In this document: piece by piece, positions 1-64,000 of the stretch
Position numbering within the stretch: the stretch's first letter is position 1
Layout: every line of letters starts with the position of its first letter
NCBI GenBank assembly: GCA_015491905.1
Contig: WGGC01000100.1
Location: forward strand, 1-64,000
DNA length: 64,000 bases
Source of the DNA: Bacteroidales bacterium
GTDB taxonomy: Bacteria > Bacteroidota > Bacteroidia > Bacteroidales > F082
Direction: 5' to 3'
The notes under the pieces: model-generated
The model's database searches: none
The model's input: the letters and a program-made list of their open reading frames with translations, nothing else
Told to the model about the DNA's origin: nothing
Position numbers and translations under genes: made by a program

Positions 1-6
1 ACATCG

Positions 7-90
7 TCACATTATCACCTCGTCACCTCGTCACTTATTCACCTCGTCACCTAGTCACCTAGTCACCTAGTCACCTCGTCACTTATTCTA
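7..90. repeat. 8-bp tandem repeat, about 10 units
   Basis: Ten consecutive octamers starting with TCAC can be read from position 7 to 86. The dominant forms are TCACCTCG (four copies) and TCACCTAG (three consecutive copies); TCACTTAT occurs twice and TCACATTA once. The array abuts the leuB stop codon at 91-93 and may extend left beyond the window edge. The period of 8 is not a multiple of 3 and no reading frame is evident. I infer a short microsatellite-like intergenic array that may vary in length between strains. Confidence 0.85.
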
Positions 91-1155
91 TCACTCATTA
101 ATATAACTAACAATCATATCGCCTACCTGTGAGGTACTATGAGGATTATTTTTGTCCAGGTCTTCGGTAACATAATTATTTTCAAGAGATTTATTTACGG
201 CAGCGCGAATACTTTCAGCTTCTTCGGGAAGGTTAAAAGCATATTCGAACATCATGGCTGCAGAGAGGATAGTGCCAAGTGGATTGGCAATATTTTTTCC
301 TTTAGCCTGCGGATAGGAACCATGTATGGGTTCAAATACAGAAGTCTCCTTGCCTATTGATGCAGAAGGAAGCAGTCCCAGCGAGCCGGTGATAACGCTG
401 GCCTCATCAGTAAGTATGTCGCCAAACATATTTTCAGTTACCATAACATCAAATTTCCCGGGCCATTGAATGAGTTGCATGGCAGCATTATCCACAAACA
501 TAAAATCCATTGTTATTTCAGGAAATTTAAGACCTGTTTCCGTGGCCACCTGTCGCCATAACCTTGATGTTGCCAGCACATTGGCTTTATCCACCACTGT
601 CACTCTTTTATTTCTTTTCATGGCATATTCGCAGGCAAGCGTAACAATGCGTTCTATTTCATATCGATGGTAAACAGACGTATCGTAGGCGGTATTTCCA
701 TCTTCGGAGCGGCCCTGTGGTTTTCCGAAATATATACCACCTGTAAGTTCACGGATAACAACGAAATCGACACCTTCTACAAGGTCTTTACGTATTGGAG
801 AGCGGTCTATAATAGACGGGAATGTTGTCACGGGCCTGACGTTGGCATACAGTCCAAGTTTTTTACGCATTGCCAGCAGCCCTTGTTCCGGCCTGACTTT
901 TGCTGAAGGGTCATTATCATATTTTGGGTCGCCAATGGCGCCAAACAATACGGCATCGGAGTTTTTGCATAGTTTGTAGGTTTCTTCGGGAAAGGGGTTG
1001 CCGGTTTCATCAATGGCAGCAGCACCTACCGTGCCATAGGTAAACTGCAGGTTATGATTAAATTTTTTTCCAATGGCATTACAAACTTTCACCCCTTGTT
1101 CAATTATTTCCGGGCCGATACCATCGCCGGCCAAAACAGCAATTTTTGCATTCAT
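91..1155 (-). CDS. leuB: 3-isopropylmalate dehydrogenase LeuB
   Basis: NAD-dependent oxidative decarboxylation of 3-isopropylmalate to 2-oxoisocaproate, the third step specific to leucine synthesis; the same enzyme class can act on 3-methylmalate in the citramalate route to isoleucine. The 354-residue length is normal for the family. The N-terminus [13 protein letters not shown], the substrate loop [15 protein letters not shown], the metal-binding [12 protein letters not shown] and the cofactor loop [18 protein letters not shown] are all visible. It is the last gene of the leu operon inside the window, 7 bases after the LeuA-family synthase gene. An octamer repeat array follows its stop codon, so I cannot see whether the operon continues. 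Confidence 0.97.
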
Positions 1156-1162
1156 TTTTTAA

Positions 1163-2680
1163 TTATTTTTTATATTCAATATGATTCAGCATTTTCCCTG
1201 TGGCTTTAATAGCGGCAACAGTCTGATCCACATCCAGTCCGCGTGTGGTAAGCAAATGTCCCTGAAAATTCCATGATATTCTGGTTTCTACCAGGGCATC
1301 TGTTTTTCCTCCCGGCGGAATAGTTACTTTATAATCTGTCAGGACGGGTTTTATTCTTTTTGTTTTATCATAAATTTTCCAGAGAGCTTTCATAAACGCA
1401 TCATACTGGCCGTCGCCAATGGCAGTTTCTTCAAACAACTCTCCTTCAACTTCCACTTTAATACTTGCCGAAGGCCGCATGCCGTCAGAAAGGGAAAGAG
1501 AATAATTTACTATACGTATTACAGAATTCTCCACTTCTTTATCGAGTACATCAGCGATAATATAAGGCAGGTCATCGGGGGTAATACTCTCTTTTTTATC
1601 ACCCAGTTCTATAATTTTTTTTGTTACCTGTTTTAATGACTGCTCATCCAGAAAGAACCCCAGTTCTTCGAGGTTGTTTTTAATACTGGCTTTTCCGGAG
1701 AGCTTTCCAAGAGCATATTTACGTTTTCGTCCAAAACGCTCCGGCATAAGATCATTAAAATATAAATTATCTTTACTGTCGCCATCGGCATGAATACCGG
1801 AAGTTTGTGTGAAGACATTATCTCCTATAACAGGTTTATTTTCCGGAATGCGTATTCCTGAAAATCTTTCAACAAGCTTGCCGGCTTTATTTATATTTTT
1901 TTCTTTAATACCGGTTTTAATATTAAGATGATCGTGCAATACGGCGATAATACTGGAAAGCGGAGCATTACCTGCACGTTCTCCAAGTCCGTTAACAGTA
2001 GTATGCACTCCTTTTACTCCGGATTTAACAGAAGATATTACATTTGCTACGGCGAGGTCATAGTCGTTATGTGCATGAAAATCAAAATGTAAATCCGGAA
2101 ATTTATTAGTTATTAATTTACAAAAATCATAGGTTTTATCAGGTGTTAAAATCCCCAGAGTGTCGGGAAGCATAAACCTTTGTATTGGAAGGTCTTTTAA
2201 GGCTTCCAGCATATACAAAACATAATCCGGTGAAGATATCATTCCATTAGACCAGTCTTCGAGATATAAGTTAACAATAAAATCCTTTTTATTTGCCATT
2301 AAAACCTCTCTGCGAATATCGGCAGCATGCTGTTCAGGACTTTTTCGTAATTGTTTTTCCAGATGCCGTAATGAACCTTTGGAAAGCAAATTTATCACTT
2401 TCAGTCCGGCAGCTTCTATCCAGCGTATAGACTCCCCGTTGTCGACAAAGCCCAGTACTTCAACTTTTTCCTTTAAATCTTTTTCACCTGCCCATTGTGC
2501 TATAATTTGAGCGGCATGAAATTCTCCTTCTGAAACCCTTGCCGAAGCAATCTCCACACGATCTACGCCCAGTTTATTAAGTAAAAACTGTGTAAGGTTA
2601 AGTTTTTCTTTCGGGGAAAAAGATATCCCCTGTGTCTGTTCCCCGTCGCGCAGGGTAGTATCCATTATTTCCAGGTGCAT
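1163..2680 (-). CDS. second LeuA-family synthase (2-isopropylmalate or citramalate synthase-like)
   Basis: DRE-TIM acyltransferase of the 2-isopropylmalate/citramalate/homocitrate synthase family with a C-terminal LeuA allosteric dimer domain (about residues 355-500). The catalytic start [18 protein letters not shown] and the metal site FDFHAHNDYDLAVAN are visible. It is a paralogue of leuA in the same operon. The motif QTQGISFSP, the position between leuD and leuB and the Ile-rich operon leader favour a citramalate synthase role (acetyl-CoA plus pyruvate), but I cannot exclude a second 2-isopropylmalate synthase. The longest frame starts at 2704 inside leuD. I prefer the ATG at 2680, one base after the leuD stop (TGAtATG), which suggests coupled translation and gives 505 residues. 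Confidence 0.8.
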   Translation of the reverse strand: MHLEIMDTTLRDGEQTQGISFSPKEKLNLTQFLLNKLGVDRVEIASARVSEGEFHAAQIIAQWAGEKDLKEKVEVLGFVDNGESIRWIEAAGLKVINLLSKGSLRHLEKQLRKSPEQHAADIRREVLMANKKDFIVNLYLEDWSNGMISSPDYVLYMLEALKDLPIQRFMLPDTLGILTPDKTYDFCKLITNKFPDLHFDFHAHNDYDLAVANVISSVKSGVKGVHTTVNGLGERAGNAPLSSIIAVLHDHLNIKTGIKEKNINKAGKLVERFSGIRIPENKPVIGDNVFTQTSGIHADGDSKDNLYFNDLMPERFGRKRKYALGKLSGKASIKNNLEELGFFLDEQSLKQVTKKIIELGDKKESITPDDLPYIIADVLDKEVENSVIRIVNYSLSLSDGMRPSASIKVEVEGELFEETAIGDGQYDAFMKALWKIYDKTKRIKPVLTDYKVTIPPGGKTDALVETRISWNFQGHLLTTRGLDVDQTVAAIKATGKMLNHIEYKK

Positions 2681-2681
2681 A

Positions 2682-3278
2682 TCATTTTCCGTTTTGTTTT
2701 TCAAAAGCCATTATTTTTTCTTTCCTGCTAAGCAGATAGTCGATATCATCATAACCATTTAACAGGCATGATTTTTTATAAGGGTTTATTTCAAACTTTT
2801 CATATTTTCCTGTGGAAAGCAAGGTGATAGTTTGTTTTTCAAGATTTATTTGTAATTGCGTTGAAGGGTTTTCTTCAACGGCAGAAAATATTTGTTTTAA
2901 AAAGCCGGGTGAAATTTGTACTGGCAGCAATCCGTTATTGAGGGCGTTAGCTTTAAAGATATCGGCAAAAAAACTGGATACTACAGCTTTAAAGCCATAA
3001 TCATAAATCGCCCAGGCGGCATGTTCTCTGCTGGAGCCACTGCCAAAATTTTTCCCCGCTACCAGGATATCACCTTTATAAAGAGGGTTGTTAAGTACAA
3101 ATCCGGGTTTTGGTGTATTGTCTTTATTATATCTCCAGTCGCGGAAAAGATTTTCCCCAAACCCATCGCGGGTAGTAGCTTTTAAAAACCGTGCCGGAAT
3201 AATCTGATCGGTGTCCACATTTTCTGTTGGAAGAGGCACACAGGCAGATGTCAGGATATTAAATTTTTCTATTGCCAT
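2682..3278 (-). CDS. leuD: 3-isopropylmalate dehydratase small subunit LeuD
   Basis: Small (swivel-domain) subunit of isopropylmalate isomerase, working with LeuC to convert 2-isopropylmalate into 3-isopropylmalate. The 198 residues match the usual length. The N-terminal [13 protein letters not shown] and the substrate-binding [21 protein letters not shown] are diagnostic. It lies 21 bases downstream of leuC, and its stop codon is followed after one base by the start of the next synthase gene. Start: the ATG at 3278 begins [27 protein letters not shown], the expected N-terminus. Confidence 0.96.
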
Positions 3279-3299
3279 GAGATTACTTTTTTTTTAAGA

Positions 3300-4703
3300 T
3301 TATGAAATAAATTCAGCCGGATTTGTAATTTTTCCCGTTATAGCTGCTGCTGCAGCGGTAAGCGGACTTGCAAGGAGTGTCCGTGATCCGGGACCTTGCC
3401 GGCCTTCAAAATTACGGTTGGAAGTAGATACAGCATATTTTCCTACAGGAATTTTATCTTCGTTCATTGCCAGACATGCCGAGCATCCCGGCTGGCGTAA
3501 TTCAAAACCGGCGGCTTCAAGAATTTTATCCAGGCCTTCGGCAACAGCTTGTTTTTCCACCTGATGAGAACCCGGCACAATCCAGGCAGTTACCGAAGGT
3601 GCTTTTTTCTTTCCCTTTACCAGAGAGGCAAAGGCACGGATATCTTCTATTCGTCCGTTGGTGCAGCTGCCAAGGAAAACATAATCGATGGGAAACCCTT
3701 CCAAAGACATTCCCGGTTTAAAATTCATGTAATCAAGTGCTTTTAAAAATGAAGACCTCTCTGATTCTTTTATTTCATTTAATGCAGGGATATTGCCATT
3801 TACAGCAATTCCCATTCCGGGATTAGTACCATAAGTTATCATAGGGTTAATGGATGATGCGTCAAAGGTGAGTTCTTTATCAAAAACGGCACCGTCATCG
3901 GAATGTAATTGTTTCCACTTATCAAGAGATTCCTGCCATTCTTTTCCTTTCGGTGAAAATTCTTTATCTTTAAGATAAGAAAAAGTTACTTCATCAGGAG
4001 CTATTAACCCTCCCCGGGCACCCATTTCAATACTCATATTACATATTGTCATCCGGGCTTCCATAGAAAGAGAACGGATAGCTTCTCCTGCATATTCTAC
4101 AAAATAACCTGTTGCACCTCCGGCAGAAATACGTGAAATGATATACAAAATAATATCTTTGGATGTTACGCCCGGTTGTAATTTACCATTGATGGTAATT
4201 CTCATTTTTTTCGGTTTGGGTTGTAAAACACACTGTGTGGCGAACACCATTTCCACTTCACTGGTACCAATACCAAAAGCCACAGCTCCAAAGGCGCCAT
4301 GTGTAGAAGTATGACTGTCGCCGCAAACAATGGTCATTCCGGGGCGGGTAAAACCTAATTCTGTACCTATTACATGAACAATTCCATTGTAAGGGTTATT
4401 AAGTCCGTATAATGTTACACCATATTTATTACAGTTATCTGTTAATGTTTTTACTTGCAGTCGCGATAATTTTTCCTGTATAGGCTTATCCTGATTCAAT
4501 GTAGGAATATTATGATCTGCTGTTGCCAGAGTTCTGTCGGGACGTGCCAGGGGAATACCTCTTTTTTCTAATCCTGCAAAAGCCTGCGGACTTGTTACCT
4601 CATGGATATAATGCCTGTCGATATACAATACATCCGGACCGTTACTTATAGATTCTACGACATGACTGTCCCATATTTTATCAAAAAGTGTTTTTGTTTC
4701 CAA
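3300..4703 (-). CDS. leuC: 3-isopropylmalate dehydratase large subunit LeuC
   Basis: Aconitase-family 4Fe-4S hydro-lyase subunit of isopropylmalate isomerase. The 467 residues match the family. [20 protein letters not shown], the cluster cysteines in [11 protein letters not shown] and [13 protein letters not shown], and the C-terminal [12 protein letters not shown] are present. It sits between leuA and leuD in the operon. As a 4Fe-4S enzyme it depends on Fe-S assembly, and the complete SUF operon is directly upstream on the same strand. Confidence 0.97.
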
Positions 4704-4722
4704 TGATATTTGTTTTTAAAAG

Positions 4723-6216
4723 TTAAAGAATTTTTGAAATGGCATCTACCAAAGCTTCTACAGCTCCGGTTATAATGTCGGTACTTGCGGAAAAGCCGTA
4801 ATACATTTTACCTCTGTTTTCTATTTGAACATGTACTTTTCCCATGTCATCGCTGCCACGTGTTATAGCCTGAATAAGAAACTCTTCCAGGAGTATTTTT
4901 CTTTTTACAATCTGTTTTACCGCAGAGAATGCAGCATCTATCGGGCCATTTCCTGAAGCCGTTGCTGATTGTTCTTCACCGTTTATTTTCAATGTTACCG
5001 TAGCCATAGGCACCACTGATTTCCCACATACTACTTGTAATAAGTCCAGACTGACAGCTTTTTCCTTTTTGGAGACATTTCCCAGCAAAGCCTCAAGGTC
5101 ATCATCTTTAATATCTTTTTTCTTATCTGCCAATTCCAGAAACCTGCCATATAAGTCGTCGAGTTCTTTTTTTGATAATTTATATCCAAGCAGCTGAACT
5201 CTGTGTTTTAACGCTGCTCTTCCGCTTCGTGCTGTTAATTCAATGGAGGATTCTTTTATCCCTACTTCTTTCGGATCAATAATCTCATAGTTTTCTCTGT
5301 TTTTCAACACTCCATCCTGATGAATGCCCGAAGAATGGGCAAAAGCATTCCTGCCTACTATGGCCTTATTGGGCTGTACGGGCATGCGCATTAAAGAGGA
5401 AACCAGACGACTTGTCTTATAAATATTTTTTGCTTTAATATCGGTATATACCGGAAGATCTTTATGACTTCTAATGGCCATTACTACTTCTTCCAAAGAT
5501 GTGTTACCTGCTCTTTCACCAATTCCATTTAAGGTAACTTCCACCTGGCGGGCACCGTTTAATATACCTTCTATTGAGTTGGCAGTAGCCATTCCCAGAT
5601 CATTATGACAGTGTGTGGAGAGAATGGCTTTATGAACTCCTTTCACATTTTCCTTAAGGAATTTTATTTTAGCACCGAATTCGGCGGGGAGGCAATATCC
5701 TGTAGTATCCGGAATATTTACCACCGTAGCTCCGGCAGCAATAACAGCTTCAACAACTCTGGCAAGGTACTCATTGTCGGTACGGCCTGCATCTTCAGCA
5801 TAGAATTCAACATCTTCAACAAATTTCTTTGCATATTTTACGGCAGCCACGGCTCTTTCTATAATCTGTTCCGGGGTGCTGTTAAGTTTAAATTTAATAT
5901 GATATGGAGAAGTTCCTATTCCGGTATGTATTCTTTTTCTTTTGGCATACTCAAGGGCCTGAGCTGCTACTTCAATATCTTTCTCCACGGCACGTGTCAA
6001 GCCGCAAATAACAGGATTACTTACGGCTTTAGAAATTTCCTGCACGGATTGAAAGTCTCCGGGACTTGAAACAGGAAACCCGGCTTCGATAATATCTACA
6101 CCCAGCTGTTCAAGTGCTTTGGCAACTTCAATTTTTTCAACCGTATTTAACTGACAACCCGGTACCTGTTCACCGTCTCGGAGTGTCGTATCGAAAACAA
6201 AAATTTTATCATCCAT
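4723..6216 (-). CDS. leuA: 2-isopropylmalate synthase LeuA
   Basis: Condenses acetyl-CoA with 2-oxoisovalerate, the committed step of leucine synthesis. A TIM-barrel catalytic domain occupies about residues 1-275 ([15 protein letters not shown], metal motif [15 protein letters not shown]), followed by linker subdomains and a C-terminal LeuA allosteric domain (about 365-497) that normally mediates leucine feedback. The 497 residues are typical of the shorter bacterial class. It is the first structural gene of the operon. The 155 bases between the leader peptide stop and this start contain a strong intrinsic terminator, so expression is probably set by attenuation. Confidence 0.95.
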
Positions 6217-6316
6217 AACCTCATTTTTAATTGATTCATGTTTTTATTTTTCAACGTTTCGCCGGCCAGATGATAAACTGTAATTTTTAAACAGATATTA
6301 TCCTTAATATAAAAGC

Positions 6317-6351
6317 AAAAAAAAACTCTCCGTCATAAGGCGGAGAGTTTT
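6317..6351 (-). terminator. leu operon attenuator (intrinsic terminator)
   Basis: On the minus strand an 11-bp perfect stem (6351-6341 with 6332-6322, core ACTCTCCG/CGGAGAGT) with an 8-base loop is followed by a run of nine T. It lies between the leader peptide (stop at 6371) and leuA (start at 6216), not at an operon end, which is the hallmark of an attenuator. The bases AGGCGG in the last leader codons (minus strand, about 6388-6383) can pair with CCGCCT on the 5' side of the terminator (about 6333-6338 region and stem), offering an antiterminator. Confidence 0.85.
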
Positions 6352-6370
6352 AATTCGTTATATATATAAC

Positions 6371-6454
6371 TTATCTTATTCGCCGCCTGCTAAAGAGAGC
6401 AAGAATACCGATAAGAATAATAATAGTCTGCCTGTTCATTTTAAAACCGTCCAT
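6371..6454 (-). CDS. leu operon leader peptide (27 codons)
   Basis: A short frame too small for normal gene calling: ATG at 6454-6452, TAA at 6373-6371. It encodes 27 residues containing RQTIIILIGILALFSRRR, with six isoleucine and three leucine codons, ten codons of the run being hydrophobic and mostly branched-chain. It sits 15-25 bases below a good promoter and just upstream of a terminator and leuA. A second in-frame ATG (codon 6, MNRQTIII) could also start it. By analogy with amino-acid operon leaders I infer that ribosome stalling at Ile/Leu codons controls the attenuator; the Ile excess suggests isoleucine is at least one sensed amino acid. Confidence 0.85.
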   Translation of the reverse strand: MDGFKMNRQTIIILIGILALFSRRRIR

Positions 6455-6475
6455 TTAATTTTAATTTGATGTCAA

Positions 6476-6505
6476 CAAATGTAAGATTATTTTTAAAAAA
6501 CCAAA
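6476..6505 (-). promoter_or_regulatory. leu operon promoter
   Basis: On the minus strand TTTG (6505-6502), an 18-base spacer and TACATTTG (6483-6476) match the Bacteroidetes vegetative consensus TTTG-N19-TAnnTTTG. Transcription would start near 6470, about 15 bases before the leader ATG at 6454. Confidence 0.75.
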
Positions 6506-6563
6506 TTTTTAATGAAAAAAAGTTTAAAATATATTTCAGCAGTGTTATAAAGTATTGTATATG

Positions 6564-7466
6564 TCAATGATTTTCAGTAAATAAAGGGGTGCTTAAATAT
6601 TTCTCTCCTCTGTCAGGGAAAATGACAACTATAGTCCCTTTTTCTATTTTTTTAGCAGTTTCCACAGCTGCTACCATGGCAGCTCCGCTACTCATTCCAA
6701 CAAAAATACTTTCACGGCGAATTATTTCCCGTGCCATTTGATATGCCTCTTCAGTTTCTATCATTACAGTCTCATCGATCTGTGAAGGGTCATAAATAGC
6801 CGGGACAAGAGCTTCTTCCATATTTTTCAATCCCTGAATATAATGTCCTTTTACAGGATGAGCACTTACAACTTTAATATGCGGGTTATTTTCTTTTAAT
6901 GCTTTTCCTACACCCATAATAGTTCCTGATGTCCCCAAAGATGAAACAAAGTAGTCGATGGTACCATTGGTTTGTTGCCATATCTCTTCACCCGTTGTTT
7001 TATAATGTGCAAGTTTGTTAAACTGATTACTAAACTGGTCAGGCATAAAATATTTTTCGGGATTTTTCATTGCCATTTCCCGTGCTTTTTTAATGGCAGC
7101 ATCTGTACCTCCCGATGAATCTACCAGAGTAAGTTTAGCACCAAAAGCTTCTATCATCATGCGTCGTTCTATAGAGACTTTTTCATTCATAATAATTTCC
7201 ACTTTGTAGCCTTTTACATTTCCAATCATCGCCAGTCCGATACCGGTATTCCCTGATGTGGCTTCCAGAATTATTTTATCATGGGTAAGAGTGCCTTCCG
7301 CTTCCGCCTGCTGAATCATCTTCAGGGCGATACGGTCTTTGATACTTCCTGTAGGGTTAAAACCTTCCAGTTTTGCAAAAATAGTAACATTAGGATTGGG
7401 ATTCAGGTTGTTAATCTGTACCAATGGTGTGTTTCCTATGGTTTGTAATATGTTTTGATACGGCAT
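6564..7466 (-). CDS. cysM: cysteine synthase, CysM/CysK family
   Basis: PLP-dependent beta-replacement enzyme making cysteine from O-acetylserine and sulfide (CysM-type enzymes may also use thiosulfate). The 300-residue length fits CysM. The PLP lysine lies in TGSIKDRIAL, the asparagine loop in EATSGNTGIGLAM, and a C-terminal MSSGAAM phosphate loop is visible. It follows the DUF59 gene by 50 bases on the same strand, making it the likely last gene of the suf operon. The product cysteine is the sulfur donor for SufS, so the linkage makes metabolic sense. CysM versus CysK substrate preference cannot be settled from sequence. Confidence 0.9.
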   Translation of the reverse strand: MPYQNILQTIGNTPLVQINNLNPNPNVTIFAKLEGFNPTGSIKDRIALKMIQQAEAEGTLTHDKIILEATSGNTGIGLAMIGNVKGYKVEIIMNEKVSIERRMMIEAFGAKLTLVDSSGGTDAAIKKAREMAMKNPEKYFMPDQFSNQFNKLAHYKTTGEEIWQQTNGTIDYFVSSLGTSGTIMGVGKALKENNPHIKVVSAHPVKGHYIQGLKNMEEALVPAIYDPSQIDETVMIETEEAYQMAREIIRRESIFVGMSSGAAMVAAVETAKKIEKGTIVVIFPDRGEKYLSTPLFTENH

Positions 7467-7516
7467 ATTTTTATTTTAAAAGATGATAAATACAGTTAGC
7501 TAAATAAAAAATGGGA

Positions 7517-7837
7517 CTATAACAGTCCCAGTTCCAGTTTAGCTTCTTCAGTGATCATATCCTGATCCCATGGTGGATCAAAAGTTATTTCAACATCTGC
7601 TGACTTCACTCCTGTAAGGAAAGAAATTTCTTCTTTTACCTGTTCCGGCAATGAATCGGCAACCGGGCAATTGGGCGCCGTTAAAGTCATTACAACTTTT
7701 ACATTTCCATCGTCGTCAATATTTGTTTCATAAACTAACCCAAGGTCGTAAATGTTTACAGGAATTTCCGGGTCGTAAATATTTTTTAAAACATTGATAA
7801 TTTTTTCCTGTAGAATATTTTTTTCTTCCGGTGTCAT
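7517..7837 (-). CDS. SUF-associated DUF59/MIP18-family protein (SufT-like)
   Basis: A small protein of the MIP18/DUF59 family, whose members assist Fe-S cluster assembly or delivery. The motifs DPEIPVNIYDLGLVY and LTAPNCPVADSLPEQV, with the conserved cysteine of the family, are visible. The longest frame starts at 7888 inside sufE; I chose the ATG at 7837 (MTPEEKNILQEK), 13 bases after the sufE stop, giving 106 residues, the usual size. It is the sixth gene of the suf operon and is followed by cysM. Confidence 0.88.
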   Translation of the reverse strand: MTPEEKNILQEKIINVLKNIYDPEIPVNIYDLGLVYETNIDDDGNVKVVMTLTAPNCPVADSLPEQVKEEISFLTGVKSADVEITFDPPWDQDMITEEAKLELGLL

Positions 7838-7850
7838 TGTTGTGTATTTA

Positions 7851-8279
7851 TCAGTTCGAATTATTTTTAATTTGAAACGCTTTGGCATATAGTTGTATCT
7901 GCCGTATCATTGAGGAGAGTCCGTTGGCACGTGTAGGTGACAAATGCTCTTTAAGGCCGATTTTATCAAGAAAATCCCAGTCGGCATTTAATATTTCATC
8001 AGGAGTGTGGCCTGAAAAAATATCAATTAGCAAGCTGACAATACCTTTTGTAATAACAGCATCACTATCGGCTTTTAATATAACTTTACCATCTTTCATT
8101 TCTGCTTGCAACCATACGCGACTTTGACATCCTGAAATTAAATACTGGTTTGTTTTATATTTTTCATCGGCTAAAGGAAGGTCTTTCCCAAGTTCAATTA
8201 AATAGGCATATTTATCCATCCATTCATCGAACATGGAAAAAGCATCAATAACTTCTTGTTGTTTTTCTTTTATTGTCAT
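7851..8279 (-). CDS. sufE: SufE cysteine desulfurase activator
   Basis: Accepts persulfide sulfur from SufS and passes it to the SufBCD scaffold. The 142 residues fit the family. The active cysteine lies in YLISGCQSRVWLQ, with downstream DSDAVITKGIVSLL and the C-terminal LKEHLSPTRANGLSSM typical of SufE. It starts 12 bases after sufS. This is the two-protein SufS-SufE sulfur-transfer system rather than SufU. Confidence 0.95.
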   Translation of the reverse strand: MTIKEKQQEVIDAFSMFDEWMDKYAYLIELGKDLPLADEKYKTNQYLISGCQSRVWLQAEMKDGKVILKADSDAVITKGIVSLLIDIFSGHTPDEILNADWDFLDKIGLKEHLSPTRANGLSSMIRQIQLYAKAFQIKNNSN

Positions 8280-8291
8280 GGTAATAACTTT

Positions 8292-9509
8292 TTATCGTAA
8301 CATTTTAACAGCTTGTTTTACTGCTTTAATAAAAATATCTACCTCTTCAAGGGTGTTATACATTCCAAAGGAAGCTCTTACAGTGCCTGTGATACCCAAA
8401 GTATCCATCAAAGGTTCTGCACAGTGGTGTCCGGTTCTTACTGCCACGCCCATTTGATCAAGTAAAGTTCCCAGGTCGTAAGGATGGATTCCATTTATCA
8501 GGAAAGACAATACGCCGGCTTTTTCCTTTGCTGTACCAAAAATGCGAACCCCTTCAATTTGTTCCAACTGGCTGGTGGCAGCTGCAAGTAATTGTTTTTC
8601 ATGTATGTCTATTTCTTCAATGCCAATTTGCCGGACGTAACGCAATGCAGCTTCCAGGCCAATAGCTCCCGCTACATTCGGGGTTCCTGCTTCATATTTA
8701 TAGGGTAACACATTAAAAGTACTTTCTTCAAAGGTTACTTTCTCAATCATTTCACCGCCAAATTGATAAGGTGGCAGCCTGCGTAACCATGTCTCACGGC
8801 CATATAAAACACCTATTCCCATAGGACCGTATATTTTATGACCTGAAAAAGCATAGAAATCAGCTCCCATATCCTGAACATCAACGGGATTGTGGGCAAT
8901 ACCTTGTGCCCCGTCAATAAGTACCGGAACGCCTTTATCATGAGAAAGTTTAATAATTTCTTTCACAGGGTTAATGGTACCCAGCGTATTAGAGATATGG
9001 GTTACAGCCAGAAGTTTGACGGTAGGTTTGAGTAATTTATCCAAAAAATTTAAATCCAGTGAGCCGTCGGCATTAATAGGAACAATTCTTAACCGGGCAT
9101 TTCTTTCACGACAAATCTCCTGCCACGGTACCAGATTAGAATGGTGTTCCATAGCTGTAACAAGGACATCATCACCTTTATTAATCCATGGAGCCATTAC
9201 GCGTGCAAGTAAGTTCACAGATTCTGTTGTCCCGCGGGTAAAAATAATTTCTTCTTTTTTTTCAGCATTGATATAGTCTGCAATATACTGCCGCGCCTTT
9301 TCATATTCCTCTGTGGCCTGAATACTTAAATAATGTACACCCCTGTGAACATTGGCATTTTCCATTAAGTAATAATCTGACAGCCTGCTTACAACAGCTT
9401 TCGGCTTTTGAGTAGTGGCAGCATTATCCAGATATACAAGTGGAAGTCCATTTATCTTTTGATTTAAAATTGGAAAATCATTTCGTATTTTGTCAATAGG
9501 ATAAGTCAT
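8292..9509 (-). CDS. sufS: cysteine desulfurase SufS
   Basis: Class II PLP-dependent cysteine desulfurase supplying sulfur for Fe-S clusters. The 405 residues match the family. The PLP lysine is in FSGHKIYGPMGIGVLYG, the catalytic cysteine in VRTGHHCAEPLMD, and the N-terminal YLDNAATTQKP is conserved. It begins 5 bases after sufD, indicating tight operon packing, and sufE, its activator, follows. Confidence 0.96.
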   Translation of the reverse strand: MTYPIDKIRNDFPILNQKINGLPLVYLDNAATTQKPKAVVSRLSDYYLMENANVHRGVHYLSIQATEEYEKARQYIADYINAEKKEEIIFTRGTTESVNLLARVMAPWINKGDDVLVTAMEHHSNLVPWQEICRERNARLRIVPINADGSLDLNFLDKLLKPTVKLLAVTHISNTLGTINPVKEIIKLSHDKGVPVLIDGAQGIAHNPVDVQDMGADFYAFSGHKIYGPMGIGVLYGRETWLRRLPPYQFGGEMIEKVTFEESTFNVLPYKYEAGTPNVAGAIGLEAALRYVRQIGIEEIDIHEKQLLAAATSQLEQIEGVRIFGTAKEKAGVLSFLINGIHPYDLGTLLDQMGVAVRTGHHCAEPLMDTLGITGTVRASFGMYNTLEEVDIFIKAVKQAVKMLR

Positions 9510-9514
9510 AACTT

Positions 9515-10930
9515 TTATATTTTGCTCATGTCAATATCAAAAATTACCGGCTGTTCCGGATTACTGCAATGTAAAACACATCTGTCACATATAGATAGTT
9601 CTCCTCTTAACCGGCGTTTTACCATATCTTCGATATTCAGGCGAAGGCCTTCCATGGAGATTTGTGAAATTACTTCATCAGCAAAAGCATACATCAGCAA
9701 CATACGGGCATCAGAAAAAGAAATTCCTCTCTGTCGCATATAAAATAAAGCCTCATCGTCAAGTTGTCCTACTGTAGCCCCATGGCTGCATTTTACATCG
9801 TCGGCATAAATTTCCAGTTGTGGTTGTGTCTCTACAAAAGCATTATCGGATAATAAAATATTATTGTTTCGCTGAAAGGCATTTGTTTTTTGCGCATCAG
9901 GAGCTACCCATATATATCCGTTAAAAACGGCTTTGGATTCCTGATCAAGTACACCTTTAAACAGCTGATTGCTTTCACAATCAGGAACGGAATGTTTTAC
10001 ATATATTTGATTGTCGATATGTTGCTGATTGTCCATCAGATACAATCCGTTAATATTTGAAAAAGCCCCTTGTCCTTTTAAATCATTTGAAATTTCATTT
10101 CGTATAAGTCCGCCATTTAAGGAGATAACCATAGCTTTAACATTACTGTTTCTCTCCTGATGGATATATGTCTGGTTTAGAAGTGCCGTTTCATCATTCA
10201 GGTTTTGTAATTTATATAATTCAAAACTGGAATTCTCGCCTACGAAAACTTCATTAATGGTATTAATAAATCCTGCGTGGTGGTTTATCGAATCATCGCA
10301 ATGAAGAAAGGTAAGTTTAGCATTTTTACCCAGTATAATAAGGTTTCTGATGTTTACGGCGAGGTTGGGCTGATTCATTATTTTAATGAGCTGCAATGCA
10401 TCTTTAACCTCTACATTGTCGGGAATAAATACAAAGGCGCCATCTCTTGCAAGTGCTGTATTGGCGGCTTTTAACCCATCAGAAGGTTCTCCGGCTATTT
10501 TACCATAGTATTGTTTGAAAAAGGCAGGATATTCTTTTTTGGCATAAGCCAAACTGCCAATGATAACACCCTCTTTAGAAACTGTTAATTTTTCATTTTC
10601 CTTACTGTAATAAGTGCCATTTAACAACGAAATAACCTTTGTATTAAATCCATGTACATCGCATTGGAAAATTTCATTTACCTTTTTAGTATAAGGAATA
10701 GCCTCATCATAAATTGTAAGAGGTTCTTCGTAAACAGGCTGCATATCAGTGCTGCGCCATTTTTCCATTTTGGTATTTGGAAATCCCTTTTCCAGGAGGT
10801 ATTCTGTTGCTTGTTTTCGAAGCACATTCATTTCAGGTAAATCCTCTTCCGACCATTTTTTATCATTCTGTGCAATATGCTTCAGCATGATCTCTTCGAG
10901 AGGAAAGCGTGTTTTTTTTATTTTATTCAT
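9515..10930 (-). CDS. sufD: Fe-S cluster assembly protein SufD
   Basis: Beta-helix scaffold partner of SufB in the SufBC2D complex. The C-terminal part carries the family signature AFADEVISQISMEG, together with LEIYADDVKCSHGATVGQLDDEALFYMRQRG around residues 370-410. The 471 residues are at the longer end of the family because of an extended N-terminal region, which I find common in this group. It lies between sufC and sufS with short spacers. Confidence 0.94.
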   Translation of the reverse strand: MNKIKKTRFPLEEIMLKHIAQNDKKWSEEDLPEMNVLRKQATEYLLEKGFPNTKMEKWRSTDMQPVYEEPLTIYDEAIPYTKKVNEIFQCDVHGFNTKVISLLNGTYYSKENEKLTVSKEGVIIGSLAYAKKEYPAFFKQYYGKIAGEPSDGLKAANTALARDGAFVFIPDNVEVKDALQLIKIMNQPNLAVNIRNLIILGKNAKLTFLHCDDSINHHAGFINTINEVFVGENSSFELYKLQNLNDETALLNQTYIHQERNSNVKAMVISLNGGLIRNEISNDLKGQGAFSNINGLYLMDNQQHIDNQIYVKHSVPDCESNQLFKGVLDQESKAVFNGYIWVAPDAQKTNAFQRNNNILLSDNAFVETQPQLEIYADDVKCSHGATVGQLDDEALFYMRQRGISFSDARMLLMYAFADEVISQISMEGLRLNIEDMVKRRLRGELSICDRCVLHCSNPEQPVIFDIDMSKI

Positions 10931-10942
10931 GACTTTCTCCCA

Positions 10943-11698
10943 TTAGTCGTCAAACTGTTCTTTAATCCACTCATATCCCTGACTTTCCAGTTCCAGGGCA
11001 AGTCCTTTTCCTCCTGATTTTACAATTTTTCCGTTATACATTACATGAACAAAATCAGGGACAATATAATCCAGTAAGCGCTGGTAATGAGTTATTACTA
11101 TAAAAGCATTTTCTTTCGATTTTAACTGGTTCACACCTTTGGCAACAACTTTTAAAGCGTCTATATCCAAGCCGGAATCTGTTTCATCCAAGATAGCCAG
11201 TTCAGGTTCCAGCATAGCCATCTGAAAAATTTCATTTTTTTTCTTCTCACCACCTGAGAAACCTTCGTTAACAGACCTGTTAGTTAATTTTGAGTGTATT
11301 TCAACAAGTTTTTTCTTGGATTCCATTTTCTTTAGAAATTCACCGGCAGAAATTGGAGGCAGCTTTTTGTATTCGCGTTGGGCATTCAATGCAGTTCGCA
11401 TAAAATTTGTCATACTGACACCGGGAATTTCTATAGGATACTGAAAACTCATAAAAACACCTTCATTGGCTCTTTTCTCCGGCGACCAGTCATTAATAAC
11501 CTGCCCTTTGTAAATAATTTCCCCTTTAGTAATTTCATATCCTTCCCTGCCGGTAATAGCAGCTGCAAGAGTACTTTTGCCTGTCCCGTTAGGGCCCATA
11601 ATGGCATGAATTTCTCCTTTGTTAACACTTAAATTTAATCCTTTAATAATTTCCTTTCCCTGAATGGAAACGTGTAGGTTTTTTATATTTAGTAACAT
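10943..11698 (-). CDS. sufC: Fe-S cluster assembly ATPase SufC
   Basis: ABC-type ATPase of the SufBCD scaffold; it is cytoplasmic and has no membrane partner. Walker A GPNGTGKST, signature FSGGEKKKNEIFQM and Walker B LAILDETDSGLDIDALK are all present; the EKKKNE stretch after the signature is characteristic of SufC. Length 251 residues, normal. It starts 49 bases after sufB and is followed by sufD after 12 bases. Confidence 0.97.
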   Translation of the reverse strand: MLLNIKNLHVSIQGKEIIKGLNLSVNKGEIHAIMGPNGTGKSTLAAAITGREGYEITKGEIIYKGQVINDWSPEKRANEGVFMSFQYPIEIPGVSMTNFMRTALNAQREYKKLPPISAGEFLKKMESKKKLVEIHSKLTNRSVNEGFSGGEKKKNEIFQMAMLEPELAILDETDSGLDIDALKVVAKGVNQLKSKENAFIVITHYQRLLDYIVPDFVHVMYNGKIVKSGGKGLALELESQGYEWIKEQFDD

Positions 11699-11747
11699 TG
11701 TTATCTTTTTTCTTATAGAAATAATTAATATATCTTAAAACTGTGGT

Positions 11748-13202
11748 TTATCCCACACTGCCTTCAAGAGTTATTGCCAATAACTTTTGAGCTTCAACAG
11801 CGAACTCCATAGGTAATTTCTTCAACACCTGTTTGGCGTATCCGTTTACTATTAATCCAATGGCTTTTTCCATGTCGATACCTCTTTGCTGACAATAAAA
11901 CAACTGGTCTTCTGATATTTTAGAAGTGGTGGCCTCATGCTCTACAATTGCATTTGGATTTGCGGTTTTAATATATGGAAAAGTGTGGGCACCGCATTTG
12001 TCTCCCAGTAATAAGGAATCGCATTGTGAGAAGTTACGGGCATTGTCTGCTTTTTTAGATACACGTACCAGTCCGCGATATGAGTTATTACTTTTCCCGG
12101 CAGAGATACCTTTGGAGATAATGGTACTTTTGGTATTTTTTCCCAAATGAATCATTTTGGTACCGGTATCAGCCTGCTGATAGTTATTGGTAACGGCGAC
12201 AGAATAAAATTCTCCAACAGAATAATCTCCTTTTAAAATACAGCTGGGATATTTCCAGGTAATGGCAGAGCCTGTTTCTACCTGTGTCCAGCTTATTTTT
12301 GCACGGTCACCCTTACAAATACCTCTTTTGGTTACGAAATTGTATATGCCTCCCTTACCATTTTTATCTCCCGGATACCAGTTCTGTACAGTAGAATATT
12401 TTATTTCAGCATCTTTCATGGCAATAAGTTCCACTACAGCAGCATGAAGTTGGTTTTCATCACGCTGAGGAGCTGTGCATCCCTCCAGATAACTTACATA
12501 ACTTCCTTCGTCGGCAACAAGTAATGTACGTTCAAATTGTCCGGTATTAGCGGCATTGATTCTGAAATATGTTGACAGTTCAATAGGACAACGAACACCT
12601 TTCGGAATATAACAAAACGACCCGTCAGTAAAAACAGCTGCATTTAAAGCTGCAAAATAATTATCGGTATATGGAACTACCGTTGCAAAATATTTTTTTA
12701 CCAGATCGGGATAATCCCTTACAGCTTCACTGAAAGAACAAAAGATAATATCATGTTTTGCTAATGTATCTTTAAAAGTTGTTTTCACCGATACACTATC
12801 TACAACTGCATCTACAGCAACACCTGCAAGATGTTTTTGTTCTTCCAAAGAAATACCAAGCTTGTTGAAAGTGTCCAGTAACTCAGGATCTACTTCATCT
12901 AAACTGTTAAGCTCTTTTTTCTTCTTAGGTGCCGAATAATAAATTATATCCTGATAATTTATAGGCGGATGATGGAGTAATGCCCAATTGGGTTCTTCCA
13001 TTGTTAACCAATGCCGGTATGCCTTCAAACGAAACTCCAATAACCATTCCGGTTCGTTTTTTTTATGAGAAATCAAACGTATAATGTCCTCCGACAGGCC
13101 TTTAGGAGCCTGATCAGTCTCGATGTCCGTTACAAATCCATATTTATATTCGCCTGACGTAACATCTTCCAGCATTTCTTTTTCTTTTTTTTCGTCAGCC
13201 AT
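11748..13202 (-). CDS. sufB: Fe-S cluster assembly protein SufB
   Basis: Main scaffold subunit on which nascent Fe-S clusters form. The 484 residues match SufB. The motifs [37 protein letters not shown] and the C-terminal [20 protein letters not shown] are diagnostic. It is the first gene of the minus-strand suf operon. A minus-strand -7 box sits roughly 36 bases upstream. Confidence 0.96.
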
Positions 13203-13237
13203 TTGTGTATTATTTAGACTTAATTAAAATTAAGCCA

Positions 13238-13245
13238 CAAAATTA
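13238..13245 (-). promoter_or_regulatory. possible suf operon -7 element
   Basis: On the minus strand TAATTTTG (13245-13238) fits TAnnTTTG and lies 36 bases upstream of the sufB ATG. I do not see a matching TTG at the -33 spacing, so the assignment is tentative; an activator or alternative promoter could be used. Confidence 0.4.
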
Positions 13246-13559
13246 CAAAAAAATAGTAGTTCTTAAATTTAAATAATTGAAAAAAAGACAATATAAAACT
13301 ATGTGTGCTAACGATGGGAGATAATACTACGGTGTCTAAATAAATATCTAAAAAATAATGTTGTTATCAGGTTTTTTTAAATCTCTAAATAAGGTTTTTT
13401 TAATAATCCCATTTAAAAGCCCATACTTAACTTTAATTAATATTAAAAACATGCAGAATTTCCATGAAAGATATCACTATCATCCAAAAGTTTTCCGGAA
13501 AATAGCTTCCAACACATGTCAAGCTCAGCAAATACGGTATAATATATTTGGTTAGGAAA

Positions 13560-13885
13560 ATAAGTTCGTTTTAGGTATTGGCTCTGTCTGTTTATTAATC
13601 CCTGTTTTAATTGCCTTAGGTTAAGTTAATTGAATGATTTCGTCTTTAAGTATATCTTCATCTTTACCGTCAGTCAGGTCTAATTCTTCAATAACTTCAT
13701 AAACCGTATTGTTCTTAATATGGGTAACAAAATTATTTTCAGCTTTGATTCCTGCCAGCATCAACAAAAAGTCAAAATAACCTCTATTCTCAACAATAAT
13801 GGTGTTTTTAGGAAAAAACCATTTCTGCCAATCCATAACGGTCGTGAATCTTGGCCTCGGAGATATTAACTATATCGGTATCCTG
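13560..13885 (-). pseudogene. IS4-type transposase remnant, C-terminal part
   Basis: Minus-strand translation gives NISEAKIHDR, then after a frameshift near a run of six T the segment PKNTIIVENRGYFDF and FVTHIKNNTVYEVIEE, followed by a stop at 13621-13623 and in-frame PKAIKTGI. These match consecutive blocks of IS4-family DDE transposases (usual form VVFDRGYxDF then FVTRxKxNxxYxV). The second catalytic aspartate is asparagine here (ENRGY), and a frameshift and an internal stop are present, so the gene is dead. Its missing upstream half lies at 14740-14909, beyond the toxin-antitoxin pair. Confidence 0.75.
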
Positions 13886-14012
13886 CTATGAGCAGAGTGA
13901 GATTTTATGGACGTCACTTTCTATTAACCGGAAATATTGATTTATCGTTTAATCTTAAAATTCATTAAAAAACCCATATTGCTTATGAGCCAGTGTTGTG
14001 GTGTTGTATGTT

Positions 14013-14312
14013 TTAAAGAATTGTTAATCCTAATTTTTTACCCAAGCCTTCTTCAAATATTTTAAAGAGAGTCGAAATTTGAATATCAATTTTCCCATTT
14101 TCAAGTCTGGATATATAACTTTTTTTTGTGCCAGTTTTTTTTGCTAAATCATCTTGTGTCAAGTGAGCTTCCTTTCTTGCTTCTTTAATCATTTCTCCAA
14201 CAATAAAGGCCTTAGATTTTGCTTCAAATTCATCTCTCTTAGGAGTTCCCAATTTACCATATTTAATGTCTAATAACTCATCAAATGTTTTGGCGTCTTT
14301 TATAGTTTTCAT
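14013..14312 (-). CDS. XRE-family antitoxin (HigA-like)
   Basis: A 99-residue protein with a C-terminal HTH_3/XRE DNA-binding domain at about residues 32-88 (IKEARKEAHLTQDDLAKKTG then KSYISRLENGKIDIQISTL). Its start overlaps the upstream toxin gene by four bases (ATGA), the usual arrangement of HigBA-type pairs with toxin first. It is expected to neutralise the toxin and repress the operon through the palindrome at 14665-14682. The pair sits between two halves of a decayed transposase. Confidence 0.88.
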   Translation of the reverse strand: MKTIKDAKTFDELLDIKYGKLGTPKRDEFEAKSKAFIVGEMIKEARKEAHLTQDDLAKKTGTKKSYISRLENGKIDIQISTLFKIFEEGLGKKLGLTIL

Positions 14313-14656
14313 GATTTACCTCCTTTTTTATTCTGAAAATATTCTTGTTTTAATTTTAATCCTTTTTCTAATTCTTTTTTTGGTATTTTCTGTGTTTTCT
14401 TTTGAAAAGCATTAAACAAAATTATTATTCTACCTTCATCAAAACAGCAAAAAATCCTAAAGATATCACGTCCATATTTTATCCTGATTTCATAAAGTCC
14501 GTCAGTATTTTCTATATGTTTCAGAAATTTTTTAGGAACTCTTTCTACTGTCCTAATCAATTTGAGCGTATATTCAATTTTTTCCTGAACTATTTCATTT
14601 TGAGAACTATAAAAGTTTATAAAATAATTCTTATAAAATATTATTTCTCTTATCAT
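14309..14656 (-). CDS. RelE/ParE-superfamily toxin (HigB/Gp49-like)
   Basis: A 115-residue protein with the features of the phage Gp49-like/HigB toxin family: LYEIRIKYGRDIFRIFCCFDEGRIIILFNAFQKK, with basic and hydrophobic strands, then a lysine-rich C-terminus ending in KTQKIPKKELEKGLK. Family members are ribosome-dependent mRNA endonucleases. It is followed by the overlapping XRE antitoxin. The -7 box ends only five bases before the ATG, so the transcript may be leaderless or nearly so. The frame is intact with no sign of decay. Confidence 0.87.
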   Translation of the reverse strand: MIREIIFYKNYFINFYSSQNEIVQEKIEYTLKLIRTVERVPKKFLKHIENTDGLYEIRIKYGRDIFRIFCCFDEGRIIILFNAFQKKTQKIPKKELEKGLKLKQEYFQNKKGGKS

Positions 14657-14660
14657 GCCG

Positions 14661-14692
14661 CAAAGTTAACATACTTGTTAACAAATGTCAAA
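14661..14692 (-). promoter_or_regulatory. toxin-antitoxin promoter with palindromic operator
   Basis: On the minus strand TTTG, a 20-base spacer and TAACTTTG (14668-14661) form a good Bacteroidetes promoter. The perfect inverted repeat GTTAACAagtaTGTTAAC (14682-14665) lies in the spacer and runs into the -7 box, where the XRE antitoxin could block polymerase. The first base of the toxin ATG is at 14656, about where transcription should start. Confidence 0.7.
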
Positions 14693-14739
14693 TTTATTTC
14701 AGTTTTTTTTTGGTTTCCAGAATTGATCTTCTATAAGTC

Positions 14740-14909
14740 ATATCAGGGATCATCAAACTATCATCCCAACAGGTATGGTTTTTTATTCCGCCTTTAGCTG
14801 TCCGAAACTTTGCCCATGAAAAAATAGACAAACACAAGCTAATGGTGGTACTGTCTATTAATTTGATTCTTTGGTTTTTCACCTCCTCTATAATATAACT
14901 ATGGTGCAT
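14740..14909 (-). pseudogene. IS4-type transposase remnant, central part
   Basis: Minus-strand reading gives IKLIDSTTISLCLSIFSWAKF followed by RTAKGGIKNHTCWDDSLMIPDM, matching the first catalytic-aspartate block (IDSTTISL) and the following GxIKxHT block of IS4-family transposases. Homology stops after MIPDM, at GATAT (14744-14740). The next expected residues resume at 13885 (VNISEAKIHDR), again after GATAT. The downstream residues up to the stop at 14694 look like unrelated fill-in. Confidence 0.75.
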
Positions 14910-14988
14910 GGCTCCTACGTGGTACCAAATCTATTATTTGCCGTGCTAATGATTTATTTTTATTTTTGTTGCGTCTGTAGAGTCCCAT
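14899..14988 (-). pseudogene. IS4-type transposase remnant, N-terminal fragment
   Basis: A 29-codon minus-strand frame begins MGLYRRNKNK and contains SLARQIIDLVPR, resembling the N-terminal block (QLLSLIPR-like) of IS4-family transposases. The intervening part of the transposase, roughly 100 or more residues expected before IDSTTISL, is missing, so there is a deletion between this piece and the next. The assignment relies on weak similarity and the context. Confidence 0.45.
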
Positions 14989-14999
14989 GTTTTTAAGTT

Positions 15000-15215
15000 T
15001 TGTGGTAAAAACTATAAATAAGGGATTTTCATACACTTTTTAAATTCAAAGTTTAGGAAAGTAGTGAAAAGATTTAAAATAGAAAGACTATTGATTATTG
15101 CAAAATTTAGTGTTGTTAGTGTCAGGAGTTTTATTTAACACATCAGGAATATAATCCTAAAGAAAACAATAGTATATTTAAGTTTATTATTAAGAAAAGA
15201 GTAAGAAGATATTGT
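15000..15215. other. AT-rich intergenic stretch, no gene seen
   Basis: This part, between the IS remnant and the sigma-54 regulator, shows no convincing frame, hairpin with a T-run or promoter match. It is strongly A/T-rich. Confidence 0.5.
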
Positions 15216-16571
15216 TTATTTATTCTTCATTGATTTTTCCTTTTTCAGAATCCGGTAAATAGTAGATTTACCAATTTGCAATATTTCAGCTGCCCGGCCG
15301 ATATCTCCTTGGTATTTATCAATATAAAAGTGTATTATTTTTCGATTATATTCATCCAGTGTGGATTCCTTATTTAAAAAGTCTGTCATCATATTATCGG
15401 AGTTGAAATGTATATGCGATGCAGAAATAACAGAGCCATCAGACATTACCACGGCGAGTTCAATAATTGACCGCAACTCTCTAACATTACCGGGATAAGA
15501 ATATGACAGTAATTTATCTCCGGCCTCCTCCGAAAGTTTTTTAACAGGCAGGTTGTTTTCTTTGCAAAAGTTTTGAATGAAATGATTTGCCAGAATCAGT
15601 ATATCCTTATCACGCATACGTAACGGAGGCAGTTTAACAGGCAGTCCCAGTAACCTATAGTATAAATCTTTGCGAAATGTTCCTTTTTTTACTTCTTCGC
15701 TAAGGTCTTCATTAGTAGCAACAATCAACCTTACATCTACAGGAATTACCTTATTACCTCCTATTCTTGTAATTTCTCTTTCCTGAAGAACGCGAAGTAA
15801 TTTAGCTTGCATGGCTATGTCCATGTCCGAAATTTCATCTAAAAACAATGTGCCTCCGGAGGCTTCTTCAAATTTTCCTGTTTTACGTGTGTTGGCACCT
15901 GTAAAAGCACCTTTCTCATAACCGAAAAGCTCACTTTCTATTAATGTGTCGGGGATTGCGGATACATTAATTGCTACAAAAGGTTTTTTTGAACGTGCAG
16001 AATTATAATGTATTGCCTTGGCAACAAGTTCCTTTCCTGTACCTGTTTCACCGGAAACAGAAACTGTAATATTGGTCTTAACAGCCTTTTCCATCCAATT
16101 AAAAACCTCTTCCATAGGTTTGCTGTTACCCTTTAAAATATTGTGAAAAGAATATTTACTTTTTACTTCTTTCTTTAATTTATCCAGTTCTGCATGCAGC
16201 TTTTTTTCATTCCTTATTTTGTTTACCGCATTCCATAGCCTGTCTCTGGTGTCCTGGTTTTTTACAAAATAGTCATAAACACCATCTTTTAATAACTCTA
16301 TTGCAATTTGAACATCCTGCTGCCCTGAAACCATGATAACAGGAATATCCGGATTTTGTTTAGTTATTTTGGCGTAGCACTCTTTTCCTGAAATATCAGG
16401 TAGCATATAATCTAATGAAATTACATCCGGATTTAAATGCAGATTATCTAAACATTCCTTTCCTGTTTTATACCAAATTACTTCATTATCGGGATTCTTG
16501 GATAAATGATGCTGCAATATCTTTCCGTATATTTGATCATCTTCAATAATAAAAATTTTTAGTGGCTCCAT
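15216..16571 (-). CDS. sigma-54 dependent response regulator, orphan
   Basis: NtrC-type activator. Receiver domain at residues about 5-120 with acidic pair EDD and phospho-acceptor D54 (VISLDYMLPD). AAA+ domain at about 145-375 with Walker A GETGTGKE, the sigma-54 contact loop GAFTGA and the arginine-finger region. A Fis-type helix-turn-helix lies at the C-terminus (GDIGRAAEILQIGKSTIYRIL). The intact GAFTGA loop predicts real sigma-54 activation. No histidine kinase is adjacent, so its partner is elsewhere. Neighbours are an IS/toxin-antitoxin region and a CDGSH protein, and neither shows an obvious target promoter. Its DNA-binding helix differs from that of the regulator at 46932. Confidence 0.92.
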   Translation of the reverse strand: MEPLKIFIIEDDQIYGKILQHHLSKNPDNEVIWYKTGKECLDNLHLNPDVISLDYMLPDISGKECYAKITKQNPDIPVIMVSGQQDVQIAIELLKDGVYDYFVKNQDTRDRLWNAVNKIRNEKKLHAELDKLKKEVKSKYSFHNILKGNSKPMEEVFNWMEKAVKTNITVSVSGETGTGKELVAKAIHYNSARSKKPFVAINVSAIPDTLIESELFGYEKGAFTGANTRKTGKFEEASGGTLFLDEISDMDIAMQAKLLRVLQEREITRIGGNKVIPVDVRLIVATNEDLSEEVKKGTFRKDLYYRLLGLPVKLPPLRMRDKDILILANHFIQNFCKENNLPVKKLSEEAGDKLLSYSYPGNVRELRSIIELAVVMSDGSVISASHIHFNSDNMMTDFLNKESTLDEYNRKIIHFYIDKYQGDIGRAAEILQIGKSTIYRILKKEKSMKNK

Positions 16572-16888
16572 AACGGATTGCTTTTTAGATTTTTATGCAA
16601 TTGTGTTTCTTGTTTATTATATATAAAAGTTGCTATAATTCTTTATTTTATATTACCACATGAATTTTATCCTAACTTAATAATTATAAATAATTCAAGT
16701 TTTCCTTGTTGTTTTCTTGTCCTACAAACATAAAAAAATGAATTGATTTATAAAAATGATAATTATTCCCATATTAAGAAAGATTATCAATTATTGCACC
16801 AATGTTTTTATATAACTGATTAACAGATGTATAAACAGTATGCTCAGAATGAGATATTTAAAATATTACGAAACCGGATAAAAAAATA
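16572..16888. other. intergenic stretch upstream of the regulator
   Basis: About 317 bases with no gene. A TATGTTTG octamer on the minus strand (16732-16725) fits the -7 consensus but lacks a -33 partner and is 150 bases from the regulator start, so I do not call it. Otherwise I see only A/T-rich sequence. Confidence 0.45.
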
Positions 16889-17125
16889 TTATAATTCTCT
16901 ATGAGTATTGTCGCAGAAAGGACCGGTTTTACTATGGCGACACATGCACCATTTTACACGTTGTGGCTTTTCAATTACTACTTTTACAGGACGAAATTCT
17001 GTTTTCTTATGCGACCCGTCACAGAAGGGCTGCTTTTTGCTTAATCCGCAAGCACACCAAAAGTAAGTGCCGGGCTCCATATCCATTTTAAGGGAATGCT
17101 TTTGTACAATCTTCGGTAGTGTCAT
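16889..17125 (-). CDS. double CDGSH iron-sulfur domain protein
   Basis: A 78-residue protein with two 2Fe-2S-binding CDGSH-type motifs: CACGLSKKQPFCDGSH and CMCRHSKTGPFCDNTH. Each supplies three cysteines and one histidine, as in mitoNEET-like proteins; the second has DNTH in place of DGSH but keeps the Cys3His set. The tandem arrangement resembles CISD3-type proteins. No signal peptide, so cytoplasmic. It is divergent from the crotonase gene across 240 bases. The role in bacteria is not well defined; redox or cluster transfer is the family expectation. Confidence 0.92.
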   Translation of the reverse strand: MTLPKIVQKHSLKMDMEPGTYFWCACGLSKKQPFCDGSHKKTEFRPVKVVIEKPQRVKWCMCRHSKTGPFCDNTHREL

Positions 17126-17338
17126 TTTTTAAAGTGTTATAAAACCCCGTCAAATATAAATAAACTTAGGGATAACTGATGGGTAAGGGCAAAGTGATAT
17201 GAGAGAGTGTGGCAAAGGTGAACTAAAAAAAGCAAAACGCCGACTCCCAACAGTTAATTTTTTCGTTCTTTAACACTTTTTAGTAATATCATATGTAAAT
17301 CATTGTAAAATTTCAATCGTTTTAAATCCAAAAAATTG

Positions 17339-17346
17339 TAAATTTG
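17339..17346 (+). promoter_or_regulatory. possible -7 element of the crotonase gene
   Basis: TAAATTTG matches TAnnTTTG and ends 19 bases before the ATG at 17366. No clear TTG is seen at the -33 position, so confidence is moderate. Confidence 0.42.
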
Positions 17347-17365
17347 AAATCTCAAAAAATTTACC

Positions 17366-18139
17366 ATGGAAAATGAAATTTTAAAAAAACACTTATCGGA
17401 AGGGGTTTTATTAGTTACCATTAGCAGGCCGAAAGCTATGAATGCTTTAAATACACAGTTTTTTAAGGAGATGGATGCTGTTATTGCCGGTATTCAGGAC
17501 GACCCTGCCGTAAAGGTTATGGTTATCACCGGCGAGGGGAAAGCCTTTGTTGCCGGTGCAGATATTGCCGAAATGGTACATAAATCCCCTGAGGAAGGAG
17601 AAGCTTTCTCCAGGCTGGGTCAGAATACCTTCAGGAGTTTGGAAAAACTGGATATTCCTGTTATTGCAGCGGTAAACGGCTTCGCTCTGGGTGGCGGAAT
17701 GGAATTGACAATGGCTTGTGATTTTCGTATTGCTTCTGAAAAAGCTAAATTTGGCCAGCCAGAAGTTAACCTGGGCCTTATTCCCGGATATGCCGGCACA
17801 CAAAGGCTTTCGCGCCTGGTAGGACAAGGAACAGCATTATATCTTCTTATGACTGCCGAAATGATTAACGCTGCCGAAGCTCTTCGTATAGGATTGGTGC
17901 AGAAAGTATTCCCACCGGAGAGCTTATTGGATGAAACATTGAAAATTGCTCATCTTATTACATCAAAAGGGCCAACAGCGGTAAAAAAATTAAAACATGT
18001 GGTTAGGCAGGGATTGGAATTAACTCTTGATGAAGGATCGGATTTGGAAGCCAAAGCTTTTGGCTCTTTGTTTGGTGATGACAGTGAAGGAAAAGAGGGG
18101 ATGACAGCTTTCCTGGAAAAAAGAACTCCCCAGTGGTAG
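17366..18139 (+). CDS. enoyl-CoA hydratase/isomerase (crotonase family)
   Basis: Hydrates trans-2-enoyl-CoA to L-3-hydroxyacyl-CoA. The 257 residues match short-chain crotonases. The CoA-oxyanion blocks AFVAGADIAEM and NGFALGGGMELTMACDFRIAS are present, with catalytic glutamates expected at ELTMAC and at PEVNLGLIPGYAGTQRL. It is followed by a 3-hydroxyacyl-CoA dehydrogenase and a thiolase on the same strand, so it is probably the second step of a beta-oxidation or butyryl-CoA-type pathway. Spacers of 114 and 78 bases leave open whether all three share one transcript. Confidence 0.93.
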   Translation: MENEILKKHLSEGVLLVTISRPKAMNALNTQFFKEMDAVIAGIQDDPAVKVMVITGEGKAFVAGADIAEMVHKSPEEGEAFSRLGQNTFRSLEKLDIPVIAAVNGFALGGGMELTMACDFRIASEKAKFGQPEVNLGLIPGYAGTQRLSRLVGQGTALYLLMTAEMINAAEALRIGLVQKVFPPESLLDETLKIAHLITSKGPTAVKKLKHVVRQGLELTLDEGSDLEAKAFGSLFGDDSEGKEGMTAFLEKRTPQW

Positions 18140-18253
18140 CGGGTTATCACCTGAAAAATTAATATTTAGTATATTATGAGGTTTCCGGTATAGTAATTTT
18201 TAAATATATGTTACCTTATCTCAAAAAAATAAAAATCATTAAAAAATAAAAAT

Positions 18254-19597
18254 ATGACCTACGACGAAAGAATACAACATGTTTCGGTGTTGGGCGCTGC
18301 CGGTAAAATGGGAAGCGGGATTTTGCTTTTAACAGCTGTGGAAATGGCCGACAGAGCTTTGCAACCGGAAAATAAAGGGAAAACATTTGTTCTTAATGCT
18401 ATCGATGTTTCTGATGAAGCACTGTCAGGACTTAGCGGATATCTACGTGTGCAAGTGCGTAAAATTGCTGAGAAAAAAATTGTCCTGCTCAGGAAAATGT
18501 ATGCTGACAGAAAAGACCTGATAGAAAACAGAGATATTATTAACGAATATATCTTTGACGTATTAAATATTGTACGGCCTACTACAGCCATAGAAGCTGC
18601 CTATAACTCTGCTTTGGTTTTTGAAGCTGTAAATGAAAACAGAGCTCTTAAAGTAAAACTGTTTTCACAAATAAATGAAAATGGAAATCCTGATACCTGG
18701 TTTTTTACAAATACTTCCTCTGTGCCCATTCATTTAATTGATGAAGAAGCTAAACTTAACGGAAAAGTTATTGGTTTTCATTTTTATAATCCTCCTGCCG
18801 TACAGCGTTTGGTGGAATTAATACAAACCGGTAAGACCCTGCCCGAAATAGTTGATTTCGCTCATGATTTCGCTAAAAACCTGAAAAAAATTATTGTTCC
18901 CTCTAATGATTTCGCCGGGTTTATTGGAAACGGCCATTTTATGCGCGACGGGCTATATGGTATTCAGGAAGCTGAAAAACTTGCCAAAGAAAAAAATATT
19001 CCTTTGTATCAGGCTATTTACATGATAAATAAAGTTACACAGGATTACCTCATAAGGCCCATGGGCATTTTTCAATTAATGGATTATGTGGGAATTGATG
19101 TTATGCAGTTTATCCTTAATGTTATGAACCCGTTTGTGAAAGATGAAAACCTGCACAGCGATTTGCTGGATACCATGATGACACAAGGTGTTAAAGGTGG
19201 CCAGTATTCCAGCGGAGCTCAAAAAGACGGGTTTCTAAAATATGAAAAGGGAAAACCTGTAGCTGTCTGGGATATCCAAAATAAAACTTACGTGCCAATA
19301 GCACAGTTCGAAAAGGAAAGCGACAAGATGCTTGGCGATCTTCCTGACTCTGCCGTTGCCTGGAAAGCTACCTTACGTATGAAAAACAAAGAGGATGTGT
19401 TTTCTAAATTTTATAACGATTTAAAAAAGATATCTACTCTGGGAGCTGAAATAGCTTTGAAATACGGAAAACGCTCTAAAGCCATAGGTAAGAAACTTGT
19501 AAAAGATGGCGTGGCACATAATGATGATGATGTTAACACTGTTATGCTTACAGGCTTTTATCATGCATACGGCCCAATTAATTCTTATTTTGATTAA
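18254..19597 (+). CDS. 3-hydroxyacyl-CoA dehydrogenase
   Basis: NAD-dependent oxidation of 3-hydroxyacyl-CoA. The N-terminal Rossmann motif is VLGAAGKMGSGILL, followed by TNTSSVPIHLID and the active-site region GFHFYNPPAVQRLVELI. At 447 residues it is much longer than the roughly 280-residue 3-hydroxybutyryl-CoA dehydrogenases; the extra C-terminal half carries further helical 3HCDH-type sequence. It lies between the crotonase and thiolase genes, consistent with a beta-oxidation role. Confidence 0.9.
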   Translation: MTYDERIQHVSVLGAAGKMGSGILLLTAVEMADRALQPENKGKTFVLNAIDVSDEALSGLSGYLRVQVRKIAEKKIVLLRKMYADRKDLIENRDIINEYIFDVLNIVRPTTAIEAAYNSALVFEAVNENRALKVKLFSQINENGNPDTWFFTNTSSVPIHLIDEEAKLNGKVIGFHFYNPPAVQRLVELIQTGKTLPEIVDFAHDFAKNLKKIIVPSNDFAGFIGNGHFMRDGLYGIQEAEKLAKEKNIPLYQAIYMINKVTQDYLIRPMGIFQLMDYVGIDVMQFILNVMNPFVKDENLHSDLLDTMMTQGVKGGQYSSGAQKDGFLKYEKGKPVAVWDIQNKTYVPIAQFEKESDKMLGDLPDSAVAWKATLRMKNKEDVFSKFYNDLKKISTLGAEIALKYGKRSKAIGKKLVKDGVAHNDDDVNTVMLTGFYHAYGPINSYFD

Positions 19598-19675
19598 CAG
19601 TTAGTAAAGCTTATTCATAAGACACCATTTTTCTTATGTATAACTTTAGTCAACGAAATATAAAATTATAAACAC

Positions 19676-20923
19676 ATGAAGAAATTAAGAAGAAAAGTAT
19701 ATATGACTGCCGGCTATAATACCATTTCACTGGGTACAGGCAGAAAAGAATTTAATCCCAAAAAACCAAGGCCGGGAATAGAACACTATATTAAAGAAGC
19801 CGGACAGGGCGTGTTAAATCAAATCGGCGGGCCTGAAAATGTCGACGAATCTGTAATAGGTAATTTTATGGCAGGGCAGTTTAACCGTCAGGGGCATCTC
19901 GATGGTTTTATCCCCATGATTGATAAAAAGCTTTCCATGAAACCTGCTACACGTGTGGAAGGTGCATGCGCCTCCGGAGGGTTGTCGCTGGTAACAGGCG
20001 TCCGCCAGGTGCTTGCCGAAACTGCCGAAGTTGTTCTTTCGCTGGGTTTTGAAGTGCAGAATCCTGTGAAAGCCGTTTACGGTGCTGATATCCTGGCTAT
20101 GGCCGGCTGGTTTCAAAAAAGAAAAGAAGGCCATGCTCACTTTTTCCCCGGCCAGTTTAGTGACCGTGCAGGAGCTTATTATGAAAAATATGGCTACGAA
20201 AGAACACGTAAGGGTATGGCACGCTGGTATGCCAATGCTATTGAAAATGCCCGCCTCGACCCCACAGCACAAGAGTATCATAATACTAATCCCGATCCCT
20301 ATGCCACTGCACTAAAAATGAAACCTAACGGCGCTGTTTTTGTCGATAACCTCACTGTTTTAGACTGTTCTAAAGTTTCTGATGCTGCTTCTGGAATCGC
20401 CATCTGCTCGGAGGAAGGCCTGAAGAGAATAGGTGTGGATAAAAAAGATGCCGTTGAAGTTATCGGCTTTGGCCATGCCGTGCGCGATATTACCTCCGAC
20501 CCTACCGATTTAACAGAATTGGAAACCATCAAATTTGCCGCTCATCAGGCGCTTGAAAATGCAGGTATTACCATCGACCAGGTTGGCACTATTGAAACCC
20601 ACGACTGCTTTTCCATTGCAGGAATCCTCGCTGTTGAAGCTCTGGGACTTGCCGCCAAAGGCGAAGGTGCCGACTATGTTGCGGAGGGTAAAACAAGCCG
20701 TAATGGCGAAATCCCTTTTAATACTACCGGTGGCCTTATTGGATGGGGACATCCAACGGGCGGAACAGGTGTGCATCAGGGAGTTACCATCTGGCAACAG
20801 CTTACCGGAAAAGCCGGTGATGCCCAGCTTAATATTGACGAAAAAAGGCCTTACGGGCTCACTATAAATATGGGCGGCGATGACGTAACTGTGGTTTCCA
20901 TAGTTTTTAAACGCGGCGAATAG
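19676..20923 (+). CDS. thiolase family acetyl-CoA acyltransferase
   Basis: Thiolytic cleavage of 3-ketoacyl-CoA to acetyl-CoA and shortened acyl-CoA. The nucleophilic cysteine lies in VEGACASGGLSLVTG; the HDCFSIAGILAVEALG block and GHPTGGTGVHQG match SCP2-type thiolases rather than classical FadA enzymes. Length 415 residues. The 24 bases covering its start codon and leader are identical to those of the lptE-like gene at 38558. A terminator follows the stop codon. It completes a crotonase-dehydrogenase-thiolase set. Confidence 0.9.
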   Translation: MKKLRRKVYMTAGYNTISLGTGRKEFNPKKPRPGIEHYIKEAGQGVLNQIGGPENVDESVIGNFMAGQFNRQGHLDGFIPMIDKKLSMKPATRVEGACASGGLSLVTGVRQVLAETAEVVLSLGFEVQNPVKAVYGADILAMAGWFQKRKEGHAHFFPGQFSDRAGAYYEKYGYERTRKGMARWYANAIENARLDPTAQEYHNTNPDPYATALKMKPNGAVFVDNLTVLDCSKVSDAASGIAICSEEGLKRIGVDKKDAVEVIGFGHAVRDITSDPTDLTELETIKFAAHQALENAGITIDQVGTIETHDCFSIAGILAVEALGLAAKGEGADYVAEGKTSRNGEIPFNTTGGLIGWGHPTGGTGVHQGVTIWQQLTGKAGDAQLNIDEKRPYGLTINMGGDDVTVVSIVFKRGE

Positions 20924-20950
20924 CTTCCAAAAACTTCTTTCACTATTTTT

Positions 20951-20982
20951 AAAGCATCGGAGATTGTTTCCGGTGCTTTTTT
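20951..20982 (+). terminator. intrinsic terminator after the thiolase gene
   Basis: An 11-bp stem (20951-20961 with 20969-20979, one G-T pair) with a 7-base loop and a T-run to 20982. It lies 27 bases after the thiolase stop and ends the beta-oxidation gene group. Confidence 0.8.
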
Positions 20983-20983
20983 G

Positions 20984-21130
20984 TTGGGTGGCTGAACCGG
21001 GCTTTCCACTTTAGTCCCGGCAACAAAAGCCGTATGGCGCAACTGCCTTCGGGGCGCTCCCTTGTCGCACCCTCCGGCAGGCGCCATATCGCCTTTCGTT
21101 ACCGCGAGCTGCCGTTTCAATCCCTGCCAC
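20984..21130 (+). repeat. GC-rich structured repeat, copy 1
   Basis: A roughly 147-base GC-rich block, unlike the surrounding A/T-rich DNA, aligned over its whole length with 53584-53732. Shared ends are TTGGGTGGCTGAA and ATCCCTGCCAC, with a shared centre CTTCGGGG...CTCCC and CCTCCGG. The arms around GTATGGCGC and GCGCCATA can pair, enclosing a second helix CTGCC/GGCAG. It sits between the thiolase terminator and the amidotransferase gene. Chance open frames across it are not genes. It could be a REP-like mobile repeat or a non-coding RNA. Confidence 0.7.
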
Positions 21131-21226
21131 TACCAGGTTATTAAGAAAAAAATAAAATATCTGTTTATTTTATTGTAATAATATTGCCATTTACTTTCAC
21201 TTACTATTTTTGTAAAAAATATTGCT

Positions 21227-21793
21227 TTGAAACTGCTTATAATAGATAATTACGATTCGTTTACTTATAACCTCGTTCAACTTGTGGAAAAATCAGGGGT
21301 TTCAGATTATAAACTCGTTAAAAATAATCATATTAACACTTTGTCCCCCAACGATTTCGATCATGTACTTATATCTCCCGGTCCCGGTTTGGCTCATCAA
21401 GCCGGCGATTTAATGCAATTTATAAAACAATACTATAAAGAAAAATCATTTTTGGGTGTATGTCTCGGTTTTGAAGCTGTTATCCAAAATTTTAACGGCA
21501 CCTTGAGCCAGTTGAAATCACCATTGCACGGATTTCAAAACAAAGCATATACCGTTTTTGAAGATAAGATTTTTCGTAACTTTCCTTCGGATTTTAAAAT
21601 AGGCCATTATCATTCATGGTTCGTAAAAGAAGAGAACCTTCCCCCTGAACTGAAAGTTACTGTTAGAGATTCACAGAATATGATTATGGGCGTTAAACAT
21701 GAAAAATATGAGGTGAGAGGTGTTTTGTTTCATCCGGAATCATATATGACGGAAAATGGCAGGCTTTTAATTTCAAACTGGCTTTCTTTATAA
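21227..21793 (+). CDS. class I glutamine amidotransferase, anthranilate/aminodeoxychorismate synthase component II
   Basis: Releases ammonia from glutamine for chorismate-aminating enzymes. The 188 residues match TrpG/PabA. LLIIDNYDSFTYNLVQ, LISPGPG, nucleophile elbow GVCLGFEAV with the catalytic cysteine, and HPES are present. The start codon is TTG, required because the conserved N-terminus MKLLIIDNYDSF begins there. It stands alone with no trp or pab neighbours, so I lean towards PabA (folate) but TrpG cannot be excluded. The normally strict histidine/glycine loop after the elbow reads SPLHGFQN, close to the usual form. Confidence 0.86.
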   Translation: MKLLIIDNYDSFTYNLVQLVEKSGVSDYKLVKNNHINTLSPNDFDHVLISPGPGLAHQAGDLMQFIKQYYKEKSFLGVCLGFEAVIQNFNGTLSQLKSPLHGFQNKAYTVFEDKIFRNFPSDFKIGHYHSWFVKEENLPPELKVTVRDSQNMIMGVKHEKYEVRGVLFHPESYMTENGRLLISNWLSL

Positions 21794-21843
21794 ATAGCTA
21801 TTATCTTTCTGAAAGACGAAAAATTTAAAAAAACTGATCTTTT

Positions 21844-22785
21844 ATGAACAGAAAAAACAGAATTTTATTAATAATATTAGTTATAATATTTTCTAATTCC
21901 GGAATTTTTGCACAGACAGATTACTCCTGGTGGAACAATACACAACAATGGAATGGGGTTTCCTCATGGACAAACTATATGATTCGATCACCATATTATA
22001 TGGGGCCAAATGCTCTTTCTATTCCTTTCTCAGAAAAAGGCAGGGTAGGAGAAAAAGTGACATTTCGTTTTTATGGTGATTATTATTACCAAAAAGGTGA
22101 TAATACCACAGATATTGGCGGTAAGTTGGTTGTGCCTGTTTCCAAAGGAAAAGTTGCCATTGAAGCATGGGGTACTTTATTAGAATATTATAAAATGGGT
22201 GAAGATGTAGCCATTGAGCGTCGTGCCCGGCATCGCTATCCATCCGGTTTTGCTGTGGGAGATGCTTATTTTGCTACAGTTGTTCAGCTGATAAGAAATA
22301 AAAAGTTTCCTGATATGGCTCTGCGTATAGGATTGCGAACCGCTTCCGGGAATCATCTTGATGATGCACGCTATACAGATACCCCCGGTTATTTTTTTGA
22401 TCTTTCTTTTGGACAAGATTTTATAAAAAACCAAAAACAATCGTTAAGCTGGAATGCAATGATTGGTTTTTATTCGTGGCAGATGAGCGTACCTGAATAT
22501 CAACAGGATGATGCTGTTTTGTTTGGCGCCGGTTTGGATTACTCTTTTTACAATACTATGCTCTCTGTTAGTGTTGCCGGGTATTCAGGTTATTTTGGAA
22601 ATCAATCTCTTATAATTATTAATAAAAATAAACCTGTGGCTTTCCGTGACCGCCCTGTAGTACTAAGGATGAATGCACAACATCAGTTTGGAAATTATCT
22701 TTTTGGAATAAGACTGCAAGCCGGTATTCACGATTTTTTATACAAGTCAGTTCGTATATGGTGTCAGATTCCTGTCCTGAAATAG
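21844..22785 (+). CDS. outer-membrane protein, unknown function
   Basis: A 313-residue protein with a signal peptide (hydrophobic core LLIILVIIFSN, cleavage likely after IFAQ). The mature part has alternating polar/aromatic strands (for example KVTFRFYGDYYYQKGD, ALRIGLRTASG, WNAMIGFYSWQM), typical of an outer-membrane beta-barrel. It does not end in the aromatic residue usual for barrels (ending QIPVLK), so the C-terminus may be altered. I do not recognise a family. It follows the amidotransferase gene by about 50 bases; any shared transcript is uncertain. Confidence 0.6.
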   Translation: MNRKNRILLIILVIIFSNSGIFAQTDYSWWNNTQQWNGVSSWTNYMIRSPYYMGPNALSIPFSEKGRVGEKVTFRFYGDYYYQKGDNTTDIGGKLVVPVSKGKVAIEAWGTLLEYYKMGEDVAIERRARHRYPSGFAVGDAYFATVVQLIRNKKFPDMALRIGLRTASGNHLDDARYTDTPGYFFDLSFGQDFIKNQKQSLSWNAMIGFYSWQMSVPEYQQDDAVLFGAGLDYSFYNTMLSVSVAGYSGYFGNQSLIIINKNKPVAFRDRPVVLRMNAQHQFGNYLFGIRLQAGIHDFLYKSVRIWCQIPVLK

Positions 22786-23079
22786 GAAACAGGGTGTAAT
22801 ATCCTTAAAGAACTTTTTTTATACGTTTAATTATTGATGTTTTGTATTTTTACAATAAGAATGAATGTGTAGCTTGCATAGCAGAAATTAACATCTTCTT
22901 TCCTAATGATTATAACCGGAACAAAGAGGAATTTTTAATATATAGGCTGTTAATTTCATTAATTTTACGAAAGTCTTTTCAGTAATGAATAAACATTTGT
23001 ACATTTTGCTGATAAAAATAATAAGTTGGGCTACAGTTAAATAAAAAATTGTAAAATCATAAATATAACATACCGGATA

Positions 23080-23739
23080 ATGAGTTTGAAATTAAAAAGG
23101 CAGGAAATCGTAAATACAGGCAGGAAATTGCTTTCGGAAGGTCTGGTAACCAGAAGCTGGGGAAACATTAGTATTCGTGTAGATGATAATAATATGCTTA
23201 TTACTCCCAGTGGCAGGACATATGATGATCTTCAGGAGGAAGAGATTGTTCTTATGAATTACCATACTCTTACTTATGATGGAAAAATTAAACCATCTTC
23301 CGAATACAGGCTGCATGCTGAAATTTACAGGAAGCGAGATGATATAAACGCGGTTATTCATACCCATCAACCTAACGCTTCTACATTAGCTGTTGCCCGC
23401 CGGCAGTTGCCTCCTGTTATTGATGATATGGCGCAAATTATAGGCCCATCGGTAAAAGTTACAAAATATGCTTATTCGGGAACAGGTAAATTTGCCAGAC
23501 AGGCTGTAAAATATTTGCACGGACGACAGGCGGTATTACTTGCCAATCATGGTGCTGTTTGTGTAGGTCGTAATCTGGAAGAAGCATTTGTGGTAACACA
23601 TATTTTGGAAAAAGCCGCCAAAGCTTTTATCGAAGCTGAGTTAATAGGTGGTGCAACTCATGTTTCCAAGATTTCTGCTTATTGGATGCATAAGATGTAT
23701 TTAAAAAAATATTCGAAAATGAATGAAGAAAACCGTTAG
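23080..23739 (+). CDS. class II aldolase/adducin family protein
   Basis: Zinc-dependent aldolase domain of the fuculose-phosphate aldolase/adducin family, 219 residues. The metal histidines are in AVIHTHQPNAST (HxH pair) and LLANHGAVCVG, and the N-terminal GNISIRVDDNNMLITPSG is typical. Substrate cannot be told from sequence: L-fuculose-1-phosphate, L-ribulose-5-phosphate or methylthioribulose-type reactions are all in the family, and no sugar genes are near. It is preceded by about 290 bases of A/T-rich DNA in which I see no clear element. It converges with the next gene with only 2 bases between stop codons. Confidence 0.85.
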   Translation: MSLKLKRQEIVNTGRKLLSEGLVTRSWGNISIRVDDNNMLITPSGRTYDDLQEEEIVLMNYHTLTYDGKIKPSSEYRLHAEIYRKRDDINAVIHTHQPNASTLAVARRQLPPVIDDMAQIIGPSVKVTKYAYSGTGKFARQAVKYLHGRQAVLLANHGAVCVGRNLEEAFVVTHILEKAAKAFIEAELIGGATHVSKISAYWMHKMYLKKYSKMNEENR

Positions 23740-23741
23740 TT

Positions 23742-24383
23742 TTAAATAGTAATTATTTTTGGTGTTTCATTGTCTATCATATCATATAAAGAAGCATAAG
23801 TTCCGTAAATCCATATTAAAGCAGGAAAAATACCAATAATTAACATAAGTATTCCCGCCAGGCCTATGAAAATTGATAATAACCCGGTGAAGAAAATAGT
23901 CCAGAAATGACCTTTGGTCATTTTCCAACTTTCATCAATGGCCTCCAAAGCTTTCATTTGCTTGTCCATTACCAGATATGGAACAAAAATAAGTCGTACC
24001 ACAACTATTATTCCCGGAATAATTAACATAATAAAGCCTACAATACTAATGATGGTAACCAGAAACCCGGCTAAAACAACATTCCAGTATTTTGTACTAA
24101 AAGCAGAAAACATATCCTGAATTTGAAAAGGTTCTTTTCTGGCCGCTTTTAAAAACACCCAATGAGTTCCAAAACTAACCGGTATTGAAATAAAAAGCCA
24201 AAATAAAGATCTAAGGATGCCCAGTGATTCATTTTCCCCATGATAATAATTACCGCTTAATGCTGCCAATAAGCTTGAAATAAGTATAATGAGTAATAAT
24301 ATTCCAAAATTTCCACTCATTACATCCCACCCTTTAGAATAAGCCTGAGTAACATTTATTTCATCAGATTTCTTTGTTTCCAT
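23742..24383 (-). CDS. multi-pass membrane protein, unknown function
   Basis: A 213-residue protein with about five hydrophobic segments (for example GILLLIILISSLLAAL, LRSLFWLFISIPVSFG, VVLAGFLVTIISIVGFIMLIIPGIIVVV, WTIFFTGLLSIFIGLAGILMLIIGIFPAL). The cytoplasmic loop MDKQMKALEAIDESWKMTKGHF resembles the amphipathic loop repeated in DUF975/YciC-like membrane families. No catalytic motif is seen. It stands between converging and diverging genes with no operon partner. Confidence 0.65.
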   Translation of the reverse strand: METKKSDEINVTQAYSKGWDVMSGNFGILLLIILISSLLAALSGNYYHGENESLGILRSLFWLFISIPVSFGTHWVFLKAARKEPFQIQDMFSAFSTKYWNVVLAGFLVTIISIVGFIMLIIPGIIVVVRLIFVPYLVMDKQMKALEAIDESWKMTKGHFWTIFFTGLLSIFIGLAGILMLIIGIFPALIWIYGTYASLYDMIDNETPKIITI

Positions 24384-24500
24384 AATTTTTAATAATTATT
24401 TTCTTCAAAAGTATAAAAATGTGGAATGTAGTAATAAAATTTTCGGTAAATAGTTGCAATTAGTCGGTGAACAACAAGACGGCTTTTTATGGAATTAATA

Positions 24501-24540
24501 AAAAAAGAACCGCCTTATTTATTTAATAAGACGGTTCTTT
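24501..24540 (-). terminator. intrinsic terminator after the cytochrome-porin gene
   Basis: A 15-position stem (24504-24518 with 24526-24540, one mismatch), 7-base loop, and on the minus strand a T-run from 24506 downward. It lies 20 bases beyond the stop codon at 24560. Confidence 0.85.
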
Positions 24541-24559
24541 AAAATATATTTTTTACGTA

Positions 24560-25951
24560 TTAAAATAAAAACCACAGTTGAACATAAAACATATTGTTGT
24601 CACCTGCATTACGTCCTGCACCATCATAATTTGCCGATGCGCCGTTAAATTTACTATAGGTAAAATACTGCATGGTAATTTTTGTGTTTTCCCATGGCAG
24701 ATAATCGAATTGGAAACGAAGTCCGCTGCTGTTAGGCAAACCGTTTGCAAAACCTGCAACAGCCCCCGGAGCATATAATCCAATATTTGAAGTTCCGGTA
24801 AGGTTAAAATATCCTAAAGTGAAATTTAAACCTGGTCTGAAAAAGACGCTGGCATCAGCTCTGAATTTGTTTAATGAATTATTTACACTTGAACTGGCTC
24901 CAGAAGCAAATGATGCGTTTAGAGCTTGTTTTTCATGGATATAAGTTGAATGAAGTGTAAACTGACCTTTATTAAAAGGATATTCATATTGTAAATCAAA
25001 AGCTATATCCGTATAATCGTCAGTAGCACCTGTAACACCTGCAGGGAAAAGTTTTGTAGCTATTCCATAACTACCTATCATTAGATAGGATTTGTCCCAT
25101 TGGTGCTGAAATGCAATTCTCCAATAAGGAGAGGTTCCTTTTAGTGCTCCAGCCACTGAGGCGTCAGGAGGTAAAGCTGCACCCATTTGTGCTGTACGAT
25201 AACCATCTAATTCCAAATAAATTGAGTTTCCAATCATGGCATATCCCCCAACACCTGCTACAGTACCACCGAGATTTTCAATTACTGTGGCAGCTCCGGG
25301 GCCCGGTGCTGTTCCTGATGAAGTATATGGATATCCCCAGGCAGGAGTACTGTTCCAAAGATCCTGTACTGTCGGATTATTATTTATTGTTAACCCATAA
25401 GTAAGAGCGGTTTTTCCTTTCCCCTGATTGGCAAAGCGAATATCTGTATTATCCATACCAAATGTTCCTGAACCATCATCCATGGTAAACTGAATAAATG
25501 CTCCCATGTGAGGTGCAATTTGACCTGCATAGAAAAAACTTAATTGCTGTGGAAATTCAAAATTACCATTTTGAGTTCCGGGAATTGTTTTTGCTAATTG
25601 TGTAAAACCTGTTTGAAACATCAAAGAAACTTGCGGGATATGAAGTAAGTTTAAAATATCTCTTCCACTTTTATCATTTTTCGTGGTTTCTTTTTGTGCG
25701 ATAGTTTTGATGTTTGTTAAAGTGTAACCATTTAATTTAAACTGCCGGCCAAACGAAGTAAGCTCCGGAAAAACAGTATGACATGCTGAACATGCAAGGC
25801 CGGTTTGACGTGCAAAACTCGGAACAGCCATGGCATTGTCGGGGGCTCCTAAAAGAAAAGTAAACAATACTCCTAAACTAAGTATTGTTAATTTGCTTTT
25901 TAAAGAAAAACTGTTTCTCAAGTTCCTTTTTTGAAATAATTTTTTTCTCAT
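24560..25951 (-). CDS. Cyc2-like fused cytochrome-porin
   Basis: A 463-residue secreted outer-membrane protein. After a long signal region (LTILSLGVLFTFLLG, cleavage near NAMA) comes a short heme domain: VPSFARQTGLACSACH followed by TVFPELTSFGRQFKLNGY, with one CXXCH. The remaining roughly 380 residues show alternating beta strands and end in FYVQLWFLF with a terminal aromatic, as expected for a barrel. This layout and the PxFARQTGxxCxxCH block match what I know of Cyc2, the Fe(II)-oxidising cytochrome-porin. Function here is inferred; homologues exist in organisms not known to oxidise iron. A CRP/FNR-type site lies upstream. The following genes in the opposite direction encode a peroxiredoxin and an SQR-like flavoprotein. 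Confidence 0.75.
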   Translation of the reverse strand: MRKKLFQKRNLRNSFSLKSKLTILSLGVLFTFLLGAPDNAMAVPSFARQTGLACSACHTVFPELTSFGRQFKLNGYTLTNIKTIAQKETTKNDKSGRDILNLLHIPQVSLMFQTGFTQLAKTIPGTQNGNFEFPQQLSFFYAGQIAPHMGAFIQFTMDDGSGTFGMDNTDIRFANQGKGKTALTYGLTINNNPTVQDLWNSTPAWGYPYTSSGTAPGPGAATVIENLGGTVAGVGGYAMIGNSIYLELDGYRTAQMGAALPPDASVAGALKGTSPYWRIAFQHQWDKSYLMIGSYGIATKLFPAGVTGATDDYTDIAFDLQYEYPFNKGQFTLHSTYIHEKQALNASFASGASSSVNNSLNKFRADASVFFRPGLNFTLGYFNLTGTSNIGLYAPGAVAGFANGLPNSSGLRFQFDYLPWENTKITMQYFTYSKFNGASANYDGAGRNAGDNNMFYVQLWFLF

Positions 25952-26002
25952 AATTATGAATTTATATTAAACAATTTAAAAAACAATTAAAATTTGTTAA
26001 TA

Positions 26003-26010
26003 CAAATCTA
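26003..26010 (-). promoter_or_regulatory. -7 element of the cytochrome-porin gene
   Basis: On the minus strand TAGATTTG (26010-26003) fits TAnnTTTG, 52 bases before the ATG. The -33 position reads CAGT, not TTTG; a weak -33 fits an activator-dependent promoter. Confidence 0.55.
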
Positions 26011-26031
26011 TCTGCTTTCTAACTATTTTAC

Positions 26032-26047
26032 TGTGACCCAAGTCACA
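26032..26047. promoter_or_regulatory. CRP/FNR-type binding site
   Basis: TGTGACCCAAGTCACA is a perfect 6+6 inverted repeat and an exact TGTGA-N6-TCACA. Its centre is about 41 bases upstream of the start predicted from the -7 box at 26003-26010, the class II activator position. It could act on the cytochrome-porin gene; ahpC begins about 395 bases away on the other side. Confidence 0.65.
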
Positions 26048-26442
26048 TAGCCGAAAAATAATTTTATAATTTAATTTGAAACTAAAAGAAATTCAATAAT
26101 GTAAATTATTATTTATATTAATTATTTATAGTCGTAAGGTTGATTGATATAAAGGTAACAATCAAAAATAAATAAGGAAAAGTATTTGAAATATTCATCT
26201 TAAATGATAATGAATATTTAAATTATATAATTATTTTTTAGTGTAGGAGCAAAACTTTATTATGGTATAAGAACTTAATAAGAAGACTTCTGTTTATTTT
26301 AATTGAAATAATATAAGTTTTATCTATGATGCATAGAAAAACAATATTAAGAATTTAGGAATTATTATAATCTATATTATACGCTATTTAAAATTATTCT
26401 TAATTTCGCACAAAGAATTAAGTATTTTAAAAACACATTATT
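26048..26442. other. long A/T-rich region upstream of the peroxiredoxin gene
   Basis: Nearly 400 bases without a gene. A TAATTTCG (26401-26408) is one base off the -7 consensus and ends 34 bases before the peroxiredoxin ATG, but I see no -33 element. Nothing else is recognisable. Confidence 0.4.
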
Positions 26443-27075
26443 ATGTCAGTATTAGTTGGTAAAAAAGCTCCTTTGTTTGAAGCTACAGCAGTTGTAAACG
26501 GAGGAGAATTTGTAGAAAAATTTTCATTGGAACAATACATCGGTAAAAAGCATGTTGTATTTTTCTTTTATCCATTGGATTTTACTTTTGTATGTCCTAC
26601 AGAGATTCTTGCTTTTCAGGAAAAAATTGCAGAATTTGAAAAAAGAAATGTAGCTGTTGTAGGTTGTTCTATTGATTCCCCTCATTCTCATTGGGCTTGG
26701 TTAAACACCGATAAAAATGATGGTGGTATTAAAGGTGTAAAGTATCCTTTGGTTTCAGATTTATCAAAAACTATTTCTGAAAACTTTGACGTTTTAGCCG
26801 GTGAGTATGACTATAACGATGAAGGTGAAATGGAATTTCATGGAGAAGCAGTAGCCTATCGCGGTTTGTTTTTGATTGATAAACAAGGTATTGTTCGTCA
26901 TCAGGTAATTAATGACTTGCCTTTAGGCCGTAGCGTTGATGAGGCTTTACGTATGGTAGATGCTTTACAGTTTTTTGAAGAACATGGCGAAGTTTGCCCT
27001 GCTAACTGGAAACCAGGTGATGAAGCAATGGAAGCATCTCATGATGGAGTTGCTAAGTACTTGAGCCACCATTAA
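26443..27075 (+). CDS. typical 2-Cys peroxiredoxin
   Basis: Reduces hydrogen peroxide and organic peroxides. The 210 residues fit the AhpC/Prx1 group. The peroxidatic cysteine is in FYPLDFTFVCPTEILAFQ and the resolving cysteine in HGEVCPANWKPGDEAM. Its usual reductant (AhpF or thioredoxin) is not nearby. A terminator follows. Codons and context suggest a well-expressed stand-alone gene beside other redox proteins. Confidence 0.95.
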   Translation: MSVLVGKKAPLFEATAVVNGGEFVEKFSLEQYIGKKHVVFFFYPLDFTFVCPTEILAFQEKIAEFEKRNVAVVGCSIDSPHSHWAWLNTDKNDGGIKGVKYPLVSDLSKTISENFDVLAGEYDYNDEGEMEFHGEAVAYRGLFLIDKQGIVRHQVINDLPLGRSVDEALRMVDALQFFEEHGEVCPANWKPGDEAMEASHDGVAKYLSHH

Positions 27076-27089
27076 GATATACTAAATTG

Positions 27090-27122
27090 AAAGTTGTTCG
27101 ATTTTTCGTGCAACTTTTTTTA
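27090..27122 (+). terminator. intrinsic terminator after the peroxiredoxin gene
   Basis: AAAGTTG (27090-27096) pairs with CAACTTT (27111-27117), followed by T to 27121. It begins 14 bases after the stop codon. Confidence 0.65.
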
Positions 27123-27307
27123 GATGAAAAAACATGCTATAAATTAACATATGTCGCATATAATGATGTTAAAATATTTATTCTTTTTGAAAAATTTCGG
27201 AAACAAAATTGTTACTATTAGAATTAATTAATCATTGAAATACACTATTTTAATAATATGTTTTTATGATTTAAAAATGAATCTGTTAAATATAAAAACT
27301 TGATACT

Positions 27308-28477
27308 ATGAATAAGATTATAGTTTTAGGAGGTGGTTTTGCCGGTGTTGAAACGGCTATTCGCTTACAAAAACTTGGGCACCATGTTACTTTAGTTTCA
27401 AATAGGGATTATTTGTTTATCTACCCAATTTCAATTTGGATACCAGTTAAGAAAAAGAGTTTTAACGATGTAAAAATTGATTTAGAAAAATTAAAAAAAA
27501 TTCATGGTTTTGATTTGATTATTGATGAAGTGAAAACTATAGATAGTAAAATGCAGACGGTACATTTAAGAAACAGAGTGTTAGAATACGATTATCTGTT
27601 TATAGCATTGGGGATGCATAAAAAGCAATTGAAGGGAGCACAATATGCACATTCTATATGTGGTCATCCTGAAGAATCTGTTGTTATAAGAAAAGAATTA
27701 GATAAACTTATCGCAAAAAAAACCGGAAAAATTGCTATTGGCTTTGGAGTAAATGAAGATGATCCTTCTGCAACGGCTGTAAGGGGTGGCCCGGCATTTG
27801 AGTTGCTTTTTAATTTTAGTTATTATCTCCGTAAAAAAGGATTACAGGATAAAATAGAGTTGCATTTTTTTGCTCCTATGAAAGAACCTGGGCGCCGGAT
27901 GGGGCAAAAGCCTTATGATAAAATGGATTTATTTTTTAAACGTTATAAAATTATAAAACATATAGGAACGGGTATACGTGAAATTGAAGACAAATCAGTG
28001 GCTTTTATGGATGGTACACGTATTGAAAGTGATTTAACTGTTTTTATTCCTGCGGGGGACGGTCATGATGTGATAAAACAATCCGGTTTACCGGTAAATA
28101 AGGCAGGATTTATAAAAATTAATGAATTGTGCCGGGTGAAGGGATTGGAAAACGTATATGCAGTGGGTGATATTGCTGAATTAGGCGGGCCTAAGTGGGC
28201 TGCCAAGCAAGGGCATATCGCAGAGGTTATGGCTGATGTAGCTACTTTTAATTTTCATAATAAAATTAAAGGAAAACCTAAAAGAAAAAGTTATTGGGAA
28301 CAACTGCATATTGTTTGCCTGATGGATTCGGGAGATGGAGGAGCTTTTATTGTTAGAAACCGGAAGCGCGATTTTATTATTCCTTTACCTGTTGTGGGGC
28401 ACTGGATGAAAAAAGGCTGGGGTTTTTATTATAAAAATTCGAAACTAAAAAAGATACCTCGTCTTCCGGGCATGTAG
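27308..28477 (+). CDS. NAD(P)/FAD-dependent oxidoreductase, sulfide:quinone oxidoreductase-like
   Basis: A 389-residue flavoprotein of the NDH-2/SQR superfamily: N-terminal FAD fold VLGGGFAGVETAIRL, second dinucleotide-binding region near residues 135-175, and the C-terminal FAD block LENVYAVGDIAELGGPKWAAKQG. Cysteines in HSICGHPEES and HIVCLMDSGDGG could be the redox pair used by SQR enzymes, which favours sulfide oxidation to quinone over NADH oxidation. No obvious membrane span; a basic C-terminal tail (KNSKLKKIPRL) may bind the membrane. It follows the peroxiredoxin gene after its terminator. NDH-2 remains an alternative. Confidence 0.78.
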   Translation: MNKIIVLGGGFAGVETAIRLQKLGHHVTLVSNRDYLFIYPISIWIPVKKKSFNDVKIDLEKLKKIHGFDLIIDEVKTIDSKMQTVHLRNRVLEYDYLFIALGMHKKQLKGAQYAHSICGHPEESVVIRKELDKLIAKKTGKIAIGFGVNEDDPSATAVRGGPAFELLFNFSYYLRKKGLQDKIELHFFAPMKEPGRRMGQKPYDKMDLFFKRYKIIKHIGTGIREIEDKSVAFMDGTRIESDLTVFIPAGDGHDVIKQSGLPVNKAGFIKINELCRVKGLENVYAVGDIAELGGPKWAAKQGHIAEVMADVATFNFHNKIKGKPKRKSYWEQLHIVCLMDSGDGGAFIVRNRKRDFIIPLPVVGHWMKKGWGFYYKNSKLKKIPRLPGM

Positions 28478-28550
28478 TATTGTTTCTTAAAAATGTTGTA
28501 TTATGAGTTAACCTACAGTGGTTTTAGTTTAAAAATATTTTATAAAATTA

Positions 28551-28584
28551 AAAAAGACCGGGTCGTTTCTGATCCGGTCTTTTG
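28551..28584. terminator. bidirectional intrinsic terminator
   Basis: A 12-bp stem (28553-28564 with 28571-28582, one G-T pair) with A-runs before and T-runs after, between convergent genes. It can serve both the SQR-like gene and the BNR/VPS10 gene. Confidence 0.85.
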
Positions 28585-28606
28585 TTTATAATATTACTCC
28601 ATTTTA

Positions 28607-31600
28607 TTAATTTGGAAATCTTCCGGGAGTATAAGGTGCTTTTAATTCATCCAGTTGTTTCTCCAGTGTCGACAATTGATCATCTGCTTTTTTCAAACGC
28701 TCTAAAAATGAAGGCATAGTATTTTTAACAATAGAATAGTTCATTTTTTGCATTGCAGTGGGAGCTGAAGTAGATTGCCATGATGCATAAATAGCATCAT
28801 TTAATCTTTTCATTAGAGGCATGGCTTCTGGTGGAACTTCTTCAAAACTTGCTTTAGCCGGTGTTCCATGCAATAAATAAGTAAGGCTTTCCAGTTCTTT
28901 TTTAACATTCATAGCCTGATTTTGCATAGCAATGGTCGCCCCGTCTGTTATATGTAAAGCTTGGCGTATATAAGCTGTTTTCTGATATAGTTTATTTAAA
29001 TATTGCTGGGCTCCACTCATGGTTCTGTATAAGTCGGCAACATTATCCAAAAATGCTGTTAATGCCTGCCTGTCTTTGTCGGGTAAAGTTGTGTTGTGTA
29101 ATACCTTTGCATTAAAGGTTACCGGTTTGCCCAATAGTTTTGCCGATCCATTATGAAACATACTCATTGTAATAGTATATGAACCCGGTAAAGCTAAAAC
29201 ACCATTATTGCCATCATTTAACGGGTTAAATTTATTTCCTTTTAACCTTACCGGTGAAGGGAATAAATATCGTAAATCCCATGTTACTCTGTGAATACCT
29301 TTTTTTGCAGGTTTATACAATTTTCTAACCACAGTTCCCTTTTTATCTTTTATGGTAAAAACAAGATAGGGGCCTGTTTCATTCTTTTCTTTCAGCAATT
29401 CTTCCCGTGTGGGTTGCGGAATAGGGAGGCTTTTCTTAAATAATTCCTTTTCCTTTTTTCTTCTTTTTTGTTTTAATGTTTCAGGAACATTTTTTACGTA
29501 GTATGTCAATGTGGCACCAAAAGGAGCATTTGGAGCTAAATAATAAGCAGAGCCTGTTCCATACCGGCTATTTTCCTGAATATACATTAATGCATCTTTC
29601 ATGGGGAAAGTAAAAGCATTATTGTTATTTAACTTTTCCGGAGTTAAAGCTCTCAATGAAGAATAGTCATCAAGAATATAAAATCCTCTTCCGAAAGTGG
29701 CTATAACTAAATCCTTTTCCCGTTTCTGAATAGCAATATCCCTTACTGCAATGTCCGGCAACCCATTAGTGAATTTAGTCCAGCTTTTCCCCCCATTCAA
29801 GGAAACATAAAAACCAAATTCAGTTCCTGCAAAAAGCAGGTCTTTGTTAACCGGATCCTGGGCAACTGTATGCACAGGTTCTTTAGGTAAGTTGTTAGAA
29901 ATGGAAGTCCAGGTTTTCCCTTTATCAGTACTTTTTAATAAATAAGAATTAAAATCCTTGCTTTTAGTGTTATTAAAAGAGGCAAAGATGACATTTTCAT
30001 CAAAATTTGAAGGAAAAACATCGCTAACATAGGTATATTCCGGTACCCCTGGAAATTTAGTGGTTTTTTGCCATGTTTTGCCATCATCATCAGTTACCTG
30101 AATTACCCCATCATCAGTACCAACAACTAACATTCCTTCTTTTACAGGTGATTCTGCCAAAGAAACAATTGTTCCCCAAAGTGAAGTAGAAACATCTTTT
30201 GCTACTGCAGATGCAGGCCAGTATTTCCCCATTACCTTAAAATCATTTCTGTTTTTATCTCTGGTTAAATCTCCACTGATTTCTTGCCATGAATTTCCGC
30301 GGTCGTTACTTTCAAACATTTTATCAGCACCCATATAAAGTCTTTTTGGATTGTATTTACTTAAGATAAAGGGAGCATCCCAGTTCCATCTAAAAGTTTT
30401 TTCACCTTTTTTAGGCATGGGTTTTATTTTAATTCGTTCACCTGATTTCTTATCGTAGCGGAAAATATTGCCATATTGATAAGCAGAGTAAACAATATCA
30501 GGGTTTGTAGGGTCGATAGCCTGCCAAAACCCGTCTCCACCCAATGTTGTAATCCATTCGTAACTAGAAACGCCTCCTTTTTTCAGGTTTTGCGAAGGCC
30601 CTCCTAAACTATTATTATCCTGAGTTCCACCATAGACCCAATAAAAAGGTTTACTGTCGTCAACTGCAACACGATAAAATTGTGTAACCGGTAAGGTTGT
30701 TTTAAACAAAAATGTTTTATTCCCGTTCCATGTTTCGTAAACACCACCGTCGCATCCTATTAACATGTGTTCCGTATTTTTTGGGTCAATCCAGTATGCG
30801 TGGTCATCTACATGCCTTTTATTATTACCCATGTTTTTCCATGTTTTTCCGCCATCCAGAGTTACTTTTCCATAAGTATCTACGGAATAAACTTTATTGG
30901 CATCTTTTGGGTCGGGGTATAATTCGCTGTAATACTGGCCGCTACTAAAATAGTTGCTCATCTTTTTAAATGAAGCACCTCTATTTGTAGAACGGAAAAA
31001 ACCACCTTTGCCGTTAGAGGCTTGAAACATAACATAAACAATATCAGGATTAACAGGGGAAACAGCAATTGCCATGCCTCCTTTGTCAACATTTGGAATT
31101 CCGTTGGTGAGTTTTTTCCAGGTTTTACCGCCATCAGTACTTTTGTAATATGCCGATTCAGGGCCACCTCCAATTTTAGCAAATTGTCTTCTTCTTCTTT
31201 GCTCTGCTCCTGCATATATTACATTTGGGTTGCCGGGTTCAAAGCACATATTTGCAACTCCCGTATTTTCAGAGATATATAAAACTCTTTTCCATGTTTT
31301 TCCGCCATCGGTAGTTTTATATAATCCACGGTCACCACCTGGTCCCCAAGCAGAACCCTCAGCAGCTACATAAACAACATTGGAGTTGCGGGGGTCTATT
31401 AAAATTTTACCTATCTGGCTGGAGCTTTTCAACCCCATATTTTTCCAGTTTTTCCCGTCATCAGTGGTTTTCCAAACTCCATTTCCATATCCTAATGCAC
31501 GTTGGTGATTGTTTTCTCCGGTTCCTGCCCAAACAACATGATGGTTATTGGGGTCCATGGCAAGACAACCAATTGAGTAAGCTCCTTCATGATCAAAAAC

Positions 31601-31882
31601 AGGTTTAAATGTTGTTCCGTCATCATATGTTATCCATATGCCTCCCGAAGCAGCTCCTACATAATAATGACTGGGATTATCAGGGTTTACAGCAAAATCA
31701 GCTATCCGGCCGGAAGTCAATGCCGGACCAATACTTCTCCATTTAAGTCCTGAAAAGACAGAGGCTTTAACGGCTGGTTTTGGCTGAACTTTTTTTCTTG
31801 CTTTTTTTGCTTCTGCACCGGATATTCCTAATGTAAAAGCTATTAAAAGCAGAAAAACTTTAGTTGTGAACAGATGTTTCAT
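28607..31882 (-). CDS. secreted BNR/VPS10-type beta-propeller protein
   Basis: A 1091-residue exported protein with signal peptide (VFLLLIAFTLGISGAEA). Residues about 45-760 hold many Asp-box/BNR repeats of the form STDGGKTWKK (e.g. KTTDDGKNWKNMG, KTTDGGKTWKRV, STDKGKTWTSIS), forming sortilin/VPS10-like beta-propellers. The C-terminal part (about 800-1091) has an Ig-like region (SYTITMSMFHNG) and a helical tail. Similar large proteins are frequent in Bacteroidota and are often annotated as glycosyl hydrolases, though a catalytic activity is not established. It stands alone between terminators. Confidence 0.85.
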   Translation of the reverse strand: MKHLFTTKVFLLLIAFTLGISGAEAKKARKKVQPKPAVKASVFSGLKWRSIGPALTSGRIADFAVNPDNPSHYYVGAASGGIWITYDDGTTFKPVFDHEGAYSIGCLAMDPNNHHVVWAGTGENNHQRALGYGNGVWKTTDDGKNWKNMGLKSSSQIGKILIDPRNSNVVYVAAEGSAWGPGGDRGLYKTTDGGKTWKRVLYISENTGVANMCFEPGNPNVIYAGAEQRRRRQFAKIGGGPESAYYKSTDGGKTWKKLTNGIPNVDKGGMAIAVSPVNPDIVYVMFQASNGKGGFFRSTNRGASFKKMSNYFSSGQYYSELYPDPKDANKVYSVDTYGKVTLDGGKTWKNMGNNKRHVDDHAYWIDPKNTEHMLIGCDGGVYETWNGNKTFLFKTTLPVTQFYRVAVDDSKPFYWVYGGTQDNNSLGGPSQNLKKGGVSSYEWITTLGGDGFWQAIDPTNPDIVYSAYQYGNIFRYDKKSGERIKIKPMPKKGEKTFRWNWDAPFILSKYNPKRLYMGADKMFESNDRGNSWQEISGDLTRDKNRNDFKVMGKYWPASAVAKDVSTSLWGTIVSLAESPVKEGMLVVGTDDGVIQVTDDDGKTWQKTTKFPGVPEYTYVSDVFPSNFDENVIFASFNNTKSKDFNSYLLKSTDKGKTWTSISNNLPKEPVHTVAQDPVNKDLLFAGTEFGFYVSLNGGKSWTKFTNGLPDIAVRDIAIQKREKDLVIATFGRGFYILDDYSSLRALTPEKLNNNNAFTFPMKDALMYIQENSRYGTGSAYYLAPNAPFGATLTYYVKNVPETLKQKRRKKEKELFKKSLPIPQPTREELLKEKNETGPYLVFTIKDKKGTVVRKLYKPAKKGIHRVTWDLRYLFPSPVRLKGNKFNPLNDGNNGVLALPGSYTITMSMFHNGSAKLLGKPVTFNAKVLHNTTLPDKDRQALTAFLDNVADLYRTMSGAQQYLNKLYQKTAYIRQALHITDGATIAMQNQAMNVKKELESLTYLLHGTPAKASFEEVPPEAMPLMKRLNDAIYASWQSTSAPTAMQKMNYSIVKNTMPSFLERLKKADDQLSTLEKQLDELKAPYTPGRFPN

Positions 31883-32055
31883 ATCGAAAAAATTAAATTT
31901 GTAATTGTATTTTGAAAAAATTTATTTTAATGAAGGAATAATTTATTTCAATAAATTTCATTAAAAATTATTGGGTTAAAATTACTAATAATATTTTGAT
32001 TTTTTGAAAATGTATGTTAAAATAAGTAAATTCAGTATTTTATATAATAATTTTA

Positions 32056-32877
32056 TTAAAAACTGTATCCATGAATGAAAATAGAATGAACTATTAATGA
32101 ACCTATAATAAAGATTATTAGCGTTACGAAATCTATCCAGGAAAAAGGTAGCATAGGTTTAAAACGTTTCTCATCAGAAAGAGATTTTTTTGCCCATATC
32201 ATTGGTATCAAGGTAACTATGCTAAATAGATATATAATAAGGTTATTTTTTGGCAAAAAAGAATATGTAATTGATAAAATTAGTACCCATGGAATTATAT
32301 ATCCGGCAAAATAAAACCAAAGACTAATTTTATTTTTTGCCCAAAAGTTATCAGGAATATTTAATATCGCTATCCTTCCTATCCCAACTCCCGATAGGTA
32401 AAGAAAATACAAAGAAATCATAATAATAATTATCATTATTACTCCTCCAAAATGCATTAACTCCAATGCTTTATATATACCTGTTTTAAAAAGGCCGTTT
32501 TCAGCAAAGGAACCAAAGGTGTTGGCAAGTGAAAAAATTATTGTCCACTGTAAAAAAAATGAAAAGGATTGACTTTTATACTTTACCAGTGTAAAAATTA
32601 TCATGCTAAAAAAGGCAATAAAAAAATTTAATATTGGAGGTGCTAATGAAATAGTTATGATTGCATCTCTGGTCCAGATAGGATTTGTTACAGGTGTTAA
32701 AAAGTGAACTCCATTTTCTAAAAGTTTAGCTTTAATATTTAAATCATAACTGAAATATAAAACTGACAAGTCAGACAATAACCGGAGAATAAGATATACA
32801 AGTAGCCCCGACAGGGTTGAAGTTATCAATGATGTTATTAATGTTGCCTTTTTTGAATGTAAGATTAATTTGCTCAT
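32056..32877 (-). CDS. integral membrane protein, unknown function
   Basis: A 273-residue protein with about eight hydrophobic segments, for example LITSLITSTLSGLLVYLI, LNFFIAFFSMIIFTLV, GGVIMIIIIMISLYFLYL, IIPWVLILSITYSFL and FVTLIIFIIGSLIVHSIF. No signal sequence beyond the first span and no catalytic motif such as HExxH. I do not recognise a family. It is isolated between the BNR protein and the OsmC gene on the same strand, separated from both by more than 100 bases. Confidence 0.6.
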   Translation of the reverse strand: MSKLILHSKKATLITSLITSTLSGLLVYLILRLLSDLSVLYFSYDLNIKAKLLENGVHFLTPVTNPIWTRDAIITISLAPPILNFFIAFFSMIIFTLVKYKSQSFSFFLQWTIIFSLANTFGSFAENGLFKTGIYKALELMHFGGVIMIIIIMISLYFLYLSGVGIGRIAILNIPDNFWAKNKISLWFYFAGYIIPWVLILSITYSFLPKNNLIIYLFSIVTLIPMIWAKKSLSDEKRFKPMLPFSWIDFVTLIIFIIGSLIVHSIFIHGYSF

Positions 32878-32934
32878 ATTTTAAAAAAAGAGAGTTGTAA
32901 AAATAAAAATAAAAGCAAGTATCACAACCAAATA

Positions 32935-32976
32935 AAAAAAGAGGCTGTAATAAATATTTATTACAGCCTCTTTTAT
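32935..32976. terminator. intrinsic terminator after the OsmC gene
   Basis: A long perfect hairpin (about 32938-32954 with 32957-32973, core GAGGCTGTAATAAA) with flanking A and T runs, 50 bases past the OsmC stop on the minus strand. Confidence 0.85.
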
Positions 32977-33025
32977 CTATAAGATTTATCTAATCTTTTT
33001 AAAAGGAATTATTTATAAAAAAATA

Positions 33026-33496
33026 TTAATGTGCCATTTCCGGTTGATTTTCGGCATTGACAATAATTTTTGTTTTTTGCCTTATATTATCTGTAATAGG
33101 ACACCTTGATTCTGTTTCTTCCAGCCAACGTTGTATTGTTTCTTGATCTGCATCTGCAAAATCAGCATTTATTTGAACTGTTATTTCCTGAAACCCTGAA
33201 CGTTCATTGGTAGGCATTCCCATAAATCTGCCCGGATTCATTACTCCTTCTAATTTTACTTTCATATTTTTAATGGTAATACCTTGTTGCTGAGCAACAA
33301 AATGACCTGTCATATTCAAACATCCGGCTAAAGCCATTAATAATGCTTGCATGGGAGAGGGACCGGCATCTGTTCCTCCCATACTGGCTGGTTCATCAAT
33401 AACCAGTTTAAATTTACCTGTTTGTACTTCCATTTGGGTAGGCGATTTACTTTGCCCTTCTGCTACTACCCTGATTTCCATTTTTTCCTGACTCAT
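33026..33496 (-). CDS. OsmC family protein
   Basis: A 156-residue OsmC/Ohr-fold protein. The family's two cysteines are seen in LMALAGCLNMTGHFVAQQQG and EETESRCPITDNI, the layout of thiol peroxidases reducing organic hydroperoxides, although many OsmC-like members remain uncharacterised. A second OsmC-like protein of different sequence is encoded at 63021-63425. No operon partner; terminator downstream. Confidence 0.88.
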   Translation of the reverse strand: MSQEKMEIRVVAEGQSKSPTQMEVQTGKFKLVIDEPASMGGTDAGPSPMQALLMALAGCLNMTGHFVAQQQGITIKNMKVKLEGVMNPGRFMGMPTNERSGFQEITVQINADFADADQETIQRWLEETESRCPITDNIRQKTKIIVNAENQPEMAH

Positions 33497-33685
33497 TTTT
33501 TAAAAATTTTTAAATATATACATTTACGCCCATTGGACGAGTGAGATTTTAAAAGCTTACAAAAGTCGATAAAAGTTTTAATAAAAAAACATAAAAAATA
33601 TTAAATCAGAGATATAAAAATTAAATAATTCACAAAGATTTAGAAAAATAACCTAAAAAACACTGTTTATAATTAATGTATTTTT

Positions 33686-35359
33686 TCAGAGTGTATTAAC
33701 AGGCTTATAATTCAACAGTTCAAAGAAGTGTTTATGCATGACTGTTTCAGTTCCGGGTTTCTTTTCTTGATGCAACAGATTAACAAGGCCTTTGGCAACA
33801 AGGAAATAACGAAAATCATTGTTTTTATTTTTTTTACATGCTGCTTTTTTGCAGAGTAATGCTATCGCGAGGGTTTCACTCATTGCTGCCATTGCTTTTC
33901 TTGCATAGAGGGAAATGTTTTTTGTGTCTTTTTGCATTGCAGATACCAGCTGTTCAATTACACTTAAATTATTCCTTATAATAGTAAATTCACCGGGCCA
34001 AAGTTTTTCCGAATCAATTGTTAACTCCTGTATTTTATTCTTATAGATATTGAAACCGATTTTATTTTTTCCTGTACACATTCTTGCAACTTCAATAGCC
34101 TGAATATTTGCCGGTCCTTCCCATAATAATAAGCTGTAAACATCTTTCATTATCCTTGCCATAGGGAATTCATCGGTATATGCATTACCACCAATAATTT
34201 CTGTAGTATCTTTTACTGCCTGGACTGCCCATTCCGCTGTTTGGTATTTTGCCAATCCCGTTACTAACCTCAGCCATGATTTGTTTTCGGGATATTTCAA
34301 TGTTTTATCAAAGTTTACTGCAGCCTCCGCCGAAAGGGCAAAGGAAGCTTCAAGAAAAAAAAGAATCTTCAAAACCTCATCCTGTACCATTGGATAATTA
34401 ATTATTTTCTCTCCAAATGCTGTCCGGTGTTCTGTCCATGAAAGGGCTTCCAGGAAAGCTCTTCTATGTGTCCCTGTAGCACTCATGGTATTATGAATCC
34501 TGCTATATTCAAGTGCCTCCATCATTGCTTTTAGCCCCATTGGTGGTGGTACTATTTCGTAGGCTAATGTGTTTTCCAAATCAATTTCTCCGGTAGCCAA
34601 GCCTTTGGTACCAATTTTTTCTTTTAATCGTCGAATATGATAATTATTTGGTTTTCCGTTTTCCAAATGGCTAGGTACCAGATATAAACCCAATCCTTTA
34701 CTCCCTTTTATATCCTGATTTGCTCTGGCTGTAGCAATAGCAATTCCTGAATTGGCATTGCTTGTAAACCATTTCAATCCGGACAGTTTATATGTTGAAC
34801 CATCTTTTGTCGCTATGGTTGTTGTAGCTCCAACGTCTGATCCACCGTGCAATTCTGTTGCCCATGTGCCCCCTGAAAGGGCTGTTCCATCCATTTTTGT
34901 TAGTAAAGGAAGAAACTCATCTCGTAACTTTGCCGGGGCAATAGTTTTTAAAACATATGCAACAGCCCCGGTCATTGTTACCGGACAATGTATTGAAATG
35001 TCGGCATGGGACAGGAGATAACCCATAACAAAACTCAATAAATGAGGTTCCGGATTTTTTTTAAAAGCCAAACCAATGACACCTTTTTTATATGCTTCTT
35101 TATGTGTTTTTTCATATAAAGGATTGAATATTATATTATTTGTCTTTTCTCCTTCTTTGTTATATGGTTGAAGAACAGGAGGAGCGTACCGGTTGGAATA
35201 ATCAGCGGATTCTTCTACTTCAGAACCTACCCATTCCCCGAAAAGGGATAGTTTTGTTTTGTAATTATTAAAACTGTCAGGAATTGTTTCCGCAAGAAAA
35301 TCCTGCAAAAGGGTATCCCCATCAAAATAATTGAAACCTTTTAATGATTTCGGAATCAT
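33686..35359 (-). CDS. acyl-CoA dehydrogenase family protein (AidB-like length)
   Basis: A 557-residue flavoprotein of the acyl-CoA dehydrogenase family. The FAD/substrate block GTWATELHGGSDVGATTTIA and the region SRIHNTMSATGTHRRAFLEAL followed by FGEKIINYPMVQDEV are visible. The extra length and GGSDV/HRRAF pattern resemble the AidB/long-chain branch more than short-chain enzymes. It lies 150 bases downstream of another acyl-CoA dehydrogenase and an acyl-CoA ligase, so fatty-acid activation and first oxidation is the likely job. The electron-transfer flavoprotein is not in the window. Confidence 0.83.
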   Translation of the reverse strand: MIPKSLKGFNYFDGDTLLQDFLAETIPDSFNNYKTKLSLFGEWVGSEVEESADYSNRYAPPVLQPYNKEGEKTNNIIFNPLYEKTHKEAYKKGVIGLAFKKNPEPHLLSFVMGYLLSHADISIHCPVTMTGAVAYVLKTIAPAKLRDEFLPLLTKMDGTALSGGTWATELHGGSDVGATTTIATKDGSTYKLSGLKWFTSNANSGIAIATARANQDIKGSKGLGLYLVPSHLENGKPNNYHIRRLKEKIGTKGLATGEIDLENTLAYEIVPPPMGLKAMMEALEYSRIHNTMSATGTHRRAFLEALSWTEHRTAFGEKIINYPMVQDEVLKILFFLEASFALSAEAAVNFDKTLKYPENKSWLRLVTGLAKYQTAEWAVQAVKDTTEIIGGNAYTDEFPMARIMKDVYSLLLWEGPANIQAIEVARMCTGKNKIGFNIYKNKIQELTIDSEKLWPGEFTIIRNNLSVIEQLVSAMQKDTKNISLYARKAMAAMSETLAIALLCKKAACKKNKNNDFRYFLVAKGLVNLLHQEKKPGTETVMHKHFFELLNYKPVNTL

Positions 35360-35508
35360 AATTTTATTTATTTATTAATAGTTATGCTGTGTGTTTTGTC
35401 TTACTGCATTTTTTTCTTTAATAATGATATTTGCACTATCCTGTTAACCACGTTGTTATTGTCTGTCGCGGCTTCTTAAGCACTTATATATTAAATTAGA
35501 AGTTGTTT

Positions 35509-36759
35509 CTAATCGTTATAGATTTTTTCATCAGGCAAATCAGCTCCTTCTGCATCTCGTTCGGTATCTCTGCCATTTTGTTTTTTGGTAAGAAATTCTT
35601 TATAAAATTCATGTTGAATAACGAGGTCCATAATTTCATTAGTTCCTGTCCAGATTGTAATAAGCCGGACATCGCGCAGCATTTTTTCAACAGGATATAT
35701 ATTGGTATAACCAATTCCTCCCATCATTTGCATAGCATGGTTAACAACTTTCCAGGCTGATTCGGTAGAAAATTTCTTTGCTTCAGAAACCAATCTTCTT
35801 ATTTGTCCTGATGAAGCTCCGGAGTCGGCCATTTTCCCTGCCATATAGTTAATAGCACGAGATGCGTCCAGTAAGGTAAGACTATCGGAAACTTTTGCGC
35901 TAACGGCTTCGAAGGCTCGTATTTTTTGACCAAATGCTTTTCGTTTGTCTGCATATTTTGCAGCTACTTCAAGTGCTCCTCTTGCCATTCCAACAGCGCC
36001 ACCGGCAGAAGTTAAACGTTCGGGAACCATCATCTGATGAAATACACTTGTCCCTTTACCAATTCCTGCTTCACCTCCCAATACATTTTTTAGTGGAACG
36101 GCAGCATCCTTAAAAACAAGTCTTCCTGTTCCGCCTCCTTTGGTGCCCATCAATCCGTAAACATGTTCCACAATTACTCCGGGGCCTCTTTCCACAAGAA
36201 AAGCTGTCATTGCATTTTTTGGGTTTTCTATTCCTTCCACGATAGCGTATACCAAAATTAAATCCGCTCCTTCTGCTCCCACCACAAATCTTTTTTGACC
36301 ATTAAGATAAAATGTATCACCTACTCTTTTAGCTTTGGTAGTAGCGGCAAAAAAGTCTGAGCCTCCCCGTGGTTCTGTTAATCCTTCTGCAACACCTATT
36401 TCACCCTTTAGCATTGGTTTTAAAAAACGCTCCTTTTGCTCATCTGTACCAAAAACATGAATAGCTTCTCCAACAATTGAAAATAAAGAGTACAGACATC
36501 CCAGAGAAGTTCCTAATACACCGACTTCTTCCAGGGCGACCATTTCGCTTGTCCATGGCATTTCCGATCCTCCGTATTTTTTATCAAAGCGAAGACCCAG
36601 CAAATTTCTTTTTCCGGCCTCCTTAATAAAAGTTTTTGGATATCTCACTTTATCGGCATCCATGTCCAGTAAAAGTTGTCGTGGTACCCATTTTACAAAA
36701 TCCTGAACTCTTTCTAATAACTCTATGTCACTTTTTGACATTAATACATTCGTAGGCAT
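35509..36759 (-). CDS. acyl-CoA dehydrogenase
   Basis: A 416-residue enzyme introducing the alpha-beta double bond into acyl-CoA using FAD. The signature [36 protein letters not shown] and the C-terminal [21 protein letters not shown] followed by [15 protein letters not shown] are typical. It lies 30 bases after the CoA ligase gene, so they probably share a transcript. It differs clearly from the larger dehydrogenase downstream, suggesting different chain-length preferences. Confidence 0.93.
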
Positions 36760-36788
36760 TTTATTATTTTTTAAAATTATTTAAATTG

Positions 36789-38360
36789 TTATTTTGAATA
36801 CTTATCGCGTAAAGCTTTTTTATTTAATTTTCCGGCGCTTGTAAGTGGAATTTCATCCACAAAAATAAAATTATCAGGAATCCAGAAACGAGCAATCTTC
36901 CCGGCATCAACGGCTTCTGATAAAAAAACCTTTAACTCCGAATCTTCAATTTTTTCTTTTGCTTTGATAATTGCTAATGGCCGTTGACCCCACTGTTCAT
37001 TATATTCCGGAATTACGGCAACCTGTTCTATCAATTGATGTTCTGACAATATAGATTCCAGAATTCCTGTTGGAATCCATTCTCCTCCGCTTTTAATAGC
37101 ATCCCCTTCTCTATCGGCTATATAAATGGCGTGATTAGTATGAAAATAACCCAGGTCACCGGTACGGAACCATCCGTTAATATAGTGTTCCTTTGTTATC
37201 TCAGGTTCTTTATAATACCCGTTGGGTAACCATGGACTTCTGACATAAACAGACCCCAATGTTTTGCCATCGTGAGGAACATCATTTCCGGTTTTGTCTT
37301 TAATGGCAATTTCAACCAGTGGAAATGGTCGCATTCCTGTCCGCAGCCATTCAAGAGCCTCCGGAGTGTCAGGTTCAATGTCTTCAGGTACAACAGATAT
37401 CGCTGTTCCTAACTGATCGGAACCCCCATAAATTAAACTGAAAGTTACACCTGCTTTATTTGCTCTATTGGCTATTCCTGAAGCAAAAGGACTGCCACCT
37501 GTCAGTACTTTAATGTTACCGAAGTCTTTTTGTTCCAACAACATCTGTAATTGTGTGGGAACCATGTTCATCCAGCTTACTTTTTCTTTTTTAATTAATT
37601 TTTGTTGAGACGCCGGATCTGCAGCTCCCGCAAGAACAAGTTTTGCGCCCAGATAGATAGGAAAAAATGCTGTTCCCCATGCGTGTATATGGAAAAAGGG
37701 GATCAGGGGCATGAAAACATCTCTGCTGCTTACTCTGGCACCGTATTTATGCAAAGCCATATGATGAAATAACTGTAAGGAACCTGTTAAAATATTCCGG
37801 TGACTGTATTGTATCCCCTTAGGCTTTCCTGTGGTTCCTGTTGTATAGAAAATGGAAAAAACATCTTTTTCTTCAATTGTCTCCGCTTCCTGAAGTTCTT
37901 GTTCTTTCCCTTGCTTTACTAATGTTTCATATTGAAGAATATTTTTGGCTGCCGGCGTTTCAGGGTTTTCATTATCACTCATTATTACCCAATTTGGAAA
38001 TTTTGCAAACAACGGTTTAGCTGCCGGAATAAACAGTTCAGAAATAAATATCCATTCATCCCCGGCATGCACCATAGAATAAACCATCTGTTCAGGTGCC
38101 AGCCTGAAGTTTATAGTATGGATTACCGCACCCAGCATGGAACAGGCATAATGTAATTCCAGAAAACGATGCGTGTTAACATCCAGCACGCCAATAACAC
38201 TTCCTTTTTTAATTCCAAGTTTTTTCATGCTGTTAGCAATGCGCAGCACTCTGTAGTAAAATTCCTGATAAGTAAATACCTTTCCCTCCGAAGTAATAGT
38301 TTGCTCGGGATGTGTTATAAGTGAATGATTAAGCAACTGGTGAACAACAAATTTTTTCAT
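36789..38360 (-). CDS. acyl-CoA ligase (fatty-acid--CoA ligase family)
   Basis: ANL-superfamily adenylating enzyme of 523 residues. AMP-binding motif FYTTGTTGKPKGIQYSHRN, central PLIPFFHIHAWGTAFFP and the hinge GWFRTGDLGYFHTNHAIYIADREGDAIKSGGEWI, with the catalytic lysine near the C-terminus in PLTSAGKLNKKAL. It probably activates medium- or long-chain fatty acids for the two acyl-CoA dehydrogenases that follow. The substrate cannot be fixed from sequence. Confidence 0.9.
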   Translation of the reverse strand: MKKFVVHQLLNHSLITHPEQTITSEGKVFTYQEFYYRVLRIANSMKKLGIKKGSVIGVLDVNTHRFLELHYACSMLGAVIHTINFRLAPEQMVYSMVHAGDEWIFISELFIPAAKPLFAKFPNWVIMSDNENPETPAAKNILQYETLVKQGKEQELQEAETIEEKDVFSIFYTTGTTGKPKGIQYSHRNILTGSLQLFHHMALHKYGARVSSRDVFMPLIPFFHIHAWGTAFFPIYLGAKLVLAGAADPASQQKLIKKEKVSWMNMVPTQLQMLLEQKDFGNIKVLTGGSPFASGIANRANKAGVTFSLIYGGSDQLGTAISVVPEDIEPDTPEALEWLRTGMRPFPLVEIAIKDKTGNDVPHDGKTLGSVYVRSPWLPNGYYKEPEITKEHYINGWFRTGDLGYFHTNHAIYIADREGDAIKSGGEWIPTGILESILSEHQLIEQVAVIPEYNEQWGQRPLAIIKAKEKIEDSELKVFLSEAVDAGKIARFWIPDNFIFVDEIPLTSAGKLNKKALRDKYSK

Positions 38361-38422
38361 AAGTAAAAATATTAGTTTGAATAAAATGAATATATTATTG
38401 CAGATTGAATCTATAGACCCCT

Positions 38423-38453
38423 CAAAGTTAAAAAATTTTGTCTGTTATAACAA
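38423..38453 (-). promoter_or_regulatory. promoter of the acyl-CoA ligase operon
   Basis: On the minus strand TTG (38453-38451), a 20-base spacer and TAACTTTG (38430-38423) fit the Bacteroidetes consensus, 62 bases upstream of the ligase ATG. Confidence 0.6.
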
Positions 38454-38490
38454 GTTTGAAATTAAAAGGAAAGCTGTATTTTATAATTTT

Positions 38491-38498
38491 TAACTTTG
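38491..38498 (+). promoter_or_regulatory. possible -7 element of the LptE-TPR-SecG genes
   Basis: TAACTTTG on the plus strand fits TAnnTTTG, 59 bases before the ATG at 38558. The -33 element is not evident. It is divergent from the ligase promoter. Confidence 0.42.
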
Positions 38499-38557
38499 CA
38501 AAATAAAATGAAACTAAAAAAATGGAACTTACCAATGGAATATAAAATTATAAACAC

Positions 38558-39073
38558 ATGAAAGTATTTATCACAAAATGGCCAATAGCATTTATTATAT
38601 TTTTATTAATAGTTATTCCAGGCTGTGGTATTTATTCTTTTACCGGAGCGTCTATTCCTCCGGGAGCCAAAACAGTTTCCGTATCTTATTTTCCCAATCG
38701 GGCACCTCTTGTTGAACCAACATTAAGTGAAACATTTACCAATGCTTTAAGGGATATTTTTACCAATCAAACAAATTTACAAATGGTAAATTCAAATGGC
38801 GATTTAGCATTGTCGGGGGAGATTGTAAATTATGAAATTACTCCTATTGCAATCCAGGGAAATCAAACAGCCGCTCAAAACAGGTTGACAATAACTGTAA
38901 AAGTTCAGTTCGTTAATAAACTGGAACCATCAATGGATTTTGAGTCAACATTTTCTCAATATCTAGATTATCCGTCAACTACCGATTTTAATTCTGTTAA
39001 ATCCGAATTAATAAATACAATATCTAAAAACCTTGCGGATAACATTTTTAACAAATCTGTTGTTAACTGGTAA
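38558..39073 (+). CDS. LptE family outer-membrane lipoprotein
   Basis: A 171-residue lipoprotein: signal with lipobox ending IVIPGC (acylated C23). The mature part (VSVSYFPNRAPLVEPTLSETFTNALRDIF, then ALSGEIVNYEITPIAIQGN and a polar strand region) matches the LptE-like family, which plugs LptD during lipopolysaccharide export. In Bacteroidota this gene often lies next to TPR and secG genes, as here. The start and leader share 24 identical bases with the thiolase gene at 19676. Confidence 0.82.
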   Translation: MKVFITKWPIAFIIFLLIVIPGCGIYSFTGASIPPGAKTVSVSYFPNRAPLVEPTLSETFTNALRDIFTNQTNLQMVNSNGDLALSGEIVNYEITPIAIQGNQTAAQNRLTITVKVQFVNKLEPSMDFESTFSQYLDYPSTTDFNSVKSELINTISKNLADNIFNKSVVNW

Positions 39074-39178
39074 AAGTTATAGTATGTCTAATAAAAACCT
39101 GGTTTTTTAATGATTTGATAATTAAATGTTTATTTATAAATTAGCAATTTTAAAAATACAGATGATAATTTGTAACGT

Positions 39179-39988
39179 ATGAATAAGGAAGAATTTACAC
39201 AGTATTTGTTAACACCGGAGAAACTAAAAAATACAGAACTTTCCGATTTAATGGAATTTGTTAAAGAATTTCCTTACTGTCAAAGCGGTCATCTTATTTT
39301 AACAATGAAACTTTTCCTGGAAAAAAATATATTATATGATGCTGAGTTGAAGACAACTGCAATATATGCAGGAAGTAGAAAGATCCTAAAAAAACATATT
39401 GATCGTTTAAATTATTCATCTATAAGAATTGTACTTCCTGATGAGGAAGATAAGAAAACTGTAACAGCAGAGGATGCTTCTGAAGAAAAGAAAAAAACAG
39501 AAGAAAACATTCCATTTGAAAAGGAAGATACTGACAAGACTTCTTTTAAAAATGATGATTTAAATCAAAATGGATTCAGTGATTCTGAAAATGATAAAAA
39601 AAATTATTCCATTGAAGAATTAAAAAAATTAATAGAAAAAAGAATTCGGGAAATAGAAAATTCTAAAAATAAAACGGATAAAAATAAAAACGCCCCTGGT
39701 AATTTAAAAAAACAACCATCTAAAGAAGAGATAATTGATAAGTTTATCCGCAATGAGCCGACTATATCACGACCAAAATCATCTTTTTATGATCCGGTTA
39801 AATTCGCAAAACAAAGTATAGTGGATGAGGAAAATATTGTTAGTGAAACTTTGGCGAAGATATATTATGATCAGGGACATTACGAAAAGGCAATTAATAT
39901 TTATGAAAAATTAATTTTGAAATTTCCCGAAAAAAGTACGTACTTTGCAAACCTTATTAAAAAGGCTAAACAAAACTTGAAAAATTAA
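39179..39988 (+). CDS. TPR-containing protein, unknown function
   Basis: A 269-residue soluble protein. Residues 1-90 are helical ([24 protein letters not shown]), 95-215 are a charged, low-complexity, probably disordered region rich in Lys, Glu and Asp, and 220-265 contain a TPR-like motif ([22 protein letters not shown]). It occupies the conserved slot between lptE and secG, which is the main argument that it is a real gene. No signal peptide; role unknown. Confidence 0.72.
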
Positions 39989-39999
39989 AGATTATAACG

Positions 40000-40368
40000 A
40001 TGTATGTATTTATTTCTGTACTTATTTTAATTGTAAGTATTTTATTGGGATTAATAGTTTTAGTACAAAACCCTAAAGGCGGTGGTCTGGCAGCTAATTT
40101 TAGCGGAGGAACACAATTTATGGGTGCCAGGCAGACAACTGATTTTCTTGAGAAAGCCAGTTGGGGGTTAGCTGTGGCGCTTCTTGTATTAAGTCTTACA
40201 GCTTCAGTTATTATTCCTCGCGCAGGAACTTCCAATAATAGCGGAAGTCAAATTAATACATTGATGCAGGAAAAAGCTAATCAGGAAAAATTGCCTGCAG
40301 TAAATTTCATGGCACCTCCTGTAAAATCTCAACCGGTTTCCGGTTCAAAAGGAGATAAGAAAAAATAA
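40000..40368 (+). CDS. secG: preprotein translocase subunit SecG
   Basis: A small inner-membrane subunit of the SecYEG translocon. Two membrane spans (FISVLILIVSILLGLIVLV and WGLAVALLVLSLTASVII) flank the conserved loop QNPKGGGLAANFSGGTQFMGARQTTDFLEK. The 122 residues include a polar C-terminal tail. It begins 11 bases after the TPR gene, so they are likely co-transcribed, and a strong terminator follows. Confidence 0.93.
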   Translation: MYVFISVLILIVSILLGLIVLVQNPKGGGLAANFSGGTQFMGARQTTDFLEKASWGLAVALLVLSLTASVIIPRAGTSNNSGSQINTLMQEKANQEKLPAVNFMAPPVKSQPVSGSKGDKKK

Positions 40369-40385
40369 GAAGATTTGATTTCTTC

Positions 40386-40430
40386 AAAAAAATGTCAGAA
40401 TGTCATTAAGATTCTGACATTTTTTTTTGT
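40386..40430 (+). terminator. intrinsic terminator after secG
   Basis: An inverted repeat (AAATGTCAGAAT paired with ATTCTGACATTT) centred near 40406 with nine T in a row, 20-60 bases past the secG stop. It separates secG from groES. Confidence 0.85.
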
Positions 40431-40500
40431 CCGGTGGTTTGGCATAGAATATGACAGGGATAAGCAGAAGTTTCAATTTTAAACAAAAAAATAATCAAAT

Positions 40501-40779
40501 ATGAGTAAATTGAACATTAAACCATTAGGAGACAGGGTAGTTGTTGAACCTGCCCCTGTTGAAGAAAAAACCGCAAGTGGAATTATAATTCCTGATACAG
40601 CTAAAGAAAAACCACAAAAAGGTATTGTAGTAGCTGTTCCTGAAGAAAGTGAAGAGAAAAAATTAACGGTTAAGCCCGGCGATCATGTATTATATGGAAA
40701 ATATGCGGGTACAGAAATAACTTTGGATGATAAGGAATACCTTATTATGCAAGAATCAGATATTTTAGCAGTAATTTAA
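40501..40779 (+). CDS. groES: co-chaperonin GroES
   Basis: Lid of the GroEL folding chamber. The 92 residues match the family; [11 protein letters not shown], the mobile loop [19 protein letters not shown] and [26 protein letters not shown] are conserved. It is followed by groEL after 57 bases. No CIRCE element is seen upstream. Confidence 0.97.
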
Positions 40780-40800
40780 ATATTTACTGTATTATTTTAA

Positions 40801-42480
<1,680 letters not shown>

Positions 42481-42496
42481 TATTATTTATATAAAT

Positions 42497-42533
42497 GAAA
42501 AAAAGCCATCCGATTTCCGGATGGCTTTTTTGT
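42497..42533. terminator. intrinsic terminator after groEL
   Basis: AAAAAAGCCATCCG pairs with CGGATGGCTTTTTT (loop ATTTC), 17 bases past the stop. With runs on both sides it may also stop the convergent MBL-fold gene. Confidence 0.88.
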
Positions 42534-42574
42534 TTTAGTGTTTTTGTGAAAAATATAAAATTGATTACAAGTGA

Positions 42575-43954
42575 TTAATCAAAATTAAGAGGCACTTTTT
42601 CTGTATGATAGGGGATTCTGCAACTCCAGTCGAAAGTGTCCTGTATCTTTACTCTTAGGGCATCTGATGAGGAAGGCTCCCCGTGAACAATAAAAACTTT
42701 TTCGGGTTTGTTTTTAATAGCAGACATCCATGAAATTAATTCCTTTTGATCTGCATGTGACGACATGGTTTTTATATGTTCAATATCGGCTCTTACTTCA
42801 AAATATTTCCCATGTAATTTTAGCTCCTGGCTCCCTTCACTTAACTGTCTCCCCCTTGTTCCCTCTGCTTGATATCCCGGTAATATAAATGTTGCTGCAG
42901 GATTTCCAAGTTGTTTCTCCAAATAATGTAATATACGGCCTCCATTCATCATTCCGCTACCGGCAATAATTATTTTTGTCCTTTTATCGGTAGCAAGACG
43001 ATATGTTTCTTTAATAGACGTTACCGTAATGGTGTCTTCAAAAACTTTTTCAAAAACATCCTTATCTAAGGTTAGCCATTCAGGATATTTTAAAAATACT
43101 TTACTAACCTCCAGTCCCATAGGGCTATCAAGATACACAGGAATATCAGGCATTCTTCCTTCTTTTTTTAGTTTCCATATAACATACATAAAGTCCTGGG
43201 CACGGTCTACAGCAAAACTGGAAACAAACAAAGAGCCTTTCTTTTTAATGGTTTTATCAATGATGGCTTTAATAATGTCTTCAGTAGATTCCCGGGGATG
43301 AAGTTTTCCTCCATAAGTTGATTCGGTAAATAAAATATCTGCCTTCTCAGGTCTTTCGCGATGAACAAGCATAGGGTCATCAGGTCTGCCTATATCTCCT
43401 GAAAAAACAAATCTTTTCCCTTTTATATCCATTTCTATGAATGTCGCACCGGGAATATGAGCATTTTTCCTGAACCGGAACTTTATATTTTCATTTAAAG
43501 AAATAAACTTTTCTGCTTCCTGAGGGGATAAAAGAGGTATGGTTTTTTCAACATCTTTTGTGTCATATAATGGTACCGCAGGTTTGTGTTTACTATATCC
43601 TTTAGTATTTGCGTGTTCGGCGTCTTCTTCTTGTAGCTTTGCGCTGTCTTTGAGTATAATTTCTGTCAAATCTGCAGTAGGTTGAGTGCAATAAACAGGA
43701 TTGTTATAACCTTGTTTAACAATGCGCGGTAAATACCCTGTATGATCCAAATGCCCATGGGTTAATATTACAGCATTAATCTTTTTGGGTGGAAAAGGAA
43801 AGTCTTCCCAGTTTCTTCGACGTAACTCACGTAACCCCTGGAACATACCGCAGTCAATTAAAAAATGAAATCCATCTATATGAAATAAATATTTTGAACC
43901 GGTTACTGTGCCTGCAGCTCCTAAAAACTGAACGTAATTTTTATTAGAATCCAT
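42575..43954 (-). CDS. MBL-fold beta-CASP ribonuclease
   Basis: A 459-residue metallo-beta-lactamase-fold RNA-processing enzyme of the CPSF/beta-CASP type. Metal ligands: THGHLDHTGYLPRI (HxHxDH), the later histidine in NAHIPGATF and the aspartate in FSGDIGRPDDPM. The beta-CASP region shows SSFAVDRAQDFMYVIW and GSGMMNGGRILHYLEKQL; the distal histidines are in SHADQKELI and VHGEPSS. Likely an RNA endo/exonuclease; exact substrate unknown. No operon partner. Confidence 0.9.
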   Translation of the reverse strand: MDSNKNYVQFLGAAGTVTGSKYLFHIDGFHFLIDCGMFQGLRELRRRNWEDFPFPPKKINAVILTHGHLDHTGYLPRIVKQGYNNPVYCTQPTADLTEIILKDSAKLQEEDAEHANTKGYSKHKPAVPLYDTKDVEKTIPLLSPQEAEKFISLNENIKFRFRKNAHIPGATFIEMDIKGKRFVFSGDIGRPDDPMLVHRERPEKADILFTESTYGGKLHPRESTEDIIKAIIDKTIKKKGSLFVSSFAVDRAQDFMYVIWKLKKEGRMPDIPVYLDSPMGLEVSKVFLKYPEWLTLDKDVFEKVFEDTITVTSIKETYRLATDKRTKIIIAGSGMMNGGRILHYLEKQLGNPAATFILPGYQAEGTRGRQLSEGSQELKLHGKYFEVRADIEHIKTMSSHADQKELISWMSAIKNKPEKVFIVHGEPSSSDALRVKIQDTFDWSCRIPYHTEKVPLNFD

Positions 43955-44070
43955 ATATTATCTTTTTAAGGTTTGTACGAATTTATTAAATATTTTTAAT
44001 TATAAAAAGTAAAATATCAATAATATAAATGTATAATTAATATGTGGTATTTTAATTATAGAAGGTGTCT

Positions 44071-44625
44071 CTAAAAAATATTTTCAAGTACCTTATCAAC
44101 TTGTTGATACAAAGCTTCAGTAGAGTTGTTATTTAGAAACCTGAAGTCTGCCAATTGAATACATTTGCTAAGATTTTGTTTGTTGGGGTCATTACTGTTC
44201 ATTTCACGCTGTTCATTGGATAAAAATGTTTTATAATCTATATGGTCTGTTTCTGATGCTCTTTTTAAAATTCTTTGGTATCTTATTTCAGGGTCTGCAT
44301 CAACGGCAAACAAATAAAAATTTCCTTGTGAACGAAGGTATTCTATCTCCCCGGGTGTACGAATACTTTCTATTATAGCATTTTTATCATTTTTTACAGC
44401 TTCTTTATAAAGCATTTCTATAATATAGGCAGGATGATGTTCTTTTCTTAGTTTATTTGCCATTTCTGTCATGGTATCCCGGTTAACGGCCTTCCCTGAT
44501 TTTTTAATTTCTTTAATCAAAAAATCTCTAACAGAATAATGTATAAACCCTTTTTTTTCTTTTAAATATTCCACAATAGTTCCTTTTCCTGCTCCCAGTG
44601 TTCCGGTAATTCCAATTATAATCAT
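44071..44625 (-). CDS. P-loop nucleoside-monophosphate-kinase-like protein
   Basis: A 184-residue P-loop protein starting with GITGTLGAGKGTIVEYL (Walker A). The lid-like region DPEIRYQRILKRA and DHIDYKTFLSNEQREM are consistent with AAA/dephospho-CoA-kinase or dNMP-kinase folds. The phosphate acceptor is not evident from sequence. It stands alone, convergent-neighbour to the MBL gene and divergent from the histidine kinase gene. Confidence 0.7.
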   Translation of the reverse strand: MIIIGITGTLGAGKGTIVEYLKEKKGFIHYSVRDFLIKEIKKSGKAVNRDTMTEMANKLRKEHHPAYIIEMLYKEAVKNDKNAIIESIRTPGEIEYLRSQGNFYLFAVDADPEIRYQRILKRASETDHIDYKTFLSNEQREMNSNDPNKQNLSKCIQLADFRFLNNNSTEALYQQVDKVLENIF

Positions 44626-44751
44626 ACTTAAAGTTTTTATGCAAACTTAGGGAAAACTTACTATCCCCTGAAGAATGATTTAACATTGTTTTGATAATCT
44701 TCCGATAATAAGAAGGTGTATTTTATCTATTAAAGCAAGCTTTCTTTTTTT

Positions 44752-44759
44752 TATATTTG
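44752..44759 (+). promoter_or_regulatory. possible -7 element of the kinase-regulator operon
   Basis: TATATTTG fits TAnnTTTG and overlaps the TTG codon at 44757. No TTTG is seen 19 bases upstream. It decides against TTG as the start, since transcription would begin near 44763. Confidence 0.45.
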
Positions 44760-44789
44760 ATAAGTTTAATAATTGTTTATGCTTTTAGA

Positions 44790-46910
44790 ATGAATATTTA
44801 TTCTTTACCCGATATTTTAGCATTAATATTTAATGGAGCATTAGCTATCAGGTCACTTGCATTACCGCCGAAAACAATTGGTAAGTACTGGATATTTGCT
44901 TTGCTTTTGTTGTTTATGCTTTGGAATATTTCGGGCTTGGTGGTTTTAAACATTCATAATCACGAATGGATATTGCTTTCCGGACAGGTTATTTATCGTA
45001 TTTTGTTTTTGTTTCCTGCCTTTATTCTTGCATTTGCTTTCAGGTATTATGCCGAAAGAAAAAAAAGATCGAAATATTATATATGGTACTTTTTAATCTT
45101 TTTGATTCCGGCATCACTTTTGGCAATGAGTTTTCCTAATTTTAATTTGAAGCTCTTAACATTTAATGTTCAGGAGAAACTTTTATTTTTTGCACTTAAT
45201 AAAGCGTACTCTCCTTTGTTTTATATTTTAATTTCTATTTCTGTAATTTATGTTTTACTGGCGTTGTATATAGTATGGCATGAAAGCAAAATGCTTACCA
45301 GTATCCAGAAAAAAAATAATGCTCAGTTTTTAATATTTGGTGTTTCAGCATTATTTTTCGGGTTTTTTATTTATCACATTATTAGCTGGTATACAATGAG
45401 GTTCTCCATAATGTATCCCTTTAAAACCGGATTTTTATTTCTTGAAGTATTTTACTTTTATGTGATAATAGATAAACTTGGAAAGGAACATTTCTCCGGA
45501 AGCGACAATAAAAATATACGATATCTTATTTTTACTTTATTTCTTACGCTTTATTTTATTTTTATTCTTGTAATTTTAAATGTTGTCGATGATTTTTTTC
45601 ATATTCACAACTTTTTCTTTAATGCTGTTTTGATTTTTATTCTTACGTTATTTTTTGAACCTGTACAACAGCTGGTTCAAAGGTTTATAATTACAAGTAA
45701 AAATTACAGAGTATTACGTTTTAGAAACGACTTTCTTATGTTAACTCAGGAACTTGTTGATATGTTGCCTAATGAAGAGCTATTAATGAAAATCAGGTTC
45801 TTTGCTTTGTCTAGTTTTCATTGTAAAGATATGCTTATTTTTAGATTTCAGGAAGATGAAGGTGTTTATGAAGAAGTTAATGATGATTTTGAAATATCAA
45901 ATAAAAGTAAAATTATAAAGTATTTAATAAAAAATAATGACATTATTGAATATAATGATGTAGAGAATGTATTTAAAGATGATGATAATGTTTATAACTA
46001 TTTCTTAAAAAAAGAAATACAATTTTTAGTTCCCATTCATAAAGAAAATGAGCTAATCATGTTTTTTGCAATTTCCAAAAAAAATTCAAATGAAGAATAT
46101 TCTATGGAAGAATTTGATATGTTATCCATTTTTGCCAATGAAGTAAAACTATATCTGCAAAGAAATTTTTTATTTGAGAAAATACAGTCGGTTGAAAGTG
46201 AAAAAATACGACTTGAAAAGCTTGCCGGTCTTGGCCAGTTAACCGCCGGGATAGCCCATGAAATCAGAAACCCCTTAAATACAATTAGCTCTGCTGCCCA
46301 GACCCTTCAGAATGAAGATGTTTCCCCTGAAATAAGGGAAAAAATGAGTCGTTATATCGAAGAAGAAACCATTCGGTTAAATGATCTTATTAATGATTTT
46401 TTACAGTTTTCTAAAGTGGCAACTCCTAATGTTGAAAAAGTCGATTTTAACCATCTATTGGAAAAACTACAAGTTCTGTTAAAATCTAAAAATGCAGATA
46501 TCAGTTTTAAAATCGACAACCAAATATATGCAGACTTTTACTCAGATAGTAAATTACTATATCAAATTTTGAGTAATTTGGGACTGAATGCACTTGAAGC
46601 ATTGGAAGATTGGTGTAAAAATGATAATGTACAATGCAATAAAGGCTTGATAGTTATCCGTAGCCGGTTAGTTAATAACAAACTGTTCGTACATGTTATT
46701 AATAATGGCCCTGCAATTCCAAAAGCTATAAAAAGTAAAATCTTTGAACCTTTTTATACTACAAAAGATTCAGGAACAGGTATGGGTTTAGCATTAATAC
46801 AGAATATTTTAAAGGGTATGGACGGTAATATTAAAATGAAATCCGTTGAAGGTGAAACCCGCTTTAGTATACAAATCCCTGTAAGTGAAGGGGATAAAAA
46901 TAAAATTTAA
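44790..46910 (+). CDS. multi-TM sensor histidine kinase (SPW-locus kinase)
   Basis: A 706-residue membrane sensor kinase. About eight hydrophobic segments fill residues 1-300 (e.g. LPDILALIFNGALAI, WIFALLLLFMLWNISGL, IFTLFLTLYFIFILVIL). A GAF-like region follows (about 325-470), then HisKA with the phospho-histidine near residue 490 (TAGIAHEIRNPLN) and HATPase with the G-box GTGMGLALI. The longest frame begins at a TTG at 44757; I chose the ATG at 44790 because a -7 box (44752-44759) covers the TTG. The sigma-54 regulator follows 21 bases later, so the pair should be one system. Confidence 0.88.
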   Translation: MNIYSLPDILALIFNGALAIRSLALPPKTIGKYWIFALLLLFMLWNISGLVVLNIHNHEWILLSGQVIYRILFLFPAFILAFAFRYYAERKKRSKYYIWYFLIFLIPASLLAMSFPNFNLKLLTFNVQEKLLFFALNKAYSPLFYILISISVIYVLLALYIVWHESKMLTSIQKKNNAQFLIFGVSALFFGFFIYHIISWYTMRFSIMYPFKTGFLFLEVFYFYVIIDKLGKEHFSGSDNKNIRYLIFTLFLTLYFIFILVILNVVDDFFHIHNFFFNAVLIFILTLFFEPVQQLVQRFIITSKNYRVLRFRNDFLMLTQELVDMLPNEELLMKIRFFALSSFHCKDMLIFRFQEDEGVYEEVNDDFEISNKSKIIKYLIKNNDIIEYNDVENVFKDDDNVYNYFLKKEIQFLVPIHKENELIMFFAISKKNSNEEYSMEEFDMLSIFANEVKLYLQRNFLFEKIQSVESEKIRLEKLAGLGQLTAGIAHEIRNPLNTISSAAQTLQNEDVSPEIREKMSRYIEEETIRLNDLINDFLQFSKVATPNVEKVDFNHLLEKLQVLLKSKNADISFKIDNQIYADFYSDSKLLYQILSNLGLNALEALEDWCKNDNVQCNKGLIVIRSRLVNNKLFVHVINNGPAIPKAIKSKIFEPFYTTKDSGTGMGLALIQNILKGMDGNIKMKSVEGETRFSIQIPVSEGDKNKI

Positions 46911-46931
46911 AAGTTAAAAATGTAATTAAGT

Positions 46932-48320
46932 ATGAAACCAAATATACTTTTGGTAGATGATGAAAAAAAGATGCTGGATATATTGCAAATAAATTTATCT
47001 GCTGCATATAAAGTTTATGTTGCTGAAAATGGATTGGAAGCTCAGCAAATTATTAAAAATTACCCGCTGGATATGGTAATTAGCGATTTGAAAATGCCAA
47101 AAATGGATGGCCGTGAACTGTTTGCCTGGGTAAAAAAGGAATTTCCCTCCCTTCCTTTTATTATAATGACAGCCTTCGGAACTGTTGAAGATGCTGTGGA
47201 TGCTATGAAAAATGGCGCTTTTGATTATATTGTTAAACCCCTAAAACTAGATGTGCTTAAACAAACTATTGAAAAAACATTGCATTTTCAGGCTTTGGTA
47301 AGTGAAAACAGAAAACTGAAGGATAAGTTAATACGGGTTGAAGAATACCGCAAAATTGTTACTGCTGACCCTCAGATGAATAAAATTTTGAATTTTGCTA
47401 AACAAGCTGCTCAATCGGATGCAAATGTATTGATTACAGGTGAATCGGGTACCGGAAAGCAACTAATGGCAGAATATATTCACAATATGAGTAATGTTTC
47501 TGATGGGCCATTTGTTGAAATTAATGCCGGAGCTATTCCACATGAATTACTCGAGAGTGAGCTGTTTGGGCACGAAAAAGGAGCTTTTACCGGAGCAGTA
47601 AAAAGTAAACCCGGAAAATTTGAATTGGCTAATAATGGTACATTGTTTTTAGATGAAATTGGCGAACTGCCAATAGAGTTACAGGTAAAACTTTTACATG
47701 TTGTAGAACAAAATAAAATTACCAGGGTGGGAGGTACAAAAGAAATTATTACCAAAGTACGCCTTGTTACCGCCACTAATCGTAACCTTCTTGAGGAAGT
47801 TGAAAATAAAAAATTTAGAAGCGACCTTTATTACCGGCTGAGAGTAATTTCCATATCTCTGCCTTCTTTAAAGCAACGAAAATCAGACATTCCATTACTG
47901 GCAAAAATGTTTGTTAAAAAACATTATCAGAATGGTAGTGATAAAATTCCTGTTTTTTCTCCTGAAGCACTAGATGTTTTGATGAATTATTCCTGGCCGG
48001 GAAATATTAGGGAACTGGAAAATGTAGTTCAACAGGCGTTAATTTTTGCTGTTGATGGTAAAATAACTAAAGAAAATCTTCCCCCGGAATTATTGAATGG
48101 AAATTCTAATTTCCCTGTTACTAAAGATGCTTTTCAAAAAATAAAACAGGAAAAAACTGATGAGATTATTACAGATCTTGAAATTCAGTTTCTTACAGGT
48201 TTGTTGAATAAATCTGGTGGAAATGTTACTAAAGCTGCTGAAATAAGCGGCTATAACAGGCGACAATTGCAAAATTTGCTGGCTAAATATCATTTTAATT
48301 TACAAAATTTTAAACTTTAA
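46932..48320 (+). CDS. sigma-54 dependent response regulator (SPW-locus regulator)
   Basis: NtrC-type activator of 462 residues. Receiver domain about 1-120 with phospho-acceptor D52 (VISDLKMPKMDG). AAA+ domain from about 140 with GESGTGKQ Walker A and the sigma-54 loop GAFTGA. C-terminal Fis-like helix-turn-helix GNVTKAAEISGYNRRQLQNLL. Encoded directly after its likely kinase. Candidate targets lie immediately downstream: near-identical sigma-54-type promoters precede two SPW genes. Confidence 0.93.
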   Translation: MKPNILLVDDEKKMLDILQINLSAAYKVYVAENGLEAQQIIKNYPLDMVISDLKMPKMDGRELFAWVKKEFPSLPFIIMTAFGTVEDAVDAMKNGAFDYIVKPLKLDVLKQTIEKTLHFQALVSENRKLKDKLIRVEEYRKIVTADPQMNKILNFAKQAAQSDANVLITGESGTGKQLMAEYIHNMSNVSDGPFVEINAGAIPHELLESELFGHEKGAFTGAVKSKPGKFELANNGTLFLDEIGELPIELQVKLLHVVEQNKITRVGGTKEIITKVRLVTATNRNLLEEVENKKFRSDLYYRLRVISISLPSLKQRKSDIPLLAKMFVKKHYQNGSDKIPVFSPEALDVLMNYSWPGNIRELENVVQQALIFAVDGKITKENLPPELLNGNSNFPVTKDAFQKIKQEKTDEIITDLEIQFLTGLLNKSGGNVTKAAEISGYNRRQLQNLLAKYHFNLQNFKL

Positions 48321-48376
48321 CAATAAACCTTATTCTCCTCCTGAAATTATACTTTTGCAAAATGTTATCCCCAAAA

Positions 48377-48384
48377 TACCGGTA
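48377..48384. promoter_or_regulatory. TACCGGTA palindrome, candidate regulator site
   Basis: The 13-base string AAAATACCGGTAA is also found at 50091-50102 upstream of the fourth SPW gene. It is about 120 bases before the -24 of the first sigma-54 promoter, a usual distance for an activator site. Confidence 0.45.
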
Positions 48385-48408
48385 ATGATTTCACCAAATT
48401 TATGCGAT

Positions 48409-48425
48409 GTGTAATGGAATTACAC
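48409..48425. promoter_or_regulatory. 17-bp inverted repeat, candidate regulator site
   Basis: GTGTAATggaATTACAC, perfect 7-bp arms, lies about 75 bases upstream of the -24 element at 48500. Sequence differs from the TACCGGTA palindrome, so it may serve another protein or be incidental. Confidence 0.4.
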
Positions 48426-48499
48426 TTTTTTCTAATCAATACTTACCTGAAACTTGATTAAATATTATAAGTAATTGCCAATTAATATTATGTAAAATA

Positions 48500-48515
48500 T
48501 GGCATGGCCATTGAT
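48500..48515 (+). promoter_or_regulatory. sigma-54-like promoter of the first SPW gene
   Basis: TGGCATGGCCATTGAT has -24 GG at 48501-48502 and -12 G at 48513 (consensus TGGCAYR-N4-TTGCW; here the last pair reads GA). It ends 54 bases before the ATG at 48570. The match and spacing repeat at 50201-50216. Confidence 0.6.
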
Positions 48516-48569
48516 TTAATTAAGTAAAACTTGATATATTATTAATTTAATTAATAGGAGGGTGAAATA

Positions 48570-48896
48570 ATGAATGTAAAAGTAAATGCATGGGTTAACG
48601 GAATTTTAGGAACATGGATTTTTATCGCAGCTTTTTTAAACTTTTCCGCAATTGGCAATATGTGGGATAACCTTATTGTAGGGATTATAGTTGCTACTTT
48701 TGGCTTTTCTATGTTTAAATCTAAACCATGGCAAGGATGGGTTTCCGGAATTATGGGTGTATGGTTAGTTGTGGCTGCCTTTATTCCCGGCTTACAAGTT
48801 GATAATGGTAACATGTGGAATGAAATTATTTCGGGTATTATTATCGCTATTGCCGGTTATGGTGCTCTGGGTACTGATTCAGAAGCTGTTTCATAA
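48570..48896 (+). CDS. SPW-repeat membrane protein 1
   Basis: A 108-residue membrane protein with two internal repeats: VNGILGTWIFIAAFLNFS..GNMWDNLIVGIIV and VSGIMGVWLVVAAFIP..GNMWNEIISGIII, with KPWQGW between. This matches the SPW-repeat family, expected to form four helices; function unknown. It is one of four paralogues here and is most like number 4. A consensus Shine-Dalgarno AGGAGG lies 7 bases before the ATG. A sigma-54-like promoter precedes it. It is probably the first gene of a transcript containing numbers 1-3. Confidence 0.85.
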   Translation: MNVKVNAWVNGILGTWIFIAAFLNFSAIGNMWDNLIVGIIVATFGFSMFKSKPWQGWVSGIMGVWLVVAAFIPGLQVDNGNMWNEIISGIIIAIAGYGALGTDSEAVS

Positions 48897-49043
48897 TATT
48901 GTTTTGTCTTTAATAGTTAATAAACAAGTCGTTTAAATTTCGAAAAAAAATTTTAACTTTACGAGGATAAAGCGATAAGAAGATTAATAAAAAATTTACT
49001 TGTTTTTATAATAATTTGAAAAATAAAATTTGGAGGAAAAAAA

Positions 49044-49361
49044 ATGAATGGAAAAGTAGGAGGTTGGGTAACAGGCCTTATGGGAATTTGGATTTTTATA
49101 GCTGGATTTCTTAATTTCAGTCCTTTGGGAAATACACTGAATAACCTTATTATCGGATTGGTTATTACCATATTTGGCCTTTCTATGGTGAAACCTAAAC
49201 CCTGGCAAGGATGGATAACAAGTATATTGGGATTTTGGCTTATGGTTGCAGCTTTTATTCCGTTTTTTCAACAATCTACCGGAAACCTTTGGAATGATAT
49301 TATATCTGGTGGTATAATTACTATCTTCGGATTTAGCGCTCTTGTTGGAAAATCTGTTTAG
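49044..49361 (+). CDS. SPW-repeat membrane protein 2
   Basis: A 105-residue paralogue with the same two-repeat, four-helix plan: VTGLMGIWIFIAGFLNFSPLG, KPWQGWITSILGFWLMVAAFIP. It diverges more from the others, with NTLNNLIIGL in place of NxWDNLIVGI. The Shine-Dalgarno GGAGG precedes the ATG by 8 bases. No sigma-54 site lies in the 147 bases upstream and no terminator separates it from SPW1, so it is likely on the SPW1 transcript. Confidence 0.83.
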   Translation: MNGKVGGWVTGLMGIWIFIAGFLNFSPLGNTLNNLIIGLVITIFGLSMVKPKPWQGWITSILGFWLMVAAFIPFFQQSTGNLWNDIISGGIITIFGFSALVGKSV

Positions 49362-49370
49362 CTTTTGTAG

Positions 49371-49381
49371 CGGTAACTTAC
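49371..49381. promoter_or_regulatory. CGGTAACTTAC motif upstream of SPW 3
   Basis: The 11-base string CGGTAACTTAC is shared with the palindrome at 49923-49937. It starts 10 bases after the SPW 2 stop codon. Possibly a degenerate half of the same regulator site. Confidence 0.35.
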
Positions 49382-49464
49382 ATTGCTTATAATTTATAAA
49401 ATAGTCCGTAATTTAATAGTAAATGGTTAGAAATTATTAATTAATTATTAAAGGAGAATTAAAA

Positions 49465-49791
49465 ATGAAAATAGAAACAAATGGATGGGTAGTAGGTCTT
49501 TTAGGTACTTGGGTTTTTATTGTTGGATTTCTAAATTTCTCTGCAATGGGTAATTTATGGGATAACCTTATTGCAGGCGTTATAATTGCAATATTCGGGT
49601 TTGGTATGGTGCCGTCTAAACCATGGCAGGGATGGATATCCGGACTGTTGGGTATATGGCTGATTATTGCCGCTTTTATTCCCGGTGTGCAAACGGGAGG
49701 AGGAAGCGAATTAAATGAAATTTTAACAGGTATTGTTATTTCAATTGCAGGATATACCGCTTTATTGGGAAAGAAAAAACGTAATGCCTAA
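49465..49791 (+). CDS. SPW-repeat membrane protein 3
   Basis: A 108-residue paralogue: WVVGLLGTWVFIVGFLNFSAMGNLWDNLIAGVII, KPWQGWISGLLGIWLIIAAFIP, then LNEILTGIVISIAGYTALLG. The tail KKKRNA gives a positive cytoplasmic end. Shine-Dalgarno AAGGAG lies 8 bases upstream of ATG. The downstream terminator (49809-49836) ends the SPW 1-3 group. Confidence 0.84.
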   Translation: MKIETNGWVVGLLGTWVFIVGFLNFSAMGNLWDNLIAGVIIAIFGFGMVPSKPWQGWISGLLGIWLIIAAFIPGVQTGGGSELNEILTGIVISIAGYTALLGKKKRNA

Positions 49792-49806
49792 CAAAAAATA
49801 TTCTTT

Positions 49807-49836
49807 TTAAAGCCATCTTAGGATGGCTTTTTTTAT
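49807..49836 (+). terminator. intrinsic terminator after SPW 3
   Basis: AAAGCCATC (49809-49817) pairs with GATGGCTTT (49822-49830), then seven T. It separates SPW 1-3 from SPW 4. Confidence 0.85.
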
Positions 49837-49922
49837 GCTTCTATATTTACGTTTACTAACCTATACAATGTCTGATATGACTTTTTAATCCTTAATTTTT
49901 TGCCTTAAAACTATTTAATCAA

Positions 49923-49937
49923 CCGGTAACTTACCGG
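49923..49937. promoter_or_regulatory. perfect palindrome CCGGTAACTTACCGG
   Basis: A 15-base odd palindrome (7-bp arms around one C). It shares the CCGGTAA core with the TACCGGTA sites near both sigma-54 promoters. It lies about 265 bases upstream of the second sigma-54 promoter. Candidate operator of the regulator encoded at 46932. Confidence 0.5.
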
Positions 49938-50093
49938 CAAGTATTTATTATAAGTTTAAATGAATCTTATTTACATATCTTTTCTTTATTAAAATTATGT
50001 AAAATGATAAATATCCCTGAGTTATGTATTTTATTTACTTGTGAGAAATAGCATTTCCATATGTAAACGACTTAATACCAATCAAATATAAAA

Positions 50094-50101
50094 TACCGGT
50101 A
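50094..50101. promoter_or_regulatory. TACCGGTA palindrome, candidate regulator site
   Basis: Second copy of the palindrome, within the shared string AAAATACCGGTAA, about 104 bases before the -24 of the SPW 4 promoter. Confidence 0.45.
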
Positions 50102-50200
50102 AATCAACTGTGAAATAGTATTTCTCATATCCATTTTTTAAATCATACAGAAATAATGTTTAGTGTTATAATAAACACGTAATCAAATACATATAAATAT

Positions 50201-50216
50201 TGGCACGGCATTTGAA
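50201..50216 (+). promoter_or_regulatory. sigma-54-like promoter of the fourth SPW gene
   Basis: TGGCACGGCATTTGAA: full -24 consensus TGGCACG, -12 TTGAA with GA instead of GC. The -12 G (50214) is 58 bases from the ATG; in SPW 1 the distance is 57. Confidence 0.65.
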
Positions 50217-50271
50217 ATTATAATAAAGAAGTTCATTAAAATTATTAATTAAATAATAGGAGGAAATAAAA

Positions 50272-50601
50272 ATGAAAGCACAAGCTAATGCATGGATCAA
50301 CGGAATTTTAGGAACATGGATTTTTATCGCAGCATTCCTGAATTTTTCAGCAATGGGTAATCTTTGGGATAACCTGATTGTTGGTATTATTGTAGCAATA
50401 TTTGGTTTTGCAATGATTAAACCTAAACCATGGCAAGGTTGGGTTTCCGGTATTATGGGATTATGGTTAATTGTTGCCGCATTTATTCCGGCTTTACAAA
50501 CAGGAGCAGGTAACATGTGGAATGAAATTATTTCAGGTATTATTATTGCCATTGCCGGTTATGGTGCAATAGGTGGCGGATCAACTGAATCTGCAGCTTA
50601 A
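50272..50601 (+). CDS. SPW-repeat membrane protein 4
   Basis: A 109-residue paralogue closest to number 1 (both WI/WVNGILGTWIFIAAFLNFSA and WVSGIMG). Two repeats, four helices, KPWQGW between. Shine-Dalgarno AGGAGG lies 9 bases before ATG. It has its own sigma-54-like promoter and its own terminator, so it is a monocistronic unit, following a 480-base gap with candidate regulator palindromes. Function unknown. Confidence 0.85.
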   Translation: MKAQANAWINGILGTWIFIAAFLNFSAMGNLWDNLIVGIIVAIFGFAMIKPKPWQGWVSGIMGLWLIVAAFIPALQTGAGNMWNEIISGIIIAIAGYGAIGGGSTESAA

Positions 50602-50622
50602 CAATAAACACATAAAAAAATA

Positions 50623-50652
50623 AAAAAGTCATCTTCGGATGGCTTTTTTTTA
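50623..50652. terminator. terminator with UUCG loop after SPW 4
   Basis: AAAGTCATC (50625-50633), tetraloop TTCG, GATGGCTTT (50638-50646, one G-T pair), then T. The loop UUCG is very stable. Convergent genes end on both sides. Confidence 0.85.
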
Positions 50653-50657
50653 TGATG

Positions 50658-52907
50658 TCAATGGTCTTTTAAAATTTCCTTTAAACGTGTTAAAGCTCGT
50701 TTGTTTTCTTTGCTGTAAATGGCCTCGTGAATAATTTTCTTTCCATGTGATGTTAAATGCCAACTTAGTGATACTCTCTTCTTTTTAGATCCAAATCCAA
50801 AATGAATTATTTCCATTTTCCCATTTAAAACTTTCTTTAAAGAACCTAATGCTGAAAAATAATTATTTTCCTGAATATTAAACCAGTCGTCATAAATAAT
50901 ACCTATTGGCTGTAATATCCTGTCAACTAAATTTCGTGGCTGTATATAATTAATTTTATCGTTTTCGGCAACTCTGATAATAATAAGCCCATCGGTATTT
51001 TTGTTAATCCATGTTTTAAATGTCATAATAAATGAATAAGCAGTCATAAATCCCAGATTGTCATTTAAACCGGCATCCATCACCGAAAGGGTTGGCTTTC
51101 CCGGTAATGCTACAATTGGACTTACATATGGAAAGCTTGCATTCATTCTTATGGCTGTTAAAAATCGTAAACTGTCGGCTCCAAAATTTTTGTAGGCATG
51201 GCGGAATTCTATATTTTTTAAAGTTAAATTATAAGACGGCCTGGTAAGATATGAAATGCCCAGCGGTGAAATCAACATGCGTGCCCCTGAGTTAATAATA
51301 GATGGTGAAAAAATGAGCATCGGAATTTCTGCCTGTTCTTCGGGTTTGCGGTATTTATAAAGCGGCTTATTCAGTAAAGGCCCTAAATTACGATTTAACG
51401 TTTGTTCCAGCATATATCCTCTGTCTTGAAAATATTTATGACCATTATAACTAAAGGTCTGCAACCTGAAAAACCAATCGCTCATAGCAAAGCTGTATAT
51501 AACCGGATTCAGTACATCTTTTCCTATTGCCCGCCAATATTCAGGTTTGTATATATGCTTTATTTTACCTTGTACTTTCTTTAAATATAGTGCTCTGATA
51601 TAGGCGGCGCCCACCATTCCTCCCGAAGCACCAGTAATAAGTTGGGTGTGCTTTAACAGTTGGTTTCCTGTTGCACTGTCGGCGTAAGCCAATGAATAAT
51701 ATGTCCATACTGCAAGTTTTAACCCGCCACCGGTAGTACAAATTATAACCATCTTCGGTTTGTTACCGTTTTTTAATTCTGTAAATTTCTGTTTCCACTT
51801 TTCCAGTACCATGATGGTGTTTAACGAGTCAGCATGAAAATTACCGGATTTTAAAAAGGGAACGGATTTTTCCTCTTTAGGATAGTATAATCCATAAGCA
51901 CTGTCATTATAACTGTCTATTTTATTAAAAGTAGTATAACTGCCAATAATAAAAAGAATAAGTAACACCAAAAATGTCCAATTCTTAAATAAAAGATAAA
52001 ATAAACTTATAGCCAGCAAAATCAGTGTGAAAAACAATTGCAAACTGGCACCGGCGGGTAAAATTAATGCAGGATGATTTTTAATAAGACCCCTGATAAT
52101 AATAAATATAAGTATTGATAAAATAAATATTAACGTATTAATATGCTGCTGATGAAAAACTTTTGATAATGAATGTTTATCATATTCTCTAAAATCTTTT
52201 GACGGTGCAATACTGAAATTCCCTTGTATATAGGTTCCAATCCTGTCTTTTCCTCTGTTATTTACCGGAGCTTCTGCTACCTTCTTTTCTTTACTTCTTT
52301 TAATGATCCGCTGAAACCAGGTTTCCTTCTTTTTTTCGGGTTCAACATCTTCTGTAATTATAGTTTTATTTGACTTTATTAAGTGGTTCATTAAATTAAA
52401 AAAAGTCAACGACAGAATTATAAACAGTAAGTTTCCTCCTAAAAACGAAATTAAATTTTGAATTACTATTTTTTCCGGTATCAACTCGTAGCTGGTTTGA
52501 AAACGAAAACTCTCAGCTAAAAAAAGAATTAAATAAACAAACGGAACAAATGAATTGTTCAACGAAAAAATATAAAAAGGTCTTTTTAAAGTTACAATAA
52601 ACGGAAATCTGTATGACATCAAAATATAAGATGTAATATGATAGGCGATAATAAAGCTTCCTGTCGCCAGTCCCATAAATAAAAAAGATACCGGTGAAAT
52701 TTGGCCCATATAATCCGGAGCCAGAAACAAAGAAGGAATTCCAAGCCCTTTGCCTAAAATTCCAGTAATAATTAAATAAGGTAAAAACCACATTAAAATA
52801 ATCAGTTGGTTATGTTGCAACTGATTAATAAAGAGCTTTACCGGGAAAAACTCACCAACCCGTCTCCAGAAACATGTCCCGAAAATTGCGGGTATAGTTT
52901 TCCTCAT
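50658..52907 (-). CDS. patatin-like phospholipase domain membrane protein
   Basis: A 749-residue protein. N-terminal half is membrane-embedded with about eight spans (e.g. LIILMWFLPYLIITGIL, FVPFVYLILFLAE, LLFIILSLTFFNLM, TLIFILSILIFIIIRG). The C-terminal half carries patatin features: oxyanion region CTTGGGLKLAVW, nucleophile elbow TGASGGMVGAAY (GxSxG) and DAGLNDNLG with the catalytic aspartate. Likely a membrane lipase or acyl hydrolase. It overlaps the TetR gene by four bases (ATGA), so they are co-transcribed. Confidence 0.82.
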   Translation of the reverse strand: MRKTIPAIFGTCFWRRVGEFFPVKLFINQLQHNQLIILMWFLPYLIITGILGKGLGIPSLFLAPDYMGQISPVSFLFMGLATGSFIIAYHITSYILMSYRFPFIVTLKRPFYIFSLNNSFVPFVYLILFLAESFRFQTSYELIPEKIVIQNLISFLGGNLLFIILSLTFFNLMNHLIKSNKTIITEDVEPEKKKETWFQRIIKRSKEKKVAEAPVNNRGKDRIGTYIQGNFSIAPSKDFREYDKHSLSKVFHQQHINTLIFILSILIFIIIRGLIKNHPALILPAGASLQLFFTLILLAISLFYLLFKNWTFLVLLILFIIGSYTTFNKIDSYNDSAYGLYYPKEEKSVPFLKSGNFHADSLNTIMVLEKWKQKFTELKNGNKPKMVIICTTGGGLKLAVWTYYSLAYADSATGNQLLKHTQLITGASGGMVGAAYIRALYLKKVQGKIKHIYKPEYWRAIGKDVLNPVIYSFAMSDWFFRLQTFSYNGHKYFQDRGYMLEQTLNRNLGPLLNKPLYKYRKPEEQAEIPMLIFSPSIINSGARMLISPLGISYLTRPSYNLTLKNIEFRHAYKNFGADSLRFLTAIRMNASFPYVSPIVALPGKPTLSVMDAGLNDNLGFMTAYSFIMTFKTWINKNTDGLIIIRVAENDKINYIQPRNLVDRILQPIGIIYDDWFNIQENNYFSALGSLKKVLNGKMEIIHFGFGSKKKRVSLSWHLTSHGKKIIHEAIYSKENKRALTRLKEILKDH

Positions 52908-53506
52908 TCACTATTTTTTATTGTGTTAACTATTAACTGATACATTTGATCGCAAAAATTATCCTGAATATTATGATCTAAACCCAAATTTATTTCAATG
53001 TTTAGTGTCAGCGGAATGCTCATATACAATATCGCCATGCTCTCTACTGCCAAGCTGCTGCTCCATTCCCCATTATCCACACCGTCTTTTATTATTTTTT
53101 TAAATGCATCTTTAATAGCTTGAAAAATTTCACGTAATTTATTCTTTAGTTTGTTATTTTGTTGATAGGTAGCTTCAGTAAATAATAAAATGGTAATACC
53201 TTTATTTTTAATTAAATATTGTAAATGGTAGCACATAAAATCTTCCAGTCGTTTACCGGCAGGAAGTGATGAGTTTGCAATCTCTTCCAGTTTGTAAATC
53301 ATCTGGTCACGCACATCCTTCACAATGTCTAGAATAATCTGTTCTTTCGATTCAAAATGCCTGTAAATAGCTCCTTCACTTAAATTTAACTCTTTAGAAA
53401 GATTATGAATCGAAAGCCCTTTAAATCCTTTTTCAAAAATAATCTGTTGCACCGCCTCTTTAATCTGAGCACGCCTTACTTCCGTCGGTTGTCTGGTTTT
53501 AGCCAT
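52904..53506 (-). CDS. TetR family transcriptional regulator
   Basis: A 200-residue repressor: helix-turn-helix around residues 30-50 (LSIHNLSKELNLSEGAIYRHFESKEQIIL) and a C-terminal ligand/dimer domain. It overlaps the patatin-like gene. Upstream lies the structured repeat copy 2 and then the end of the efflux operon, so the repressor is downstream of a group it may control. The palindrome AAGTAAgtatTTACTT at the efflux promoter (59464-59479) is a plausible operator. Confidence 0.87.
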   Translation of the reverse strand: MAKTRQPTEVRRAQIKEAVQQIIFEKGFKGLSIHNLSKELNLSEGAIYRHFESKEQIILDIVKDVRDQMIYKLEEIANSSLPAGKRLEDFMCYHLQYLIKNKGITILLFTEATYQQNNKLKNKLREIFQAIKDAFKKIIKDGVDNGEWSSSLAVESMAILYMSIPLTLNIEINLGLDHNIQDNFCDQMYQLIVNTIKNSE

Positions 53507-53583
53507 AATTTAACTTTTTATGCTGTCTGTGCAACGCAGTAAAAATACAATATTTTTTATTCTTCAATACTCACTTAGCATTT

Positions 53584-53732
53584 TTGGGTGGCTGAAACGG
53601 GCTGTCCGCTGCAAGTCCGCAGCCGAATGCTGTAAATGCCTAACCGTTTTCGGGGGCTCCCAAGGTCGCCCCGCCTCCGGAAGGCTTTATCAGCATTCGG
53701 CTTTACGGGCTTTTCGCTACCATCCCTGCCAC
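53584..53732 (+). repeat. GC-rich structured repeat, copy 2
   Basis: A roughly 149-base block aligning with 20984-21130 end to end in the same orientation. Here the long stem is GCCGAATGCTG with CAGCATTCGGC; in copy 1 the corresponding arms read GCCGTATGGCGC and GCGCCATA...GGC. The bases differ but pairing is kept. The centre (TTCGGGGGCTCCC, CCTCCGG) and ends are conserved. It lies between the carboxymuconolactone gene and tetR. The element could be REP-like or an RNA. Confidence 0.7.
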
Positions 53733-53755
53733 AAATTCTTCTTCACAACAAATTA

Positions 53756-54109
53756 TTAATCTGTTTCCAGCATCTTTTTCAAGGCTGGAGTGGCGGCGCT
53801 GTAAACTGATGTTGCCTTTATAAAACGAGTTACCAATAAAGCTTCTAAAATCTCTTCTTTGGTAATTCCTTTGTTTAAAGCTATCTGTGTATAAGTCTCA
53901 GTGCATTTTTCCGATCCCATTGCCGCTCCTACAGCTATACTTATTAGTAACTTGTATTTTGGCGGAATTAATTCTCCTCCCATAGCAAAGTTCTTGTTTG
54001 CAGCATGTTCAAAAACTGTCTTTTCATCAATTTTTGATAATAATTCCATGGTTTCCGGCTTTTGTCCCAGCTCACCGGACATTTTTTCCAATAATTCTTC
54101 AATTGTCAT
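53756..54109 (-). CDS. carboxymuconolactone decarboxylase-like (AhpD-fold) protein
   Basis: A 117-residue CMD/AhpD-fold protein: LISIAVGAAMGSEKCTETYTQIALNKG and EILEALLVTRFIKATSVYSAATP. The usual CxxCxxxH catalytic set is reduced to one cysteine (EKCTETY), so classical AhpD peroxidase chemistry is doubtful. It is the last gene of the efflux operon, 18 bases after tolC. Confidence 0.83.
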   Translation of the reverse strand: MTIEELLEKMSGELGQKPETMELLSKIDEKTVFEHAANKNFAMGGELIPPKYKLLISIAVGAAMGSEKCTETYTQIALNKGITKEEILEALLVTRFIKATSVYSAATPALKKMLETD

Positions 54110-54127
54110 TTTTTACCTTTCTTTTTT

Positions 54128-55495
54128 TTATTTGCCGCTTAAAAATTGCAATTGTGCATATTCAAGCAACAGGTTTTTATGAATGTTTAATAATGAAAGT
54201 TTTGCTTTTGTCATGTTCAGCTGGGCATCATTCAATTCAATATTTGTTAATACCCCGTTTTTATATGCTACACCGGCTATTTCATAAGCCTTCTCTGCTA
54301 CCTTCAAATGATCTTCGGAAGCAACCTGCTGTGCTTTTAGCGATTGAATGTCTTCAATCGTTTTGTTGAATAAAAACCGTAATTGCAGATTCAACCCTTT
54401 TTGATAATTTTTTATTTTGTCCATGGTGGCTTTAACCTCCTCTACCTTTCCTTTAGTACGATTTCCATCAAATAGATTAATCTTTAATCCAACTCCTACA
54501 GCATAACCGTTTCTCCATGTTTTATCAAAAGGAGGAAAATCCATTCCATGCAAAATATGGTAATTGCCAAAGGCAAACAATGTTGGTAAATTTCCTGCCG
54601 CTTCTATTTTCTCTTTCTCTTTTAAAGCTTCCTTCATATGTTGCAGGCTTTTTACTTTATTATTGCCGTTTTGTATGTCACTTAAACTTACAGTAGGGAC
54701 AGGAGTGGTTTGTATGTAGCTTTTTAAATTTCCTTCTACATCAAAATTTGAACTGTCAGGAAGTGCAAGTAAATTTTTTAATGCCGTTTCTGCAATTCGC
54801 TTATTTCCTTCCATTTCTACCAGGCGGTGTTTGAACTCTTCAATTTTACTTTCAAAATTTAACACATCAAATTCCGATCTTACACCTTCTTTATATGCTG
54901 CCTTGGCAAGTTGTAAATGCTGATTCAACTGCCGCAAAACCAGATTATAAACATTAATTACATCTAATAGAAATAAATTATTGTAATAAGCTGTTTTTAC
55001 TTTTAATTTTAGTTCTTCCCGGGCTTGCTGTAACTGCCTGTTATAAGCTGCTTTTAATTTTTCGGTACTTTTTACTGCATTTAATCGCTTTTGGCCTGCA
55101 TAAATAGGATAAACAATGTTTAAGTTCATCTGCATAACATCCCTCGACCTGTTTGGATATGGAGCCATAGGATGCATTATAATATTATCGCCGGTTGGTG
55201 TTCCATTGTTTAAAACCGGAACACTTACTCCTGCCAATGGATACATCCCGGGAAGATTATTGGTGTAAAAATATTTTGATAAAAACGAAGCCTGAGGGTA
55301 AAATGTTGATTTAGCCTGCATGGTTTTTGCCTTCGCTATATCTACCTGACTTTTTGCTGCTTTAACGGCAGGGTTGTTCTCCAGAGCTAATCGCATGGCT
55401 TCCTGTAAACTTATTTTTTGCTGCGCCATACCATTAGCCATGCTAAAAACTAGAAGGCCTGTTATAAGAATCAGTAATTTAATATTTCGTTTCAT
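54128..55495 (-). CDS. TolC family outer-membrane efflux protein
   Basis: Outer-membrane channel for tripartite efflux, 455 residues from the chosen start. Signal sequence LLILITGLLVFSMANGMA; mature start ISLQEAMRLALENNPAVKAAKSQ and coiled-coil repeats (ELNDAQLNMTKAKLSLLNIHKNLL) are typical. The longest frame starts 23 codons earlier at 55564, but the signal peptide begins at the ATG at 55495. It follows the permease and HlyD genes. Confidence 0.92.
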   Translation of the reverse strand: MKRNIKLLILITGLLVFSMANGMAQQKISLQEAMRLALENNPAVKAAKSQVDIAKAKTMQAKSTFYPQASFLSKYFYTNNLPGMYPLAGVSVPVLNNGTPTGDNIIMHPMAPYPNRSRDVMQMNLNIVYPIYAGQKRLNAVKSTEKLKAAYNRQLQQAREELKLKVKTAYYNNLFLLDVINVYNLVLRQLNQHLQLAKAAYKEGVRSEFDVLNFESKIEEFKHRLVEMEGNKRIAETALKNLLALPDSSNFDVEGNLKSYIQTTPVPTVSLSDIQNGNNKVKSLQHMKEALKEKEKIEAAGNLPTLFAFGNYHILHGMDFPPFDKTWRNGYAVGVGLKINLFDGNRTKGKVEEVKATMDKIKNYQKGLNLQLRFLFNKTIEDIQSLKAQQVASEDHLKVAEKAYEIAGVAYKNGVLTNIELNDAQLNMTKAKLSLLNIHKNLLLEYAQLQFLSGK

Positions 55496-55626
55496 TTGTT
55501 TATAATTTTGTTTTTCATCGGTTACATGTAACTTACCATGGTTAAATAATCTTTTTCTCTGCACAGTGAAATACCAAAAAATTCACTGGGTTAATGTGAT
55601 TTAATAATTATTCAATCATAGCCGTT

Positions 55627-56829
55627 TCATGCCAAATGCCTTTTGCTTATTAATTCTTTTTCTTCTTTTATTGTCTTTTTCCTTCTGCTAATTCGTTCAA
55701 ACTGACCAATTGCAATGGATATCGCCGAAAGGCCGAGAAAAATAATTACATAATACCATAATGACATTATTTGTGGCCTTATAACTGCAAAGGGCTGGTT
55801 ACGATTAAAAATAGCAAATAAAGCTTCCAGATAATATCGTAAAGGGAACCAGCTTCCTATAAAATTTGGCCAGTAAGCAAGCTGCTGCTGAGGTACCAAA
55901 AAACCGGAATACATAAATGCAGGCATTACTATGAGCGTAATAATAGCTGCAAGTACAGCTCCATTGTGAATGTTAAGTGTAAAAAAATAAGAAATACTTT
56001 CCATTGCCAATACGAATAACCCTATCAATCCTATTGTATGCCATAAAATATCCGGATTATAATTTACACCAAACAAATACATGGTTCCGAAAAATGCTGT
56101 CGAAATACCTGTGGTAACAATTATCCAACTTATGAAAAACGGAGGTATAATTGCTTTAAGCGGTAACTGACGAACTTGCTTTATATAATTTAATCTTGGA
56201 CGAACCAGGTTTAAAGACGCAATTAATGCAAATAATACTATTACCATTGATACAATTTGCATAGCAAGTCCCATAAATGCCGGCAACATACTTTTTTCCA
56301 TAGACATAAGAGGGTTAAAAAATACCCGGCTGCTTACACTTAAAAGTGGTTTTTTAGGATGCCTGACATTGGGAATGGCTCCGAGGTCTTCTACTCTTAA
56401 TTTCATTCCCATCTGAACATTTAAAGTCATGATTATTTTATTTAACATCATGATTGACATATTCGGTATAATGGGATTGGCAGTTCCATTAGCTACGGCA
56501 AGAATTCTTACTCCCCTATGATTTAGAACATTTTTATAGGCATCAGGAGGAATCATAACACCCAAATCTGCCTTTCCTTCATCAATCATTTTCTTTAAAG
56601 TAGGGTAATCTATGGCTGTACCCGTAATGTCGTAATAATCGGATGCTTTTATATTATTTATTATCGACCTGCTTAATGGTGAATGATCCTGATCTACTAC
56701 CACGGTTTTTATATGCCGCGGTCCGCTCTTGTAATACATGCCGGCCATCATACTGAAAAATAATAGTAGTGCCAAAGAAATCAATACTATTCTCAGTAAA
56801 ATAGTAGCTATAATTTTGACTGCTTTCAT
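55627..56829 (-). CDS. ABC-2 type transporter permease
   Basis: A 400-residue membrane permease with an N-terminal span (VLISLALLLFFSMMAG), a large periplasmic domain (residues about 45-180, VVVDQDHSPLSRSIINNIK), and five or so C-terminal spans. This is the ABC2_membrane_3/YhhJ plan used in multidrug export. No ATPase gene accompanies it here, so the ATP-binding partner must be encoded elsewhere. Directly downstream of the HlyD gene. Confidence 0.85.
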   Translation of the reverse strand: MKAVKIIATILLRIVLISLALLLFFSMMAGMYYKSGPRHIKTVVVDQDHSPLSRSIINNIKASDYYDITGTAIDYPTLKKMIDEGKADLGVMIPPDAYKNVLNHRGVRILAVANGTANPIIPNMSIMMLNKIIMTLNVQMGMKLRVEDLGAIPNVRHPKKPLLSVSSRVFFNPLMSMEKSMLPAFMGLAMQIVSMVIVLFALIASLNLVRPRLNYIKQVRQLPLKAIIPPFFISWIIVTTGISTAFFGTMYLFGVNYNPDILWHTIGLIGLFVLAMESISYFFTLNIHNGAVLAAIITLIVMPAFMYSGFLVPQQQLAYWPNFIGSWFPLRYYLEALFAIFNRNQPFAVIRPQIMSLWYYVIIFLGLSAISIAIGQFERISRRKKTIKEEKELISKRHLA

Positions 56830-56859
56830 ACGCTAATTTTTTATTTTTTCAACAGTTTT

Positions 56860-57663
56860 CTATTTCTTAACAATAGTATGTAATGGTTTCAGCGATAAAA
56901 AAACAGACATTCCCGGTTTGCACTCATGGTTATTCTCAATTATCTTCATCTTTACATCAAAAGTTCTGATATCTCTTTCGCCTCTTAATTCTGTAGGAGT
57001 ATATGTTGCAAAGTCGGCCATGGGAATAATTTGTATTACTTTGCCTTTGAATTTTACACCGGGTATATTGCTGGTAAGTGTAAATGTTTTTCCTAATTTA
57101 ATTTGATTAAGATAACTTTCGGGTATGTTAAAACGAGCCCATGTTCCTGATGGATTGGTTTCTATAACAACAGGCATTCCCGGAGGCATCATTTGGTTAA
57201 CTTCAAGTACTTTTACCGTTACAATTCCGTCCATGGGAGCCCTTATCGTCATGTCGGCAATGTTTATTTTCAGGGCTTTTATCTTGTCGGATAACATTGC
57301 GTAACCTGTTTCAATATCATTTAGCTTTTGTAACGGAATGGCACCGGCTTTATATAAGTTTTCAACTCTTTTTTTGTTTACGCCTATATTTGCCAGTTTT
57401 GTCTGTAATGCTGATAAGTTGGCTTCCATTACACGGGTATCAAGTTGTGCTACTTTTTGATTCTGTTTTAATGAGTCTCCTTCATCAACATATATTGCAG
57501 TTATTCTGCCGGGAATTCGTGTGGTTACATTTACCTGAGTGTTTTCAATATATCCGGCAAAAGAAACTTCCTTGGCAGCAGCCTCCTTCTTATGATTTTT
57601 ACATCCTGCCAGTCCTGCTGCAATCAACAGAGATAAGACTATAAATTTTATGCTTTTATTCAT
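56860..57663 (-). CDS. HlyD family periplasmic adaptor lipoprotein
   Basis: A 267-residue membrane-fusion protein of an efflux pump. Lipobox LIAAGLAGC (acylated). Conserved EVSFAGYIENTQVNVTTRIPGRI barrel-sandwich start, a short coiled-coil hairpin (ALQTKLANIGVNKKRVENLYK) and TIRAPMDGIVTVKVLEVNQMM. It is shorter than typical (about 330) because the hairpin is short. Gene order HlyD-permease-TolC defines a tripartite system. Confidence 0.9.
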   Translation of the reverse strand: MNKSIKFIVLSLLIAAGLAGCKNHKKEAAAKEVSFAGYIENTQVNVTTRIPGRITAIYVDEGDSLKQNQKVAQLDTRVMEANLSALQTKLANIGVNKKRVENLYKAGAIPLQKLNDIETGYAMLSDKIKALKINIADMTIRAPMDGIVTVKVLEVNQMMPPGMPVVIETNPSGTWARFNIPESYLNQIKLGKTFTLTSNIPGVKFKGKVIQIIPMADFATYTPTELRGERDIRTFDVKMKIIENNHECKPGMSVFLSLKPLHTIVKK

Positions 57664-57689
57664 GTGTTTATAATTTTTTCAATTTATTT

Positions 57690-58526
57690 TTAATGTCCTA
57701 TAAAAAGTGAAACTTTATTTAAGTCAATCATATATTTTGTAAAAGAACCCACAAACAGTTCAGTTACCGCATCCTTAGAATGTTTGCCAACAATAATAAG
57801 GTCTGTTTCAGGTAAAAATTCTTCTTCTATGGTTTTTCTTAAAGATTTAGATATCCATCTTTTATGTATCTTTTTAACACCATGGTGAAACAGATAATCT
57901 TCTACCTGCTTCATCTGCTCTGCGGCTATGCTTTCATTTTCATTTTTGGTGAGTATGGTTATTTCATAATCCATTCCTGTCATGCGATTAACAAATTGCT
58001 GAATGGCTTTCATAGAAGTGTTACTCCCATCAAATGCCGCTACTACCTTTTTAATTGGTTTGTATTGTTTTGTGACTGCTAAAATGGGGGTTCCTGTATG
58101 TCCGACAACATCTTTTACCGAAGTTTCAGGCCTTTTCTTTGTTTCTATGTGAAAGAAATTACGCATTCCCATAATAATTAAATCGTTATAAATCCCTTCC
58201 TTTTCAATGACAAAGTCAGGCCTGCCTTCAAAAATTTTTGCCTTGCAGTGTATGCTTTCCTTTTTACAGGATGATTTAAAATCATTTACTTCTTCTACTG
58301 CCAGCTGCCGTATATGTTCTACTAGCTCTTCCTCTTTCCTTAAATGACCATCTTTTCCTTGAGGTAAAGGAAAAAAAGTTGTTGCCTGTTCCAGAACATC
58401 TAAAATGTCCAGGATTACTATGCCTTCAATAACAATTTTTTGAGTTTTACCCATGGCAGCTGCATGTGAAAATGCAGTTTTTGTATAGTCTGAGAGGTCA
58501 ATTGGTAATAAAATTTTACGCATCAC
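57690..58526 (-). CDS. tandem universal stress protein (UspA)
   Basis: A 278-residue protein with two Usp domains: residues about 1-145 (KILLPIDLSDYTKTAFSHAA) and 146-278 (VVAAFDGSNTSMKAIQQFV, with LIIVGKHSKDAVTELFVGSFTKYMI near the C-terminus). The second domain keeps the GxGxxG-like VGKHSKD region. It lies between the beta-barrel gene and hlyD in the efflux operon, 17 bases from the former. The stress role is inferred from the family. Confidence 0.88.
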   Translation of the reverse strand: MMRKILLPIDLSDYTKTAFSHAAAMGKTQKIVIEGIVILDILDVLEQATTFFPLPQGKDGHLRKEEELVEHIRQLAVEEVNDFKSSCKKESIHCKAKIFEGRPDFVIEKEGIYNDLIIMGMRNFFHIETKKRPETSVKDVVGHTGTPILAVTKQYKPIKKVVAAFDGSNTSMKAIQQFVNRMTGMDYEITILTKNENESIAAEQMKQVEDYLFHHGVKKIHKRWISKSLRKTIEEEFLPETDLIIVGKHSKDAVTELFVGSFTKYMIDLNKVSLFIGH

Positions 58527-58543
58527 TTTTGTTTTTTGGTTTT

Positions 58544-59446
58544 TTAAAAGAGATAATCAATTTCTAACATTACCTGATATTTTGTTAACCAGGATGAATT
58601 CTGATATACTGAATACGGAACATTAAAGCGGATTGAAAGGTTTTTCTGATAGTTAAACCAGCCTCCAATACCTAAATCAATTCCATAATTTTTGGTGTTG
58701 GGAATAATAACACCACTTTTTTTAGTTGCGCTTTTATAATAGGTATAGGCAGAAGTTTCAATTCCAAATTGTCCTACAGTCGTGTTAAAAGGTTTTTGCA
58801 GAATAAGGTAACCACCGCCTTCATTACCTGTTTTATATATGTTGTGATTTGTGAGATATGTAAAATAAACCGAATATAACAAGTTAAAATTTGATGATTT
58901 ATGGAAGCCTGTAATATTTCCCCGTAAACTTACCGAACCTGTTCCTGTTGGGAGTCTTCCCGGTTTTAAGTTATAATGCTTTCCTGTTGGGATTCCCAGC
59001 GTAATTCCGGCAGTGTACTTGTTGTTTGCATCTTGATGTCCTACCAGCAGATTCCAGTTAATTCCTGCTTTTATGTCACCAAGTCCAATACCTTTATTAA
59101 TTCCCATAGGAGAGTAGTGGTGCAAGTCGTTTACTGGAATAACCATAAAAATATTTAACCTGTTGGAAATACCATAGGTAAGCATTCCGCTAAAGTAGGC
59201 TTCGTTTATTACCTGATAGGAAGTCAGGCGTTCATATTTTCCCGTTTTAGGGGAATACCATTTGTAAAAATGAGGAATATTAGCACTTAATTGTACTAAA
59301 TATTGGCCTTTCTGTAATAATACCGGTTGTAACCTGTAACTGTTCAGATAAAGAGGGTTATTCCGGTTTCCGGCCTCTTGTGCTATTGCCGAAGAGTGAA
59401 TAAAAATCCCCATTAATATCCCTAATGTTAAAATTTTTTTAATCAT
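58544..59446 (-). CDS. outer-membrane beta-barrel protein, MetA-pathway-like
   Basis: A 300-residue exported protein: signal ILMGIFIHSSAIAQ, then alternating strands (YLVQLSANIPHFYKW, SYQVINEAYFSGMLTYGISNRLNIFMVIPVND, GIGLGDIKAGINWNLLVG) ending in MLEIDYLF with the terminal aromatic typical of barrels. The GLGDI...G.N pattern resembles the transporter-type DUF of phenol-degradation proteins. First gene of the efflux operon, with a TetR-like operator over its promoter. Confidence 0.72.
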   Translation of the reverse strand: MIKKILTLGILMGIFIHSSAIAQEAGNRNNPLYLNSYRLQPVLLQKGQYLVQLSANIPHFYKWYSPKTGKYERLTSYQVINEAYFSGMLTYGISNRLNIFMVIPVNDLHHYSPMGINKGIGLGDIKAGINWNLLVGHQDANNKYTAGITLGIPTGKHYNLKPGRLPTGTGSVSLRGNITGFHKSSNFNLLYSVYFTYLTNHNIYKTGNEGGGYLILQKPFNTTVGQFGIETSAYTYYKSATKKSGVIIPNTKNYGIDLGIGGWFNYQKNLSIRFNVPYSVYQNSSWLTKYQVMLEIDYLF

Positions 59447-59463
59447 AAGTTACTCATTTATGT

Positions 59464-59508
59464 AAGTAAGTATTTACTTGCAAAAGTAAATCAAAAAAAA
59501 TAACAGAC
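59464..59508 (-). promoter_or_regulatory. efflux operon promoter with TetR-like operator
   Basis: On the minus strand TTG, a 19-base spacer and TACTTTTG (59488-59481) form the promoter. The palindrome AAGTAAgtatTTACTT (59464-59479) lies directly below it, over the predicted start of transcription, and 18 bases before the ATG at 59446. Such a position suits a repressor; the TetR protein at 52904-53506 is the candidate. Confidence 0.65.
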
Positions 59509-59627
59509 AAGAAAATTTAAAATAAATATATGTTAAAAAATGTTTAACACTATAACGGTAAGAAACTAAAGGCTTTGATTATTGTTCTATCCTCTATTTC
59601 TTCTTCAAAAAGATTATAAATTTAACT

Positions 59628-59738
59628 GGTTCTAACATCCATAAACGGGTTCAGGTGTCCACGCCTGAACTCTCAGGTTTCATTTTTTACATTAGTCCAA
59701 TGCTCTTATGATTTACTTAGATAACTACCGTTAGAACC
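59628..59738. repeat. inverted-repeat-bounded intergenic element
   Basis: GGTTCTAAC (59628-59636) and GTTAGAACC (59730-59738) are 9-base inverted repeats bounding 93 bases. Inside is a perfect hairpin GTTCAGGtgtccacgCCTGAAC (about 59650-59671). It lies in the 398-base gap between the efflux promoter and acs. Could be a small MITE, an RNA structure or a degenerate terminator; there is no coding frame. Confidence 0.4.
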
Positions 59739-59844
59739 AAAAGAATTGGTCAAATGTAATTTTGTTATACATCAGTGAGTGGTTAAAAACATTAGAAAAA
59801 GAATCTGCTCACTATATAAGGATACAATATTGCAAATTACCGGT

Positions 59845-61767
59845 TTACTTTTTTATCCGGATTTTTGCACCTGCAATAATTTCATCTACTACAGTAGGAT
59901 CCAGTAATGTTGAGGTGTCACCCAGATTGGAAATATCGCCTTCTCCAATCTTACGTAAAATCCGGCGCATAATCTTACCTGAACGGGTTTTGGGCAATCC
60001 ATTTACAATTTGTATTATATCGGGTTTTGCAATGGGCCCGATAAGTTTGGTTACGGTTTCTCTAATTTCATTTTCAACAGTTTCTGTTTCCTCATGTGAT
60101 AGCTCTTCTGTTATAACGTAAGCATAAATTCCCGATCCTTTTATATTGTGAGGATATCCTACTACAGCAGATTCAATTACCTTAGGGTGCTGGTTTATTG
60201 CGTCTTCAACTTCAGCGGTTCCTATTCTGTGACCGGAAACATTAATTACATCATCAATACGGCCTATAATTCGGTAATATCCTTCTTCATCTCTTTTAGC
60301 GCCATCACCGGTAAGGTAAAGGCCTTTAAATGTCGAAAAATAAGTCTGATAACATCTTTTATGGTCGCCCCAGGTTGTTCTTATCATTCCGGGCCATGGA
60401 TATTTTATACAAAGAATTCCCTGTACAGCGTTTCCTTTTATTTCATTTCCTTCCTGGTCAACCAAAACAGGTTGAATTCCCGGCAAGGGAAGTGTAGCCA
60501 TTGTTGGTTTTGTAGGAGTTATTCCTGCTAAAGGTGAAATTAATATTCCTCCGGTTTCAGTTTGCCACCATGTATCAACAATAGGACATTTTCCTTTACC
60601 AACTATTTCGTGATACCATTTCCATGCCTCTTCGTTAATTGGTTCGCCTACTGTTCCCAGTACTTTCAAGGAACTCAAATCATGTTTGGTTACCCATTCG
60701 TCACCCTGTGCCATTAAGGCACGGATAGCTGTGGGAGCTGTGTAAATTTGGTTAACCTTGTATTTGTCCACTACGTCCCAGAATCTACCGGGGTCAGGGA
60801 AAGTAGGAATTCCTTCAAACATTATAGAAGTAGCACCTGTCAATAACGGGCCATAAACAATGTAAGAGTGGCCTGTTACCCAGCCTATGTCTGCTGTACA
60901 CCAATATATATCTCCTTCATTATATTGAAATACATTTTTAAAGGTATATTCTGTATAAACCATATAACCCCCGGTGCTGTGAACAACTCCTTTTGGTTTT
61001 CCTGTACTTCCGGATGTGTATAAAATAAAAAGGGGATCCTCTGAATCCATTATTTCTGCCTGATTCTCTGTTCCTACATCTTTAATGATATCGTGCCACC
61101 AAATATCACGTCCATCTTTCATGGTGATATTCTCAGCTGTTCGTTTCAATACTACAACATGTTCAACACTTGGACTTGATTGCAAAGCCTCATCTGAAAT
61201 AGCTTTTAAAGGTATGGTTTTATTTCCACGAAACCCTCCATCTGCCGTGAGCAAAACCTTGGCTTCGGCATCTACAATTCTATCACTGAGTGCTGTTGCT
61301 GAAAAACCTGCAAATACAATGGAATGGATGGCCCCGATGCGGGCACAGGCCAGCATGGAAATAACCAGCTCAGGTACCATTGGTAAATAAATAGCCACTC
61401 TGTCGCCTTTTTTAACTCCAAGTTTTAGCAAGGCATTAGCAAACTGTTTTACTTTTTCAAATAACTCACCATAAGTAAAATATATTTCTTTTTCAGCAGG
61501 ATCGTTTGGTTCCCAAATTAAAGCTGTTTGATCCTTCCGCAAAAACATATTTCTCTCAAAAATATTTTCAGTAATATTAAGTTTGCCATTTTTATACCAT
61601 GTTATTTCAGGAGCTTCGGGACCATCAAACTGCCAATCGACAACCTGATCCCATTTTTTCTTCCAATAATGTGTTTCTGCAATGTCTCCCCAGAAATGTT
61701 CCGGATTAGCAATACTTTCCTGATATTTTTGCAGATATTCCGCTAAACTGGTTATTTTATTTACCAT
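59845..61767 (-). CDS. acs: acetate--CoA ligase Acs
   Basis: AMP-forming acetyl-CoA synthetase, 640 residues, close to the usual 650. Motifs YTSGSTGKPKGVVHSTGG, WWQTETGGILI and YLTGDGAKRDEEGYYRIIGRIDDVINVSGHRIGTAEVE are complete. The C-terminal PKTRSGKIMRRILRKI holds the lysine acetylated in family regulation. It links free acetate to acetyl-CoA, fitting the beta-oxidation genes in this window. It has its own promoter. Confidence 0.97.
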   Translation of the reverse strand: MVNKITSLAEYLQKYQESIANPEHFWGDIAETHYWKKKWDQVVDWQFDGPEAPEITWYKNGKLNITENIFERNMFLRKDQTALIWEPNDPAEKEIYFTYGELFEKVKQFANALLKLGVKKGDRVAIYLPMVPELVISMLACARIGAIHSIVFAGFSATALSDRIVDAEAKVLLTADGGFRGNKTIPLKAISDEALQSSPSVEHVVVLKRTAENITMKDGRDIWWHDIIKDVGTENQAEIMDSEDPLFILYTSGSTGKPKGVVHSTGGYMVYTEYTFKNVFQYNEGDIYWCTADIGWVTGHSYIVYGPLLTGATSIMFEGIPTFPDPGRFWDVVDKYKVNQIYTAPTAIRALMAQGDEWVTKHDLSSLKVLGTVGEPINEEAWKWYHEIVGKGKCPIVDTWWQTETGGILISPLAGITPTKPTMATLPLPGIQPVLVDQEGNEIKGNAVQGILCIKYPWPGMIRTTWGDHKRCYQTYFSTFKGLYLTGDGAKRDEEGYYRIIGRIDDVINVSGHRIGTAEVEDAINQHPKVIESAVVGYPHNIKGSGIYAYVITEELSHEETETVENEIRETVTKLIGPIAKPDIIQIVNGLPKTRSGKIMRRILRKIGEGDISNLGDTSTLLDPTVVDEIIAGAKIRIKK

Positions 61768-61805
61768 GGCTTATGTTTTTAAGTTGTTATTATTTAACAG
61801 AAAAA

Positions 61806-61838
61806 CAAATATAATAAATTAAATATTGAATAATCAAA
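61806..61838 (-). promoter_or_regulatory. acs promoter
   Basis: On the minus strand TTTG (61838-61835), a 21-base spacer and TATATTTG (61813-61806), 38 bases before the acs ATG. Confidence 0.65.
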
Positions 61839-61983
61839 ATTGTAGTGTTTTATTTAATTTATAGATGTAAATGGATTGGTTTATTTCAACCAATAAAGAA
61901 AGAAAAGGATTTTTCTTTGGAAAAATATAGTTTTTCCTTTTTTTCTGAAAATGGAAAAATCAGAGATAAAACAGGCTTTGAAA

Positions 61984-62943
61984 TTATTGCTTTTTAGTTG
62001 CTACAGATTCTCCCATTTGTACTGCTGTTTCAAAATGGTTGCGGGTGTTTTTTAGCAGGTCTTTATCAACAACAGCCTGGCCCTTTTTAAATAATAAAAT
62101 AATTGATGAACCGCCAAATTGAAAATAACCTTTTTCCTTTCCTTTAATGGCATGGTTACCGTTATAAGTTTCAATCATACTTCCTACCATGGTAGCACCA
62201 ATTTCAGACATTAATACATCATCAAATATTTTTGTCCTGATAATCTGGTATTGTCTTTTATTTTCAAAAAATATCCAAACGTCTTTTTTTATGGCTATGG
62301 GATTTACTGAATAATAATATCCTTTTATTTTATGTAGTGGGAGTAACTTTCCTGAAAGGGGAAAATGATATCTATGATAATCACTTGGAGCTAACCGAAG
62401 TAAAATTAATGTCCCCCCTTTATAAACGTGTGATAATGAGTCGTTTTTTAAAAAACTTTGAACGTTAAAACGAACACCTTTAACAATAAAATTTGCACTG
62501 TCAACATTTGGAAATACTTGTATTTTCCCATCTCCGGGAGAAACAACTACGAGACTGTCTCTGTTTATTTTTCGTGCACCAGGTTTTAATTTTCTTATAA
62601 AAAAAGCATTGAAATCAGGAAAATCTTTCATGATAAACTGGCTGGTATCAATGTCATAATTCTTTATAAAAGGATTAATTTTTTTTGCCGACCAATGGGT
62701 TTGCATCAACCTGCCGTAGGCTTCTGAAACAAATTTTCGTTTTACAAGTACGTTTAGTGTAACTTCTCCCAAAGGATTGTTGTACAGCCAAAATAAAGCC
62801 CCTCCAGCCATTACTTTTTCTGTTTTTATTTGTCCTGTTTCTCTGTCAATATAATGTATAGGAGCTGGCTTGCTAAAGGGGTAAAAAACAAAAATAACAA
62901 TCAGAAGTAAAATAATTCCGGCAATTAATACTTTTTTTTTCAT
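61984..62943 (-). CDS. phosphatidylserine decarboxylase
   Basis: Pyruvoyl-dependent enzyme making phosphatidylethanolamine. N-terminal membrane anchor (VLIAGIILLLIVIFVFYPF), SDYHRYHFPLSG and the C-terminal processing motif YFQFGGSSIILLF, where self-cleavage before the serine creates the pyruvoyl group. An ATG at 62964 gives a longer frame, but a -7 box (62969-62962) covers it. I chose the ATG at 62943 (MKKKVLIAG), giving 319 residues. Large, membrane-anchored type rather than the short archaeal-like Psd. Confidence 0.88.
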   Translation of the reverse strand: MKKKVLIAGIILLLIVIFVFYPFSKPAPIHYIDRETGQIKTEKVMAGGALFWLYNNPLGEVTLNVLVKRKFVSEAYGRLMQTHWSAKKINPFIKNYDIDTSQFIMKDFPDFNAFFIRKLKPGARKINRDSLVVVSPGDGKIQVFPNVDSANFIVKGVRFNVQSFLKNDSLSHVYKGGTLILLRLAPSDYHRYHFPLSGKLLPLHKIKGYYYSVNPIAIKKDVWIFFENKRQYQIIRTKIFDDVLMSEIGATMVGSMIETYNGNHAIKGKEKGYFQFGGSSIILLFKKGQAVVDKDLLKNTRNHFETAVQMGESVATKKQ

Positions 62944-62961
62944 AGGAGAATAAATAGATTG

Positions 62962-62969
62962 CAAAGTTA
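62962..62969 (-). promoter_or_regulatory. possible -7 element of psd
   Basis: On the minus strand TAACTTTG (62969-62962) fits TAnnTTTG; it overlaps the upstream ATG at 62964 and so favours the downstream start at 62943. No -33 element is seen. Confidence 0.45.
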
Positions 62970-63020
62970 ATACAAATGCATAATCTATTTATTTTTAAAA
63001 GAATTTTAATTCGTGGTTGG

Positions 63021-63425
63021 TTATTTCTGATGAATCATTGTTCCGGATACTTCACAGCTTTTGGCTACGGTATTGTATATGGTTCCAAACTTTTGCACAT
63101 TCCGGTGAATTAAATCTACCTTATGGTCTTCTTCGTTTGAAACTATTGTTAAAATATATTCTACTTTAACCATTGCCGGTGGAACATCAGAGCGCCATCC
63201 TTTGACTTTTATGTAAGCCCGTTCGTATGGAATCCTCAGAATATGGGAATAACGTTCTACATTTTTTAAAATGCAGGCTGCAAACGAAGACAAATACAAT
63301 TCAGCAGGATTGGGATATTGGTCTCCGCTTTCTGCCGCTGCATCGAAAGAAATCTTTGATTTTTTTGCTTCTGCGCGGGCTGTTCCTCCTTTTTCTGAGG
63401 AGGCAGAAATTTTATATTCAAGCAT
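63021..63425 (-). CDS. OsmC-like protein
   Basis: A 134-residue OsmC/Ohr-fold protein with the two cysteines in [16 protein letters not shown] and [11 protein letters not shown]. It overlaps the ACR3-like transporter gene by eight bases, suggesting co-transcription. The thiol-peroxidase role is a family inference. It differs from the OsmC at 33026. Confidence 0.86.
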
Positions 63426-64000
63426 TTGGATTTAATTTTTTAGAAAAGAAATATTTTTCACGCCATTTTAAAGATAAGTTTACCAGCGATATCATTACCG
63501 GTACTTCTATAAGGGGGCCAATTACTGCAGCAAATGCTTCTCCCGACTGGATTCCGAAAACTCCTACTGCTACGGCAATGGCTAATTCGAAATTATTACT
63601 CGCTGCCGTAAACGAAAGGGTAGTAGTTTGGGCATAATTTGCCTTTGCTTTGTATCCCATAAAAAAAGACAGTGCAAACATTATTGCAAAATAAAGTATA
63701 AGTGGAATTGAGATTAATAAAACGTCAAGTGGAAGCGAAACGATAGTTTTTCCTTTTAGTGTGAACATAACAAAAATGGTAAAAAGTAAAGCGATGAATG
63801 TTAATGGGCTTATTTTGGGAATAAACTTCTTCTCATACCAGTTTTTGTCCTTTAGTTTAATTAATCCGAAACGAGTAACAATTCCTGCGGCAAAAGGAAT
63901 GCCAAGATAAATAAGAACGCTTTTTGCAATCTCTCCCATGGAAATTTCAACAACATAACCGTTCATTCCAAACCATTGTGGAAATACTGTGATAAAAAAC
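63418..64000 (-). CDS. ACR3/bile acid:sodium symporter family transporter (partial)
   Basis: C-terminal part of a membrane carrier running off the right edge. In-frame codons continue upstream of the first ATG at 63966 ([11 protein letters not shown]), so the start is outside the window. Spans such as [32 protein letters not shown] and [22 protein letters not shown], and the motif [47 protein letters not shown], match ACR3 arsenite efflux carriers. Arsenite export is the family expectation; a more general anion role is possible. Confidence 0.87.

Follow-up and report, generated by a model that had tools for sequence, protein, structure and literature searches.

A Cyc2-like monoheme cytochrome-porin encoded in a Bacteroidales genome and the gene neighbourhoods of its relatives

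Described Cyc2 systems and the product of the window gene

Cyc2 of A. ferrooxidans, a member of the published Cluster 2, is a monoheme cytochrome fused to a porin, and the order of its rus operon is given as cyc2, cyc1, hyp, coxBACD, rus (PMC2621215). Cluster 1 includes the proteins of Mariprofundus, Gallionellaceae and photoferrotrophic Chlorobium. For Mariprofundus Cyc2 a 16-strand barrel is described, with OprO and OprP as its structural relatives (PMC8406198). The same source describes the Cyc2 signature as AXPXFAR[Q/K][T/Y] upstream of CXXCH with PXL after it, the first motif being presented as unique to Cyc2. It also states that the three characterised Cyc2 proteins oxidise Fe(II), and it cautions that what a member does hinges on how close it stands to a characterised Cyc2, large parts of Clusters 2 and 3 being unverified. 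Iron-oxidising Cyc2 is described as limited to a few Chlorobium lineages (PMC9342728). Cyc2-like genes in Bacteroidota are already known. They appear in PMC6344600 (2019) and in PMC9769843 (2022), the latter reporting four sequences of Cluster II from MAGs of Bacteroidota and Methylomonadaceae at Southwest Indian Ridge vents; in PMC11333457 (2024) Bacteroidetes Cyc2-like genes are given by annotation, and FeGenie is said to have found no cyc2 there. The gene described here adds a member to this set, and the neighbourhoods of its relatives are informative.

The window, which is the whole stretch of 64,000 nucleotides that was analysed, carries at 24560-25951 on the minus strand an intact open reading frame that runs from ATG to stop and codes for 463 aa. 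As judged from the open reading frame list, the sequence, homologues of the same genus and a structural model, its product is a Cyc2-like monoheme cytochrome-porin of the outer membrane. Residues 1-42 (25826-25951) form a putative signal peptide whose boundary was set by eye, with a basic n-region, a hydrophobic core and AMA before V43; residues 17-35, which lie inside it, are a helix in the AlphaFold2 model. The mature protein starts VPSFARQTGLACSACHTVFPELTSFGRQFKLNGY. AVPSFARQT at residues 42-50 (25802-25828) fits the published motif and is followed by the heme c site CSACH at residues 54-58 (25778-25792) and by PEL, a PXL, at residues 62-64. The protein contains AVPSFARQTGLACSACHTVFPEL, has one CXXCH in its whole length and ends in QLWFLF, that is in Phe. 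Its 463 aa compare with a length of at least 365 aa given for Cyc2 in PMC8406198. It was found that C54, C57, H58, P62 and L64 are invariant in 59 aligned sequences, namely the protein and 58 relatives from several phyla. No Pfam or NCBIfam family was matched at E 0.1 and no PDB sequence at E 1, and membership in Cyc2 thus rests on motif, kin and fold.

The AlphaFold2 model was built from the alignment of the protein with those 58 relatives (58 of the 80 named loci described below). It has a mean pLDDT of 86.2 and a pTM of 0.82, and it displays short helices near the heme site and 16 strands over residues 107-462, the predicted 16-strand beta-barrel being taken as residues 107-463 (24563-25633), up to the terminal Phe. 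The matches in Foldseek were 16-strand porins, the best being 6ehe (OmpT; E 1.7e-10), and OprO came at rank 17 after Vibrio, Providencia and Comamonas-type porins. VIA-align placed OprO (4rjw) at the top, with Z 22.2 across 324 residues, and gave OprP (2o4v) Z 21.7; since the next porins trail by no more than about one Z unit, the two are tied with them. The predicted architecture of heme domain and barrel is as certain as a sequence and a good model permit. The earlier note had read the gene as a single-heme CXXCH domain fused to a beta-barrel with an aromatic end, hence as a Cyc2-like protein in a Bacteroidota genome, and had made the case depend on a 16-strand porin after the heme domain. 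Each part of this was borne out: there is one CXXCH, the C-terminus is Phe, the motif AVPSFARQT is present, 16 strands are modelled with porins as the solved matches, and a copy from the same genus belongs to a named Bacteroidetes MAG (L072).

A chance origin of the frame is excluded because full-length copies exist in the same genus and the heme block is found in all 80 relatives that were kept. An alien origin by composition was considered and rejected: the GC of the gene is 0.38 as against 0.353 for the window, and lies inside the range of four nearby genes (0.354-0.389).

Distribution of relatives and phylogenetic placement

Of the 11 other genomes from the genus, 7 have a full-length copy, at 55-64% identity to the window protein. 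The host itself has a second copy on C175, which is 59% identical. The copy L072, from MAG Dive100_bin10.60 of the same genus (G001), is 63% identical and is probably among the vent homologues of PMC9769843, which are of the same phylum as the window protein and are placed there in Cluster II; the bin name fits the Dive100 sample, and the text of that paper does not name the bin. For the other genera of the family a full-length copy was found in 1 of 24 genomes, a second genome having a weak FARKY-type match only, and no copy was found among 24 genomes of other families of the order. The distribution in genus and family is patchy, most of the genomes being incomplete. FARKY-type heme-porins resemble the window protein in having a single CXXCH before a putative barrel; the sole one found in the family (L031; G022) shows 26% identity over 156 residues, with PAFARKY against PSFARQT. 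Three partial family copies (L016, L017, L018) stand outside the count of 14 complete copies used below.

A search of the phylum gave some match at E 1e-5 in at least 103 of 395 genomes. Among the matches listed, at least six of these genomes besides the host's own have full-length kin at E below 1e-170, and those from Chlorobiaceae span the heme domain and the first strands only. Cluster 1 proteins have the motif and CXXCH in common with the window protein. By BLASTP three Chlorobiaceae Cyc2-like proteins gave an N-terminal match only, with 31% identity over 136-137 residues in two cases and 44% over 59 residues in one. It was also seen that many Chlorobiaceae genomes (f43) have, among the matches listed, one to four heme-porin-like matches each.

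The scan of genomes of named species yielded at least 597 stretches, of which at least 581 were confirmed, and the best 80 were kept. These loci are distributed over Bacteroidota (27), Pseudomonadota (23), Acidobacteriota (15), Gemmatimonadota (11), Chlorobiota (1) and Ignavibacteriota (1), two having no phylum. All 80 have [FY][AST]RQT before CXXCH, with 63 of the FARQT and 17 of the FSRQT type. Relatives, 31-42% identical over 89-99% of the protein, are also carried by nine Pseudomonadota plasmids. One of these homologues, with 34.6% identity, comes from a strain of A. ferrooxidans. The plasmid matches fall in the kinds of organism named by PMC10654088, where A. ferrooxidans Cyc2 is linked by similarity to homologues in Burkholderiales, Hyphomicrobiales and Acidiphilium. 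The copy on an Acidiphilium multivorum plasmid (L039, 6890-8258) is annotated in two pieces. The search of viral contigs confirmed no relative of the protein.

Two trees were computed. The quick tree has 92 rows and takes in 59 of the 80 named loci (53 of the 63 FARQT and 6 of the 17 FSRQT type), near-duplicates and two cut loci being left out; the careful tree has 59 rows after removal of long-branch and redundant ones. In the careful tree the window protein lies in a 16-row clade (100/100) made up of the genus and family copies together with L073 and L074, and its grouping with this pair has a support of 100/95. The clade was also recovered in the quick tree. It is surrounded by other Bacteroidota and g116 sequences, the support being moderate (86/90, 88/88), and the Acidobacteriota, Gemmatimonadota and Pseudomonadota branches lie outside these surroundings. 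Four Chlorobiaceae rows, the only ones here from groups that the literature gives for Cluster 1, split from the other 55 at 100/100. Their branch is very long (two halves of 3.09 changes per column in the drawing), and the distance is hence poorly measured. It should be noted here that for the family of these rows the check showed only that FMO is present, in 5 of 5 tested genomes, and that their Cluster 1 label is taken from the literature. Both trees place the window protein with the Pseudomonadota, Acidobacteriota and Gemmatimonadota homologues and away from the Chlorobiaceae. The protein is one of the full-length FARQT type, which occurs in Pseudomonadota, Acidobacteriota, Gemmatimonadota and Bacteroidota. 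Since the rows of the trees hold no characterised Cyc2, the choice of cluster draws on the published descriptions, by which this type probably has its place in Cluster 2.

Partner genes in the host and beside relatives

The host genome contains a single COX1 match. It is a CcoNO fusion whose operon also includes CcoP, FixG, FixH and a DsbD-like protein; a cytochrome c follows. On C167 lies a Rieske-cytochrome b pair that includes cytochrome c domains. A cytochrome c assembly protein and proteins with nitrous-oxide-reductase propeller domains were also found. With the cbb3 operon, the Rieske-cytochrome b pair and the cytochromes, a putative route from the outer membrane to oxygen can be drawn from the gene content. 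Two host cytochromes are candidate acceptors: the one next to the paralogue, and a related one that follows the cbb3 operon. A CXXCH scan of the whole genome gave 125 matches each way as against 48 in the reversed control and was too unspecific. Neither RuBisCO nor an MtrB/PioB-type porin was found in the host genome, both absences being weak because the genome is 96% complete. The lack of a RuBisCO match fits a heterotroph or mixotroph. In a separate observation, two nitrous oxide reductase propeller proteins adjoin each other at 898-5623 of L167 (G000:C29:20000-30000), the second having a cytochrome c domain.

The neighbourhoods of the relatives were searched over stretches of 3 to 18 kb, some of them ended by contig ends. 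A small cytochrome on the same strand lies within 500 nt on either side in 33 of the 61 loci that are readable on both sides; downstream it was found in 32 of 66 loci as against 15 of 336 control ORFs, the control being for the downstream side only. This ORF-based count took in 71 of the 80 loci (L095, L099, L106, L121, L126, L132, L146, L148 and L150 being absent). In Pseudomonadota a cytochrome related to that of Caballeronia stands directly downstream in 18 of 23 loci, and both of those scanned have two cytochrome domains. The order matches the cyc2-cyc1 order of the A. ferrooxidans rus operon, as it is given in PMC2621215; the window gene itself lacks a rus-type operon. Of the plasmid records, 8 of 8 have an annotated c-type cytochrome close to the gene, directly downstream in seven and upstream in L035. 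In the sister locus L073 a cytochrome c frame ends 23 bp upstream of cyc2. This upstream gene (4844-5267) appears to be split over two frames, perhaps by a sequencing error.

In Acidobacteriota a Rieske protein and cytochrome b are present in 12 of 15 loci, the Rieske match being weak in L137 and L139, and in nine of those 12 the pair lies directly downstream on the same strand. Loci in which the cyc2-like gene is followed by Rieske and cytochrome b are L143, L113, L118, L122, L126, L133, L135, L145 and L151; in L143 (Acidobacteriota) a Pfam scan of the cytochrome b protein gave four cytochrome c domains. Both partners were found in 3 of 27 named Bacteroidota loci, one of which (L075) is the G012 copy. 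In G008, of the same genus as the host, CcoNO, CcoP, FixG, FixH, a DsbD-like protein, a monoheme cytochrome c and cyc2 are consecutive on one strand. Rieske-cytochrome b adjoins two of the 14 complete family copies (on the same strand in L020, convergent in L027), and a cytochrome c with a cbb3 operon adjoins one (L026). In the part of the literature that was searched, no report was found that places cyc2 next to Rieske-cytochrome b genes or inside a metal ATPase cassette.

Direction of electron flow and the donor

Our data are best explained, at somewhat better than even chances, by an outer-membrane monoheme electron-entry protein of the Cyc2 kind, of FARQT type and probably of Cluster 2, with Fe(II) as the most likely donor and electrons passing to a cytochrome c, then to cbb3 and possibly to Rieske-cytochrome b. 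A soluble reductant, most likely Fe(II), would enter the barrel, and the heme, which the N-terminal domain holds, would take up one electron from it. This electron would leave on the periplasmic side to a small c-type cytochrome, from which a downhill path could lead to the cbb3 oxidase and an uphill path, possibly, to the Rieske-cytochrome b complex. Electrons most likely enter from a dissolved donor: inward flow is favoured because the partners that recur beside relatives look like those through which electrons pass downhill and uphill in the A. ferrooxidans scheme as outlined in the literature. By analogy the donor is probably Fe(II), the best guess because it is the substrate of the three characterised proteins of PMC8406198.

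Several observations count against this reading. No cytochrome, oxidase or bc gene adjoins the window copy, and seven of the 14 complete family copies, that of the window included, are without the searched partners in the fetched stretch. Among the 11 Gemmatimonadota loci none showed the searched cytochromes and none showed Rieske and cytochrome b together. The full-length gene was not found in 4 of the 11 other genomes of the genus, most of these genomes being incomplete. Relatives are present in Caballeronia and Acidipila, which to our knowledge are not known as iron oxidisers, and we know of no biochemistry for the subgroup to which the window protein belongs.

If the donor is Fe(II), a Bacteroidota genus with cbb3, in which no RuBisCO was found, could gain energy from dissolved iron, and the list of possible hidden iron oxidisers would grow longer. 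In Acidobacteriota and some Bacteroidota, the repeated occurrence of Rieske-cytochrome b genes with cyc2 is a testable hint at the destination of the electrons.

The alternative that survives best keeps the architecture and the inward flow and takes another soluble one-electron donor, for instance Mn(II), Cu(I) or reduced humics; we consider it possible, at a rather low probability. Four of the 14 complete family copies, the second copy of the host included, have a heavy-metal P-type ATPase and a small protein of SHOCT type nearby (L019, G000:C175:11000-27000; L028; L029; L030). Three of these four cassettes have a cytochrome c and three a DUF302 protein, and all three of the ATPases scanned have HMBD domains. 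With paralogues in a metal ATPase cassette, a donor other than Fe(II) is thus conceivable. Moreover, Cyc2 is a proposed Mn(II) oxidase in Ca. Manganitrophaceae (PMC9040806), and the relative L083 comes from a Melioribacter MAG with an isolate name containing Mn. On the other hand, an ATPase match was found in only 2 of the 80 named loci, some 4-5 kb away from cyc2, which makes the cassette appear to be a trait of the genus, and the characterised proteins of PMC8406198 use Fe(II). It could be, as a speculation that we think unlikely, that Cyc2 in this genus is an exchangeable electron inlet, with one type wired to cbb3 or Rieske-cytochrome b for lithotrophy and the paralogue in a metal-export cassette oxidising, for example, Cu(I) at the surface and passing the electron to respiration. 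The paralogues in this cassette would test whether Cyc2 always means iron.

It is likewise improbable that the protein is an outward conduit through which electrons reach external Fe(III) or humic acceptors. Such a role would suit the description in PMC6344600, in which Cyc2-like genes, those of Bacteroidetes included, are more abundant in the anoxic layer of a bog and extracellular electron transfer to Fe(III) or humic substances is discussed. The partners of the relatives, however, are terminal-oxidase and bc-type genes, with a cytochrome order known from Fe(II) oxidation in the rus operon literature, and the search of the host genome, which is 96% complete, for an MtrB/PioB-type porin was negative. 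A porin whose heme domain is structural or vestigial, with no role in electron transfer, would agree with the isolated position of the window copy and with a genus that has paralogues as well as genomes in which the gene was not found; the invariant heme-domain residues in 59 sequences from several phyla and the recurrence of partner genes beside relatives make this very unlikely.

The earlier note had reported a peroxiredoxin and an SQR-like flavoprotein beside the cyc2-like gene in the window and had suggested extracellular or sulfide-linked electron transfer from them. By the open reading frame list and profiles both genes are there, the peroxiredoxin at 26443-27075 and the flavoprotein at 27308-28477, on the opposite strand and divergent to the cyc2-like gene, with a 491-bp intergenic stretch between. 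The flavoprotein scores 99.8 bits against the SQR model, far below its cut-off of 525; its nearest solved sequences are nevertheless SQRs. Sulfide- or peroxide-linked electron transfer with these two proteins, for which their adjacency and those SQR matches speak, is hardly credible and the sulfide-linked role was given up, as the genes are divergent and tblastn at E 1e-6 found relatives of neither in the fetched stretches of 80 named, 17 same-phylum and 6 plasmid loci. On its other side the cyc2-like gene has as its downstream neighbour a GPDPase_memb-like membrane protein.
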